Source: Henricia sp. BOLD:AAB3569 (Eukaryota > Echinodermata > Asteroidea > Spinulosida > Echinasteridae). Taken from it: a DNA stretch of 64,000 bases. Below, one piece after another: positions 1-64,000 of this stretch. The notes under the pieces were generated by a model. The model saw only the letters and a list, made by a program, of their open reading frames with translations, ran no database searches and was not told the DNA's origin. The translations under genes were made by a program, and so were the position numbers. How positions within the stretch are numbered: position 1 is the first letter of the stretch; every line of letters begins with the position of its first letter. The DNA lies in the NCBI GenBank assembly GCA_037783545.1, contig JBBELK010000293.1, forward strand, positions 186,001 to 250,000. The letters run 5' to 3'.

Positions 1-84
1 ACATACAGTAGGCTTTTAATTACGAGTGGAAATAACGCCCTTTTAAACAGTTTACCAATAATGTTATTCTATCTTTAAACCTAC

Positions 85-324
85 ATGTGTTCTCGCAGCG
101 ATCGCCTGCAAATCCCGATGTACACGTGCAGCGGTAGCCTGTAGCGCCCACTGTGGCACAAATGGCGCTGTTCTCGCATGGGTTGGGAGAGCAGCCGGTT
201 CCTGGAACCCTGATCTGGCAGTTAGCTCCGTTGTGGGTCGACGGGCAGAGGCACACATAACCGCCACCGTTGACATTTTGACATGTACCGCCATTTTGGC
301 AAGGTGTATTGGTGCAGGAGTTCA
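85..324 (-). CDS. EGF gene exon 15 (two EGF domains; last exon in window)
   Basis: 80 codons, phase 1 at both ends: acceptor TTTTAG at 325-330, donor T|GTAGGT after 85. Codes for two EGF-like domains with cysteine frames [13 protein letters not shown] and [13 protein letters not shown], joined by a short linker. The gene must continue beyond the window start, since the donor is intact and no stop follows in the spliced frame. Confidence 0.87.
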
Positions 325-3300
325 CTAAAAAATATAATAAAAAATAAAAATCTGGTTTAAAAATTATTATATAAAATGAAGCTTTTGCACATACTGTGTG
401 TTTCTGAATACTGTGCAGCCGAAGCCCTTATCCTATGCACGTCCATGCTAGGTGCACCAAAGCACACGTTCACGTCATGCATCGAGTGAATGGATTGCAT
501 CTATGTGGCTGAGATTTCTACGAGGCAGTTTTCTCGACAGACTTTTAATTACGAGTGGAAATAACGCTGTTTTAAAAAGTTTACCAATCATGTACTGAGC
601 GTGATCCAAAACTGGTAAACACTGGATAAAAATTTCAACATTTCTTAAATTAATCAAAATAATACCTCGAACAGTAAAGAAATGTCCATATTTTACAATC
701 ATATTACAAAAATTAACAGAATAAATTTAACTGGGTACACTGTGCCATCACATTTTCAAGAAATAGTTGAAAATGCATGTAAAAAATTGTAGTTTTTGTC
801 ATTTTTATTGATTGTCCGTGCTTCACGCATAAAAACAACCTCAAGTCAATTTCAAAATGTGATAAACTGGGTGTGTGTATTAACATCAGTAGAAGGTAAA
901 CATATAGGTTCACTTTAGTTTTCATTTATTGTTGACTAAGAAAACGCATTTGATTGGATCACGCTCTGTTATATCCCACAAAAAAACTGTTTTACTTATT
1001 GGAATTTGCCATTGACTGCAGTGCTTAGTTGTAATACAAAATGGCAGTTTTCCTAAAATGCCAAAAATGGATATACAGCATTTTGCGATGAAACTTTTCA
1101 AATGAGTGCCAATAAAGAACATGTATAAAACAAGTGTGACATTAAATCGCTCACCTGAATTTTCACAATTATTTCCAAAGAATCCTTGCCTGCAGGAGCA
1201 AGTGTACGACGCACCACCTTGACTGTTGCAAGTGGCCCCGTTTATGCAAGGATTAGACACGCAGGGGTCGGTCGGCGTAATGCTTGTGCAACGTACACCG
1301 CTGTATCCGTTGCGGCAAATGCACAGGAACCCGCTCGGTTGTCGATAACATGTACCGCTGTTCTGGCACGGGTTAGGGTTGCATACGTCGTTTGGATCTA
1401 TAGGCTCACTGGTCTGGCATCGAGCACCGCTGTAGCCCTGTTGGCACTGGCATTGGTAGCCTAGTCCTTGAGAGACGCATGTACCCCCGTTTAAGCATGG
1501 GTTAGAGATGCATCCTGAAGACACTGTGGAAAGGGAAAACAGTTATACAGTCAAATCTGCTATTGAAGGAGCGCGAACAGATTTTATGGATTTCGTTCAG
1601 AGGGCGGGCTCTCACTGCACTATTTTCGTCCGTCAAAGTACGTGAAATTGACGTATGTCGTCTCTGGTCCATTGATGCATTTTCAATGTGAACTGTCTCA
1701 AAGATTAGCTATCACGTATGTCGCGTAGAGAAATCAACGTATCGGGAGGTTTCGTACGTCAAATTGACAGATGACGGAAGAGTTGATCCGAGGTCTACTT
1801 GTCCGTCAAATTTTCATCAGACAAAATCATCTATGATGTCTTAGTGATGTCAGGGTTAGGACGTCCTAGGGGTTAGGACGTCCTAACTTTTTTTTATTGC
1901 AATCCCAACCAATATTTATACACGGAGAGAGACAATGTGGAGTATTAATAATAATAATAATAATAGCAATCTTATATAGCGCCAAATGCCAGGGCCCAAT
2001 TTCATAGAGGTGTTTAAGCACAAAAAACACTTGCCTAGTAGAGAACGTTACCAGTGAAATCCTCATGTAATAGAAGTAGCATATGACCAGTGTTAGAGGA
2101 CTGTTTCATTACCATGACAATCTCATGAAATTTTTGCCGGTAACCTCATTTTATCAAGCAAAGTTTTTCATGCTTAAGCAATTTTTCATGCTTAAGCAGC
2201 TCTATGAAATTGGCCCCAGGGCCTCTAGGCGCTTTACAGTATAAACCAAAGTGATAACATACATATATACATGTACATAGATTTTAAAAAAAGATTAAAC
2301 GTTAAAACCAAAGAGCATCATCAAGAGCATCAAGTCTGGTAATACTGAACAAAAAGATGTGTCCCAAGCTGGGACTTGAAATTACTGATGGAATGAATTT
2401 GACGCATGCTGTTAGGAAGACCATTCCAAAGGGTGTGCGCTGAAAAAACAAATGATCTATCACCATAGAATTTTTTTGATGAATGAGCAGGTACCCTCAA
2501 TTGACAGTCCAATGATGATCTTAGAGATCTAGATGGGGTATACAACTGGACAAGGTCATAAAGATAACCTGGAGCTATGTTATGAATGGCCTTAAAGGTA
2601 AGTAAAAGAGTCTTAAATGCTAATCTTTGCTTGACTGGAAGCCAATGAAGCTGAAAGAGAATTGGTGTCATGTGCTCACGTCGAGAGACACGAAGTACAA
2701 GTCGTGCCGCAGCGTTCTGCACTCGCTGAAGTTACGCAATTTCTTTGTCCGGTAATCTAAAAAGTAAGGAGTTGCAGCAATCTAACCTCGAGGTAACAAA
2801 AGCATGCACCAAAAGTGTCTTGTCTAAGGACACAACGCAATAGACCTTTATCACGGTGCGTCCATCTTTGTCTTGTTCCCCACTGCATAGTACATGTATG
2901 TGTCGGGCATGATCAGTGCGTGCGTGTCTGCGCGATAGTGCGTGCGTGTCTGCGCGATAGTGCGTGCGTGTCTGCGCGATAGTGCGTGCGTGTCTGCGCG
3001 ATAGTGCGTGCGTGTCTGCGCGATAGTGCGTGCGTGTCTGCGCGATAGTGCGTGCGTGTCTGCGCGATAGCGCGTGCAGTCTCCCGTTGTTGTTTTGAGA
3101 GAATCAATGTCCGCGCTGCGCTTTTCTTGATCGCACCGCGCGCATGGCATTGTGATGCACACAATGAACATTTTCAACACGGGGCCAAACTATTTTATTT
3201 CGGCAAGCATCGCTTTGGTTACGTTCATTTTAATAAAGGAAAAGGGAAGATGGCCGCACCGTGATAAAGGTCTATAGCAGTGACCAGGCTTCGAACTACG

Positions 3301-6300
3301 AACCCATCACCTGAAAATCCGACGCGGTATCCACCTGACCACCACATCTCCTTTTAAATCATGTAATTTGTCGGTAAACAGGGGTGGATTGCAATATGCG
3401 GTCTAAGACCGGTCTATAGGCTTAGCCAGCTAACGCAACGTCTACTAAGACCGGTCTATAATGCATAGTTCTGACCTGTCAATCAAGCCGAACCCGCTAC
3501 CAATCACAACAGAGCTAGCAGACGGCACCCACAAAGGTCAAAGTGATGCAATCATCACAAACAATCCGCGATGTTCTGCCCATACAGTTTGTATGCGCCA
3601 GTGACCGGGTGAATTTTGGTTTCAATGTTGGGCGATTCGCTGTTCAAAGGTAGGAAAGCACATTTTTATGAAAGATATGTCATCCCTGCATTACTAGCCC
3701 TTCGCTCAGTGTGTGCTACGGTAACTGTCGACCTCAAAACATAAATACCTTTGGGTTTTCTCCAATGAATCTGTGCTTTTCATGCCGAGTCCCGTTGCTT
3801 TGTACGTAGTCTTGCCATTTTTTTGCAATGGCTTGTGAGCACATAGCAACAATATCCAAGGGGGCGGAGTTAACTGGGCAATCTCGGAACTATGCATTAT
3901 AGCCCGCTTGCAATATCTCAAAGCAGGCTATAATTTTTTGACACCGCGCTACATCTCGTAATCTTGCATGAAAAAAGACCCAAAAAACGCACATTGTGCC
4001 CATTAGAGCCCTTTTAGTGCCATTTGATAATTTTCGCGGTCAGTTTCTCTGCAAAAACTGCACCACACACGCATCAAGTGGCTTTGGGAGGCATTTGTCT
4101 AGATTGGTTCCCGATCCCTATAGATTGGTTCGCTTATTGCGAAAATATAGGGATCGGTAAAGGGCAGCCATGACGGGCAGAATTCTGCCCGTCACGTGGT
4201 TATTATTATTTTTAATTTTTTAGTAAGTGCGCAGTTTTTGCATTGACATTTGTAACTTGACCGTGCGTGTCGAAAATATCCAATTATGTAAATAAAGTAC
4301 ATTGCCTAAAGCAAAGGGCTTGGCCAATTTTTAAATATAAAAAACTCAATGCGCACGCGCAAAGACGACCAATTACAGATCAAGATGAAGCGCCCTTTAC
4401 CTGTCCTTATATTCTCCTGTGTGGAATATGTGGACGGGAACCAGTCTAGCATTTGTCTGGCTTGAAATCACACAAGGATAGACAGCTAGCTGCGTCACTT
4501 TACATTAAGATGTGCGTGTTTTTCGGCTGGCGCAGCTGTACTTTGCAATAGGCTAGACTAGCGACTAAGCCAAGACTGGCTAAGTTGGATAGCCAGCTAT
4601 AAAAGACAGGTCTTAGACCAGTGGCTAAGTCAATTTTATTGCAATCTGCCCCAGATCTGATATAATGGACGGGTAACCCACCTGAAGTTTGACAGTTATT
4701 TCCACCATATTCCTCGGCACAAACACAGACGTATGAAGGAGATCCGGATGGAGCACTTCCCAGTATGTAACAGATGCCACCGTTTAAGCACGGGATAGAA
4801 TCGCAGCTGCCATCTGGTCCATTGACTGCAAACAAACGATACAGCGTGTCTCAGAAAAAAATGTTCCTTTCATCATGGACTGCTAAATAACTACCAAAAT
4901 CAAGTTTTGTTCTCAATTCGGTGTCCGGATATGCACTTATTTATGTACTTAATATGCACTTAAGTGAGAAATGCTAATTTACGGAGTCGTATGACTTGGT
5001 TGCCATAAAATCAAACTTTAATTTTAGAGCCGGAGGGGAATTTTCCCATTGTTTTTTTCCTCTTAAAAAGGGTTTTTGCGGGTTTATTGCCCTTCCCGTT
5101 ATTAGCGTAAATTTTAGTGTCACGTGCATGTATATTAATTTCTTGTGATGTTGTTCTTCTGTAACCATTAGTTTTTTGATGTTGTAGTTGTTGTACAAAT
5201 GTATCTTATTCCAGTTTGTTTGTGATTGTGAAGTTGTTCAATTTAGTATATTTGTTCTGTGTGTTTGCAGGGCCCCAATGGAAACAAGTTTTTGTAAACT
5301 GTTTGGGCACACCCCGGGTAAATAAATGGAATAAATAAATAAATAAATAAATAAATAAACTCCATTGAAAATGTTATCAGTCTTGCTTCATTGGTTTTGA
5401 GTACACAGGATATTATGTAGGAGGTTTACTCCCAGCAGTTAGTTGGGTTTCCCCAACAGGTAGTTAGTTTCCATGGCACGGAGTGACTAGGAGCATTGCT
5501 ACTCCCCCTGGATGGAATGCCAGTCCATTGCAGTTTTTCCCCCAGCAGTTAGTTGGGTTTCCCCAACAGGTTGTTAGTTTCCATGGCACGGAGTGACTAG
5601 GAGCATTGTTACTCCCCCTGGATGGGATGCCAGTCCAACGCAGGTTTTACCTGAGTAGTTAGTTTGGTTTCCAGTAACCATTTCTAGTGTTTGTCGCATC
5701 CTATGCAAGGCTTACAATACTTGGGTTTCACTTTCTTGACAACCGGTTGCTACCCGCCATTACTGTGTCCATACTATGGCACGCCAAAGCGAAAATAATT
5801 CAACACTGATAATTCTGCCATCAACCCTGAAAAACAAGTCTCGACATTTTTAAAAACTTGCCAACAAAAGCACGGTATGCCAGTTTCAAAAAGTCTATCA
5901 AAATGTAAAAGTCATGCCAACTTTTGTTTTTTTGCGCAACATTTGCGAAAATATGCGTCAACATTAAATGTTGAAATATTTTCGCTTTGGCGTGCCATAG
6001 TATGGATACAGTAATGACGGATAGCGACCGGTTGACAAGAAAGTGAAACCCAAGAATTGATCACGTTCAAATGACGTCACTTCCTCAGGCATGAGAATGG
6101 GTTGTGTTAGAAAAAACTGGAAAATAGCGATTCACTATTAATGACCCAAACAAGCCGTAGGCTTGGCCTGAGCCGAAGGCGAGGCATGCCGGGGTTCTCA
6201 ATGGGGCCGGGGCCCCCTGTCGGGGAGTTCAAGGGGTCAGCGCCCCCTTTGGAAAATTTTGACAATTTAGGTACTGAAAAGTAGCATTTTCAAGCAATTT

Positions 6301-9300
6301 TCAATGTAATTTTTAGATCTAAATGTCCATAGGCCCTATTAAACAGTGGAAATAAACACAATTGACACTTGAGAATCTAAATGTATCACTCTTAGGATCA
6401 TTTTAAACACCACCATCAGACCATCAATCGTGAAAATTGCAATGTCTAAAACATTTTAATCAGGTACATTACAAGATCAACCAGTTTTGTTTTAAATAAA
6501 CAAATGTTTACCTTGAACAAATGTGGATAATATTAAAAAGAATCCAGGCAACATCGATCGTTGAAGACCATGAAGACGGTGCAGCGAATGCTAGGATAAA
6601 ATCGGTTCTTTCCCATTGTTTGCCGCATCGCATCGCGCCAGCCACGCATGCAGTGCTGCACACATGCATGCATCACACACCACACGCAATGCACGGTACG
6701 ACCGTACCACGCCGTACCGTTGCGTGATGCAGGCAAAGATGCGCTTGCTTAGAGATTAGACTTGTACACGTCTGCTTCGCTACACGTTGCAGACTTTCGG
6801 TCAGCTCGCCGAGCGGCACAGTACATACATGTACGTGTACATGGAACAGCGATGTATGTCATGGCACTTGCATGGCGAGTAGACTTGCACAAGTTTGCTT
6901 CGCAAAATACTGAGAAACAATTGAGGGCGCTCGTTAAAAAAGTATGGCCTGCTGAAAAGGCAAAAAACGGAAAATAAATTGCGGATCACCCTAGACCAGT
7001 CCTCTACCCCCCCAAATTTTAAACCGGATTCACATTGAACTCGGAGAGGACATATTTTGGCCTCCAAAAAGCGGGAAACCGCGGAACGGCGGGGTATTCT
7101 CATGCCTGCTTCCTACAAATTGCCACGTGCATCATGATTTTGAGCGTATTTTTTTGTGACGCGCATCGGTTGCGCCGTATTTTAAACAATTTTCGAGCAA
7201 CACGCGCGCGTGTTTGGAACATGTTCCAACGTGTGCGTGCGCGTACTTTATGACGTTTAATACGCAGTAGCATTTTTTCCTACGAAGATGGCGTCTGTGA
7301 ACGTGATCAATTCAGAAATGGCATAGACATGGATTTTCAAAATAGGCATAACGCGTCCGCACTTGTTAACAAAGAACGCGCTATACACACTGTGCATGAT
7401 GGATACATAAATATATCAGTACCTGACTCGCAGTAAGTCCCCGTGTATCCTGAGGGGCATGTGCATCTAGGTACCCCAGTTTGCATGGAACATGCAGCAC
7501 CGTTTTGGCACGGGTTAGGGTTGCATACATTGTCAAAAAACTGGCACCGCGAACCGCTGACTCCCTGTTGGCATTGACACTGGTAGCTGGTTCCTTGAGG
7601 GAAGCAGGCACCCCTATTAAGGCATGGGGAAGAGCCGCACCCAGAAGACACTGTAAAAAGAAAAACATTATTTTGTTTTTAGGTACCAAATTTGCTTGAT
7701 GTGTGTGTTCAGTGGCCAATTTCATGGTGCTATTTAGCACAAACAAACTGCTTCGGTATTAACACCCTTCGCCATGGCCCTTGCTTGCGGAACACCATCG
7801 ATCCCAGCATTAGAACATCGCCTTCCGTGGGTCGATTTAAATCTGCGTACAAGAAATTCCTTCCGTCATTATACCAGGCATATAGTGTAATCCGAGCAAC
7901 ATTTAGTGAGCCCGCCCTCTTGTGGTTCTTCCATTGTTACTGCGGTGTATTTCTATTGTAACGTCATGTAAACACCCTGGAGATACACAGCAGTTTTCAT
8001 TCGTTAGCTCTTGTTATAACACTATGGTTTTATAATAATTTTTTTGCTGAACAGCTTTATAAAATTGGCCCCTGAACTGAACTGAATTTATTAGCTTTGT
8101 AAACAGTGTTGTAGGACTGGAGTCCAGGACTCGGACTCGAGTCACAATTTTCGTGACTCGGACTTGACTCGAGTTTCACATTGGAAAATGACTCGGACTT
8201 GACCATGACCATGATGACTCGGACTCGAACATGGTGACTCGTGACTCACGAGTCACATATTTTAAAAAAGAAAAAAAAAATTATTTGCCCGCTTAATGCA
8301 GGATTCTAGAGAAAAAAACAGTCCGATGCGTGAATACGTACGCTGCTCCTCCAGGCCGGCAAGGAGCGCACGAGTACGTCATCATTTCACATATTGTGTG
8401 AACGAAATTATAGCAGATTCAGTTTCATTAACTTGGCGAACAAGTGACTCGTGACTTGGACTCGAGGCTAGTGACTCGATATTGGTGACTCGACTACAAC
8501 ACCAGCATTTGCCCTTTTTCCCAACTGGCTTAAATCTTCACTGGCCCGTCAGCATTTCAAGTGGCCCAATTAAAATTTCCGGTTGTTCTTTTTACACACA
8601 GTCGACCTTTAATGTTTGCAATAACCACATTTGAGTGAGTAAATTCGGTAGTCATGAGGTTCTCCCCAACTAGACAGCCGGACCATTTAGGGAGGCTTTC
8701 TAACTGGCCCGAGACTATTTCAACTGTCATTTGGCCAACGAACCAGTGCTAAATTAAGTTTTAGACAATGGGTGCAAATAATTGGATGAAGTTGGCTCCA
8801 GTTTTGAGATAGTTAAAGTGGTAATAAAACGATTTAAACAACAAAAGCTGGAATTTGCTAAATGCTCATTACATCTTAAGTTCTGAAGGATCATAGCGCT
8901 TCGTGAAAATTGGCCCCAGGTCTGATGGACGAGCTACCCACCTGAAGTCCCGCAGTAAAATCCAGTGTATCCCGGTGTACAAATACAGGTGTACGCTACA
9001 GATGGAGTACCAGGTACACATATTCCGCCGTTTAAACACGGATTAGAAAAGCAACTTTCGCCCTGTCCATTGTCTGCAAGGAAACGATACATGCTCATTT
9101 GTTTGTGTAGGTACATATAGGGGGATTCACACCGTGCTTTTTCATGCATTTATACTTGACGCACGTAGACAGATGTAAAGTCAGTATAAACTAGACTGGT
9201 TGGTTCGTAAACTGCAGCAGTTGCAAATGGACTGGTAACAAGTCTAGTCGACGTCCAGTTACCGACTTGAGAAACCCGTCTGTCACTGTGTACACAGGCT

Positions 9301-12300
9301 ATGGAGTTTGCTAGCAGAATTGGACGTAAAGATCTGATTAGCCTGAAGAAAAACAGTTTTATCTTTCTCGATACAACAGACGTGGCGCAACAACATAAAG
9401 AAAGGTTATATAAGCAACAGAGGCTAGTGCAACCAATGTGCTTTTCTTGCTCTTTTTGCTGGTTAGCACTCGGGCCACGTGGGTCCATCCTGAGATATCA
9501 GGGAATTTCCACTCTGCAAAGCGGCGTAACAATACCCTGAGGAAACACACGCAAATCTGTGGAGTGAGCCGGCTTTTGTCTTGAGCCAACTCACGCCCGA
9601 GTCATTTTGATGTAATTTAATCAAAACGATTTCTATACTTTCCAGAAATTGTATTGGGTTCCGTTCCTTATGACTGTCCCATTCCTACAAAAATTTTCAA
9701 ACGACGATCTTAATTTACTCCGCAGTTTTTCAAATTAATTACAGGGATGCATGCTGACGAATGTTATGGAACAGATTCCCCAGTATGCTTTAAATAGCAG
9801 CCAATCGCCGACGCGGACAACGGCCAGCATTACTGAGTACATGTATCACATGCATGCACGGTGTTTACAATCTGCGCGCGTTACATTTGAATGCCTGCAA
9901 TCATGCTACAATGCACTGCCAAGCGTCCTGATTGGTCCAGCAGAGGCGACTAGATTTCTGTCGCTTGTTCCACCGCGAAATGGGGCCTGTTTCAGCAGGG
10001 CCACTGTACGCAGGAGTTAGGGAGTGCGTTAAAGGGGCACTGTTGCAAGAGGATGGGTGGGTCATGATTGTCAAATTATGACACACAAAAGGCGTGACAT
10101 CACCAAAAAGCTATTACTAACCCTCAACATGTACTGCACATAAAATATCTTTGGCTCGTTCAGTATTTTCATGACTCGTGCGGTATATTCTTATATCACC
10201 CTAAAAGCCGTCCAATTATAATTATACCTACCATAATCTTGACACCTTTGTCCTCCGTATCTTGGAGGACAAGTGCAGGTGAAGACTCCAGACCGCATTT
10301 TGCAAGTACCGCCGTTTTCGCACAGGTTTAAGACACAGTCCTGATCTGATCCCCCATCCGTGTACTGGCAGTTGACCCCGCTGTACCCCGGCCGGCACTG
10401 ACATGCAAAGCTGTTACTGTAAGGGATGCACGTTCCCCCGCTACGACACGGGTTGGAGCTGCACACTAAACACAAAAACAGGTTTAAATCGTTAACTAAA
10501 GAAGCATGTTCAGATTTTGTCTGCAAAATGGATTTCGTTCTAACCCAACAATCATATAAAATACATCCCCAAAATACTATCCATGGGAAGAAAATAAGAA
10601 ATCTGAAATCTCCAATTTGGACGTGGAAAGTATTTTTAAAAAGTACTGCACTGCTTTATGTAACCGGACAAATTGTGACCGACTTTGGCAAAACCCGACA
10701 CTTCTCGGCATTTCCCATTACGTGATATGGGGCCACAACCTTAAAAAATGGCCTTTGGGACCAACTTGAAAATTTGGCAGAATCAACATCGGGATACATT
10801 CAAGATTTGTTTTGTTGTTTGAACTGTCTCAAAATTCCTCAAATTATTTACAAAAAATTAAATAATCAACTAGTTTGTCAAACTTTAAAGACCAATAGCT
10901 CCATTTCACTTTTTCTGATCTGTCATACTTTAATTGGTCATAACTTCGCCAAAAATTATCAGAATTTCCTCAAACATGTTTTAAAAGATACCTTTTTGTA
11001 TGCACACTAAGCTGATATCAAAACTTGAATTTTGAATTTTCATTATAAGTGTTGGGTTTTGCTGGAGCCGGTCACAATTAGTTTACTAAACTTTTGTGGT
11101 TTTTGACGATATCCCTGGAGATACGGATTGAGAACGCGAAATTTCGGATTGGTAATGATAATACGTAACAAATTATGAGTGCAATGCGAGGAAAATTGTC
11201 ATGAGGTGAGAGATGGAATGTTACATTCAGGCGAATGAAAATATTCCTCCCACTGCACGAATTAAAACATTCATTATTCGTTTTATATGAATTTGTGACA
11301 TTTCACTTTCCACCCACCCCTGTATTCCGCTATACTGCACATCCCCCTATTGATTAATCATAACAAATGACACATCACTGTTAAAAGGGAATAACAGGGC
11401 TTTCCAATGATACCAAATTCAACGGAAATGATTGAGTAACAAGAGAGAAATCGTCAGTCAAACTTGACTTTCCGAACGTTTTTTGAGAAGTTTATAACAT
11501 CTTTCCAATCGACAGTTTGCACTCCGATTCAGGTGACAAGATTGAACCATTCAAATGCATGACTAGGGTCTATAGACTTTTATTACGGTGCTGCCATATT
11601 CCCTTTTTCTCTCAGTTCAAATGAACGTAACTAAAGCAGGGCTTGCAGAAAAAAATTTGTTTGGTCCCGTGTTGTGTGCATCACAATGGCACACGCTTAG
11701 CGCGATCACGCAAACGAGCAGCAACAACAACAACGGGAGATTACACGAGCTATTGCACAATCGGGCAGACGCACTGATCGTGAACAAGACAAAGATGGAC
11801 GCACTGTGACAAAAGTCAATTGCTGGGCTGCGTTCCAAACACGCGAACGGTTTGTTAACGTTGGCGGCAACGTTTGCTCATGTGGAATGGGTTGTTTGCC
11901 AAAATACATTGTCAAGATGGCGGCGCCCACAGTCACAACAATCGTACTGACGTTGAATGTGGCTTTCCGCTGCTTTCCAATTTTTTAAAGAGATGTGACA
12001 CGTTGCTATTGATTGTGTATCGCCAGCGATAAGGGAGAAAACCACGAAAGGTGCAATATATTTGTTATTTTCCAGTTTGCAAACTATCGTCAGTCGTCTT
12101 TCATGTCGCGTGTGCCATTTTGAAATGCCTCGCGAACATGGCGAACAACTCAAAAGTTTGTTGGCCAACGTTGGCGAACGTTGGTGGCGCACAATACGTT
12201 CCACTCGAATTGTTGGCCAACGTTGCCAACGTTTGCAAACGTTCGCGTATTTGAAACGCAGCCCAGGCCTTTGATGCCACCTACTTGTATACTGGCAGTA

Positions 12301-15300
12301 GGTGCCCGAATATCCTGGAGAACATGCGCACCTGGGCTGCCCAGGGTCCTCATAACACGTGGCCCCGTTCTGGCATGGGTTTGGACTGCATCGGGTCACG
12401 TTGTCGATGGGTCCGTCATACTCGCACAAATATCCAGAGAACCCAGGCCGGCACACGCACCACCTCACACTAGATTCCGTGTAGCACGAACCCCCATTTC
12501 TGCAATGGTTGGGGCTGCACCTCGTTACGTTGTCGATCGGTCCGCTATACTCGCAGAAACGTCCAGAGAAACTTGACAAACAAAGGCAGTAATAAACGCT
12601 TCCCGTAGATAGGCACGAGCCGCCATTTTGGCACGGATTCGGGCTGCATCGGGTCCCGTTGTCGATCGGTCCGCCATACTGACAGTAAGATCCGGAAAAC
12701 CCTGGCAGACACACGCACTGATAGCCGCTTCCCCGAGGAATGCAGGAGCCTCCATTTTGACACGGTGCATTTCTGCATGCCGAAACTAAAAATAAAAAAA
12801 TACATGCAAGGATCTCATTGCAGTTTGTGGGATATATTTTTGCTTTGTGTGCACCGAACTCAATGCCATTTGCTTAAAGGCAGTATACATGATTGGTATC
12901 TCGAAAATCAGAAATGTTCACAAATTTATGCCTAACTTACACAATTTAAACATGATGACCGTAGAAAACTTCCCCTGAAATGGTTTTGTCTGAAGTGCTA
13001 TAGTCTTTGAGAAATAAGCAAAACAATTATTTTTTCGTCTAGCGAGACGTAAAATCAATTCGCCCCAAAACTATTTCGCCCTGGACCACTTCGCCCAAGT
13101 GCCATTTCGCCCCCAAACCACTTCGTCCAAACACTACTCCGCCCAAAAACCACTTCACCCCAAAACAACTTCGTGCACAGGCATGGTTCAGGACGAAGTG
13201 GTACAAGGCAAAGTGGTTTTTGGGGAGAAATGACCGCACACCCTTTTTTGACTGCTTTCCCAAAAGTTAGACAACGTACAGAGCTGGTTTTTACTCAGGT
13301 TGGTTTTTATCATGAATATCTTCAATCACACAGGGGGATAAAACTATTTGTAACAGTTTACCAATCATGTATACTATCTTTAACAACTAGAGTCTGAACT
13401 AGCTCAGACTTGGTTCGACGGACTCGAGTCCCGATTTTCAAGAGTTTGGACTCGGCTAGTCATTAGGACTCGGAGATTTGGGATGACTCTATCCAAGTCC
13501 AGTTGAACAAAAAAAGATAAGGCCAAAACAAAAAAAGATGTTCTGGTTTTGGTCAGCGTGCGCGTCGATTTCAAGCATGCGCGTCAATCCTTTATCAATT
13601 CCGGAACTTCGGTCTGACCAGAACCAGAATACCTTTTTTTTTGGCCTAAGATACGTTGAAAAAAAAGTGTATTATTATAAAAGCCAGAAATTATTTTAAA
13701 ATGTTATGTTTATAGCTTACGTTGGATCCCAAAATTATTAAAATAAAATTTCGAGAATGTGAAACAAATCGTTTCAATCAATTGAAATGATTTTGAGTGC
13801 TCAAAATATATTGCACCCCAGCCTAAGGCAAACGTAGAAGATGCAAGAGATTAAAGGTACAATTATCAACACTTGTATAAATGCTCTGCAAAGCGACGTA
13901 ACAATACCCTGAGGAAATCCACGCAAATCTGTGGAGTGACCCGGCTGTTGTCTTGAGCCAACTCACGCCCGAGTCATTTTGATGTAATTTAATCAATTCG
14001 GTAATGTTATGCCGAAAAGAAACGATTTCTATACTTTCCAGAAATTGTATTGGGTTCCGTTCCTTATGACTGTCCCATTCCTACCAAACTTTTAAACGAC
14101 GATCTTAATTTACTCCGCAGTTTTTCAAATTAATAACAGGGATGCATGCTGACGAATGTAATAGAACGGATTCCCCAGTATCCTTTAAATAGCAGCCAAT
14201 CGCCGATGCGGACAACAGCCAGCATTACCGAGTACATGGGTATTTCTATAAATTAGGGGTCCAATGTTGGTGTCCCCCGTTACATTTTACATCTTGTTTT
14301 TGTAAATTCAGGACAAATTCTTTAAATACTTTCCATCTCAAAGGGCGAGTACATAAAGTACAATTCATACAAAATTATTTAAATGCCATTTTAATGATTT
14401 TTGTACTAAAAAATAACACGTATTAGGTGTAACGGGGGACATTAAATGTCACACTTTTGGACCCCTAATTTATAGAAAGACCCACATGTATCACATGCAT
14501 GCACGGTGTTTACAATCTGCGCGCATTACATTTGAATGCCTGCAATCATGCTGCAATGCACTGCCAAGCGTCCTGATTGGTCCTGCAGAGGCGACAAGAT
14601 TTCTGTCGCTTGTTCCACCGCGAAATAGGGCCCGTTTCAACAGGGCCACTGTACGCAGGAGTTAGGGAGTGCGTTAAAGGGGCAATGTTGAAAGAGGATG
14701 ATATATGCTGGACTCGGACTCAAACTTGGATTTGTACATGGTCATCAGGAACTCAAAAAATTGAAATGTCTCCACAAGAAAAACCAAGACCAGTGTTTTT
14801 TTGTCTGATGATCTTAAAGGCACATACTGCAGGCTCGTCAGCATTGCGCGCGCGCCAAATTCATGCCACGAAATACGCAGCTCCATAGCAAAGGCATGGA
14901 TCTGCATATTTCGTCGCACAAATTTGGCGCGCGCATGCATTGCTGATGCGCCTGTGCTTTTAAGGGGGCCATTCCCTAGTCCATTTCACATAATTACCAT
15001 TTTTATGCGTAAGTTATTTTTAGTTTTGTTTTATACAAAACTAGCCTCTGTTCAGTCAGGCGTAAAATTCCCAACATGATGACGACGTTAATGAAAACAT
15101 GAAACTTATGTCTACCGATATTTGTGAGCCAATTTTCAAAAAATAATACTATTTTCATTTTATCTACAATTTTATGAGTGACTCCTTTTTTCTAAAACAC
15201 CCGGCCTGTATAGTGAGCGGACCAAGTATGTCTTGATTTTGTGGAAACCAACCTTCATTTTGGCATGTGCCGTCCGGATTGCATTGACACATGCAAGTAT

Positions 15301-18300
15301 AGGAGCCATCATCATCAGAAATACATCGGCGATTGTTTCCGCAAGGGTTGTTCAGACATGGATCTGGGATAAAAGAGAACGCAAAAATGTTAGCACAGTG
15401 GCCATACGAACAGTGCAAAAAACTGCTGTACTATTCTTGGGTTTCATTTTTTTGACAACCGGTTGCTATCCGCCATTACTGTGTCCATACTATGGCACGC
15501 CAAAGTGAAAATAATTTAGAAAAAATGTTGACGCATATTTTCGCAAATGGTGCGCAAGAAAAACGAAAAAAGGTTGGCATGACTTTTAAATGTTGATAGA
15601 CTGTTTGAAACCGGCATACCGTGCTTTTGTTGGCAATTTTTAAAATAATTTTCAGACTTGTTTTTCAGGGTTGATGGTAGAATTATCAGTGTTGAATTAT
15701 TTCCGCTTTGACGTGCCATACGCGTGACTTCAACAACTATCATATCCGCCATTATTTTGTTTAAACGCAGGCTCGTCAATGCACGACAGACAAATTAGTG
15801 CCACAAATTTTACCGCGCTCGTCCCAGAGGGTGTAGGGCCATGGTGCAGGCTAATAGCCTCGTCCATTCTGCAAATAGGGTGTGTATCTTTTCGAAATCA
15901 AATTTATCACAGAAAACACACCCTTTGTAAATTAATGACATTTAGTTTCAGCCATATTCACATTATATTACAGATATGGTCACATTTGCTTCAAGTAAAG
16001 AATGTGTCATATAGATGGTTGAATTGACCGTATTTGGGAACTCTTTGGTTCAAACGACATACAACAACACACACTGAATTAAGCGCACGTGCGTGATTCG
16101 ATTTTAAAGCCTAGCAACGCATAAGCACACTGTTGCGAGCTCGCATAAGTAAATGGCCTCCATCCTCTGGGATTGTAAGCGCAGCTGCCCTACTCGGGCA
16201 AGGTATGGAGCGCGGTGAAATTTGTGGCATGAATTTGTTCGTGGTGTATTGACGAGCCTCGTCTTTAACAGATCTTCAAAAAAGTTCATTACCATAACGC
16301 TCGCAGTCGTCTCCCTTGTAACCAGGTAGGCACTTGCACATGTAGTCCGTATTCAACCTGTCCTCGTTGCTGAAGCATGCTGCACCATTACGACATGGGT
16401 TTTGAGCGCAGGGTGCTAGTGCATTCAAAGAAAAATTAAAATAAAGAAAACTCTTGATATATAGCCCCCTTATACATAAAGCTTTTCCTGATATTAAAGG
16501 TAGAAAACATGATTGGTAAACCGTTACAAATAGTTTTATCTCCCTGTGTGATTGAAGATATGCACGATTAAAACCAACCTGAGCAAAAACCAGCTCCAAA
16601 CGTCTAACTTTTGAGAAAACAGTCAAAAACTGTCACTTCCGGGGCTTGAAATTAACGGAGGCCATTGCCTCTGTTGCCCCTGCTCTTGGCCTTGGTGCCC
16701 TTTTGCAATCTTCCCATAGACTTTTTCATTTTCCAATGGAAGTGCCTATTTTTAAACTCCAAAAGACGACTCCAAAAAAAGAAATGGCAGTGCCTTTTCA
16801 GTGACGAATTTCAAGCCCTGCACTTCGCCCCAAAACCACTTCACCCTGAACCACGGCCTGTGTACGTAGTTGTTTTTGGGCAAAGTGGCATTTGGGCGAA
16901 GTAGTCCAGGGCGAAGTGGTTTTGGGGCTAAGTGAATTTTCGTCTCATGAGACGAAAATTAATTGTTTTACTCATTTCTCAAAGAATATAGCACTTCAGA
17001 CAAAACCATTTCGTCATGTTTATATTGTATAAGTTATGTGTAAATCTGTGAACATTTCTGATTTTCGAGATACCGATCATGTGTTCTATATACATTTGTA
17101 CCTTCAAGTCCCAAACGTTACATTTTTAATTGTGTATACAAAGCTCGCATTAGTTCAGTCCCTTGATGAAGAATTTACTGTGAGGTTGGATTCACACTTA
17201 GCCATTTTTTACCGGGTATATGGATTTTTTTTTTAGGGTGGAGGGGGAGGGGGGTGGTGGGGGTGAGGGGGGTGGTGGTGGGGGTGAGGGGGGTGGTGGT
17301 GGGGGGAGGGGGGGTGAGGGGGTGGTGGTGGGGGTGAGGGGGTGGTGGTGGGGGTGAGGGGGGTGGTGGTGGGGGGGGGGGGGGGGGGTGGGGGTGAGTT
17401 ACCAAACAAGTAGACTAACGTTAAGTGTCAAATTGATTCAGCAACAAAGCGAATACACACGTGACAAAATTGCTCAGTCAAATTAAGCACTCGCTTCGTT
17501 GAATGAAAGTATTCGTTTACCCTGAACATGAAATGAGATTCTAATTGAAAGACATTCTATAATCTTCTAGTTAAATAAAGAGGCATGCATTCGCATTACA
17601 AAATATCTTCGTCGAATGTCGAATCATTACTGAATCTTCGCCAAATGAAGGAATTTCCCTGAAATGCGTGTGACCAGGCCAGCTTGTCTGGTCACCGTAA
17701 TTTTTAAAAGCTCTGCCATCTGCATGTTGGGGGTGCCACTGTGTGCAATTGTTCCTTGGAATTTCTTAAATTCTCTTGTCAGGAACAGTTGTATTTACAG
17801 TGGGTCCCTTGGCTGCAGGTGGCAGGAGCTAGCCCACATTCTTTTGTTTTTGTATTCTGGCATACTTGGGATTCTAGGTGCTCAGTTTGTGTTCCTATAA
17901 GGGAGTGCAGGCCAGGTTTCTCTAGTTCTTCTGTTATGGCTGCTGGTGGAACACAGGCTGTGCACTTCGTGTACAATGGGCCGTGCGGTGCTGAGCACTG
18001 CTATAATCTGCGTCATTTATCAAGTAAGTTTATTTCTTTTTTGAAAAGTAGCTTATTTTATAAATTGTTTAAATACGTTTTGCTGCTTTTCAATCCTTTG
18101 AAAAAATCCTTTTGTAGCTCAACTTATGCTACTTGACTGCCGTTTTGTTCCGTTTTGTTTTGCATACACCAATATCGTGCAATACATTGTGAAAGAAATT
18201 AATACTATAAACAATAAAAAATAATTTTAAATAAATAACCCACTACTTCTCAGTTACAGATTTGTTTTGTGCATTATTTTACGCCTCTGTTCATCATCCC

Positions 18301-21300
18301 TATTTTCTATTATTTTACCAACTCCGTTACATGCGAATGGGATAGGGAGTAAATAAACCGTGCACAGCTCACCGGTGTGTTGGCAGTGTGCTCCTGTGTA
18401 GCCACGTGTGCAATTACATCGGTAGCCACCGTTTCCACTGAGACAAATACCGCCGTTTTGGCACGATGAGCTATTGCAGGAAAATCCTGAAAATTGAAAT
18501 GAATTTAATTGAACACATTTACATACAAGTCATGAATGAGGATATATTAATGGTATTTCCAAAATACGCTGGTAAGTATTGGCGCGCGCGTGTATGCGCG
18601 TGACCGGTGACACCTAAACCTTCCAAGGTGTTCTACGTCACAGAAAGCAATCAATAGACCATTCCCATAACCATGGAAACCTTCCCTGTATATCCGTCAT
18701 AGCTGGGACGTGCTCAGTGCATGAACTACATGCATTTTTATTGCGGTGGCAATAAAAATGCTGGGTCTGTATCCACCTTTGCCGGTTCAAGCGTAAACAC
18801 GGTGTATCGTTTGGATCATCTTTTGGATGTGAAAAAACTGACCTACCAAGATTCTCACAGCGTTTTCCATCGTAACCCGGTGGACAGATGCATTCGTAGT
18901 AGGTAGAGTTGGTGAAGGAAGACATGCATGCTCCATTGTTGGTGCAGGGACTTGAAGTGCAGGCTAACTGTGTTCGTGTGGCTGTGGCATAAGATACATA
19001 ATAAAAAGTATGAAGAGGTTTATCACAAAATGCTGTATATACCCATTTTTGGCATGTGGAGAAAAATGCCCTTTTCAATTAGAACTCATTTAAAAGTAGC
19101 GCTTATGCCGTGTCAAATTAAATTCCACTTGATTTTTTTTAAATCGACACGGCACCAGCCTGACGTTTGAAGCTATTTGGCTCGGCAAAATTAATTCGGC
19201 ACGACAGAAAAATTTAGCTCGACGGGGTCTGCCGTGCAAACTCAATTTAGTGCGGCACAAGCACGGCTCGGCTTCAAACGTCGTGCTTCTGCCGTGTCGA
19301 ATTTAATTCCAGTTCGAAGTTGGTCCGCAATTTTGTTCACAACTAGGAATGCGCATGCTCGCAGCGCGTATGTGAGTAAAGAAATAACCAACAAACAAGT
19401 GCATCAAAATAATAATAAATATGGCGACGTACAATGGACAGAATGGAAAACGCACGTGTACAACGTCAATGACGTGCACAATACTCATATGCCATGTTGG
19501 ATGTATTTAAGCTCGACTGGGAGTTTGCAATTAAGTTTGACGTTTTAAGCCACTGCCGTGCTAACATCATGCCATGCCAATGTCGTGCCAAGTTGAATTT
19601 AATTTGACACGGCATAAGCGCGACGTTTGAAGCAGGCCTAAGCACTATATAATCTTGGCCCAAGACCATAGTATACAAATATTGACTGCAATGAGGGGCA
19701 TGGTTAAGATTATAGGCCCAAGGTGATCTCGAAGCCATGACTATGTCGCAAAAATTTTGCGATGTCATACGTCTTTGCAAACATGTTTGTAAATATATTC
19801 GCAAACATTTGCCAAGAAAATTATGCTACCAAAAATATTAGCAAAAATCAAACGGTCACGTTCGATGTTTCTTGTAAGCCGCCTTATATTTTTCAAACCA
19901 TTCATGCACGCGGTGTGCGAAGCGCGTGCATACGCAACTGCATGCATTCCGACGCGCTGCTATATTTGGGTCACTCGCTGATTGGTTCCCTAGGAAAGCC
20001 TAGGCAAAACAAAGAAAAAGTTAAACCAAGAGTGAGCTTGTCAGACTGGTCTGTTAGTGCTGCAAGAGGGCGCACTATTTCAGGAATATCCAAGGTGCAC
20101 AATCCAATATCGATAAAAGACGGGGCCTGTCTTTTATTATTTCTTGTTTTTAATCGACTGGCATTAATCCTAGACGGATTTTTACGTTCTTGGTACCAAA
20201 TGAAAGCCGATAACTTTTTCTATTCTAGAAAAATAGCAATTTAGCTTTTAAAAAAATGTTTGACGCTCAAATCTGCCTAAAACTCAGACAGTGCAACTTT
20301 ATACGGTGTTACTCATGATATTATACCCCTGCGATAACTAAAACTCACGGCTATATGTAGTGCAGAAAAGGCCGATGTAGTTGGTAGGGCAAATGCAGCG
20401 GTAAATATTCCCTGGTAAAACCTCACATGTTCCGCCATTTCTGCATGTATTAGGGGGGCAGGCTACTCCCTGGTTTACAGCTGTAGGGTCAAAGACACAA
20501 ACAAAATACTTTTGTTTCCAAATACTGCATTGAAAGTTTACCAGTTGATGACATCGGGATAATTTTTGGCAAAAAATACAATTTTTGGCAAAAAATACAA
20601 TTTTTTGCCAAAAATACAATTTTTGGCAAAAAATAAAAATTTTGGCAAAAAATAATTTTTGTAAAAAGGCAAATGTGATTAGTTTAGACCAGGTTAAGCA
20701 CCAAAAAATACAGATACTTGAGTCATTTCTACATTCATTGTATGAATCTTCTCACCAAAAGATCATACTTTGCAACACTCCGAGGCCGGGCAGCCGCCAA
20801 GGAGTGGGATTTGCTATAGACTGACTGGCCATCCACAGTCGTCAAGTTCAAAACACGGTGTGTACAAATGGTGGGCAATGGACGTGTTTAATACACGTCA
20901 ACTGTGGAAGACAGCGGCAAAGACGACCTTCTAACTCGTCAACCATGGGTTGAAAACTTGGGGTTGCGGGTTCGAAACCAGCTGCGGTACCTGTGCCCTT
21001 GGGCAAGGCACTCAACCACACTTGGTCCATCCTTCGGAAGGGACGTAAAGCCGTTGGTCCAGTGTGTTAGGTAATGGTAACGCACTCTAAAGATCCCAGA
21101 GCATTCTTTCGTGAAGAGCAAGGGGATTCCCCGGTGTCTCTGGCCATTTGTAATTCTAATTCTCCATGGGTTTTCTCACGCTTGCGAGTGACAGTGCAAT
21201 GAGCACTATTGAGGAATCCTCGGTATGAATACCAGACAGAAATAATAATAATGTCCTCTGGCGTCAATTTGATAAAATGTCATCACAAACAGTCACTCAA

Positions 21301-24300
21301 TTTAAACATTTAAATTGGCACTCAATTTAAATTTGTGGATTTAAAAAAATAAAATCTGCTTGCAAACCAAGCGTGTAATTTTACTTAATCTTGTCTTGGA
21401 CTTGGCATAAAAATCCCAGTGATTCCTAGCACCACGACTCAGAAATATTTTCTCAAAATTGGTCTTGTATTAATCGTCTCCGTGAAAGTTGAGACTAAAC
21501 TAAGACCAACCATAGGTTCTGGGGAAGAAAATTGTATTTTGTCCTTGAAATCCAAAGCGTAATTTTTGAGGACATTTTCAGATCTTCATTTCGTTTCAGG
21601 GGCACTTTTGATCACTAAAATCAACCAATCTCGGACAGAATGCAATTTTCAATTTATTTATATGTGTGGCGGTCAAGGGAAACCCCTCATATGGTCAAAA
21701 ATGTACAATTCTTGTTGAGCATTTCATCAAATAATACACCCTTTATTATCTCAGAATAGTTCAATATTCAAACCCAAACTAAAGTTATGACCTTTCGAAG
21801 ACGGTTTATTCTAAAACCAAAATCACTTTAATATTTAACGATATATGAACTGCAAGAGCACAAAAAAATAGCGCTAGAAACATCTTAATATGTGCAATAT
21901 TTCTGAAATTATAAGCGTTTGAAGTTGCAAAATCGGGGAAAAAATGGTCACAAGAGACACGAAGGCTATGCAGTAAACGTAAATACCTTAAAATGAGGTT
22001 ATAAATTGACATTGTAAAAAAAACAAAAAGGTATAAAAAGAGTTTTTTAATTTCTTTTAATAATTGGGAGAATTAATGAGCGTGGGCGAAAGTAGTGCAT
22101 TGTTTTAGAGTGAACAATTTACTACTTATTTCTAATTGTGTTGGGTTTTAAAACACTCGCAAATTACATTTTACACTTTGATTTTTCAGAAGAAAAAAAA
22201 CTTTGAGAGGGAATTTAAAGACCATAACTTCACTTTGCAACTAAAATCTCAAATTACATCAGGGTGATTTTGTTTGTAAATCGGCCTAGTTCTACAAAAT
22301 GTATGTGGCGACTTCGGTTTTCCCAGACCGCCACATATATAGAAATGAATTTGCCCTTGGGAAATCCAATAATCATTGTTGAGCCATGGAGTTGAGCTGA
22401 CACAAATAAGTTGCCATGATGCTGCAACTTTTTTACTTGATGCCTATTCGCTTTGTTGAACAAACACAAAACTATCCAAGGTTTGTCTGTACAAATAGGT
22501 GTACATTTCTACCTTAAAAGCAAAAAGGCGCAGGGTTAAAAAAAACATCAAAGGTACAACCTTGAAACGTGTTTGTGTTATAAGCCCAAACTCCAAAGCA
22601 ATATAAGTACAGTAGCAAACAATTGGGTGGACCAAACTACAGGGTGTCCCAGAAAAAAATGGAACAGTTACAAAAATCGTGATTGTGGGGAAAACAAATA
22701 CCATAGCCATAAAAATTTGGTTTTGCCAGATGCACCAGAGCATAAGCTATAACTTCATACCAATTGCAAGTTAATCCAGTTCCGGATGGCTGCACAATCT
22801 TTCTTCCTCCATGGTTTAACTGAGGTGCGGTGAAATGACAATTGCCACATGTTTTCTGATTGTGAATTTCATTGCATAATCTTCTGCAGGGAATGGGCTT
22901 TTTGACTGATTACATAAGCACAGGCATACAAAATTTGCCATGGGCTCTCTGCATCTGCTGGTCATTTCACAACATGGTGCAGTTAACTCATCAGCAAAGG
23001 TCATTTGTGGTGACTGAATATGCACGACTTGGAAGCCTTGCAGCAGTCAGAAATGCTTTTGCCCTTCGTTACCCTGGTCGCCGTGTTCCTTCAAAAAGTA
23101 CCATTCTCAGGAATTATCAAAAGTATCATTGAAACATGCGGCAATTGTCTTTTTACCTCACCTCAGTTAAACAATTATTGTGCAGCCATCCGGAACTGTA
23201 CCAACATGAAATTGGTATGAAAATGAAGCTTATATTTTCTGGCACATCTAGCAAAACCATTTTTTCTGGGACACCCTGTAGTACCTGCCTTATTTGGGGG
23301 GGGGGGGGGGAAATGGGTCAATATATTCAGCAATAAGTTAGGGATATTGTGGGGCATACATGTACGCTGATATTAAAGGTACACACCAGCCTACTGTTTA
23401 CGTAATTTAGTGATACAGCATCCTTGACAATAATTTGTTGATGGTCCTTGTGAAAAAAGATCGTCAAATAGACTGAAGACCAAAAAAGACTGAAGAGAAC
23501 CTGAAAAGAAACCACCAAATTTGGCTGTTTTTAAGCATTTTTCAAAAAATCAAGGTCACATGATTTATCGGAACTAGATTCTGGTTCGGATAAATCACGT
23601 GGTCTTGGAGTTAGTTTTATTTCCAGCCGTAGAAACCAGCGCGAAGTGCGAGTTGCTTTTGTCATTCGCAGTTGGTTTCTCTTCTTGTTGGAAAATAATG
23701 TCCTACGAACACTGTACATACCGTATTTTCCAATTTGTACAAAAATCTGCCAACAGATTTCATAAGAAGGGTTTGTAGGTGTTGATATGGACGAGAGAAT
23801 CTCTCAGATTTTCGCGTCTTCGCTTCGCTTCGCGGCAATAAATAATATCCGAAGAAAAAACAGCTAAAGACCAAAAACTTGCGTTCGAGTTGCTTTCTCG
23901 AGTCAGCGCTGACCTGAGGGATCATATGCAAGGTGTGATGAGTCAGGAAAAACAAGGAAACGAGGTTAAACACGTGTCGACCCATATTGAACGCCACCTT
24001 TATTCACAAACACATGATACATCGCGACGGCTGGTAAAGCGTATAGCCCAACATTTGTCTCTTTTGTTAATGTTAAACATTTCTAGCTGATTACGTGACA
24101 TTTAATTTGTTTTTTTAAAACGACCATCGAAAAATGATTGTCAAGGATGCTAGATCGCTACATTATATAAACATTAAGCCGGTGTGTCCCTTTAAATTAC
24201 TCACACTGTTGGCAAGTCTGACCAGTGAAACCAGACGAACATGCGCAGTAAGCTCTCGTAGAGTCGCTTGCCGAGGTGAAGCACGTTCCACTGTTATAGC

Positions 24301-27300
24301 AAGGATCTGGATTACACCCAGTCATGACCACTGAAATCATCAAAAAAGCGTAATTAACCCATATCACTAATTCCACAATGCGTTCCAATGACCTTTTTCT
24401 GGCATTTCATTAATGTGTGTTCTTTTAGTTTTACAGCAAGAATTTACAAGTTGACCGTCCCTGTTAAAGGCCCTGTAAATATCTGTTTTTGAGCGATTCT
24501 GCGAATAAAACCATTATAAATCAAAAGAAAGACATCAACAAACTCATCCGAAGAAATTTCAGCTTTGTCAAATGTACCACGTTTAAAAAATACCATAAAA
24601 ATCCATATGCGTTTTCCTGGTCTTGGCGGGGTGTTTCAAATATTCGTTCTCAGTTGATCGGGTACTATATGGCTTGCGTCATGCACTCTGTGGCGCACAT
24701 CATATACTGCGTGTGCGCGCGATCCATAAATATGCATCGCGTTGGAACACGCACACGCAGTACACAGCGCCCATGCATTTTGGACCGCGTAGATGCGAAC
24801 CAAAAATAAGTAAATCGTTTGCAAACGATCTAAATAATTTAATCTTTACGGATTATTTTCTGGTAAATTATATCATTTTGAGCGGAAACCTTTCATTGGG
24901 TAGTTGCTATTAATTCGATCTTTACTTTCAGAACTTTTCCCCTGTAAACTCGTCAATTACTTTTTGGGGTCATGCAAATGATACACTGGGCCTTTAAAGG
25001 AGCGTGTTCAGATCACATTTTTGAGCCACCCATTTTTTCCCATGGGTGTTGAGATTTTGATACCATATAATTTGTCATATTTTTCGCGTTACCGTTCACT
25101 CTTTCAATCTGTATATTTTCAAGGATTTCGTCAAAAAACCACCAATGTTTCGTAAACTAATTTATCCATTCCATAAAGCAGAGCAGTAATTACACCAACC
25201 TTTTTTGCTTCCACATCCAAATTGGAGATTGCAATTTACCCGTTTTCTTCAGATGGATAGTATTTTGGGGAGGTATTTTACAAGATTGTTAGGTTAGAAT
25301 TAGTCTGTGCTAGAGTTGTGGGCGGAGCGATGATCGCAGCTTGGCCATCGCTGGCACGGTAAGACAAGTGTACAGCCTTGTCTTACTTACAGCATTTCCA
25401 TGTACGTACATGGGTCTTTCCACAGTAAAGGGGGCATTTTGGCAACACTGACCATATTTTCGAGGAAATACCTTTGTCTAGTCTCAAACTAATAAAAGCA
25501 ATAAGTTTACTTTAAGTTGTTCTGAAGAGATAGATAACTTAGGCCCAAAAAGAGTTACAAATAGTGTGACAACATGCCTTTCTAAAAACCCTGTGTACAA
25601 ATTTCCAATATACGCTCGTAACCGGGACGGACACTTGCGTCACATTTTAGGCCGTCCCGGTTACGAGCGTATATATTGGAAATTTGTACACAGGGTTTTT
25701 AGAAAGGCATGTTGTCACACTATTTGTAACCCTTTTGGGGCCTAAGTTATCTCTTCAGAACAACTTAAACTTATTTCTTTTATTTTAAGACCAGACAAAT
25801 TAAGGTATTTTCTAGAAAATATGGTCTGTGTTGCCAAAATGCCCCCTTTACCGTTGAAAGACTCATGCACGTGTACATTTTCTGTGCATTTCCCATACTT
25901 CAGCACAACAGTGCGCAGGATGCGAACGCAAAACGGACTAAAAATGCACATATGGAAAGGCGGCTGTACTCACCTCTCACTTCACACTGGATACCACGGA
26001 AACCATCCATACACAAGCAGCTATAGATACCCGGTCGAGCTCTGGATTCAAAGCACGAAGCGCCGTTTTGGCACGGGTTGTCTGAACATCCTGGACCTCC
26101 TAGAAAGGACGCTGGAAGTGGATTCAAAAAAATTAAAAATCTGTCAGTCAGACAATGGATGAGGTCATAATTCTGTGTGTGTTACGTGTTAGTGTTACAG
26201 ATCTGTTAACACGGCATTAATCTCGAACTCTAACTGAACGTCCAGGTTAACACCGTGTTAACAGATCTGTTAACACGGTGTTAACACCATGTTAATTTTC
26301 TGCACTGTACATAGGGCGTAGTCACAACTCTAGGTTGCGTGTTAGTGTTAGTGTAACAGATCTGTTAACTTAATTAGAATTGTGACCTAAGAACAAACCC
26401 CGTGTTAACTCGATGTTAACACGTGTTAGTGTTACATCTCATGTTAATTCAACAACTCATGTTACAGATCGTGTTAGTGTAACAGATCTGTAATAAGTTA
26501 ATCTGAATGAAGAACTTTCATGATTTTCAATAAATTTAGTTTTACTTTTCAACACAACTTTTAAAAAAACGTGTTGGATCTTGCATTCTACCCACAATTA
26601 AGACATTTTTTTGGCTCCGTAAAGATCTGTTACCGGAGTTCACAATTCTAGTGTGTTATAGTGCTGAAAGCCGTGCAGAACCCTACCGACTTGACATTTC
26701 CTAAGATGCCGAGTCAACGGATCTGTTACACTAGCACTAGCTAACACGGTTTCCCGAGACACCAATTTAACTCGATGTTAACAGATCTATCAGTCACACT
26801 TAAACACTAACATGGGATTGCGACCTCACTCGCTGCAATTAATTAGCAGTTCTGTGCACGACTTCTAACACGTCCTGTTTAACACGGTGTTTGTTCTAAC
26901 ATGTCTGAGGTCACAACTTTCTGGGCAACATTTAGGCGACAAAAATCCCCACCCTCGGGTGCAAAACATGCGCAAAAAAATGCACAGAAAATAGGTCAAA
27001 TGCCCCACCCTAGGGCATGAAAAATGGGACCAAACCCCCACCATGGGGCAGCGCGGTGCATAACACATGGTGTCTCCTGGCCTCAGACCCAAAGAAACTT
27101 CCTTCATGCTCAGACAGTCATGACAGTGGCGACCAGTATAACATACCGCAAATTCCATAAGCATCAGGTTCAGACTTTTACAACTTTATGCAGAATTGTA
27201 TTCCCTCCAAAAACAGTCATATTTTGGCCAAGTACAATTGACAAAAACAATGTAAAAACTCTGACCGAAGCGACAAAAGTCTACTCGAACTCCGTCCGCG

Positions 27301-28040
27301 CTCGTCGCGCGCTCTGAAAATGTTGAGAATCAAGCTACGATGTCCTTTAACGGCCATTTGCACGCACGCGCCGTGATGACACAAACACTGAAAATTGCCT
27401 GTGTTATTTTTTAACAGGGGTAGGGTGAAAAATTTTGGGTCGTTTCTGCATGTGTATTTGATGTAAAGGAACCTAAATTTGGGTGGAAATCATCAAAAAT
27501 TGGGTTCATTTATACCAAATAAGCGGGTATAAACGACCCATAATTTGGGCAGTTGCAGTTTTCACCCCAATTTTTCAGTGTAACACTAGCCCTGACTGTA
27601 TTCATGTGAAATGCCCAATAGGCTGCTAATAAATTATTTCTCTTCTTTTTAAAGAATTTTTGAAGGTGATCTTTAACTGCAAGTGTAACAGATTGTTTGT
27701 TATGCCATATTGTTTTCCTTCCTCCAGATCCATGGTTATGCCAAGAAAGAATGAAAATCAAAGTGCGGCCACGTTAGGGGGCCGCGACTCGTTATGGGGC
27801 CGCGCCACGCCACGTTATAGGAGCCGCGCCACGGCAGTGAAAACCAACAAGAAGTAGGCCTACCGTCCGCGGGCCGCAATTTACGGGATTTGGTTTCGGG
27901 CGCCTGAAAACGAGCATAAAACACTATTTATCTTGGTCGTGAATATAGGCCTCAAAGTTGACTACCAGAGTCCATAATGACTTACGTGCAGTTTGGCCGA
28001 TGGCGATCAGTGCCAACACAAGACACAACTGCGTCCACAT
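85..28040 (-). CDS. Multi-EGF extracellular protein gene (Notch/fibropellin-like), 3' end outside window
   Basis: Gene-level entry; the 15 exons are listed separately. Seen: an ATG at 28040 opens an 18-residue signal peptide exon, followed by 14 exons on the same strand that together carry 22 EGF-like domains (about 927 codons). All have AG acceptors and GT donors, all introns are phase 1 and all EGF exons are multiples of three long, so any of them could be duplicated or skipped without a frameshift. Many domains show the C2-xxxx-S/T-C3 O-fucose consensus and several the C1-x-S-x-P-C2 O-glucose consensus. None shows the DxDEC lead-in and the Asn/Asp plus aromatic pattern of calcium-binding EGF. 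Known: such chains occur in Notch, fibropellins and many matrix or adhesion proteins. Inference: the product is secreted or is the ectodomain of a membrane protein acting in adhesion, matrix or ligand binding. No TM segment or other domain is in the window, so the exact family stays open. Its first exon lies 25.6 kb downstream of the stop codon of the Ig-NACHT gene. Confidence 0.85.
1155..1523 (-). CDS. EGF gene exon 14 (three EGF domains)
   Basis: 123 codons, acceptor CCACAG, donor G|GTGAGC. Three EGF domains beginning [28 protein letters not shown] and [14 protein letters not shown]. The first and third carry the CxSxPC O-glucose consensus. The first two domains and the exon's 5' intron boundary closely resemble exon 12 (7423-7650), so this exon is one half of a duplicated two-exon cassette, extended by a third EGF. 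Confidence 0.9.
1940..2300 (-). repeat. LINE 3' tail with (TTA)n end, interrupted by a MITE
   Basis: On the minus strand the sequence after the RT fragment runs into a conserved 3' tail with the motif pair GCGCTTTA...TATATAGCGC and ends in a (TTA)n run (1948-1964). The same tail occurs reversed relative to its surroundings at 35,461-35,620 and a related one at 60,555-60,630. A foldback element (1,992-2,217) splits the tail. Confidence 0.7.
1992..2217. mobile_element. MITE with TIR GGGCCCAATTTCATAGAG
   Basis: About 226 bp with 18-bp terminal inverted repeats (one mismatch), flanked on both sides by CAGGG as a likely target-site duplication. It sits inside the LINE 3' tail, so it inserted after the LINE. 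A related element spans about 7,712-8,063. No coding capacity seen. Confidence 0.75.
2301..2816 (-). mobile_element. Truncated CR1/jockey-like LINE, C-terminal part of reverse transcriptase
   Basis: The minus-strand translation contains the conserved end of non-LTR reverse transcriptases: [15 protein letters not shown], then [13 protein letters not shown], then [20 protein letters not shown] and [10 protein letters not shown]. There is an in-frame TAA (2732-2734) at the position where family members have Gln, and the element is 5'-truncated near 2,816, where SINE-like sequence begins. It is therefore a dead copy. The CR1-superfamily call rests on the C-terminal motifs only. Confidence 0.85.
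2844..3272. mobile_element. MITE with TIR GACCTTTATCACGGTGCG and internal 22-bp tandem array
   Basis: Ends are inverted copies (gacctttatcacggtgcg at the left, cgcaccgtgataaaggtc at the right), bounded by TA. It splits a SINE: the sequence on either side corresponds to uninterrupted sequence near 61,505-61,540. A related copy lies at 11,571-11,815, where one end reads GACTTTTATTACGGTGC. Confidence 0.7.
2917..3070. repeat. 22-bp tandem repeat (about 7 copies)
   Basis: The unit gtgcgtgcgtgtctgcgcga plus ta is repeated head to tail about seven times with almost no divergence, inside the MITE at 2,844-3,272. The related element at 11.6 kb has the flanking sequence but no array, so the array expanded after insertion. 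Confidence 0.9.
3273..3356 (-). repeat. tRNA-like SINE head
   Basis: The reverse complement contains GTGGTGGTCAGGTGGATA and a B-box-like GGGTTCGTAGTTCGA, matching the heads at 35,388-35,455 (+) and about 61,530-61,600 (-). It is a tRNA-derived SINE promoter region, not a functional tRNA gene, because no acceptor stem pairs. Confidence 0.6.
3383..4652. mobile_element. 1.27-kb foldback element, TIR GGGGYRGATTGCAAT
   Basis: The left end ggggtggattgcaatatg matches the reverse complement of the right end (ggggcagattgcaataaa). Inside both ends lie inverted copies of gtctaagacc and cttagccagc. No convincing coding region. The right end lies only 30 bp from the splice donor of EGF exon 13. Confidence 0.65.
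4682..4825 (-). CDS. EGF gene exon 13 (one EGF domain)
   Basis: 48 codons, acceptor TTTGCAG, donor G|GTGGGT. A single EGF domain beginning [18 protein letters not shown] and ending [10 protein letters not shown]. It pairs with exon 11 (8942-9073) in sequence, donor and intron flanks, so it is the first half of the duplicated cassette. Confidence 0.88.
4974..5358 (+). repeat. LINE-like 3' end with (AAATA)n tail
   Basis: The region ends in the motif ccccgggtaaataaatgg followed by about eight aaataaat units (5,320-5,358), a typical non-LTR 3' terminus in marine invertebrates. No reverse transcriptase sequence remains. Confidence 0.5.
5425..5660. repeat. SINE-body tandem repeat, about 120-bp unit
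   Basis: Two adjoining copies of a unit containing cagcagttagttgggtttcc and gagtgactaggagcattg, 120 bp apart (landmark gatgg..atgccagtcc at about 5,509 and 5,629). The same unit is arrayed at 60,985-61,410 and is present once, in reverse orientation, at 35,690-35,945. Confidence 0.75.
5721..6055. mobile_element. MITE with TIR TTGGGTTTCACTTTCTTG (about 75 bp)
   Basis: 335 bp with long inverted ends that include ccggttgctacccgccat and atactatggcacgccaaagc on the left and their complements on the right. Related copies: about 45,500-45,815 (full), and partial ones at 15,438-15,725 and 45,290-45,480. Non-coding. Confidence 0.8.
6056..7420. other. Intron sequence, no recognised gene
   Basis: Intron between EGF exons 13 and 12. 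Low-complexity and unique-looking AT-rich DNA. Short open frames occur on both strands around 6,520-7,250 but share no recognisable motif and overlap on opposite strands, so I call none of them genes. Confidence 0.5.
7423..7650 (-). CDS. EGF gene exon 12 (two EGF domains)
   Basis: 76 codons, acceptor TTTACAG, donor G|GTACTG (a weaker donor than its neighbours). EGF domains begin [15 protein letters not shown] and [13 protein letters not shown]. The first has the O-glucose consensus. Closely related to the first two domains of exon 14. Confidence 0.88.
7712..8063. mobile_element. MITE of the GGGCCAATTTCAT family
   Basis: The left end gtggccaatttcatggtgc is inverted relative to the right end gctttataaaattggcccc. 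Non-coding, about 350 bp, more diverged at its ends than the copy at 1,992-2,217. Confidence 0.5.
8105..8502. mobile_element. Foldback element rich in GTGACTCGGACT repeats
   Basis: Ends gtgttgtaggactggagtcc and gactcgactacaacac are partly inverted. The interior holds a dozen or so variants of gactcggact/gtgactcg. A further block of the same motif is at 13,395-13,500. No coding capacity. Confidence 0.55.
8942..9073 (-). CDS. EGF gene exon 11 (one EGF domain)
   Basis: 44 codons, acceptor TTGCAG, donor G|GTGGGT. EGF domain begins [18 protein letters not shown] and ends [15 protein letters not shown] is an O-glucose consensus. Paralogous to exon 13, including about 30 bp of intron on each side. 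Confidence 0.88.
9500..10045. repeat. Dispersed repeat copy A (no insertion)
   Basis: Closely matches 13,880-14,690: both contain tgcaaagc-gcgtaacaatac at the left and agggatgcatgctgacgaat, gacgcggacaac and ttgttccaccgcgaaat further in. This copy lacks the 246-bp element found in the other, so it is the empty-site homologue. Confidence 0.85.
10232..10465 (-). CDS. EGF gene exon 10 (two EGF domains)
   Basis: 78 codons, acceptor TGTTTAG, donor G|GTAGGT. Domains begin [13 protein letters not shown] and [13 protein letters not shown]. The first has both O-glucose and O-fucose consensus sites, the second O-fucose only. Confidence 0.9.
10466..11570. other. Intron sequence, nothing recognised
   Basis: AT-rich intron between EGF exons 10 and 9. 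Short open frames at 10,774-11,010 and elsewhere have biased, repeat-like composition and no domain I recognise. Confidence 0.45.
11824..12264. mobile_element. MITE with TIR TGGGCTGCGTTYCAAAYACG
   Basis: Left end tgggctgcgttccaaacacg; the right end is its inverted copy (cgtatttgaaacgcagccca). The interior repeats versions of gccaacgttggc and gccaacgtttgc. It ends only 20 bp from the 3' end of EGF exon 9, so the splice donor lies almost against it. Confidence 0.75.
12285..12785 (-). CDS. EGF gene exon 9 (four tandem EGF domains)
   Basis: 167 codons, acceptor TTTTTAG, donor A|GTAGGT. Four EGF domains, beginning [14 protein letters not shown], then three with the near-identical lead GPIDN(G/V)TRCSPN. 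The linkers are almost the same at DNA level (cggaccgatcgacaacg), which shows recent tandem duplication inside the exon. CQNGGSC and CRNGGSC carry the O-fucose consensus. Confidence 0.92.
12875..13383. mobile_element. Foldback element TIR TAAAGGCAGTATACATGATT, copy 1
   Basis: The left end and the inverted right end (accaatcatgtatactatct ttaac) bracket a core of repeated (t)tcgccc(c)aaaacca(c) units. Four relatives in this window: 16,496-17,110, 33,523-33,982, 51,540-52,037 and 57,412-57,905. Non-coding. Confidence 0.8.
13880..14690. repeat. Dispersed repeat copy B (carries MITE insertion)
   Basis: Homologue of 9,500-10,045, interrupted by a complete 246-bp element at 14,238-14,483. Outside the insertion the two copies align over their whole length with a few substitutions and a short indel near 14,000. 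Confidence 0.85.
14238..14483. mobile_element. MITE GGGTMTTTCTATAAATTAGG with ACAT target-site duplication
   Basis: Inverted ends extend over the outer 28 bp. ACAT flanks both sides, and the empty site is preserved at 9.84 kb in copy A. A full sister copy with a TTAT duplication is at 46,310-46,554, and a longer cousin at about 50,967-51,413. Non-coding. Confidence 0.92.
14815..14965. mobile_element. Palindromic MITE TTAAAGGCACAGGCTCGTCA, copy 1
   Basis: About 150 bp, nearly a complete inverted repeat, with aatgcgcgcgcgccaaatt at the left and its complement at the right. Copies: 42,436-42,762 (with a second element inside), 52,376-52,520. A related longer family lies at 15,768-16,267 and 59,013-59,540. 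Confidence 0.8.
15253..15363 (-). CDS. EGF gene exon 8 (one divergent EGF-like domain)
   Basis: 37 codons, acceptor TCCCAG, donor G|GTTGGT. Begins [14 protein letters not shown], then [17 protein letters not shown]. It has seven cysteines, and the C5-C6 loop is shorter than in its siblings, without the usual G-x-x-G-x-x-C ending. The sequence still reads as an EGF-derived exon because of its position, phase and first four cysteines. Confidence 0.78.
15768..16267. mobile_element. Foldback element CAGGCTCGTCAATGCACGAC
   Basis: The left arm includes aggctcgtcaatgc and ttaccgcgctc; the right arm has gagcgcggtgaaatt and gtattgacgagcct. A close relative lies at 59,013-59,540 in an intron of the Ig-NACHT gene. 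Non-coding, ~500 bp. Confidence 0.75.
16293..16415 (-). CDS. EGF gene exon 7 (one EGF domain)
   Basis: 41 codons, acceptor GCACTAG, donor G|GTAATG. EGF domain begins [13 protein letters not shown] and ends [10 protein letters not shown]. Confidence 0.85.
16496..17110. mobile_element. Foldback element (TAAAGG..AACATGATTGGT), copy 2, itself interrupted
   Basis: Same family as 12,875-13,383. A second element (about 16,641-16,821), starting ggggcttgaaatt and ending aatttcaagccctg, is nested inside, flanked by cacttc on both sides as a target-site duplication. Confidence 0.75.
17234..17398. repeat. G-rich low-complexity tract (GGTGGTGGGGGTGAGGGG)n
   Basis: 165 bp of tandem ggtggtgggggtgagggg-type units ending in a pure G run on the plus strand. 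Strong G-quadruplex potential. Any proline-rich open frame on the other strand is a by-product of the repeat. Confidence 0.95.
17400..18370. other. Intron sequence, no recognised gene
   Basis: Intron between EGF exons 7 and 6. Includes a plus-strand open frame at 17,741-18,136 rich in Cys, Ser and Trp, followed by a possible donor (CAAGTAAGT), but no domain, partner exon or start context supports it. Confidence 0.4.
18373..18486 (-). CDS. EGF gene exon 6 (one short EGF domain)
   Basis: 38 codons, acceptor TTTCAG, donor G|GTGAGC. A compact EGF with [14 protein letters not shown] followed by [14 protein letters not shown]. Easily missed because of its length, but phase, splice sites and six cysteines all fit. 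Confidence 0.88.
18847..18981 (-). CDS. EGF gene exon 5 (one EGF domain)
   Basis: 45 codons, acceptor GCCACAG, donor G|GTAGGT. EGF begins [14 protein letters not shown] and ends [16 protein letters not shown] is an O-glucose consensus. Confidence 0.87.
19085..19640. mobile_element. Foldback element with CCGTGTCAAATTAAATTC arms
   Basis: The left arm (agcgcttatgccgtgtcaaa) is inverted in the right arm (tttgacacggcataagcgc). Several internal copies of gtgccg/cggcac and the palindromic cgacgtttgaagc occur. Non-coding, ~550 bp, in the intron upstream of exon 5. Confidence 0.7.
20100..20302. repeat. Half copy of a TTAAAGTTGCACTGYCCGTG element
   Basis: Matches the right halves of elements at 36,559-37,003 and 58,168-58,560 (shared: ggcctgtcttttattatttc, gactggcattaatcc, gacagtgcaact). 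The left half is missing here. Confidence 0.7.
20349..20480 (-). CDS. EGF gene exon 4 (one EGF domain)
   Basis: 44 codons, acceptor CCTACAG, donor C|GTGAGT. EGF begins [14 protein letters not shown] and ends [18 protein letters not shown] is an O-fucose consensus. Confidence 0.87.
20560..20655. repeat. 18-bp minisatellite TTTTTGGCAAAAAATACA
   Basis: About five head-to-tail units, 80 bp upstream of exon 4 (in transcription direction) and inside the intron. The units are self-complementary (ttttggcaaaa), so the tract can form alternating hairpins. Confidence 0.85.
20880..21250 (+). repeat. tRNA-derived SINE (body GGGCAAGGCACTCAACC)
   Basis: Head with ggttgcgggttcgaaacc (B box), body with tgcccttgggcaaggcactc and gacgtaaagccgttggtcc, tail with aagatcccagagcattct and an (aat)n end. 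Other copies: 62,318-62,490 (head and body), 52,612-52,745 (tail), 40,125-40,262 (minus strand). A common deuterostome SINE layout. Confidence 0.75.
21300..22635. other. Intron sequence, nothing recognised
   Basis: AT-rich intron between EGF exons 4 and 3, without a recognisable exon. Short frames only. Confidence 0.45.
22640..23278 (+). mobile_element. Mariner-type DNA transposon relic, TIR CAGGGTGTCCCAGAAAAAA, TA duplication
   Basis: 639 bp, TA on each side, ends cagggtgtcccagaaaaaaa and its complement. Inside, 22,974-23,132 codes for a helix-turn-helix unit ([20 protein letters not shown], then [16 protein letters not shown]) typical of the N-terminus of certain mariner/IS630-like transposases. 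The frame stops right after this domain and no catalytic region remains. Subterminal arms around 22,780-22,860 and 23,130-23,200 are also inverted copies of each other. A deletion derivative. Confidence 0.85.
23296..23310. repeat. Poly-G run
   Basis: About 15 consecutive G on the plus strand, just after the mariner relic. Confidence 0.9.
23375..24198. mobile_element. Foldback element TTAAAGGTACACACCAGCCT
   Basis: The left end (taaaggtacacaccagcc) is inverted in the right end (gccggtgtgtccctttaaa). The interior contains an inverted pair around gatttatc-gaac-agat / ttcggataaatcac. A second copy starts at 63,765 and runs off the window end. The right end lies 7 bp from the donor side of EGF exon 3. 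Confidence 0.7.
24205..24330 (-). CDS. EGF gene exon 3 (one EGF domain)
   Basis: 42 codons, acceptor ATTTCAG, donor T|GTGAGT. EGF begins [14 protein letters not shown] and ends [17 protein letters not shown] matches the O-fucose consensus. Confidence 0.88.
24463..24999. mobile_element. Foldback element TTAAAGGCCCTGTAAAT
   Basis: Left end ttaaaggccctgtaaat, right end gatacactgggcctttaaag. About 540 bp, non-coding. A different element beginning aaaggagcgtgttcagatca abuts at 24,996; relatives of that one are at 36,042-36,411 and 28,350-28,700. Confidence 0.6.
25424..25852. repeat. Near-perfect 430-bp palindrome
   Basis: The two arms (cagtaaagggggcattttgg at the left, ccaaaatgccccctttaccg at the right) stay complementary almost base for base to a centre near 25,638, with gtaaccgggacgg/ccgtcccggttac next to the loop. 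The right edge is 121 bp from EGF exon 2. Foldback or MITE-type, non-coding. Confidence 0.93.
25974..26111 (-). CDS. EGF gene exon 2 (first EGF domain)
   Basis: 46 codons if the acceptor TTCCAG before 26111 is used; 42 codons if TTTCTAG before 26099 is used. Both keep the frame and phase 1. Donor G|GTGAGT. EGF begins [13 protein letters not shown] and ends [10 protein letters not shown]. Follows the signal peptide exon directly. Confidence 0.85.
26165..26890. repeat. Region of repeated palindromes GTTAACAGATCTGTTAAC
   Basis: At least ten variants of acagatctgttaac, gttaacacggtgttaac and gtgttagtgttac within 700 bp, including a 26-bp perfect palindrome at 26,253-26,278. A shorter relative is at 33,985-34,175. 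Probably a decayed foldback element family. Confidence 0.7.
26900..27950. other. First-intron sequence, no gene recognised
   Basis: Intron 1 of the EGF gene. Contains two GC-rich inserts near 27,760-27,880 with repeated ggccgcg/cgcggc. No exon recognised. Confidence 0.45.
27986..28040 (-). CDS. EGF gene exon 1: start codon and signal peptide
   Basis: ATG at 28040-28038 codes for [18 protein letters not shown], then C|GTAAGT, a strong phase-1 donor compatible with exon 2. The peptide has a short n-region, a hydrophobic core [10 protein letters not shown] and a small-residue G-x-T-A cleavage area. It is the only signal peptide I find upstream of the EGF exons on this strand. Confidence 0.82.
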
Positions 28041-28202
28041 GGTGCAATGACTATGAGGACAGTCACACTTTGACCGAAGATGCACTCGGAACCTGGATCG
28101 GATGACAAAAGAAAGTGGAAACATCTTGATAAGGTTACGGGTATAACATTTAAAAGCTGCTTGTTCACCGCTGTGACAATGTACCGGTAGCTTATGAGGC
28201 CA

Positions 28203-28350
28203 GGGGTCGATTTCACAAAGATTTACTACGCGTCGCAAGTACCATACCCATCGCAACTCACTGAACCCTTTGCAATTTTGCCATGGGTTTGGCGAGTTGC
28301 GATGGATTTGGTATTTGCGACGCGTCGTAAATCTTTGTGAAATCGACCCC
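28203..28350. mobile_element. Palindromic MITE GGGGTCGATTTCACAAAG in the EGF gene promoter region
   Basis: 148 bp. Both arms match almost perfectly (ggggtcgatttcacaaagat and its complement), with an inner cgacgcgtcg-type stem and CAG on each side. It sits 163 bp upstream of the start codon. A half copy lies at 60,880-60,985. Confidence 0.88.
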
Positions 28351-28773
28351 AGATCACTTTTTGACGGCCCACACTTATACCTCGTTGGTGATAAGATTTT
28401 GTTCCATAATCATGTCATATTTTTCTCATGACCATTCTGAAATTTCGCGTTCTTAATCCGTCATTTTGTTTTTGCATCAGGGATGTCGGAAAATAAAACA
28501 CTACCGGGTATATACTGTTTTTTGTAAACTAGTTTATCCGGTTACTAAGCAGGGCGCAGCGATTACAACAAGCTTTTGCTTCCACATCTAAATTGGAGAT
28601 TGCAAATTTCCTGGTTTTTCCCCATGGGTATAGTGTGTTGGGGAGGTATTTTTTATAATATGAATGTTAACGGAATTTATTTTCTTGACTAATCCTTTAA
28701 CCCTAACTCCCTAGGATGTATATGTAAAATCATATTGATTTTGGAGGATTGAGGAGTGTTAGATTTAATTAAT

Positions 28774-29236
28774 ATAGGTTTTCTCGTTCGGTTTTAGCAA
28801 AGTACATCCCAAGTTCGTCTCAGATGCATTCGTTTCAGCGCAAATTCGAATGCAGTTTAGGATCACCCTTCAATTATTTAAACAGAGCATTTAATTCGAG
28901 CACGCAATCGGGAAAATTCCGCACTCAAATTTAAAACTAGATTCAATACATTTTGAAATACCAGCAAAAATCATTCAAATTCGCCCAAGCCCCGAGCTTC
29001 TGATAAATTGAATGAAGATTCAATGCTTTGTATTTGAATAAAGCAAATTCTAATCTACTCTGGATGTCTTGGCGAACAAATATGAATGTCTATATAAACG
29101 AAATTGAATAGGCTACGTGCGAATGAATAAGAACCAGAGAAATTGCGTCCTGATCAAATTCACTTGAATACGTGCCGGTACTTCCACAAACGAAATCGAA
29201 TGTATTTCTGATGAATTCGAGCGAGAAAACCTATAA
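28774..29236. mobile_element. MITE-like element with TIR TATAGGTTTTCTCG
   Basis: The left end tataggttttctcg is inverted at the right end (cgagaaaacctata). The interior is rich in gaattcgaatg-type motifs. Non-coding. Confidence 0.6.
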
Positions 29237-29369
29237 CGTGAACTGCATTTGTTTGCTTTATAAGCGGGGTTTTAAGCTAAACATAATAATGGGATATCTG
29301 TTCTCATATCTTTGATGGAAATTGTTTTGAGTTATCACGAATTAAAACTCCGAGGTGTTGCAGCAAAGT

Positions 29370-30743
29370 AAAGGCTCTCTCACACACGCAAAATTTTCGG
29401 GCGCGGGTGGAAGGAACTTCACGAGTTTGTGAATTCGGGAAACTGTGGAAAACTTGTACACGGGACAACTCGGAATGATTTGTGTAAAACAGGCCTCCCA
29501 CTGTGCGATTTTTGCCACGAATTAGGTACGATAAGCTACGATTTGGTTACGATTGTGTATAGAGTATACACAATCGTAGCTAATCGTACCGAATCGTGGG
29601 GAATTCGTGGCCAAAATCGCACAGTGGGAGGCCCGCTTAACTCGCAACAACTCGTAACAGCGCACCAAACTCGTGCGACCGAAATTTGGTACCTTGTGGA
29701 GACATGGGTTTAAAGAGAACAAAATAATGTAAAGGTTTCCACAAGGCAATTCTAAAGGTCTCCCACAGGGATGGCACTATAGAAATATGGATTTTACTAA
29801 AAAAGGAGGGATTTTAAAAATATTCTGGTCGCTACATCTTCTAGTGTATGAAATTAGGAGAATTCGGTCGAAATTTGAGCCCCAGAAGAAAAATTCTGGT
29901 AGAAATAGAAGTGCTATGACGAATTTTTAACCAAATTCTAGCCATGTTCGGAGTTTGTGCACGAGAACAAAGCCAAGTCTCCACAAGGATAGGGGAGTGG
30001 GAAATTCGTAGCAAAAATCGCACAGTGGGAGGCCCGCTTTAAGCGAAATAGGTACGATTGGCTACGATTTGGTACGATTGTGTGTAGAGTCTATAGACAG
30101 TCTCTGGCAATCGTAACAAATCGTACCAATTCGGAGGGAATTCGTGGCAAAAATCGCACAGTGGGAGGCCCGCTTTAAGCAAGCCTCCCACTGTGCGATA
30201 TTTGCCACGAATGTCCTACGATTGGGTACGATTTGGTACGATTGTGTGTAGAGTCTATAGGCAGTCTCCGATAATCGTACCAATTCGTAGGGAATTCGTG
30301 ACAAAAATCGCACAGTGGGAGGCCCGCTTTAAGCAAGCCTCCCACTGTGCGATATTTGCCACGAAATTCCAAAGATTAGGTACGATTTGGTACGATTACC
30401 AGCGACTGTCTATAGACTCCATACACAGTCGTACTTAATCTTAGCTAATCGTTGGAAAATCGCACAGTGGGAGGCCCGCCTTATTAAAGCGGGCCTCCCA
30501 CTATGCGATTTTGTCACGAATTTCCTACGATTGGGTACGATTGTGTATAGAGTCTATAGGCAGTTTCCGATAATCGTACCAATTCGTAGGAAATTCGTGG
30601 CAAAAATCGCACAGTGGGAGGCCCGCTTAACCCGTATATAAGCTCGCAGTCTATACTCGTAGACACTGTGACACCAAGAGTTTCCCGAAATTGCCATCTC
30701 TTGAAGCTCGCGCCCGAGATCTGTCCGTGTGTGAGAGAGCCTT
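29370..30743. mobile_element. Outer MITE AAGGCTCTCTCACACACG carrying several nested palindromic elements
   Basis: The outer ends are inverted copies of aaggctctctcacacac. Inside are four to five units of a second family (29,492-29,637; about 30,120-30,177 partial; 30,181-30,335; 30,336-30,480; 30,488-30,625), each starting and ending with gcctcccactgtgcgat and its complement and each a near-palindrome with a tagagtctatag-type centre. Confidence 0.85.
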
Positions 30744-30749
30744 ATCGAA

Positions 30750-31770
30750 CTAAATGTATAGTCCCGATGAGGATAATATGATTTTCTAAATCTCTCCAGC
30801 CATATTTGGTTATTTCGTTACATATTATATAGTTTCCTTGTTTAATTTCCCATCTTACTTGTTATCAAGATAGTAATAGTAGTAATCATCCTGTGAAATT
30901 ATTTCAATAGAAAAATGACAAAATTATTAAAATCTCCAAAGATCGCCTGTAGGCGATTTATGGAGCCATTCTTTTATGCACAAAAACCATGCTTGGATTT
31001 TTCAGGTTTTCTTAAGTATCTATGTGGCTGAAATTTCCACAAGGTGGTTTTCTCGACATGGGCTTTCAATTACCAGTGGAAATCAAGCCGTTTTTAAATT
31101 AACAGTTTACCAATCATGTATACTACCTTTATGTTATTTTTATTCAATGGTTTATTTCAATTACAATGACCAACAGCTGCTGCTGACCGGGCCACCTTAC
31201 ATGGGGTAAACGATGAATATAAGAGAATATACATAAATAACTTGGGTACGTGTTATAAAGAGTAAAGAATAATATTAAACGTTTAACAAAAAATTACTAA
31301 TGAGATAATATAAATTATATACCTCATGCGTAGATTCCAGTCATCTGATTGGTTAAAAGTGGGGGCATTGAATCGGCTAGACCCGGCGCGTATACGCCCA
31401 CCGGTCAATAGTCTTTGCCATGCCCCGGGCATAGTCATTTAGCGGGTTCCGGACGCGCGCATTACATGTGTTAGCATAGCTATAGCTGTGCACCAACTAT
31501 GCAGCTGTGCGCTTCACGTATATATTCATCAGGACGCTAATGGCGGAATCTCGACGTCATTTTGTCGTCTGTCGTAGATGATGGAGTCCTTAAGAAAGTA
31601 AGAGAAGTGGCCTATACAGTGAAAACTGTGTCAGATGAAATGTGCTACTAAAGTGCCAGGTGATTATGCTACAAATGTTTGCTGTAAATATACAACTTTT
31701 CCGCCGTAGACCAGCTTCCGAAATCGAAACGCGAAGGACCACTGTCATGACTGTATGATGTCTCGTTACT
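30750..31770. other. Intergenic, mostly unrecognised
   Basis: Contains a copy of the gaaatttccacaaggtggttt...accaatcatgtatactac repeat at 31,020-31,135 (relatives at 1-80, 500-600 and 53,255-53,350). No gene found. Confidence 0.45.
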
Positions 31771-31794
31771 TTTAACCAACCAGATGACAACAAT

Positions 31795-31990
31795 CTACAC
31801 ATTCGGTATATAAAACAAATATTGACTGCTGTTTATTCGGGTCATGGTTAAGATTATAGGCCCTCGGTGATCTCGAAGCCATGACTATGCCCCTCGGCTT
31901 CCGCCTCGGGGCATAGTCATGGCTTCGAGATCACCTTGGGCCTATAATCTTAACCATGCCCCTCATTGCAGTCAATATTTGTATACTATC
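31795..31990. mobile_element. Palindrome around CATAGTCATGGCTTCGAGAT
   Basis: About 190 bp, with arms that mirror around 31,900 (gaagccatgactatgcccct / aggggcatagtcatggcttc). A single arm of the same sequence occurs at 19,665-19,745. Confidence 0.85.
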
Positions 31991-32058
31991 CAAGCTACAG
32001 TAATTAATTGAACAGATTATAAGATATTTGAAACATTCCAAGGACAACCACCTTCTAT

Positions 32059-32101
32059 CCCCCCCCCCCCCCCCTCCCCCCCCCCCCCCCCCCCTCCCCC
32101 C
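32059..32101. repeat. Poly-C tract with single T interruptions
   Basis: About 43 bp of C on the plus strand. Confidence 0.95.
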
Positions 32102-32448
32102 CAATTTACAAACTTTTAGCCAGCTGAGGAATGGTAGATTTTTTGTATCTTTCTGTGTTACATTTCACTCTTGTCAACCCGGACATATTGACACGTTAGT
32201 TACTAGGCACGTTAGTTACCAACTATACCGAGTTTGATCGTGACTTTGCTTGGTTGCGCATCCATACAACATAGACCGAGAGAAAAGTTGGGTTCTTGGG
32301 GGGAAATGACTTGAAGACATGACCTAGGACACTTTAACAGCTTTACATAACTAAAGAGTTAATGCTGCCTTGTACAAATTGTAGCCATATACATGTATAG
32401 TAACATGTACTTAATCAGAAAACCATAAAATCAATGCATGGTTTTTGT

Positions 32449-32635
32449 GTTAAAGCCCCTGCTCACTATTGGGAATCTCGAAAATCATAAATGTTCCCAG
32501 ATTTACATATAACTTACACAATATAAAAAAGATGTGGTAGAACCATTTTCTACAGATAATTTTTTGAAAAAGCACACTCAGTTGGCAATATTTTGCCCCA
32601 AAAGGTACCATTTTACACGGGGGCGGGGGCGGGGG

Positions 32636-32678
<43 letters not shown>

Positions 32679-32827
32679 GTGGGGGAGGGGGCGGGGGAGG
32701 TGTGAGGGGAATCATGTGGTGTTTTTTTTACCATTGCTATCAACAGCATGCACTGTTAATCTGGTTTTTCTTGTCAACTTATGAAGTAAAATTTTGGGTA
32801 ACCGCAAATGATGTATTGGGGCTTTAC
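32449..32827. mobile_element. MITE TTAAAGCCCC with expanded poly-G core
   Basis: Ends ttaaagcccc and ggggcttta. Related sequence at 38,060-38,900 and 52,980-53,110. The core holds roughly 80 bp of G-rich repeat (32,618-32,712) where a related copy near 38,230 has only a short ggga, so the tract expanded in situ. Confidence 0.7.
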
Positions 32828-33522
32828 ATAAAAACAATGAAAACAATATAGATGAAAAAACAATATAAATTCTGTTTCAAATCATCCACGTATTTTTTTT
32901 TTTAGTAAACAGGATATCTACCAAACGAAGCATATCACCGGCCCCTCATATTTCACATATTTTTGGCTGCGGTGACGTCACAATACTGCTCTGCAGGCGA
33001 CTCGTGAAGCGTGTGTCCGAACACATTTTGGACAATGCCGTATAGTGCGTCAGCAAAATAATGCACGAATCGCGTACCGGTCTGTACCAGGTGCGGTCAA
33101 ACGAAAATATCCGACTTTGCAAAATTGACAATAAAACCCCACGTTGAGGTATTTGTGGTGGTACATGTAAAGTTGTATCCTTTATCCCACAGAATGTCGA
33201 TTCACTGTCATAGGAATTCTTGTTATAGCTTTATAAAATACCAAAAGATCCGAACATGATCACATACTTCAATACTGAACCTCAAATTTTTTTTTAGCAT
33301 GGCCAGTACCCATACGTTTGAATTTATCGCATTTTGTAGCTAATTATTATGTTCAAAACCACAGTTACTAACATTTCGTCGGTGATCTCATTAGGTGCAA
33401 ATAACTCAAAAATCGATAGAAAATAGTTTTTTGAATTTTTACATAGTTTTAGTGCACAAGGAACATTTTGGTCAATTTTCAAAGCCTAAATGCAATTAGT
33501 TTTTTAATTAACTGAAGTTGTT

Positions 33523-33982
33523 AAAGGTAGAACACATGATTGGTAAACCGTTACAAATAGTTTTATCTCCCTGTGTGATTGAATATGATTAAAATAGTTT
33601 TATCTCCCTGTGTGATTGAATATGATTATATCCAACCCGAGTAAAAGTCAGCTCCGTACTTCGTCTAACTTCTGAGAAAAGTCAAAGAAGCTTTACAGTC
33701 ACTTCGCCCAAAAACCACTTCGCCCTAAACCACGCGTGCGGCCTGTGCACAAAGTGTTTTGGGGGCAAAGTGGCATTCGGGCAAAGTGGTGTTTGGGCGA
33801 AGTGGTTCAGGGCGAAGTGGTTCAGGGTGAGGTGGTGCAGCAGGGCGAAGTGAATTTTCGTCTCATGAGACGAAAATTTACTGTCTTACTCATTTCTCAA
33901 AGACTATAGCACTGAAGTTTACTACCGTCATCATGTTTATATTGTGTATAAGTTATGTTTAAATATGTGAACATTTCTATAA
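33523..33982. mobile_element. Foldback element (TAAAGGTAGAACACATGATT), copy 3
   Basis: Same family as 12,875-13,383, with a short internal duplication of ttttatctccctgtgtgatt at about 33,562 and 33,599. The right end is cut off by the gttaacagatctgttaac-type repeat. Confidence 0.75.
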
Positions 33983-34547
33983 AAAAATTCCCGAGACGCC
34001 GAGTTAACAGATCTGTTACACTAACACGGACAATTGCGACCTCACTCATATACTGCAATTTGCGGTTCTGCGCATGACTTTCAACACCTCCTGTTAACAC
34101 GGTGTTTGTTCTGAGGTCACAATTCCGATTAAGATAACAGTTCTGTTAACACTAACACATATAGAATTGGGACCTCACCCAATGGCAACAAAAGCCAATT
34201 CAACTTTATTACAGTGTGTTATCTTTTGACTGTCTGAAATCATTTCAGGCACAAAATAGTGATTTATGTTAAGTTGCGGAATGCGATCTTTGTGGGTTTT
34301 TTTTCTCGCCATTCTGAACAAAGCGTCTTTTGGATACAAAGAATAGATTTATATTATCCCTCAGTTGCCCTGCGTGTCTATACGTACGTACGAGGTGTTG
34401 CTTTGCCCCAGTTTTGGCGCGGGGCAGACTATTTGACAATTTGATTTCGAAACATATGCAGCACGATGTGGGGCCGAGGGTATGCCTCCACTCCCTACCA
34501 TTGTTCCCCATTGTGTCTCAAACATCCAAGGAATTCCAAAATAATTT

Positions 34548-35057
34548 TTTTTAGTTTTTAGTGCAGGGGAGGCGTTAACAAAAGGGAACAGTGTGTTCAG
34601 TCGTATAGGGGCGTTAGGGGAAGGTGCGTTAGGGGAGGGGGTGGGGCGTCCTTATAGGCCCCATATCGTGCTGGGTATATTTCGAAAACACCTTGTTACA
34701 CATTATGTTCAGTTTTTAGTGGGGAGGGCGTTGGGGTTGGTGCGTTAACAAAAGGGAACAGTGTGTTGAGTCGTATATAGGGGCGTTAGGGGAAGGGGCG
34801 TTAGGGGAGGGGCGTCCTTATAGCCCCCATATCGTGCTGGGTATATTTGGAAAACACCTTGTTACACATTATGTTCAGTTTTTAGTGGGAAGAGCGTTGG
34901 GGTTGGTGCGTTAACAAAAGGGAACAGTGTGTTGAGTCGTATATAGGGGCGTTAGGGGAAGGGGCGTTAGGGGAGGGGCGTTAGGGGAGGGGCGTCCTTA
35001 TAGCCCCCATATCGTGCTGGGTATATTTGGAAAACACCTTGTTACACATTATGTACA
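34548..35057. repeat. Tandem repeat, three units of about 165 bp
   Basis: Three head-to-tail units with cgttaacaaaagggaacagt, gcgttaggggaagg, catatcgtgctgggtata and ccttgttacacattatgt. The last two are almost identical; the third has an extra gcgttaggggagg. Confidence 0.92.
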
Positions 35058-35387
35058 GTCACGTATTTTGATTTCTGATAATTACACACAGGCCTATGGG
35101 GCTTATGCCATTTTCAAAAGTTGCGCCGTTCCCTGTACGTCCGCCATAACTGGGGGCGATCCATTAATATGTTGTCACTTTGAACAATTTGTTGTTGAAA
35201 CCTGTGCACACAAAGGGAGCGCGTTGTGCACTATTCAATTTTAACAACAACACATAACGCACAGTTCATAGCACTGGATGGCCCCTAGTTATGGCGGACG
35301 CGCAGGGAAGGAGTCCTTAGTTATTCGTGTATAAATGAGACCTTTTCAAAATATCTGCTGTGTTTGGCAATTTTCACTCCTATAGGA

Positions 35388-35787
35388 GACGTGGTGGTCT
35401 CGTGGATAGCGCGTCAGACTTTCGGGTAATAGGTCCATGGTTCGAAGCCTTGTCACTGCTATTATTATTATTATTATTATTATTATACATTACTTATATA
35501 GCGCCAGAATCCAAAAAAGCTCTAAGGCGCTTTACATTAAAATTAAGATAAAAACGTACATCAAAACTAAAAATACATTAAAACAAACTACATGTACTAG
35601 TTAAAACATTTAGTAAAAAGATGAGTTTTCAAAACTTTCTTGAAGACACTGACTATCGCGTTGTGCCCTTAGACAAGACATTTTACTTCACATTGTCTCT
35701 CTCCACCCAGGTGTATAAATGGGTACCGGCAAATATTGGTTGGGAAACCCAACTAACTACTGGGGTAAATGGTAGCATCCCATCCAA

Positions 35788-35832
<45 letters not shown>

Positions 35833-35960
35833 GGGGGGGGGGGGGGGGGGGGGGGGGGTGGGGGGGGTGGGGGGGGGGAGGGGGGGGGGGGGGGGGGGTG
35901 GTAACAATGCTCCTATATACATGTAGTCACTCCATGCCACGAAAACCGGAGACGAGTACC
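35388..35960 (+). repeat. tRNA-derived SINE split by a LINE tail
   Basis: Head at 35,388-35,455 (gtggtggtctcgtggata ... ggttcgaagcc), then an inserted (att)n LINE tail in the opposite orientation (35,460-35,645) flanked by cactg, then the SINE body (acattgtctctctccacc, aatgggtacc). The body continues into a poly-G expansion at 35,790-35,898 and ends at about 35,945. The uninterrupted order is seen, reversed, at 61,380-61,600. Confidence 0.8.
35790..35898. repeat. Poly-G tract (about 110 bp)
   Basis: Almost pure G with a few T and one A. Sister SINE copies have only about five G at this point (catccagggggagtag read on this strand). Confidence 0.97.
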
Positions 35961-36041
35961 GGCCGTATGACCCAGCGTGGCTCGTGAAGCGACTTTTCCT
36001 TTTACCAATTTTCACTCCTAACCGAGTGGGTTGCTTTACTT

Positions 36042-36411
36042 TAAAGGAGCGTGACCAGAGTTTCTGGAAAATAGTTTTCGATGTAACTTACCAATATTAT
36101 CAAGTAACTCCCATACACACCTCCCATGTCCCAAAAACCCCAAAACATTCGCAATTTCCAGTAAAAAATTGAACAAAACTATCGAGTCGGCTTTCAGTGT
36201 ATAAACGTTGATACTGGAAAATTAGTTTACAAATAATCGGTGGATTTTCGACGATATCCTCGGAAATATGCGGCCTAGAAGCGCGAGAGTTTCAGTTTCG
36301 TAATCAGAAAAATATAACGGATGTTATGATATAAAAATCTCATGACCCATAAGGTAATAGTCCCGGGGAGTTATGGGTAAAAAAAAAGTGATCTGGTCAC
36401 ACTCCTTTAAG
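36042..36411. mobile_element. MITE TTTAAAGGAGCGTGACCAGA
   Basis: The right end is its inverted copy (tctggtcacactcctttaa). 370 bp, non-coding. Diverged relatives at 24,996-25,300 and 28,350-28,700. Confidence 0.75.
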
Positions 36412-36558
36412 TGGAAATTAGTGGATAAAAGTGATGGACGACCCCTATAAATTTAAATAAAAATGAAAAGATTAGACTTTACAGAGTGTTCTGTTTTGTA
36501 TGCCGAGACGCTGTAAGAACTCTAAGTATTTTTAAAATTATTTTTGGATATTGGACAT

Positions 36559-37003
36559 TAAAGTTGCATTGCCCGTGTTTCGGTGAAAGGATTAACAAAA
36601 TTAATTTACACAAGCGAACGAATTTAGAAAGCTTACGTGTCTCTGTAACGAAAAATATCAAAAACTTAAATTTCCGACGTCGGGAATTGGAGATACAAGC
36701 CTTTTTCTTGAAACGTGCTTCACATGTTGTACATGTGCGCGTACGCTCATATGTACATAGTATGTGTACAATGTACACATGTACGCGCACATGTACATTT
36801 ACGTCATAACCCTGTCGATTAAATGACCTGCCAGCCTTTTAATCATTTCTTGTTTTTAATCGACTGGCATTAATCCTTGACGGATTTTTACGTTCTTGGT
36901 ACCAAATGAAAGCTGATAACTTTTTCTATTCTAGAAAAATACCTATTTAACTTTTAAAAAAAATGTACGCCCAAATCGGCCCAAACACGGGCAGTGCAAC
37001 TTT
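36559..37003. mobile_element. Foldback element TTAAAGTTGCATTGCCCGTG
   Basis: The left end matches the complement of the right end (cacgggcagtgcaactttaa). Full relative at 58,168-58,560 and half copy at 20,100-20,302. Contains the inner palindrome acatgtacgcgcacatgtac-like at about 36,725-36,800. Confidence 0.8.
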
Positions 37004-37009
37004 AAGGGG

Positions 37010-38055
37010 CCTGATAACGAGAAAACAAGCCGTGTGTTTATCGAGTGCGAATGCATTATTTGTATAACGTGGCTTGTAATAACGAATGATATGCCGTTAA
37101 ACAATTTAGGTACTGTAAACAATTGCCCGTAAATTTTACGGTGGGTAGCTGTGCAGCGTGTTGCCACATAAACAATTTACGGGATAACCGTTAAAATTAC
37201 GGTAACGGGAAATCCCGTAAAAATCTACGTTATTCCTGTATATATGTGCGGTGCTTTTCCCTGGTGCCCTAATTACCCCGTCCATATAGTATTACATGTA
37301 CCATTAACTTCTGCTAATTCAAGGAAGGTCTGTGGCTTGACACCGAATCAACTACAGTTCACCAGTGATTTATAGTTATGCTCCGTGTATGCCTACATCG
37401 CATATAGCCCACGGTTGCACACATCTACTAAAAATTACTAATTACTAATTTGTCGCTCATCTGTTGCTATAGCTTAAGTTAACCTTTGCGCGACAGCTGT
37501 AAATTTTGTATCTTTTCCAGGCAAAAACTCAATTATAAAATACAAAACGACTGAAAACTGAGGAAATTACCATCATGATGTCACAAGAGGCAAACACAGG
37601 AAAATCACATTCAACTGTGCACAAAAGATTCCACTTTTTTCTCAAACGTCCTGGAACTTTTGTAATCCATGACTGTTTGAGTTTGTTCTACATCCAAACG
37701 AACAATAGCATGTCTTGCTGAACAAGTAATCCATAATATGAAGCAAAGATTAGGCAAAAAGTTGTTTAGCATGTCATGGGCCCTTTAGAGTTAAAATTGT
37801 CACTCGTGCATAAAAATGGAGACAGACGATATCATTGTTGATTTTAACAAGCCGTGGCGCACCTTTCACCACACAAGGAATGCAAATATTCCTATGGAAA
37901 TCGTCACGTGATTTCATAATCGCATTAATGCGAATAATGGAAATCGGTCGAGTCCGCCTAAGGGATATATGTGAGGTAAGCCAGTAACAATTGACCGCTA
38001 TACGCGGCGACATAAAATTTGCGTGCAGGAATTCAACCGAATACATGTAGGCCTA
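37010..38055. other. Intergenic, nothing recognised
   Basis: AT-rich DNA with local runs of ttacgg/ccgtaa near 37,090-37,210. No gene seen. Confidence 0.45.
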
Positions 38056-38330
38056 TCCAAGACAGATTACATGATTGAACAACTTTTAAAAACAGGAACA
38101 ACAGCATCACATAACTAAAGAGTAATGTTGATAAACTGCCTTGTAGAAATGTCAGCCACATCTTGAGAAAACCTTAAAAATTCATGAACCTTTAGTGGGT
38201 AATTTCTCCCACAAAGGGACCATTTTACACGGGAAAATTCATGTGGTGTTTGTTACCATTTGCTGTCAACTCTTTTAGTCAGATTTTTCTTGTCAACTCG
38301 TGAAGTAAAATTTGGGTCACTGCAAATATA

Positions 38331-38879
38331 CTCTCCAACAAAAGAAACTGTGCATGATAAAAATTGCTGTATTTTTTTAGCCATGGCAGATAACTCGCTG
38401 GAATAAACTGTTAATGAAAGTCCATGAAATCTTTCAAATGGTTAACCGAACTTGAAATGTACAAAATGTGTTCTTCGTGTTCTCAGAGGTTGCTGAAAAC
38501 TGACTTGCCAATATTGAAGTCACAAAGTCAGTATCGAGTGTGTCCCCCTTGTGCATTAATCGCTGCTGTGCATCTTCGCCTCATGGAGCCAATGACACGC
38601 GCATGAAAGAGAATATTGACTTTTGGGTAGTCCTTTTATACGGCTTGCCAACGAGACCTAAACTTTATGAATTCTGTTACATAACAACCTGTAGGACCCC
38701 TATTGTGAAATCAACACCCAGGCATGCCTAAGTCCTGCACTATGCCATGAGCAGGTTTTGAGTGCATAACCTTTTTCTAACAATGTCAGAGAATATTGTC
38801 TGTGAATTTGGTGTTTATTTTCCACCTTTTTGAAAAAATACAGCAATTTTTACCATGCACAGTTTCTTTTGTTGGAGAG
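38331..38879. mobile_element. DNA transposon derivative, TIR CTCTCCAACAAAAGAAACTG, TA duplication
   Basis: 549 bp, with inverted ends about 40 bp long (ctctccaacaaaagaaactg / its complement) and TA on both sides. It interrupts an older repeat whose uninterrupted form (gcaaatgatgtattggggct) is at 32,805. A 60-codon open frame at 38,424-38,606 contains Cys pairs (CSSC, CPPC), but I cannot assign it to a transposase. Confidence 0.85.
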
Positions 38880-39539
38880 TATATATTGGGGCTTTAACGT
38901 TTGTTTTCTCCAAATGCCGCGGCGGTTTAATGAGTAGTTATAGTCAAACCAAATTATCATCAAAACAACTTATTTTACGGCCTTGGGCGACATTCGTAGT
39001 CTCGCGTCATTAGCTAGCATGAAACCCATGTACAGAATAGATCACCCTTATCTCTGAAATCAGCATTCAGGATCAACAAGTTTGATTCAAACACATTTTG
39101 AAGTGAATAAACAATCTTGAAAGTTTGAGCTTGCTTGAAACAAGGCCGCTTACGTTAATTGCTAAGAGTAACTTTGCCAAAATGGAGATAATGAATCAGA
39201 TAACCTTTTGCGTGTTTCACACGAAAAGCGTCTGGTGTACTGACGTACTTCATTTCACATGCACAATTGGTATCCATTAACACCAGACTAATTGTTGTTA
39301 CTATGTGGTGCACGCGCGTTACATGAGATGGATTTGTTATGGTTTATGAAATTAACCTAATTTTTGTGTCTTCCACCCAAACTTCGAGATACATGTTAAA
39401 AGGAAGGGACAACGCTTGCAAAGGGTTGCCTAATTCTGTACGCTTCATGTAATCTTTTGCAGTTCGGCGCTCGGACTTGAGAGGTCGTGAGTTAGGACAC
39501 AACAGATATTTACATGTTAATTAGGGTTTGTTTTGCCCT

Positions 39540-39850
39540 TAACCCTTATTAACATTAATTCTCCCCGACGCAAGCTAAATCAATTACCGATTAATTGCGA
39601 TCATCCCCGTTGCTAACTGATTCGAACCGGCCATTCAACACCGGCTAGCTCGGTGGTCGAGTGGTTAAGACGTCTGCCTCGTTTGCAGGAGGTCGTGGGT
39701 TCGAATCCCGCCCGAGCACGCTATGAATTGTTTTCATAGTGTCTCGGGAAAGCACTGAGTATACAGTGCTAATATATACGTCGGGTAAGAGCAAAACAAA
39801 CCCTAATTAACATTCATTCTCCCCGACGCAAGCTAAATCAATTACAGATA
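39540..39850 (+). repeat. tRNA-Thr-like SINE flanked by its own direct repeats
   Basis: A 70-nt tRNA-like head (39,648-39,717) folds with anticodon loop CTCGTTT (CGT, Thr), T arm gtgggttcgaatcccgc and six paired acceptor bases gctcgg/ccgagc. It is preceded and followed by direct copies of ctccccgacgcaagctaaat (39,561 and 39,819). A second copy, minus strand with a clear target-site duplication, is at 61,635-61,882, so this is a SINE and not a tRNA gene. Confidence 0.82.
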
Positions 39851-40286
39851 TATATACTTGGCGTATGGGAGTCGGGAAACAAGGCATCAATCTTGACGTC
39901 ATCCATGCAATCGTCGCATGGTTGACGTCATCCCTTTCAAAATTTCAAATATGATGCAGCACATTGCATTAGTTGCAGAGTTTATCATCAAAAATAATCG
40001 TGTCCACGTTGAAAACAAGATTCTCTAATTCTCATGAAGGTTAATTTATGCACCGAGCAATACATCGGTAATATTTTTGATTCAATTCGCCCATAACTTT
40101 AAACAAGTATTGTCCCTTTCTTTAAGTGTGTGGCGACATTGGCAGGAGACACCGGGGAATCCCCTATACTCTTCACAAAAGAGTGCTATGGGATCTTTTA
40201 AATACATTACAAGACACACTGGACCAACCGCTTCACATCATTTCCGAAGGACGGAGCGATTGTGGTTCAGAAAGCCCTACTCAATG

Positions 40287-41010
40287 GGCCGAATTCATAA
40301 AAACTAGCAATTGCTTTTTGTAGGCTTTTGCTTACATCTTCATACATAAAAATGAGCAATTGCTAGCAAGCAAAAGTGTCTAGTTTTAAGCAAAAGCAAA
40401 AGCTTGTTTCTTGCAAGCAAATGCCACCTTGATTAGCAATTGCCTAAATACGTATACATAACAACAACCTTTTGCTTGTGTTATTCAGCAATTGCTTGCA
40501 GTGTTACAAGATCCTTACATGGTAGCTTGACCTCTTACTTGTTCGTGATTTTACAAACAACCAGAGAAGATTTCATCATGTTTATGCCTGTTAGAGATGA
40601 CCGGGCTCGGCCTAAGGTGTACAAACCAAGGATTAATCGAGAAGAAATCTCCAATCCAACTTATCGTAAATTGTTTTGTTTCAACAAACAACATGCATGT
40701 TGAACGGCTACGTGTACATGGCGCGAAAATTATGCCTGAGAATGGTAGGATACCCCGGATGAGGATTAAAAGCAAACCCATCCGTCTATACAAAGCCGTT
40801 ACATAACATGCGTGCCTCTTGATGAATAGCGCTATTGTTCAGATCCCCAAGCAATTGCTGAGGAAGCCTAAGAAAAAGCTCTTAGCCAAAGCAAAGGGTT
40901 AAGAATATGTTTTCAAGCAATTGCTTTTGCGTTTGCTTCTGCTTGATGAGCTTATGCTTTTGCTCGGTGCTTCTTCTTATAAGCAATTGCTAGTTTTTAT
41001 GAATTCGGCC
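40287..41010. mobile_element. MITE GGCCGAATTCATAAAAACTA with CAATG target-site duplication
   Basis: 724 bp. Ends ggccgaattcataaaaacta and the exact complement, flanked by caatg. The interior is full of gcaattgc variants. It interrupts a SINE copy (40,125-40,262 and onward). No coding potential. Confidence 0.92.
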
Positions 41011-41235
41011 CAATGGCACAGGTACGACGATCGGGTATCGAACACGCAACACCAAGCTTTCCCCTGAATTTTGCGATACAAAACGGCTCAAACAGTCGGC
41101 CTTGGTATGCCCCTTTCTGATGGATATAGAGTGGTTAGCGTTGAAATGTAAACTACAGCAGCTTTTCGAAATTTTCAGATTAATAAAAATGCAGGATTAA
41201 TTTTTGCTAGATCAGAAATCCATATAGATATTGAG

Positions 41236-41876
41236 TAGCGCTGGGAGTTACCGTTTATTTTTCTAAACGTTTAAACGTCAATTTAACGTTTAAACGAATA
41301 GTAAACATACAAAAGTAAAACTTATTACTGCGCCTGCAAAATATGTTCTTTGACCTGGTATCATGTGCGTTCGCGCCGCACCACTGACACTTTATTGAAT
41401 TGGAGCATACATGATGCAGGCCACGAAAGTTCAGCTGTAGGCTTTGCTGTAATTGGATACTTTCGAGAAGTCACTCAAACCCAAAGTCGGCAACCAATGA
41501 GAGAATAGAATCAATAACAGTTCCAACACAACTACGATCATCGACTCCACAGTACCGCCCTGCTTTGAATTCAACTTGCAAGATGAAACCGAAAACCATC
41601 AGTAAAATCGCTTCCGCCCGCGAACGCAACTGTACATCTTCGGCTTGAAACCACAAAGGTTACCGACCGTTGGGCTCATCACATGCTGCCTGATTCTTTC
41701 AGAACAAAACTGCCTCTTTAGAAATTTCCGGCGGCGCAAAACGGCCATTAGATCTTTGAAAAAGGGAGGATCGTTTTTTCACAAGTTGGTTTCGGGTATC
41801 CGTTTAGCATTTTTCTAAACGGATAGTTACATTTCGGTCGTTTAAACGTTTAAACGGTCGCAGCACTAATATTGAG
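41236..41876. mobile_element. Possible hAT-like relic with CGTTTAAACG clusters at both ends
   Basis: The left end (tagcgctgggagttaccg) and the right end (read inward tagtgctgcgaccg) are partly inverted. Both ends are followed by clusters of cgtttaaacg. The open frame at 41,471-41,656 is not recognisable. Confidence 0.45.
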
Positions 41877-42435
41877 GTCGTCGATCATAGATTGGACACC
41901 AACTGGCTTGAATACGTTTATAAATGTGCCCAAAAGAAAAACACGATATTCGGTCGACCGTGTGTAATTTCTTTTCATAATTTACAATTCCGCCATTATT
42001 GATGGTCTGACCACTATCAAAGAGAACGTAGAATTGTACCTACTGCACTACGCCTATAGTATTGTGCCTAGTTTGTTACGAGACGTGACCGCAAATATTT
42101 TTATGGACAAAAACTAAAATTTCTATACGACCGCATTGTCATATCACGGTTGTGTGACAGTTATACAGAAATGCTCATGACGAGGACAGCCGGTTTCAAA
42201 AACACCTTGCCCTTCACCTCAGATTAGGCCTTTTCAACTATACCGTCGCTATTCAATGCCGATTTTAGTGACCACAAATACCATACACTAACTAACATGC
42301 GAGGGATTGAACATGCCTACTTTATATGGACGACCACTTTAGAATCATCCGCAAAATAGTTTACACTTTGAATTAACACGTAGATGATGTAAATTATGGT
42401 TTTTGATAATGTGAGGTGATTGACACTTTAATTGC

Positions 42436-42762
42436 ATTAAAGGCACAGGCTCGTCAGCAATGCGCGCGCGCCAAATTATTCGTGCCACGAATTAAGCCGG
42501 ATTCATACTTCATGCGAAAGCGAACGCGAATGCGAATTTGACGTCACAGTGTTTCGCGCAGCGATTCATCGCAGAAAGTTGAACTAATTTCAACTTGCGC
42601 GAATGTTCGCCGAGAAAGGTTTGACGTCAGATTCACGTGAGATTCGCGTTCGCTTTCGAATGAAGTATGAACCGGGCTTTACGCATAGCAAATGCAACGA
42701 GCTGCGTATTTCGTGGCACGAATTTGGCGCGCGCGCATTGCTGACGAGCCTGTGCCTTTAAA
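42436..42762. mobile_element. Palindromic MITE (AAAGGCACAGGCTCGTCAGC) with another MITE nested inside
   Basis: The outer arms match the family at 14,815 and 52,376. Between them, about 42,503-42,678, lies a second inverted repeat (ggattcatacttcatgcg / gaatgaagtatgaacc). Confidence 0.85.
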
Positions 42763-43423
42763 GCTCGTACACATGATTCGCATTGTCCCAGAAGCTTCCC
42801 AATCATGTTTGTCGTTTTTAGGATCAGGAGTAGCGGCCTATGTGATTGGGCCGAGTGCATGTAACAACATTGTAATACATGTAGAATAATTCGTACAACG
42901 GAAATTTACAAGCATATGATCCATTTGAAAATGAAATGAACCATGATCATCACATACCTCACTGTTGTGTTCAATTCCTTTCGGTGCTTACCGAATAACG
43001 ACGTTTTTCACTCCTTAATTGGTTCAAGTTAAGTATTTAAGCTTCCCGAAAGACCCCTCTTAAACAGCAGAACTCGTCAACCGACACACTCGACTTTGCT
43101 ACTAACACGTACTCAAGGGTAATCTTCTTTTTATACCAAAGTGTGTAGGACACGCATTCCTGGCATTGAAATTTCTTTGTGACGTACGCGCGCCGGCCTT
43201 TCACTTTTCTTTTTTTTACTTCACCCGGGCGTACAATAGTTTTGTATGAACAGACGTGCGGTGCAAACTGTTTTCCCTGAGGGGACTTTTCCCACAACCC
43301 AGTAACTAGGCCTATATACTATATATCTAAACTGACGCACATCTGCGAGTTTTTGGTTGTATTTTTGGGGATTCTGAAACTGGATTCATTTGTAATAAAA
43401 GCTAAGATAGCGCCAAATATCTA

Positions 43424-44036
43424 CACTCGACCAAAAAAGTTCTGTCACCAGTAAGACATTTGTAGATATTTATTATGAAATTGGATTTAATGCAGGAAAA
43501 TGATATATTTAATTTTAAGCTGAACATATCCTTCAAAGGAATAGAGCTCAACGGAGTCCATGACGGCATGCTTCACGGAACAGGAATGCAACAAAGGAGT
43601 GTATAGGGTCAGAATGAAAAACAACAATGTCAACCTTATTGCACTCAGGCAAGGGGAGTTACAGTTCAGTATTTTGCTTCCACCATACCTAATACAATGG
43701 CACGATTCAGATTGGACAATTTAACCATTTTGATTTGGATGTTTTTGACAAGACATTGATAAATCCAAACTCACTTAAAAATGTCCTAATTGTCTACACA
43801 CAAATTGCCCAAATCACAAGTTGCATTGTTCTTTGGTGTTTTTCATTCTGACCCCACACTCCTTTGTTGCATTCCTGTACAGTGAAGCTTGCCATCATGA
43901 TCTCTCTTGAGCTCTATTCCTTTGAGGGATATGTTCAGCTAAAATTTGATATATTATTTTCCTGAATTAAATCCAATTTAATAATAAATATCTATAAATG
44001 TCTTACTGGTGACAGAACTGTTTTGGTCGACTGTGT
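43424..44036. mobile_element. Foldback element with ~200-bp arms (TCGACCAAAAAAGTTCTGTC)
   Basis: Both arms contain caccagtaagacatttgtag, aaattggatttaatgcagg and aggaatgcaacaaaggagtg, the right ones inverted, at roughly 85-90% match by eye. A short middle and no coding frame. Confidence 0.88.
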
Positions 44037-44424
44037 GTATTTGTCAGCATTTGTACCTCATGACACTTTGGTTGACCACTGTGGGCGTAAATTAAAAAAC
44101 AAGAGAATTGTCATTGGACGACCTGCGGTGGCGCAGATTCTGGTAGTTGTTGGGGGTCAACTTTTATCAAGCATTTCAGTCAGGGTAACGCCTTTTTGTG
44201 GTGTCCAAGGTGACACGTAGGCCACACGAAAGCTTTTGAATCTCACCCTCTCGGACAAAGCTGGTGAAAGTCACTCATGCAATAAGATTTGACACGATCT
44301 CAAAATTGTGTTAATTGAAATCCATTGGCAAATGACAAAGTTATTAGGATCAAACGTAAGACACTTTTTTGATCATTTGTAATGATACTTCACGAGTTGT
44401 TGAACCTACAGTGTTGATACATAT

Positions 44425-45110
44425 AAGCAGCTCTCAAGTCCTGAGTTAGCATGCAGAATGTCCCGAGTTTAACTCGGGGTCAGCTCAGTGCCAAAAATGT
44501 CCCCGAGTCTGCCCGCGGAATGATAACTGCCCGAGTCCACCTGGGGTGCAGTACAAGGGCAAACTAGGGGTACCCCCAGTGCAGGAGTTGTACCCCGAGT
44601 ACCCAGAGGAAACCCCGAGCGGCCCCCGAGTCCACCCCGAGCGAGCCCCGAGCGCGCCCCGAGCGAGCCCCGAGCGAGCTCCGAGCGATCCCCGAGCGAT
44701 CTCCGAGCGAGCCCCGAGCGAGCCCCGTGTCTCTGGGCGGACACCGTGCGGCGTGCGCACGGAACACCTCTAACACGGGGCGCGGCCGGGGCGCTCGGAG
44801 TGAACTCAGGGCACTCGGGGGGCAAACGGGAATTTCGGAGCAATTTTCTTATGCCCCGAGCTCGCCCCGAGTTCCCCGAGCGAGCCCTGAGCACGCCTTG
44901 AGCACGCCCCGTGTTGCACAACTCAGGGCCACGGCCCCGAGTGTTTTGTGCAGGCGCAAAACATTCGGGGCCGTGCCAGGAGCTATACCGGAGTGCCCCC
45001 GGAAGTGTCCCGGAGCACTCCCCGTGTCCACCCGGGGTAACCCCGTTCTTCCCCGAGCGCTCACTCGGGGCGCACTCCCCTAGCTCGGGACTATGTGAGA
45101 GCAGCTTGTA
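44425..45110. mobile_element. GC-rich element, TIR AAGCWGCTCTCA, core of CCCCGAGCGAGC repeats
   Basis: The ends are inverted (aagcagctctca / tgagagcagctt). The core is far richer in G+C than the surroundings and consists of runs of ccccgagcga/gccccgagcg. The Gly-Ala-Arg-rich open frames on both strands are repeat translations, not genes. Confidence 0.8.
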
Positions 45111-45499
45111 TACACGGCATCATGGCATGGCAACAAACAGGAAATGGGTTCATGTCTTTCCAAGGTGGTACCTTTTGTAAGAAATGGTTTTTAAAAAGTA
45201 AGTGTGTACACACATTTTATGTAACATTCAATTAACACAAAAACCATGCATGAATTTTGAAGGTTTTCTTAAGCATGTATAGTAGGCCTATGTAACTAAA
45301 ACTTGTTGCGCAAGAAACAAAGGTTGCCATGACTTTTAAATGTTGATATAGACTGTTTGAAACTGGCATAGGCCTACCGTGCTTTTGTTGGCAAGTTTTA
45401 AAACATGTTGAGACTTGTTTTTCCAGGGTTGATGGCAAAATTATCAGTGTTTAATTATTTCCGCTTTGGCGTGCCATACGTGTGACGTCAACAACCATC

Positions 45500-45815
45500 A
45501 TATCCGCCATTACCGTGTCCATACTATGGCATCGCCAAAGCGGAAATAATTCAACACTGATAATTCTGCCATCAACCCTGAAAAACAAGTCTCAACATTT
45601 TAAATCTTGCCAACAAAAGCACGGTATGCCAGTTTCAAACAGTCTATCAACATTAAAGTCATGCAAACTTTCTTTTCTTGCGCAATTACATTTGCGAAAA
45701 TATGCGTCAACACTAAATTATCAGTGTTGGATTTTTTCGATTTGGCGTGCCATAGTATGGACACAGTAATGGCGGATAGCAACTGGTTGTAAAGAAAGTG
45801 AAACCCAAGAATAGG
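45500..45815. mobile_element. MITE of the TTGGGTTTCACTTTCTTG family
   Basis: Related to 5,721-6,055: shared atactatggca-cgccaaagc, ctgataattctgccatcaac and the terminal gaaagtgaaacccaag. A partial inverted copy (45,290-45,480) abuts on the left. Confidence 0.8.
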
Positions 45816-46309
45816 TTTATATGCTGCGCGGTGTGTGAGACCGAGCGAACGCTTCCCTCCCCCTATCGCCGCTGTACCTCAACACACTCTTCCCTTTTGT
45901 TAACGCACAACTCTCCCTAAATCCCGAAAGGAAATTCCTTGGATGTTTGACACACAACAGGGGATAGGTAAACAATGGAGGTTCGTGAGTGTGTCCCCTG
46001 GTACCACCATGTTGTTATCCTTCCTTTCTGGTACCACCATGGATTTTTTTATAGCTCCATGGTACCACACGAACCTGTCAAAAATGTACGGTCACGCGTA
46101 ATTTCTCAATTCAGGGGAATGAATTGTCTGGATATTCTGCAGAGTAATCTCAGCCCTTACATTCACACGCTGACCAGTACAATAGGGCATGCTGTTTCTT
46201 TTACTAAACTCGAGTAGCGATATAGGGCCGCTGGGTCTACGAAAACAAGCTTCGCACGGGACAAAGGTTGACTGTATTTGAGACAATAAACATTTCGCAA
46301 CAGCCTTAT

Positions 46310-46554
46310 GGGTCTTTCTATAAATTAGGGGTCCAAAAGTGTGACATTTGGTGTCCCCCGTTACACCTGATATGTGTTATTTTTCGTACAAAAATCATTA
46401 AAATGGCTTTTAAACCATTTTGTATGAATTGTACTTTATGTACTCACTCTTTGAGATGGAAAGTATTTAAAGAATGTGTCCTGAATTTACAAAAACAAGA
46501 TGTAAAATGTAACGGGGGACACCAACATTGGACCCCTAATTTATAGAAAGACCC
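46310..46554. mobile_element. MITE GGGTCTTTCTATAAATTAGG with TTAT duplication
   Basis: 245 bp sister copy of 14,238-14,483, complete at both ends, flanked by TTAT. Confidence 0.9.
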
Positions 46555-47154
46555 TTATACACGCAATTCAGGTGTAGATCACATCATTTTCTTTGCATAC
46601 ACCGGTTGAGGACATGCAATTTTGTGAGTTTGTGCTTTAAAGGCCTATGTATCATTTGCAAGATATAAAACTTTTTACAGATTCGTAGAATAAGAGTGTA
46701 ACATATCTAAGGAAGAATGTTGGTAAACTAGCCTGAAGAAATTTTAGCTACTAAGATGCATCAATGCTTCAGAAAACCTTGAAAATCTTGACCGCGTGGG
46801 TTTCCCCCCTGAAGATTTCTCTGGGGGTTTTCCTCCCACTTCTAAAACTGCAACTCCTTCTTCGTCATGTTAAGTTGATAATAAAGTATAGTTAAAGCTA
46901 AAACCGTATTGGGCCTAGTTGATGGCATAAAGGGCCTTAGTTGCCGAAGATGCCATATCGGGGTCAAGGAGTTGCAGGCTACTCCTGAGACAGAGTAGAT
47001 TGACTCCCGTCCTAAAGTCATTTTACTCTTGTCACTGCAAAATGAAATGTTGCAAAAAGTCCCGTAAATCTCATCAAATACTTGTGATTCTTTTCTTATC
47101 TTAAAGTCCACCTTCAGCATCAAGAGACACAAAATATGAAACAACATTTTGCTT

Positions 47155-48360
47155 ATGGCCCGGTCACACATAGACGACGCACGGCCCGCGCACTGAAAAT
47201 TCAGCAAAAAAATGGAAAATAGGATCAGTGCGTCGTTGTGCGCCCAACTTTCGTCAGGATTTGGGAGAGGCTAGCGAGCTGACACCAAATGCATAGCGTA
47301 TTGCTGACGCGCTGCGCGTATACTGGGCGCATACAAAGCGCATACAGACCGTATACAGAGCGCACATGTCAAAAACCCCAACGAATGCGTCACGTGTTGC
47401 TAGCGTGTGGGACGAATGGCCATCGCATGCATTGAGCTATATATATATATAACTGGAGACGGCATCTGGCTGGAATCGCGTCCGCGCGTGCGTTATCGAA
47501 GTAGGGTAACAACATAATATTTCACGGTTCTTGAATTAATGAGAACAGCAATGTTAATAGGCCGTGCAGTGCTACATGCGTTTACCCTCCCGACGCGCCG
47601 CCATTGTTCGGCCGCGCATTTCTACACAAACACTCCTGGATGGCGTATCCAGTATATGTATGTAAATCAATGATCGCATGCACCGCGCGCTCAACGCACA
47701 GCCCGCGAACGGCAACGGTCACGTGACTGTGCCTATAAAAAGCGTCGGCTCGTAGATCGTATTTCATCTTCTGAAGTGGTTCTTCTAGACACGATCTGTA
47801 GGAACCTCTGTCATCACCCATGAGGGTCGGAGGCGAAGTGATGAGGAGGTGGTGCGGGACCCGCTTATTTACCCTATGACTAGAATATACACGCTACGTA
47901 CACGCCAGGTATACGCTAGGAACACGCAAGAAGAACGTTGGGTGCGTTAGAGACCCGCTCAGCACGCTCATATTCGCTGGGCATGCGTTTGAAGCACGCC
48001 AGGTGTGCGCTAGGTGTGCACTAGGCGTTCGCTAGACCTCAGCCGCCGAACTTACAACGAATACACAGCGTGCGCTCCGCGTATGTCTGGCGTTGGTCTA
48101 GCGGGCTCTGCGCGTGTCTGGCGTCCTTTTGACGTGTACATTCATGCGTCGAGCTCTGCGCACATTTTTGTGCATGCACAAAAAATCCCGACGCACACAG
48201 CGAATGACGTCGAATGCATAACGTTGGTCCAACGCGCTCGACGAACGAGTAACACATAATGACGCACACCTAGCGAACGACAACGCACTGGCCAAAATTG
48301 CAAATTTTCAATGCGCGGGCCGTGCGTCCCCCGTGCGTTGTCTATGTGTGACCGGGCCAT
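47155..48360. mobile_element. 1.2-kb GC-rich element, TIR ATGGCCCGGTCACACATAGA
   Basis: The terminal arms match for about 45 bp (ending catgtgtgaccgggccat-like at the right). The interior is rich in cgcacgc/gcgtgcg steps and contains many gcgtacgc-type short palindromes. Open frames in it (47,582-47,821; 48,014-48,259) have no recognisable homologue and lie in repeats. Confidence 0.85.
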
Positions 48361-48364
48361 TACA

Positions 48365-50030
48365 TGTGATCCAAAACTTGGTCGTATTGTTTATTGTACA
48401 TGTACATGTAAAATGTCGTCGATTTATTGAAATCGTACGACTTCAAAAATAAGTCACCACGACTCTGAACTAGTCAAGTACATGTAACTCTAAAGGGCGA
48501 TGAATACATATTTCCACATGATCATGACTCTTGCACGGGATCGTTCCCTCGACTCTTTGAAAGAGTCAGATGACTCTCAAAATGGGGTAATTTTCGACAT
48601 AGTTGCTGGACCCTTCCATACGAGTCGCTCGGACTCCGTTTTGGATATGAGTGTATGATCTGCCTTCTCGATCTTTTGGTCAGTATGATTTGCCTTTCCC
48701 TTTTTTTAACCGACAATCTCTTTTTAAAAATCTGATACACATTGAAATCTTATACATTTTTGAAAAAAATATCAGTTCAGTACACTATGTTATTCTTCAC
48801 CGCAGTCAAAAAATGTACTATTTGGTACTTTCGCTTCATATTTGCAGCTTATGGTGGCTCGAAAACTACCAACCTATTATCTTGCTACAAGGCTGCCGTG
48901 TCGCGTACGTGAGCAAACTGACATTCCACACATCCCACCTGATGTTTTCCTCTTTTCAGAACTGCTGTAAAATGCGTCAAGGTCTTACCTTCCTTTCAAA
49001 ATCGGACAAAATGCAAACGAAATGTATTGTCGTCGTATTCTAAAAAACTCACTAGGGGTCTCCTGCTCGACAAAATAGGACCAAAGTGCTACAGACACTT
49101 TCTCAAATGTTTTTCTAATCACAAAGACCGATAAACTAGACTGTAGGCTAGCTATAAGTGCTCTTGGGATCTTTTCGCAAATATGTGAGCCGCTCCACCG
49201 AAAGTGTAAGCGCTTGTCGCACAGGCCAGAACTGAGATAATGGCTAGTTTATGCATGTATGTCAATGAGGGCATGTATTTGTTATCGATACCAGGATTTC
49301 TGCATGAGACCACATATTAAGTATCCATCTATCACCTAAAGAAGTTTCAGTAAATAAATACAAGAAAAACGTTTTTTTAAAGTGTTTTTCTAAGGCATAC
49401 CTTCATGAAACTATATAGGGTAAAACAATCGGAAAATCACCGATATTCCATGCTTATTTTCATTGCCTTCGGCAGGGGTTGGCACTATATCCCATACACC
49501 AACAGAACACATGTTTTTATACAGGTATAGGGCTTTTGGAGTCGGACTTTGCATGGTTGCTAAGGACTTTATGCTATATTAACAGCAGAACAACCTTATA
49601 CGCCATTTTTCTCTAAAGCGCTTTGACTTAACAAATTGTGCTCTTCATCACTGATCACGGAAATGGCCATAACTTTGTCAATTTTTGACGGATTGACAAT
49701 GTTTGTAGTTTTGTGAAGCTTATAATATACTATATCTGATTAAGTCATTAGCTCAATTTTCATTTTAATGCAAGAGCCTACTTTTAATGGAGTGACTCAC
49801 AAATACTGCTGGAGTACGGAATTTAGACCAAAAAACAGAACCATCGTGGAAAGGCGTTTTAGAATGACCGCACGGGGCCGAGGGCGCCATATTCTACCCG
49901 AAGAGAACACAGCGAGGCTATGCATGCAAAAAAAGTCTCAATCCTCGCGCCGAGTGGGTTTCTTTTGTTGGTTTTTATGGCGCAGCAGTAATCCATTGTA
50001 AAGCATGACTTTGCGTCCAGGGCCCAATTT
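48365..50030. other. Intergenic, nothing recognised
   Basis: No convincing gene. A 130-codon plus-strand frame at 48,651-49,043 has no motif I know and looks like chance in AT-rich DNA. Confidence 0.4.
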
Positions 50031-50559
50031 TGAGAGCCAATTGGCTTTTGCACGTAACCTTTGCACTATAACTGGCGCCCCGACTCCTAACTTTCACATA
50101 GAGGTGCAGTTTATAAAGTCCACACGCTGTTGTGGTTACGCGGTGCACGCCAATGCCTATAGCAACCAACAGGTTGCTTTATGCCATTCTCTCCTACACG
50201 TGAACACGGTATTGAATCTGTACCTCACAGATCTCGAATACATTACAACAGGACATAAATTGAAGCATACGATACGAACCACCGAAATCAAACAATGGAC
50301 GAGGTTTTATTTGGTAATTACTCAGACTCCTTTGCGATAGATGGGCATAAAGCGCAAAAATAAGTCTTGCTGGTTTTCGCAACCACAACCAGAAACATGT
50401 TTCTTGCGTGACTGCGGATTCAACCAATGGCCAGCCTTGGTCGTCAGTAACAGAAACCGTTCATTGGTTGAACCAGTAATTATGTCAGAAACGTGTTTCT
50501 GGCTACGGTCGCGAAAACAGGCCCTTGCTATTCAAGATGGAACAATATATTTCATAATA

Positions 50560-50710
50560 AATAATTTCAATTATTTATTTTGTTTAAATTATTTGATAAA
50601 TTATTTGATAAATTATTTATTTAATAAATCGTTATTTAATCAATTATTATTTCATAATATTTATTTTTATTTTTTAATACAAATTTTATTACATAGGCCT
50701 AATTTATTTC
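50560..50710. repeat. AT-only low-complexity block (AAATTATTTGAT)n
   Basis: About 150 bp of near-tandem aaattatttgat/attatttaat units. Confidence 0.85.
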
Positions 50711-50966
50711 TATTACTAACAGCAAAACATACACATGTACGTGATGGTAGTGGTACAATAAACGGCAATTTACTTTGAGGTAAAACGATTTGTGTATTTT
50801 ATTACTTTATTATTTCACACATATTTGAGCCTTTTACTCAATGTTACAAATAAAATACGAGCACAAATAATATACATACGACAGTGTCGGTGGCCTGATA
50901 CATTGATAATGCCTTATAACACACACAAAAGTATAGCACACACATCGCTTAGAATCCAAGTAATGA

Positions 50967-51413
50967 TGGGCAATTCCCAAAATTAGGGGTCCAAAAGTGT
51001 GACATGCTTTTTAAGATTTCTGAGTGTTTTTAGCGATTGAAAGTGGTTTCCCAGTAGAAAATAATTATTTTTATTTCAACAAATGCCACTTAAATTTAAT
51101 GTTTGTGTGTGGATATGGCACCAAGGTTAATACAAACTCATTCTACAGCCAATTTTCATTGGCGTATGTAGCCCGGGACACCAAATTCCTATTCAATACC
51201 ATGGAACAAATTGTGAGCCTTTATGGTCTTTTGTTTTGAATATTTTCCAGGAATCAGAGAACAAAATATTGAAGAAAATGATGCTGCACAGGACATGGTC
51301 TATTATTGAGAATTTGTGATCATGAGTGGTGATTTTTGAAGCACAGATGATATGAGTGTCGTACATAACTAGGACACCAAACATATTTGGACCCCTAATT
51401 TTGGGAATTACCG
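50967..51413. mobile_element. Long cousin of the ATTAGGGGTCCAA MITE
   Basis: Left gggcaattcccaaaattagg, right end its near complement (cctaattttgggaattacc). 450 bp with a different interior from the 245-bp copies. Confidence 0.75.
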
Positions 51414-51539
51414 GCATTTTATATGATCGTTGGGTTAGAACGAAATCCATTTTCTGGAAAAATATGAACATCTCCTTTAAGATGGAAATTTAATGTTCCT
51501 GACGAGTACTATCATAAAACCAAAACAAACTGTTGAGTT

Positions 51540-52037
51540 TAAAGGCAGTATACATGATTGGTATCTCGAAAATCAGAAATGTTCACATGAGATTTACGCC
51601 TAACTTACACAATATAAACATGATGACCATAGAAAACTTCCCCTGAAATGGTTTTGTCTGAAGTGCTATAGTCTTTGAGAAATGAGTAAAACATGAGACG
51701 AAAATTCAATTCGCCCCAAAACCATTTCGCTCAAGTGCCACTTCGCCCCCAAACGACTTCGCCCAAGTGCCATTTCGCCCCAAATCACTTCGTCTAAACA
51801 CTACATCGCCCAATGGCTACTTCACCCCAAACCACTTCGTGCACAGGCTGTGGTTCAGGACGAAATGATTCAGGGGCAAAATGACTGCAAACCCTTTTTT
51901 GACTGTTTTCTCAAAAGTTAGACGAAGTACGGAGCCGGTTTGGGCTCAGGTTGATTTTAATCATGCATATCTTCAATAACAGGGAGATAAAACTATTTGT
52001 AACAGTTTACCAATCATGTGTAGGCCTACTATCTTTA
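51540..52037. mobile_element. Foldback element TAAAGGCAGTATACATGATT, copy 4
   Basis: Complete at both ends, closest to copy 1 (12,875-13,383), with core cttcgcccaagtgcca-type repeats. Confidence 0.85.
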
Positions 52038-52375
52038 AAACAACATTTCAGATGATGTATAAACAAGGCCAGACAAAATTTTATTGAGCGAGTTTCATCA
52101 GCTTTGTCCGAGAGAGTGAGATTTAAAAGTCATATAGGCCTAGGCCTAATTTATGAAAAAGAATGGCGACGGAATGTGCATGCTGCAGCCGAAAGCTTCT
52201 GAAGTAATGCTGGATTACCTCGATCGTTTGACGCAACTCATCAAGTAGTGCAATGGGACCTTAGACATAGAAGATTTCCTTGACATTGGATTATAATGCC
52301 CATGCCAAGTCGAAATTGGCAGATTCTAATTTATTGGGTTTTTTTTGGCTTTAATGCCCAATACATCATTTACAG

Positions 52376-52520
52376 TTAAAGGCACAAACTCGTCAGCAAT
52401 GCGCGCGCGCCAATTTCGTGCCACGAAATACGCAGCTCCTAATGCCTTTGCTACATGGAGCTGCGTATTTCGTGGCACGAATTTGGCGCGCGCATTGCTG
52501 ACGATCGAGCCTGTGCCTTT
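52376..52520. mobile_element. Palindromic MITE TTAAAGGCACAAACTCGTCA
   Basis: 145 bp, almost perfect inverted repeat with aatacgcagctc / gagctgcgtatt next to the centre. Same family as 14,815 and 42,436. Confidence 0.9.
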
Positions 52521-53619
52521 AACCAACAATTTATTTCGCAAGTTTATAACCGAGGATGGTCCTTTCTGACGAAATGCACAACAAAGAAATTTGTTAAAGT
52601 TAAAACCGTTGCATAACGCACTCTAAAGATCCCAGAGCATTCTCCCAGTGTATCTGGCCATATCTAATTCTAATTCTTCTTGGGTTTCCTCACACTTGCG
52701 AGTGACAGTACAATGAATACAAAGAAATAATAATAATAATAACAATAATAAAAAATGCAGACTTCGACTGTTGATTTTAACTGGCCGTGGCACTCCTTTG
52801 ATAACACAATGAATGAAAGAAAAAAAATCCTTTCGATATCTGACATGATTTCATAATCGCATTATGTGAATAATGGAAATCGGTCAAGTCTGCCTGAGGG
52901 ATATGTTGGTATGTGTGGTAACAATTGACAAGGCTCCACGACGACATAACATTTGCTTTCAGAAATCCAACCAAATTCATTATAGCCCCAATACAACATT
53001 TGCAGTTACCCAAACGTTTACTTAACCAGTTGACAAAAAAACCCGATTAAAAGTGTTGACAGCAATGGTAATAAACACCATCAGATTTTTTCGTGAAAAA
53101 TGGTATACCTTTGTTGGAGAAATTGCCAACTGCAGGTGAAAATTTTTTTTTACAGTTATCTGCAGACAATGTGGCAACTTTGTTACAAGTCATTGACACA
53201 AAAAACATGCATTTTTCAGGTTTTCTGAAGTTATGTATTAGTATTACTGCATGTGGCTGACATTTCTACAAGGCAGTTTTCTTGACACAGGCTTTTAATT
53301 ACGAGTGGAAACAATGTCATTTTAACAGTTTACTGATCATGTACTCTATCTAAATCTCACCCTCTCGGACAAAACTGATGCAAGGCCCTCAATAAAATCT
53401 GTCATGCCTTGTTTACATGATCTTAAATTTTGGTTTAAATCCATTGGAAAATGACAAGGTTATTTAAGATCAAATAAAAGTAGGACTGTTTTTACACGTA
53501 GTATAAAAGTAAACACACTATTTTGTTTTTCTTGTTCTCTATGGCAATTTTAGCTTAGTAAGCTAGTATGCCCACTGTAACTTTTAAAGGAGGCCAGACA
53601 ATAACATTTGTGGACCTAT

Positions 53620-55886
53620 CTAAGGCGTGAAGAACCCAGGTTTAAACTCATTAAAATCTGGGAAAGCTTCTTTTACCACATCAGAGACATCGGTGGAGCT
53701 TTGACCAACGTCACTCAGGTATAGTCTTTCCAAGTTTGAGGCCCGATGGTCTTTCATCTCAGCCACATAATGTCTCACAGCATCTAGGCTGAATGTACTG
53801 CGCTCAAAGTAAACAGTATTGAGATCACCTGCCTCTCCAAGAAATGTTGTTACTTGGTTCAAGTCCGCATCTCCTAGGCTACAGTTGCGCAGGATCAACG
53901 ATGTCAGTTGTCCAATGACAGGAGATAAGTATCTCAAGAGATCCTTGATATTATTGTTGTCAATACACAGGTACACAGCTTTACATTGAGCAAGGGCATC
54001 CACTAATTTCTTGAAGTCTCCATCCGACTGCAGAATGGGCCCATCCAAACCTACACCGAACCCGCTCACCGACGACTGCGATTTGATGAATTTACAAAGT
54101 TGGTCAAGCTGTGTGTTCACCAATGTGGATCGGGATGAGGCATATTCGGAGGAGAGCTTCACATACAGGCGGGTAACTTGTGGTTGGTGGTTCAACTTTG
54201 AGATGGTCTCCTTGAGTGCTGCTATTTGTTCCCCAAAATGGTCCGAGAACTCTGTGTGGAAGTACAAGGAGTGGACAGTAACTAATTGAAGGATCCTTCG
54301 AGCTATTGTCTGATCTGGGATGAGTGTGAGGTGGATATTCAACCGATCAAGGTCCACCTTGTTGGGAATTTGTTGCAGATAGTAGTCGAATGCCGGGAAA
54401 TCCTCTTTGTACTTCAGTGTTATCCGCGATCCCACTTCCGCCACCAGATCAGGTGACTGTGCCTCAAAGACCAACATGAGTGTGAAATTTTGAATCCACA
54501 GGTATGTTGTGGTCTGTAAATCTTCCTTCAGCCCCTTCACGTGCTTAACTATCAGTTTTGCACAATTGCTGTCCATTCCACAGCAAAATCGGAGCAGGTA
54601 TTCCTTCTCTTGTACTGTGTCTACAGTTATGAGTGGCAGCAGTTTTTCTGCAATCAAATTCTTCCCTGTGGAAACCAGAAAGTGAGCTGCGAAGAATTCC
54701 TGGAAAGACTTGTGCAAAAAGTTGACCATTCTGGCAACCTCTTCAGCGACAGCCTTTGATTCTTGGTACAAGACTCCTATCTGCAACCCGTAGTCCAGAC
54801 TTTCCGGGAACTCACCCGGAGTGAAGACTAACCTTTCCCCTTGAGGATCAATTAATCCTTCGAAAGCAGTGTGACCTATTTTATCTTTGAGTTGATTGAA
54901 CCTGTTTTGAACTTGCTTGTGGTCGCCAAACTTGGAGGCAAAGTGCTTGATCAGCACTTCGACTGCTCTCTGGTAAAGTTCAGTTATACGATGGGGAAGC
55001 GTCTGGTCGTCTCTCCATATTAGGCACAGTAGTAGAAGCATGATTGGAGACTGCGAGAGAATCTGAATAAAGGCAGTTGTCGATACTTCCTTAATGAGTG
55101 CTTCGCCCTTGGACGGCTCCTCGGAGTAGAACTGCCTTATGTACTTGTTTCTATTCTTGTCGGAGAAACCAGTTGTTTCAACTATGGTAAAGTTGCTGTA
55201 CTCTTGAAGTGTGGCCATCTTATGAGGTCGTGTGGTGACAAGGACACTGCAGTCTCTGAATGCTTTGAAAGACAGCACATCCTTTATCGCGATGTCATCC
55301 TGATGTTGTGGCTGGGTCTCTATGAGCTGTGGTGAGGCTTCATCCCAGCCATCCAATACAAACAAGACCTTTCCGTGGTTTTCATTGATCAACTGAAGAA
55401 GATGCTTCCTTGTAAGTTTGGAATCCATTGGTAAAATTTGGCGGATAGCTTCCATGATTCCCCATCTGGCTTGAATCTCTTTCATCCTCAGAACAAACAC
55501 AAACTTGAACCCTGCCAGTGCCACGGAAGGATCACTCAAACACCTCCAGTCGTCAGCAATCTTTCTTGTCAGGGTGGTCTTACCACGCCCTGCCGTACCC
55601 ACGACAATGACGCGGCGACTACCTTTTAGAAGGTTTATCAAGTCTTCCTGTGACTCCAGAGGCACCTTTTTGGCCTCCTCTGGGTAGAGTGGCTGTGACC
55701 AGCCCTTCAGTCTCACTGGCTTTGAAGCCTTAAATCTTTCATCTGTCTCTTTGAACAGTTGGAGATTGATGTAAACGTCTTTGATTTTCTTTGCTATATA
55801 AAGCAACACAGGATGGACTGGAATGGTACTCATCTCTTGCTTGTAGTAAGTCTTCAGTTGGTCTATGCATATCCTCGTAAGATCAC
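53620..55886 (-). CDS. Ig-NACHT gene last exon: complete NACHT domain and C-terminus
   Basis: 755 codons to TAG (53620-53622), acceptor AAATTAG. It opens with DLTRICIDQLKTYYKQ, the helix that usually precedes NACHT. Counting from the first internal Met: Walker A GTAGRGKTTL at 79-88, hydrophobic strand FKFVFVLRM, Walker B VLFVLDGWDEA at 156-166, sensor VLVTTRP at 197-203, winged-helix signature FLHKSFQEFFAAHFL at 372-386. All key nucleotide-binding residues are present, so it should bind ATP or GTP. Residues about 625-725 have weak LRR character (LTSLILRNCSLGDADL, LERLYLSDVG). One intronless exon for the whole NACHT is common in expanded invertebrate NLR families. Similar fragments could be NLRC-like, but the upstream exons set it apart. 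Confidence 0.95.
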
Positions 55887-58800
55887 CTAATTTGGAGAGT
55901 AATACATCCAGTGCAATACAATAACAAATATTTAAAATAAACCATTTTTACTAAGGTTCAAACACTCTGGTTTTCAGTTGTTTTAAAGCACAAATCAGAG
56001 TTTATAATACGCGAATAAAATCACAATTAAAATGCACTAATGAGCAGTTAGAAATAAAATGATATTTAAACAGAAAACATTGGTTAGAATATAATTAATT
56101 CGCCAGAGAAAAATGAGATTATCATTTTGATTTTGCCAAAAACCCCAAAATTACAATTGAGATAGCTCTAAAAACTAGGCAGTTTTGCAAATTTGATTTT
56201 CAAAAATTTGATTACACTGAAAATTGCAATGTTAGAATATAGCAACCCCAACTTTTCAAACACTGATTTATCCTATAAATCAATAAAGAACAATTATGCC
56301 ATTCTCTTCTACAGTGTACATGGTATTGATTCTGTACTTCACACCTGCCACGTACACCACATAGCAACAACAAATTAGTCTGGTTAAGAAAATACAAAGC
56401 ACAAACCTTACCTAAAGATGGGTCTGGTGTAGGCCTTTGGTTTCCTTCAATGAGACCATCCATCTCAATGGTTTCATTGCCAGGGTCCATTGGTCTTCTG
56501 CCACATTTTTTCTAAAAAGAATAGCACAAGACAGATAGTAGTGATGTTCGAGATGCTTACAAAAACACCAACTTACAGCAAAGCTTTCTTGTTGCCATCA
56601 CATACGTGATACACATGTTTGCCCGGTGCCGCAGCCACCACTGCCCCAACTTACAAGCAAGTCTCTAGTGCAAGGCTCGGTGTAATAACGTTACCCATAA
56701 CCATGCGAAAGTTGCAAGTTCTAGAGCGTGGCAGATAAATTGGAATCTCGACGCGAGTACAAAAATAATGCACAGAATTATGATCTAAAAAAGGGAGTGA
56801 ATGGGTTTCGTGTTGGACTTTTTAAGACAATCGGAGGGAATGTTTGAGGTTCGCAGCCTCGGCACGGAAATTATAAAATGTAAAAAAGAAAAACCGTCCC
56901 GATTCTCAAAGATCGGCCAGTACGTGTCGTTCTGGTGTTGCCAGCTCTGAAGACAGTGCCACGTATGTTCGCGTTTCTAAAAAAACTGACAGTCGGTATA
57001 GTTTAACCAAGGCATAAGGCTAACTATGCATGCAGTATGATCACTGAACAAACGGTGTGCATGTGCTGCACTCGGTGGGTTCAGAGTTTCACAGCAATTT
57101 CAGAAAATGGAGGAATGTTCCCTATTTTGCCCTTATGGTGCTACAGGATTTGTACCAACCTTTAGGTGGAAACTGACAATTGCAAGAAGGGCCAGTGCCA
57201 CGAGAATACAGAGAATAATGACAACTGTCTTCAGCCCTGAGATGAATCTGTTGATTATACTCTCTTCAATTGTAGTGACAGGAGGATCTGTACTGAACCA
57301 TCCTATGGGAAGAAATCAAAACGTTATTGAAAAAGTCTGCATGTAAAAATTTAAACAAGCAAAACAGACAAACCATAACTTGTGGTGAAAATCTTGACAA
57401 TTGGATTGTTTCTTAAAGATAGTATACATAAACTGTTACAAATGATTTTATCCCCCTGTGTGATTGAAGATATGCATATATGCATGCATGATTAAAACCA
57501 ACCTGAGCAAAAACCAGCTCCGTACTTCGTCTAACTTTTGAGAAAACAGTCAAAAAAGAGTTTGCAGTCATTTCGCCCCAAAACCACTTCGCCTTAAACC
57601 ATTTCGCCCTGAACCACGGCCTGTGCACAAAGTGGTTTTGGGGCGAAGTAGCATTTGGGCGATGTAGTGTTTGGACGAAGTGATTTGGGGCAAAATGGCA
57701 CTCGGGCGAAGTGGTTTGGGGGTGAAATGGCACTTGGGCGAAATGGTTTTGGGGCGAATTGAATTTTCGTCTCATGAGACGAAAACTAATTGTTTTACTC
57801 ATTTCTCAAAGACTATAGCACTTTTAATAGACAAAACCATTTCAGGGGAAGTTTTCTAAGGTCATCATGTTTATATTGTGTAAGTTAGGCGTAAATCTGT
57901 GAACAGATATTGTCCATGCATTTTGGGTGTGGCACCTCGGGAAAAAAAAATGTTGAATTGATATTTTTCTAGAAACATAAGTTTTTCACTTTCAAATCAT
58001 AATGAGACATGAACGGAAAAAAAATCAACCAACGTTTAGTTATTACATAATTTCTGTCGATATTTAATTCATGGCGTGGCGAAAAAACGGCTGTATAAAA
58101 ACGGCGGTTTTCACAGGATTGCCGATGTCTAAAATACAAAGTATGATTTTTTTTGTCATTAAATTAAAGTTGCACTGTCCGTGTTTGGGTAAAAGGATTA
58201 AAAAATGTATTTACACCAGTAAACGAATTTAGAAAGCTTACGTGTCTCTTAAAAAAAAAAAAAAATTAAATTTCCGACTTTGGGAATTGGAGATACAAGC
58301 CTTTTTCTTGAAACGGGCTTCACATGTTGTACATGCATTGTGCACGTACGCTCATTATGTACATAATATGTGTACAAAAGACAGGGCCTGTCTTTTATTA
58401 TTTCTTGATTTTAATTGACTGGCATTAATCCGTGATGGATTTTTACGTTCTTGCATGGTACAACATGAAAGCTGATAACTTTTTATATTCTAGAAAAATA
58501 GCAATTTAACTTTTAAAAAACTTTGTTTACGCTCAAATCGGCCTAAAATCGGTGAGTGCAAAACTGAGTTTATAAAGCAAATGCTTTAAAAATTTGTTTG
58601 GAGAAAAAAATTAAATTTGCCAAGAACCACGGACAATATAACTATAAAAAGTGGCGTGGGGGACTTCGGAAAGAAATTATGCACTGAAAACCATAAAATC
58701 AACTCGGGCGGCATGCATTTTTGTGATTCTGTGATTTTCGGTGAATCGGTTCACACAAAATTCCATCCAACCGCCTTTTCTCAAAGCGATGCACGTCAAA

Positions 58801-61800
58801 TTTATGCGCATTAGGGTGCATTCACACTGAGCCTTTTCGCGAGAAAAAGCGACGTGGGCGGAATTTGGAATAAAATTACGCTATGAAAATCACAAAAACC
58901 TATTCCGCCCAAGTTTGTTATTATGTGGTTTTCAGTGCCTCATTTCACTTAAAATTTCCTCAATTTTTTTGTTTTGAAAATGGAATCAAATCCCAATGGA
59001 ATTGCAATTCTTAAAGACGCAGGCTCGTCAATGCGCGAAAGACAAATTTGTGCCATGAATTTCACCGCGCTCCATACCTTTCCCTGGCAGCCGCTCTTGC
59101 AGTCCCAGAGGGTATAGCAGGTCATGGTGCAGGCTAATAGCCTCGTCCATTCTGCAAATAGGGTGTGTTTCTTTTCGAAATCAAATATTTATCACAGAAA
59201 ACACACCCTTTGTAAATTCATGACATTTAGTTTCAGCCATATTCACATTATATTACAGATATGGTCACATTTGCTTCAAGAAAGTGTCATATAGATGGTT
59301 AAATTGACCGTGGGAACTATTTGGTTCAAACGACATACAACACACACAACTAAGTGCCAGCGCAAGCTTCGACTAGCCTAGTAATGCATGATCACACTGT
59401 GGCAAGCTCGCATAAATAATGAGCCTTCACGGCCCTCTGCGATTGTAAGAGCAGCTGCCCTACTCGGGCAAGGTATGGAGTGCGGTGAAATTCGTGGCAC
59501 GAATTTTTTTGTGGTGTATTGACGAGCCTCCGTCTTTAAGTGGAATTGGAATCAATTCCAAAAATGTTGGAATCGCTTTTTTTCTATAATGCGCAAAAGA
59601 AAGATTTTGAAAAAATTCTTCGATCTCGTCACTAGCCCTGTGGTCTAGTAGATTTTTACCTGAAATTTCAGCCCCGATTTTGGGAGGGGGTGGGAGGGAG
59701 AAGGAGGGGGAGGGCTTAAGGGGAGGGACCATAGATTCAATGGGGGATGTAAAAGGAAGAGGGGCGGGAGGGGGGACAGGAGGGGGGACAGGAGGAGGTG
59801 GCGGGAGGGTGCAGGAAGAGAGGGGTGGAGAATGAGGGGCAAGATCAGGGGTGGGGAAAGAGAGGTGCACAGGGAAGGGAGAGATGGGAAAGAAGGCAGC
59901 CGTAGTCCGACTTTAGGGCTGCGTTCAGGCATACAGTTCACGTTACTCACGCTCACTGCACTCGGGTCACATTACGCTAAAGAAAAGTCTGCAGTCAGCT
60001 TGTGTGAATGCCCATTAGTCAAAATGGCTGTCTCTTGCCTTGACTCGACAAAAGAAACTGAAGAAAATACAGACATACATCACAGAAACCCCCAAGAACT
60101 TTTGTGGGATCTTTGATGCTGTCTGGGACGTCACCTCAGTGAGTTGTTGTTTCAGTTATCGAGTTGACACATTGAGCAAATTCACCTCAATTCCACCCAT
60201 GTTCTGCCATGTTCATGCAAATCACATGACACATACTCTCACTGACCCGAGTGTTAACACGAGTATACACCCGAACACAGCCTAGCAGTTGTAAAAACAT
60301 ACCTGTAGAGATAGTGCTGTCTAGAGGTAGTGCTTGTTGTCTAGTGACTATTGCTTCAGTATATGAGCCGTTATCGCTGCCCATCGCAATGCCAAAAGCA
60401 TAGCACCGCCATGTTGCTTCTCCCTGGTATGTTTCTGTCAAGGTAACAGAACTGGTGAATACCGAGTCTTCTGTCAAAACAAAAAGAGAATAAAGTGTAC
60501 ATTTTGGAGTGAAAACAAACCAAGCTGGTACTCATCCCTGGCTTCCATGACAAAATAATAATAATAATAGGCAGTTCTTATATAGCGCATTTCAGAACCG
60601 ACGGAACTCTCAATGCGCTTTCTGCATTATTACCCCTGGTCATTGGGCTCAGTAGTATCATTCCTTAATCCTTCTCAACTCCCTGGGGAATATACAGCCC
60701 CGTGCTGCTTATGCGCACGGGGACTAATCAAACACATCATTTTTCACTACCCTCACAGGTACCCATTTCCTCCTATGTGGAGAGAGGCAATTCGCACCAT
60801 GGACGAGCCGGGGTGGGATTCGAACCCACGATCTGTAGATTCAATCACCACGATCTTGGATTCAACACGCCACACTGCTCATCGCAAGTTTCTTGAAATT
60901 GTTCTTAGGACGCAACACCAGTTACGGAGCGGTGACCCATCGCATCTCCAGTTACGAAGGATCGTAAATGTTAGTGAAATCGACCCCTGGATAGGATGCC
61001 AGTTCATTGCAGGTTTATCCCCAGCAGTTAGTTGGGTTTCCCCCAACAGGTTGTTAGTTTCCCCAACATGTTGTTAGTGTCCATGACATGGAGTGACTAT
61101 AGAGCATTGCTACTCCCCCTGGATGGGATGCCAGTCCATCGCAGGTTTACCCCCAGCAGTTAGTTGGGTTTCCCCAACAGGTTGTTAATTTCCCCAACAT
61201 GTTGTTAGTGTCCATGACATGGAGTGACTATAGAGCATTGCTACTCCCCCTGGATGGGATGCCAGTCCATCGCAGGTTTACCCCCAGCAGTTAGTTGGGT
61301 TTCCCCAACAGGTTGTTAATTTCCCCAACAGGTTGTTAGTTTCCATGACATGGAGTGACTATAGAGCATTACTACTCCCCCTGGATGGGATGCCAGTCCA
61401 TCGCAGGTTTTACGCCCTACGATAGTCGATGGGTTTCCCAACCAGTACTTAACCGGTACCCATTTATACACCTGAGTGGAGAGAGACAATGTGGAGTAAC
61501 GTGTCTTGTCTAAAGACAACACGATAGCAGTGTCCAGGCCTCGAACCAAGGAATTATTTCCAGAAAGTCTGATATGCTATCCACTAAACCACTGTGCCTC
61601 GATCTACACACGTTTACCCTACAAGTTTAAAATTTTAATTAGGGTCTGTTTTGTCCTACTCGACGTAACTAGATTACCACTGTATGTTCAGTGCTTGGCC
61701 ATTAGACACTGTGAGAAAAACTTCATAGCGTGCTCGGGTGGGACTCGAACCCACGACCTCCTGTATACCAGGCAGATGTCTTAACCACTCGACCACCGAG

Positions 61801-63238
61801 CTGGCCGGTGTGTGAGCAGCCAGTTCGAATCATTAGCAGCGGGTACCGCAACTGACCAGAGATTTGGGCTTGCGTCGGGGAGGTTTAAAATTACTGAATT
61901 TGTACATACCCTGAATGATGAGTGTACTTATTGCAGCAACATTTTCTGTGTCTCCATTTTCTAAAACCTTCACCCAGTGAACTTCAACTGGTGGTCTTGC
62001 TCCGGACACAAGACACGTCATGTTGTACTTGGATGCCTCGGGAGGTAGTTCCATCACACACTCCTTTTGGCAGTTGGAAATCTTTGGTGTAGGTTTGTCT
62101 GGTTGTACTGCATATGAAAAATAGCAATACGTGCTCATAATAAACAATTGTTGACTGGTGTGGTGTGGGATATGGAGTTTTATTTAAACACCCGAGGGAG
62201 CTCATAGCACCCGAGGCAATGCCGAGGGTGCTATGAGCTCCTGAGGGTGTTAAAACCCATATCCCACATTACACCAGTCAACAATTGTTTTGTTATATCC
62301 CGATATCCTGTGGGGTATTATGGCCGAGCAGTCTAGTGCGTCGAACTTAAGTTCCTGTGCTAGTACTAGAATGTAGGTTCGATTCGACGGGTTGTGGCAC
62401 CTGTGCCCTTGAGCAAGGCACTCAACCACACTTGCTCCCATTCCTGTAATTGACGGTCCCTCCGCTGTTGGATGTGGTAAATAAATAAAATACATGTGTT
62501 TAAAATTTGTGGAATTTAAACTGTACAAAAAGTTCAGTGAAATTTGGAGTATCGAGGTGCTTGATATGTCCTCTTCGGAACGACTCCAAAACTATTTTTA
62601 TAGTGTCCGTATCCAGTCTTAGGGCTAACCTGGGATTGAGACAGATGTGCTGGGTTAAAGGTTGGTTTGCAAAATACACTCTGAAATCGTGAAAATGCTG
62701 CAAAAGACATCCCTGTAGACTTGGACAAGGCTAGTACAATGGCTGATGAATAGGGTAGCGAGGTCACAAACCTGCCGACTATACAGACATTTACGTTACA
62801 ATTGAAATTTTTATTGATTTAAGTGAGCAGCACATATCTTGCAAGAATTATACCCACCAACGACTGTCGCATCCACGTGACTGTGACGGAAAGAATGGCC
62901 GGGGCCTTTGAGTCTTAATTTACAAACATAGTGTCCTCCGTCGGAATCTTTGATGTCATTTACAACAAGAGACATTCCTGCTGTGATGTTGTACTTCTCT
63001 TTCCGAATCCTGGGGTTCGGGTGATGAACTTTGCCTTCGAAAAACGAAATCAGCAGCACCTGTTCTTCTTCTGTTTCACCTTTGTACCAGTAAACGGTGT
63101 CAATGTTCTTCTTCGAGAACGTGTTCTTGGCAAGTAGTGTAGGCCTACACTGGATTGTTTCGTGGTCCTTGCCTCTCTGTAGGAAAACCTGGCTGGCGCT
63201 GGCAATGAACAGAGACGCAGAAACCACATAGGCCAAAA
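53620..63238 (-). CDS. Membrane-anchored Ig-NACHT receptor (two Ig domains, TM helix, NACHT NTPase)
   Basis: Gene-level entry; six exons are listed separately. Seen: spliced in order, the exons at 62858-63238, 61910-62107, 60303-60470, 57160-57302, 56412-56511 and 53620-55886 join in one frame (phases 1,1,1,0,1) to about 1,085 codons. The order is hydrophobic signal-like start, V-set-like Ig, second Ig, 19-residue TM helix, basic stop-transfer, linker, NACHT with Walker A and B, C-terminal region, TAG. N-glycosylation sequons lie only on the predicted outside (NIT, NMT, NGS). Known: NACHT proteins of the NLR class are usually cytosolic innate-immune sensors that oligomerise on activation. Inference: a surface receptor that couples ligand binding by Ig domains to NACHT oligomerisation. 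No TIR, CARD, DEATH or kinase domain is seen. The start codon is uncertain: either in a short exon further upstream, perhaps outside the window, or ATG 63296. Confidence 0.85.
56412..56511 (-). CDS. Ig-NACHT gene exon: juxtamembrane linker
   Basis: 33 codons, acceptor TTTTTAG phase 0, donor G|GTAAGG phase 1, which matches the following exon. Codes for KKCGRRPMDPGNE and then an acidic, proline-containing stretch. Its first residues complete a basic stop-transfer signal after the TM helix (HLK|KKCGRR). No recognisable signalling motif. Confidence 0.75.
57160..57302 (-). CDS. Ig-NACHT gene exon: transmembrane helix
   Basis: Phase 1 in (acceptor CCCATAG), phase 0 out (donor AAG|GTTGGT). Codes for WFSTDPPVTTIEES, then a stalk, then VVIILCILVALALLAIVSF and HLK. 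A single uninterrupted 19-residue hydrophobic segment with charged flanks makes a type-I membrane topology the simplest reading. Confidence 0.87.
57412..57905. mobile_element. Foldback element copy 5 (intron of Ig-NACHT gene)
   Basis: Same family as 12,875-13,383, in the opposite orientation. The left end is ttaaagatagtatacataaa; the right end is shortened. Confidence 0.8.
58168..58560. mobile_element. Foldback element TTAAAGTTGCACTGTCCGTG
   Basis: Full-length relative of 36,559-37,003; shares aagcttacgtgtctct, ggcctgtcttttattatttc and gactggcattaatcc. In the 3.0-kb intron between the second Ig half and the TM exon. Confidence 0.8.
59013..59540. mobile_element. Foldback element GACGCAGGCTCGTCAATGCG
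   Basis: Relative of 15,768-16,267: inverted ends plus the shared interior tctgcaaatagggtgtgt and acacaccctttgtaaatt. Non-coding. Confidence 0.8.
59672..59895. repeat. Polypurine tract
   Basis: About 220 bp of mostly G and A on the plus strand (gggagggggtgggagggaga and similar). May form triplex or G4 structures. Open frames on the opposite strand are Pro/Ser-rich by-products. Confidence 0.9.
60303..60470 (-). CDS. Ig-NACHT gene exon: second half of Ig domain 2 plus stalk
   Basis: 56 codons, acceptor TTGACAG, donor G|GTATGT, phase 1 both ends. TLTETYQGEATWRCYAFG supplies the second cysteine and the F/G-strand area of Ig domain 2. NGSYTE is an N-glycosylation sequon. It ends in a Thr/Ser-rich stalk leading into the TM exon. 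Confidence 0.85.
60555..60985 (-). repeat. tRNA-like SINE/LINE tail mix
   Basis: (aat)n, then a tatatagcgc...caatgcgctttc pair, then at 60,810-60,830 a minus-strand T-arm-like cgtgggttcgaatcccaccc, then half of the gtgaaatcgacccc MITE. Nested repeats. No gene. Confidence 0.6.
60985..61410. repeat. SINE-body tandem repeat, 131-bp unit, about three copies
   Basis: The landmark ggatgggatgccagtccatc recurs at about 61,120, 61,251 and 61,382, preceded by a diverged first copy at about 60,988. Continues into the full SINE body and tRNA-like head to 61,600 (minus orientation). Confidence 0.9.
61635..61882 (-). repeat. tRNA-Thr-like SINE with 10-bp target-site duplication
   Basis: tRNA-like head at 61,731-61,801 (minus strand, T arm gtgggttcgagtcccac, anticodon loop CTGGTAT), flanked by GTTTAAAATT at 61,625-61,634 and 61,883-61,892. 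The right duplication lies 17 bp from the donor of the Ig2 exon. Same family as 39,540-39,850. Confidence 0.9.
61910..62107 (-). CDS. Ig-NACHT gene exon: first half of Ig domain 2
   Basis: 66 codons, acceptor TATGCAG, donor G|GTATGT, phase 1 both ends. PTPKISNCQKECVMELPPEA precedes YNMTCLVSGARPPVEVHWVK, the B-strand cysteine and C-strand tryptophan of a C2/I-set-like Ig. The partner cysteine is in the next exon. NMT is a glycosylation sequon. Confidence 0.87.
62144..62290. mobile_element. Palindromic MITE AACAATTGTTGACTGGTGTG
   Basis: 147 bp near-perfect inverted repeat with gctcatagcaccc / gggtgctatgagc around the centre, 37 bp upstream (in transcription) of the Ig2 exon acceptor. Confidence 0.9.
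62318..62490 (+). repeat. SINE copy (GGGCAAGGCACTCAACC family) in intron
   Basis: A tRNA-like head ggccgagcagtctagtgc with gtaggttcgattcga, then the shared body tgcccttgagcaaggcactc, ending in taaataaataaa. Related to 20,880-21,250. Confidence 0.75.
62858..63238 (-). CDS. Ig-NACHT gene exon: signal-like stretch and V-set-like Ig domain 1
   Basis: 127 codons, acceptor CCCCTCAG with a long pyrimidine tract, donor G|GTGGGT. Begins LAYVVSASLFIASASQ (hydrophobic, signal peptide end), then Ig hallmarks: ETIQC (B-strand Cys), DTVYWYKG (C-strand Trp), DSDGGHYVCKLRL (D-x-G-x-Y-x-C before strand F/G). NIT is a glycosylation sequon. If the exon is not spliced at its 5' side, ATG 63296-63294 opens the same frame and gives a longer signal-anchor-like start. 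Confidence 0.87.
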
Positions 63239-63299
63239 CTGAGGGGTACAATGAAAAAGAGAAAATAAAGGTATTTTTTTCATATACATTGAACACGGA

Positions 63300-63764
63300 T
63301 TTGGGTAAATTTATATGTTGGAATCGATAGCTTATTCAATTCTAAGATATACTTCCCACTGACACTTCTGTCGCAAATGTTGCATTTCTGAGATAAATAA
63401 ATTATAAAATTACTGCATAAAGTGATGCACAAAATGACGTGGCGAGCGGTCTGTGCGTAAGCGCGACAACAGAGGGCGCTGCGCGCGTGCGTGAATGGTT
63501 ATCTTGTGCACTAACTGAAGGCAATTTTTGAGGAAGAAAACGTGATTTTTCTACAGAAAAGCAACATTTGCGACAAAAGTGCAAGTGGGAAGTATATCTT
63601 AAAATTACATTATGTGTTGATTCCAGGAGGTAATTTCCTTAAAATCTTTGTTCAATGTATACGAAAAAAATACCAAAATAAAAGATAGGTTGGGAAAATA
63701 AGAAATAGGCCTAATGAGTTAATCATTAATATATTTCCTTATAACATGACTTATTAAGCATTGC
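63300..63764. other. Upstream region of the Ig-NACHT gene, no first exon identified
   Basis: No short ATG exon with a clear phase-1 donor stands out. An inverted pair acttcccact (63,351) / agtgggaagtatat (63,586) frames a small palindromic segment. Confidence 0.4.
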
Positions 63765-64000
63765 TTAAAGGTACATACCGGCTTCGTTGGGCTATTTTGG
63801 GCTCAAAATAGACCGATACATTATTCTGAAAGTCTTTCCGAAATAAACTAAATAGATCCTGAAAAGACACCATCAAATTTTGCAGTTTTTGACCATTTTT
63901 CAAAAAATCAAGGTCACGTGATTTATCCGAACCAGATTTCTAGTTCGGATAAATCACATGTTAGTTTTATGTCCAGCCGTAGAAACCAGCCCGAAGAGCG
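63765..64000. mobile_element. Foldback element TTAAAGGTACATACCGGCTT, left part, runs off the window
   Basis: Same order of motifs as 23,375-23,640: tcaaggtcacgtgatttatc, ttcggataaatcac and ccagccgtagaaaccagc. Confidence 0.8.

Follow-up and report, generated by a model that had tools for sequence, protein, structure and literature searches.

A sea-star gene predicted to join two immunoglobulin domains and a transmembrane helix to an intracellular NLR core

A stretch of 64,000 nucleotides from the sea star Henricia sp. BOLD:AAB3569 (hereafter the window; contig C293, positions 186001-250000, in an assembly of 740.7 Mb) carries on its minus strand what is best read as one gene encoding an Ig-Ig-TM-NACHT protein, with the NACHT domain predicted to lie inside the cell. 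This conclusion is well supported by the phases of the exons, a second haplotype, a homologue in Patiria, the positive-inside charge next to the transmembrane (TM) helix and the lack of AATAAA or ATTAAA between the TM exon and the stop of exon 6. The gene most likely codes for a sea-star surface receptor of the build published for AjNLRC4 of Apostichopus japonicus, so that the Ig-TM-NACHT build, described from sea cucumbers, is now seen in sea stars too. Its exons suggest how the build may have arisen, and its predicted fold indicates that a receptor of this type can retain the whole NLR core, LRR-like solenoid included. New here are the sea-star member itself, its intron-exon anatomy, its LRR-like part, an Ig-Ig-TM paralogue with no detected NACHT and divergent V-Ig alleles; among the open-licence PMC papers listed in the literature searches, none dealt with the sea-star gene.

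The six minus-strand exons join into a single open frame of 1084 codons closed by a single terminal stop. Each exon is preceded by AG, exons 1 to 5 are followed by GT, and exon 6 ends in the stop; the Ig exons are flanked by phase-1 introns, and the terminal phases of the TM and linker exons are 0 and 1, respectively. Exon 1 (62858..63238) encodes the end of a signal-peptide-like stretch and a V-type Ig domain, exons 2 (61910..62107) and 3 (60303..60470, TWRCYAFGIAMG) the first and second halves of a second Ig domain (Ig2), exon 4 (57160..57302) a stalk and the TM helix (at about 57231-57163), exon 5 (56412..56511) the basic juxtamembrane sequence KKKCGRR and a cytoplasmic linker, and exon 6 (53620..55886) a pre-NACHT helix, the NACHT domain, winged-helix/helical domains, an LRR-like solenoid and the stop. 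These assignments draw on Pfam, frame, splice sites, hydropathy and, for exon 6, a fold model; exons 1, 2 and 3 align with residues 3-132, 134-199 and 205-250, respectively, of a homologue from P. miniata, P0021. On the joined protein, Pfam reports ig (7e-07) and V-set (1.3e-06) in exon 1, Ig_3 (7.2e-07) in exons 2-3 and NACHT (1.2e-26). An initial sequence-only reading of this DNA had already joined the six exons without a frame break, with intact splice sites and matching phases, had seen a V-like Ig followed by a second Ig and had argued against a chance fusion, and all three statements hold. Indeed, chance joining of the exons is ruled out: when random pieces of the same lengths were drawn from the minus strand of window positions 1-53000, the frame was open through exons 1-5 in none of 20,000 draws.

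The signal-like start that had also been proposed stands in part. Exon 1 opens within a signal-like stretch (LAYVVSASLFIASAS, 63236-63189, minus strand) and has no Met, and for the start exon itself there are candidates only. Two short candidates for a phase-1 start exon were detected in a scan of the 9 kb upstream; a candidate conserved in both haplotypes, ATGAAAG followed by gtaatt (C293:253862-253856, minus strand), would yield MKVLAYVVSASLFIASAS-Q, lies about 3.9 kb past the window end and has a donor that is not strong. When about 20 kb was scanned for hydrophobic starts of greater length, three other candidates common to both haplotypes came up, the nearest of which is MELFILIQCWYVVVMFST (68258-68204 of the extended numbering).

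Hydropathy reveals one strong TM helix, at aa 275-293 (KD 3.35), with KKKCGRR right after it, which bears out the single TM helix and basic stop-transfer first read from the letters. Exon 4 is the sole TM-type exon candidate in the roughly 8.1 kb scanned from the NACHT exon to the window end. From this helix and the basic cluster that follows it, the TM segment is predicted to stand between the Ig and NACHT domains, with NACHT on the cytosolic side. The accompanying statement that sequons occur only on the outside was mistaken, as three are found outside (83, 155 and 226) and four inside (308, 561, 796 and 997). The opposite arrangement, with NACHT outside and Ig inside, has been claimed, along with surface-binding and localisation tests, for AjNLR-new (PIK48001.1), another A. 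japonicus protein with the same domain list (PMC13133943). For the window protein, such an inverted topology is highly improbable, given the signal-like stretch before the Ig domains and the basic cluster after the TM helix. Moreover, according to its published description, the AjNLR-new topology started from TMHMM output that placed the Ig domain between two TM segments (PMC13133943); to judge from that description, a signal peptide miscounted as a TM segment would flip the topology.

The second most hydrophobic 19-mer of the window protein (aa 601-619, KD 2.08) begins 15 residues past the Pfam NACHT end. It forms a helix of the folded core in the AF2 model and is probably not a TM helix. A hydrophobic 19-mer also occurs 150-270 residues past Walker A in a chosen set of 21 NLR-type proteins, including 7 from vertebrates (best KD 1.09-2.27), an offset range that partly follows from the search having covered that stretch only. 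The second TM segment predicted for AjNLRC4 (776-795) begins 19 residues after its NACHT domain (PMC8699970). Because the 21 NLR-type proteins have a hydrophobic 19-mer in that place and the model makes it a core helix, this published second TM segment, judged by its position in the description, is probably a buried NLR helix. The comparison thus gives a testable reason to doubt the second TM segment of AjNLRC4; the same may hold for the inverted topology claimed for AjNLR-new.

Exon 6 codes for more than a nucleotide-binding domain. The NACHT domain (55117..55617, minus strand; Pfam 1.2e-26) includes Walker A GTAGRGKT at about 55599-55576, and the motifs GTAGRGKTT, VLFVLDGWDEA (Walker B) and VTTRP (sensor) are intact in both haplotypes. 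The AlphaFold model of exon 6 matches NLRC4, NOD2 and NLRP3 end to end and displays, beyond NACHT, winged-helix-type parts and an LRR-like solenoid of strands and helices (about residues 487-745 of exon 6; 53650..54426, minus strand), a predicted fold that Pfam misses; an earlier AF2 model built with 2 sequences had been poor (pLDDT 51.9). The complete NACHT domain of the sequence-only reading is therefore confirmed by its motifs and Pfam score, and as an account of exon 6 it falls short of the winged-helix-type and LRR-like parts. No CARD, PYD, Death, DED or BIR domain was detected in the window protein by Pfam at E<=0.1. Hence the NACHT motifs are present, a C-terminal LRR solenoid is present in the predicted fold and an N-terminal death-fold effector is absent; with Ig-Ig-TM where that effector would stand, the protein has an NLR core and is not a canonical tripartite NLR. 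In contrast, the cytosolic vertebrate NLRs NLRC4, NOD2 and NLRP3 bear a CARD or PYD where the window protein has Ig-Ig-TM.

The earlier remark that no characterised animal family with this domain order was known does not survive the literature, in which AjNLRC4 was described with function tests in 2021 (PMC8699970) and followed up since (PMC11932488; PMC13133943). AjNLRC4 (accession MN607598; PMC11932488) has an Ig-like domain (31-132) and an Ig domain (251-353) outside the cell, a TM segment (483-503) and a NACHT domain (600-757) inside (PMC8699970). It was stained at the membrane of coelomocytes, and ligands reported for its ectodomain are several bacteria, LPS, PGN and ‘Man’ (PMC8699970). 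The protein binds Vibrio, is dimerised, reportedly via its Ig domains, and internalised upon Vibrio infection, and drives phagocytosis, its inner part binding actin with a Kd of 5.87 uM (PMC8699970). For the window protein, NACHT oligomerisation across the membrane upon recognition by the Ig part, as envisaged in the initial reading, would be a hypothesis, the dimerisation reported for AjNLRC4 being ascribed to its Ig domains. A later paper describes a CASP-1/MLKL route to lytic death via the Ig part of AjNLRC4 after internalisation (PMC11932488), a role that an extracellular Ig part could hardly play without entering the cytosol once taken up. In Chiridota heheva, 6 of 53 NLRs were reported to carry ‘other domains’, V-set Ig among these (PMC8913654). 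Together with AjNLRC4 and AjNLR-new, this means that the kind is already known in echinoderms. Like AjNLRC4, the window protein has two Ig-type domains predicted outside, a TM segment, NACHT inside and no CARD. On the other hand, AjNLRC4 was published without LRRs and with an ectodomain of 482 aa, whereas the window protein has an LRR-like solenoid in its predicted fold and an ectodomain of about 272 aa. The likeness is to the published domain description, as no protein-search match bore the name AjNLRC4, and membrane location, bacterial binding, dimerisation, internalisation and actin binding belong to AjNLRC4 only.

Exon 6 is most similar to A. planci P0001 (839 aa, 54%) and P. miniata P0021 (1047 aa, 53-54%). 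The latter, an NCBI-listed protein, unites a signal-like start, a V-set-like Ig, a second Ig and NACHT in one chain; it shares 37% over 226 aa with the window Ig domains, and its V-set match falls under the Pfam cut-off (23.3 vs. 26 bits). The order of Ig and NACHT domains proposed from the window thus recurs in a second sea star, although no TM helix separates Ig2 from NACHT in the P0021 model. This raises the alternative that the main product of the window gene is also without a TM helix, exons 4 and 5 being skipped together to give an anchorless Ig-Ig-NACHT protein like the P. miniata model. Joint skipping keeps the frame in the window gene, and P0021 would be an instance of its outcome. 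However, P0021 is a database model, skipping of exon 4 or exon 5 singly breaks the frame, a secreted NACHT domain would find no cytosolic partner, and exon 4 is intact, with 100% amino acid identity between haplotypes (0 nonsynonymous and 1 synonymous differences). We regard a TM-less main product as unlikely.

A. planci P0001 bears on a different alternative, in which an Ig-Ig-TM receptor would end near exon 5 and a cytosolic NLR with its own first exon would use exon 6. Neither Ig nor TM was found in P0001, in which homology to the window sets in at the exon 6 border, to within one codon, and is preceded by a different N-terminus without Ig. Yet matches of this N-terminus to the window do not exceed chance level (E 2.1 or more), no Met stands ahead of the conserved first helix of exon 6, and P. 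miniata P0021 holds both halves in one protein. In addition, a minus-strand hexamer scan gave no AATAAA or ATTAAA from exon 4 to the exon 6 stop, the sole such hexamer between 57160 and 53000 being an ATTAAA 3′ of the stop (53294..53299). Two transcription units are accordingly quite unlikely, and two separate genes were rejected as the main reading for the missing hexamers, the exon 6 start without Met and the Patiria fusion. Residues 1-76 of P0001, in place of Ig-TM, start with MGAVWSWLL; that this N-terminus is myristoylated, as another route to the membrane, is conceivable as speculation.

In a 31-row tree, the window protein, P0001 and P0021 form a clade (100/98) apart from the other sampled sea-star NLRs, the order within the clade being less sure (93/86). 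A. planci P0022 and P0023 are the sister pair to this clade (100/98), and Death-NACHT proteins (PF00531 in P0025, P0026, P0028 and P0029) occur in the neighbouring clade. Among 37 homologues scanned of the 123 found, a strong TM helix before NACHT (KD over 2.3) was detected in four, namely P0022, P0023 and P0035 of A. planci and P0053 of Diadema antillarum (KD 2.45-3.26). These four models, which may be 5′-truncated, contain no Ig at E<=0.01. P0004, P0006 and P0009, among others, combine Ig, NACHT and LRR in precomputed Pfam domains; by eye, their Ig-like stretch comes roughly 250-370 residues in, after a long N-terminal part, and so looks like a different arrangement. A protein search with the Ig-TM part (window residues 1-345) scored 3386 candidates, none at E<=1; since it missed even P0021, it permits no statement on rarity.

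A second copy of the gene is located on contig C69, where its exons fall within C69:556001-566000. The match between C69 and the window extends from an EGF-repeat gene (C69:513508-514799, 98%), about 42 kb downstream, to a point some 19.7 kb upstream of exon 1 and is broken into mostly collinear pieces, and C69 is read as the other haplotype because of this long, mostly collinear match around the gene. All six exons and their splice sites are kept on C69, and the indels are whole codons. Between haplotypes, dN/dS is 0.46 for the whole gene (bootstrap 0.30-0.65) and 0.36 for exon 6 (bootstrap 0.21-0.65), the latter indicating purifying selection. The C69 copy has an in-frame stop in Ig2 (TGG to TAG in exon 3, residue 212 of the C69 count), and this favours the view of the locus as decaying or null, as the stop precedes the TM helix and no anchored protein would be made from C69 if the stop is real. 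A decaying locus is nevertheless improbable: the window copy is fully open, the upper bootstrap bounds of dN/dS are 0.65, and the C69 stop could reflect either a null allele that is segregating or a mistake in the assembly.

The divergence between haplotypes is uneven along the gene. The V-Ig domain is 82% identical in amino acids (dS 0.16, dN/dS 0.61, interval 0.29-1.25), the 16-residue signal-like stretch 75% (dS 0.61) and exon 5 79% (7 nonsynonymous and 0 synonymous differences), and for Ig2, exon 4 and exon 6 dS lies between about 0.03 and 0.06. Exon 1 (62858-63238 vs. C69:565121-565495) is strongly diverged and the following intron hardly aligns (55%), which suggests that the alleles separated long ago or that a different gene contributed sequence by exchange. 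The contrast between the V-Ig domain and exon 6 (18% vs. about 4% amino acid difference; dS 0.16 vs. 0.04), together with the conserved LRR-like part and NTPase motifs, is compatible with a receptor in which the V-type Ig rather than the LRR would be the sensor, an outside ligand releasing or nucleating an NLR oligomer under the membrane, in the manner of a surface-gated, inflammasome-like switch, and the V domain being kept diverse between alleles. We hold this reading to be rather doubtful. Should the Ig part gate the NLR part, the protein would be a rare case of an animal NLR switched from outside the cell.

Each half has relatives elsewhere in the same genome, few of them for the Ig half. 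At least 44 further NACHT matches, a count that includes fragments and haplotype duplicates, were identified, several of them in clusters (on contigs C1010, C291, C23 and others). Matches to the Ig half number at least 16, of which 10 correspond to the two haplotypes and 6 are on contigs C95 (2), C254 (2), C821 and C429. Among the matches listed, the nearest Ig relatives by order are those of C95 and C254, with 35% in Ig1 and 29-32% in Ig2a. The C95 gene (L045, C95:1020001-1030000, at about 814-6250) consists of Ig1, Ig2a, Ig2b, a TM segment (VPAIISPVVIAVLLIILALYYK) and a basic tail, IKKRWW, and its exon borders, read by eye, give the same intron phases as the outer half of the window gene; the C254 gene is likely its haplotype partner. 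No NACHT was present on C95 or C254 among the matches of the whole-genome search, and, among the matches listed in both searches, no NACHT-bearing contig held Ig relatives other than the C293 and C69 haplotypes. Of the 44 other NACHT matches, 14 were scanned for TM exons by means of a filter modelled on the TM exon of the window gene, with 0 found; as a scan of the same kind also missed the TM exon seen by eye on C95, such a scan can miss real ones. Ig pattern scans at the paralogue loci gave no convincing Ig, including one scan with the window as positive control, which was found at 62942. In light of the C95 paralogue, whose intron phases agree and for which no NACHT was detected, the simplest account is that an existing Ig-Ig-TM module was apparently joined in phase to an NLR exon.

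Taken as a whole, the evidence makes it likely that the sea-star gene is intact and encodes a type I membrane protein with an NLR core that works like AjNLRC4. This explanation is based on the frame and splice sites, the Pfam Ig and NACHT matches, haplotype conservation, P0021, the tree, the fold of exon 6 and the architecture and function of AjNLRC4; counted against it are P0021 without TM, P0001 without Ig or TM, a start exon known from candidates only and the C69 stop in Ig2. The protein would comprise a signal peptide, a V-type Ig, a second Ig, a TM helix, a short basic linker and a full NLR core in the cytosol. Its Ig ectodomain would bind a microbial or other surface ligand, ligand binding would cluster the receptors, and the clustered NLR parts would recruit cytoskeletal or other partners, leading to uptake, presumably with the participation of nucleotide exchange in NACHT or release of the LRR-like part. 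The steps described for AjNLRC4 would thereby carry over to the window gene.

The surroundings of the gene include several minor features. The intron between exons 2 and 3 contains a tRNA-Thr (ggt) match at 61730-61802 on the minus strand, the same as that of the gene; another tRNA-Thr match lies at 39647-39719 on the plus strand, and each may be a gene or a tRNA-derived repeat. The same intron has a 131-bp tandem repeat (60984-61410, 3.3 copies, 96%), and a similar-looking 110-bp repeat unit is found at 5425-5672. An interspersed repeat at 9500-10055 recurs in at least 38 further places with 89-95% identity, among 40 candidates scored. Upstream of the gene, at about 257-269 kb of C293, open stretches on the minus strand resemble what we take to be a multi-pass MFS-type transporter. 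At the other end of the window, exons of one or more EGF-repeat genes are located on the minus strand at 922-1542, 10191-10655 and 11878-12873, with Pfam EGF matches for the first and the last of them.
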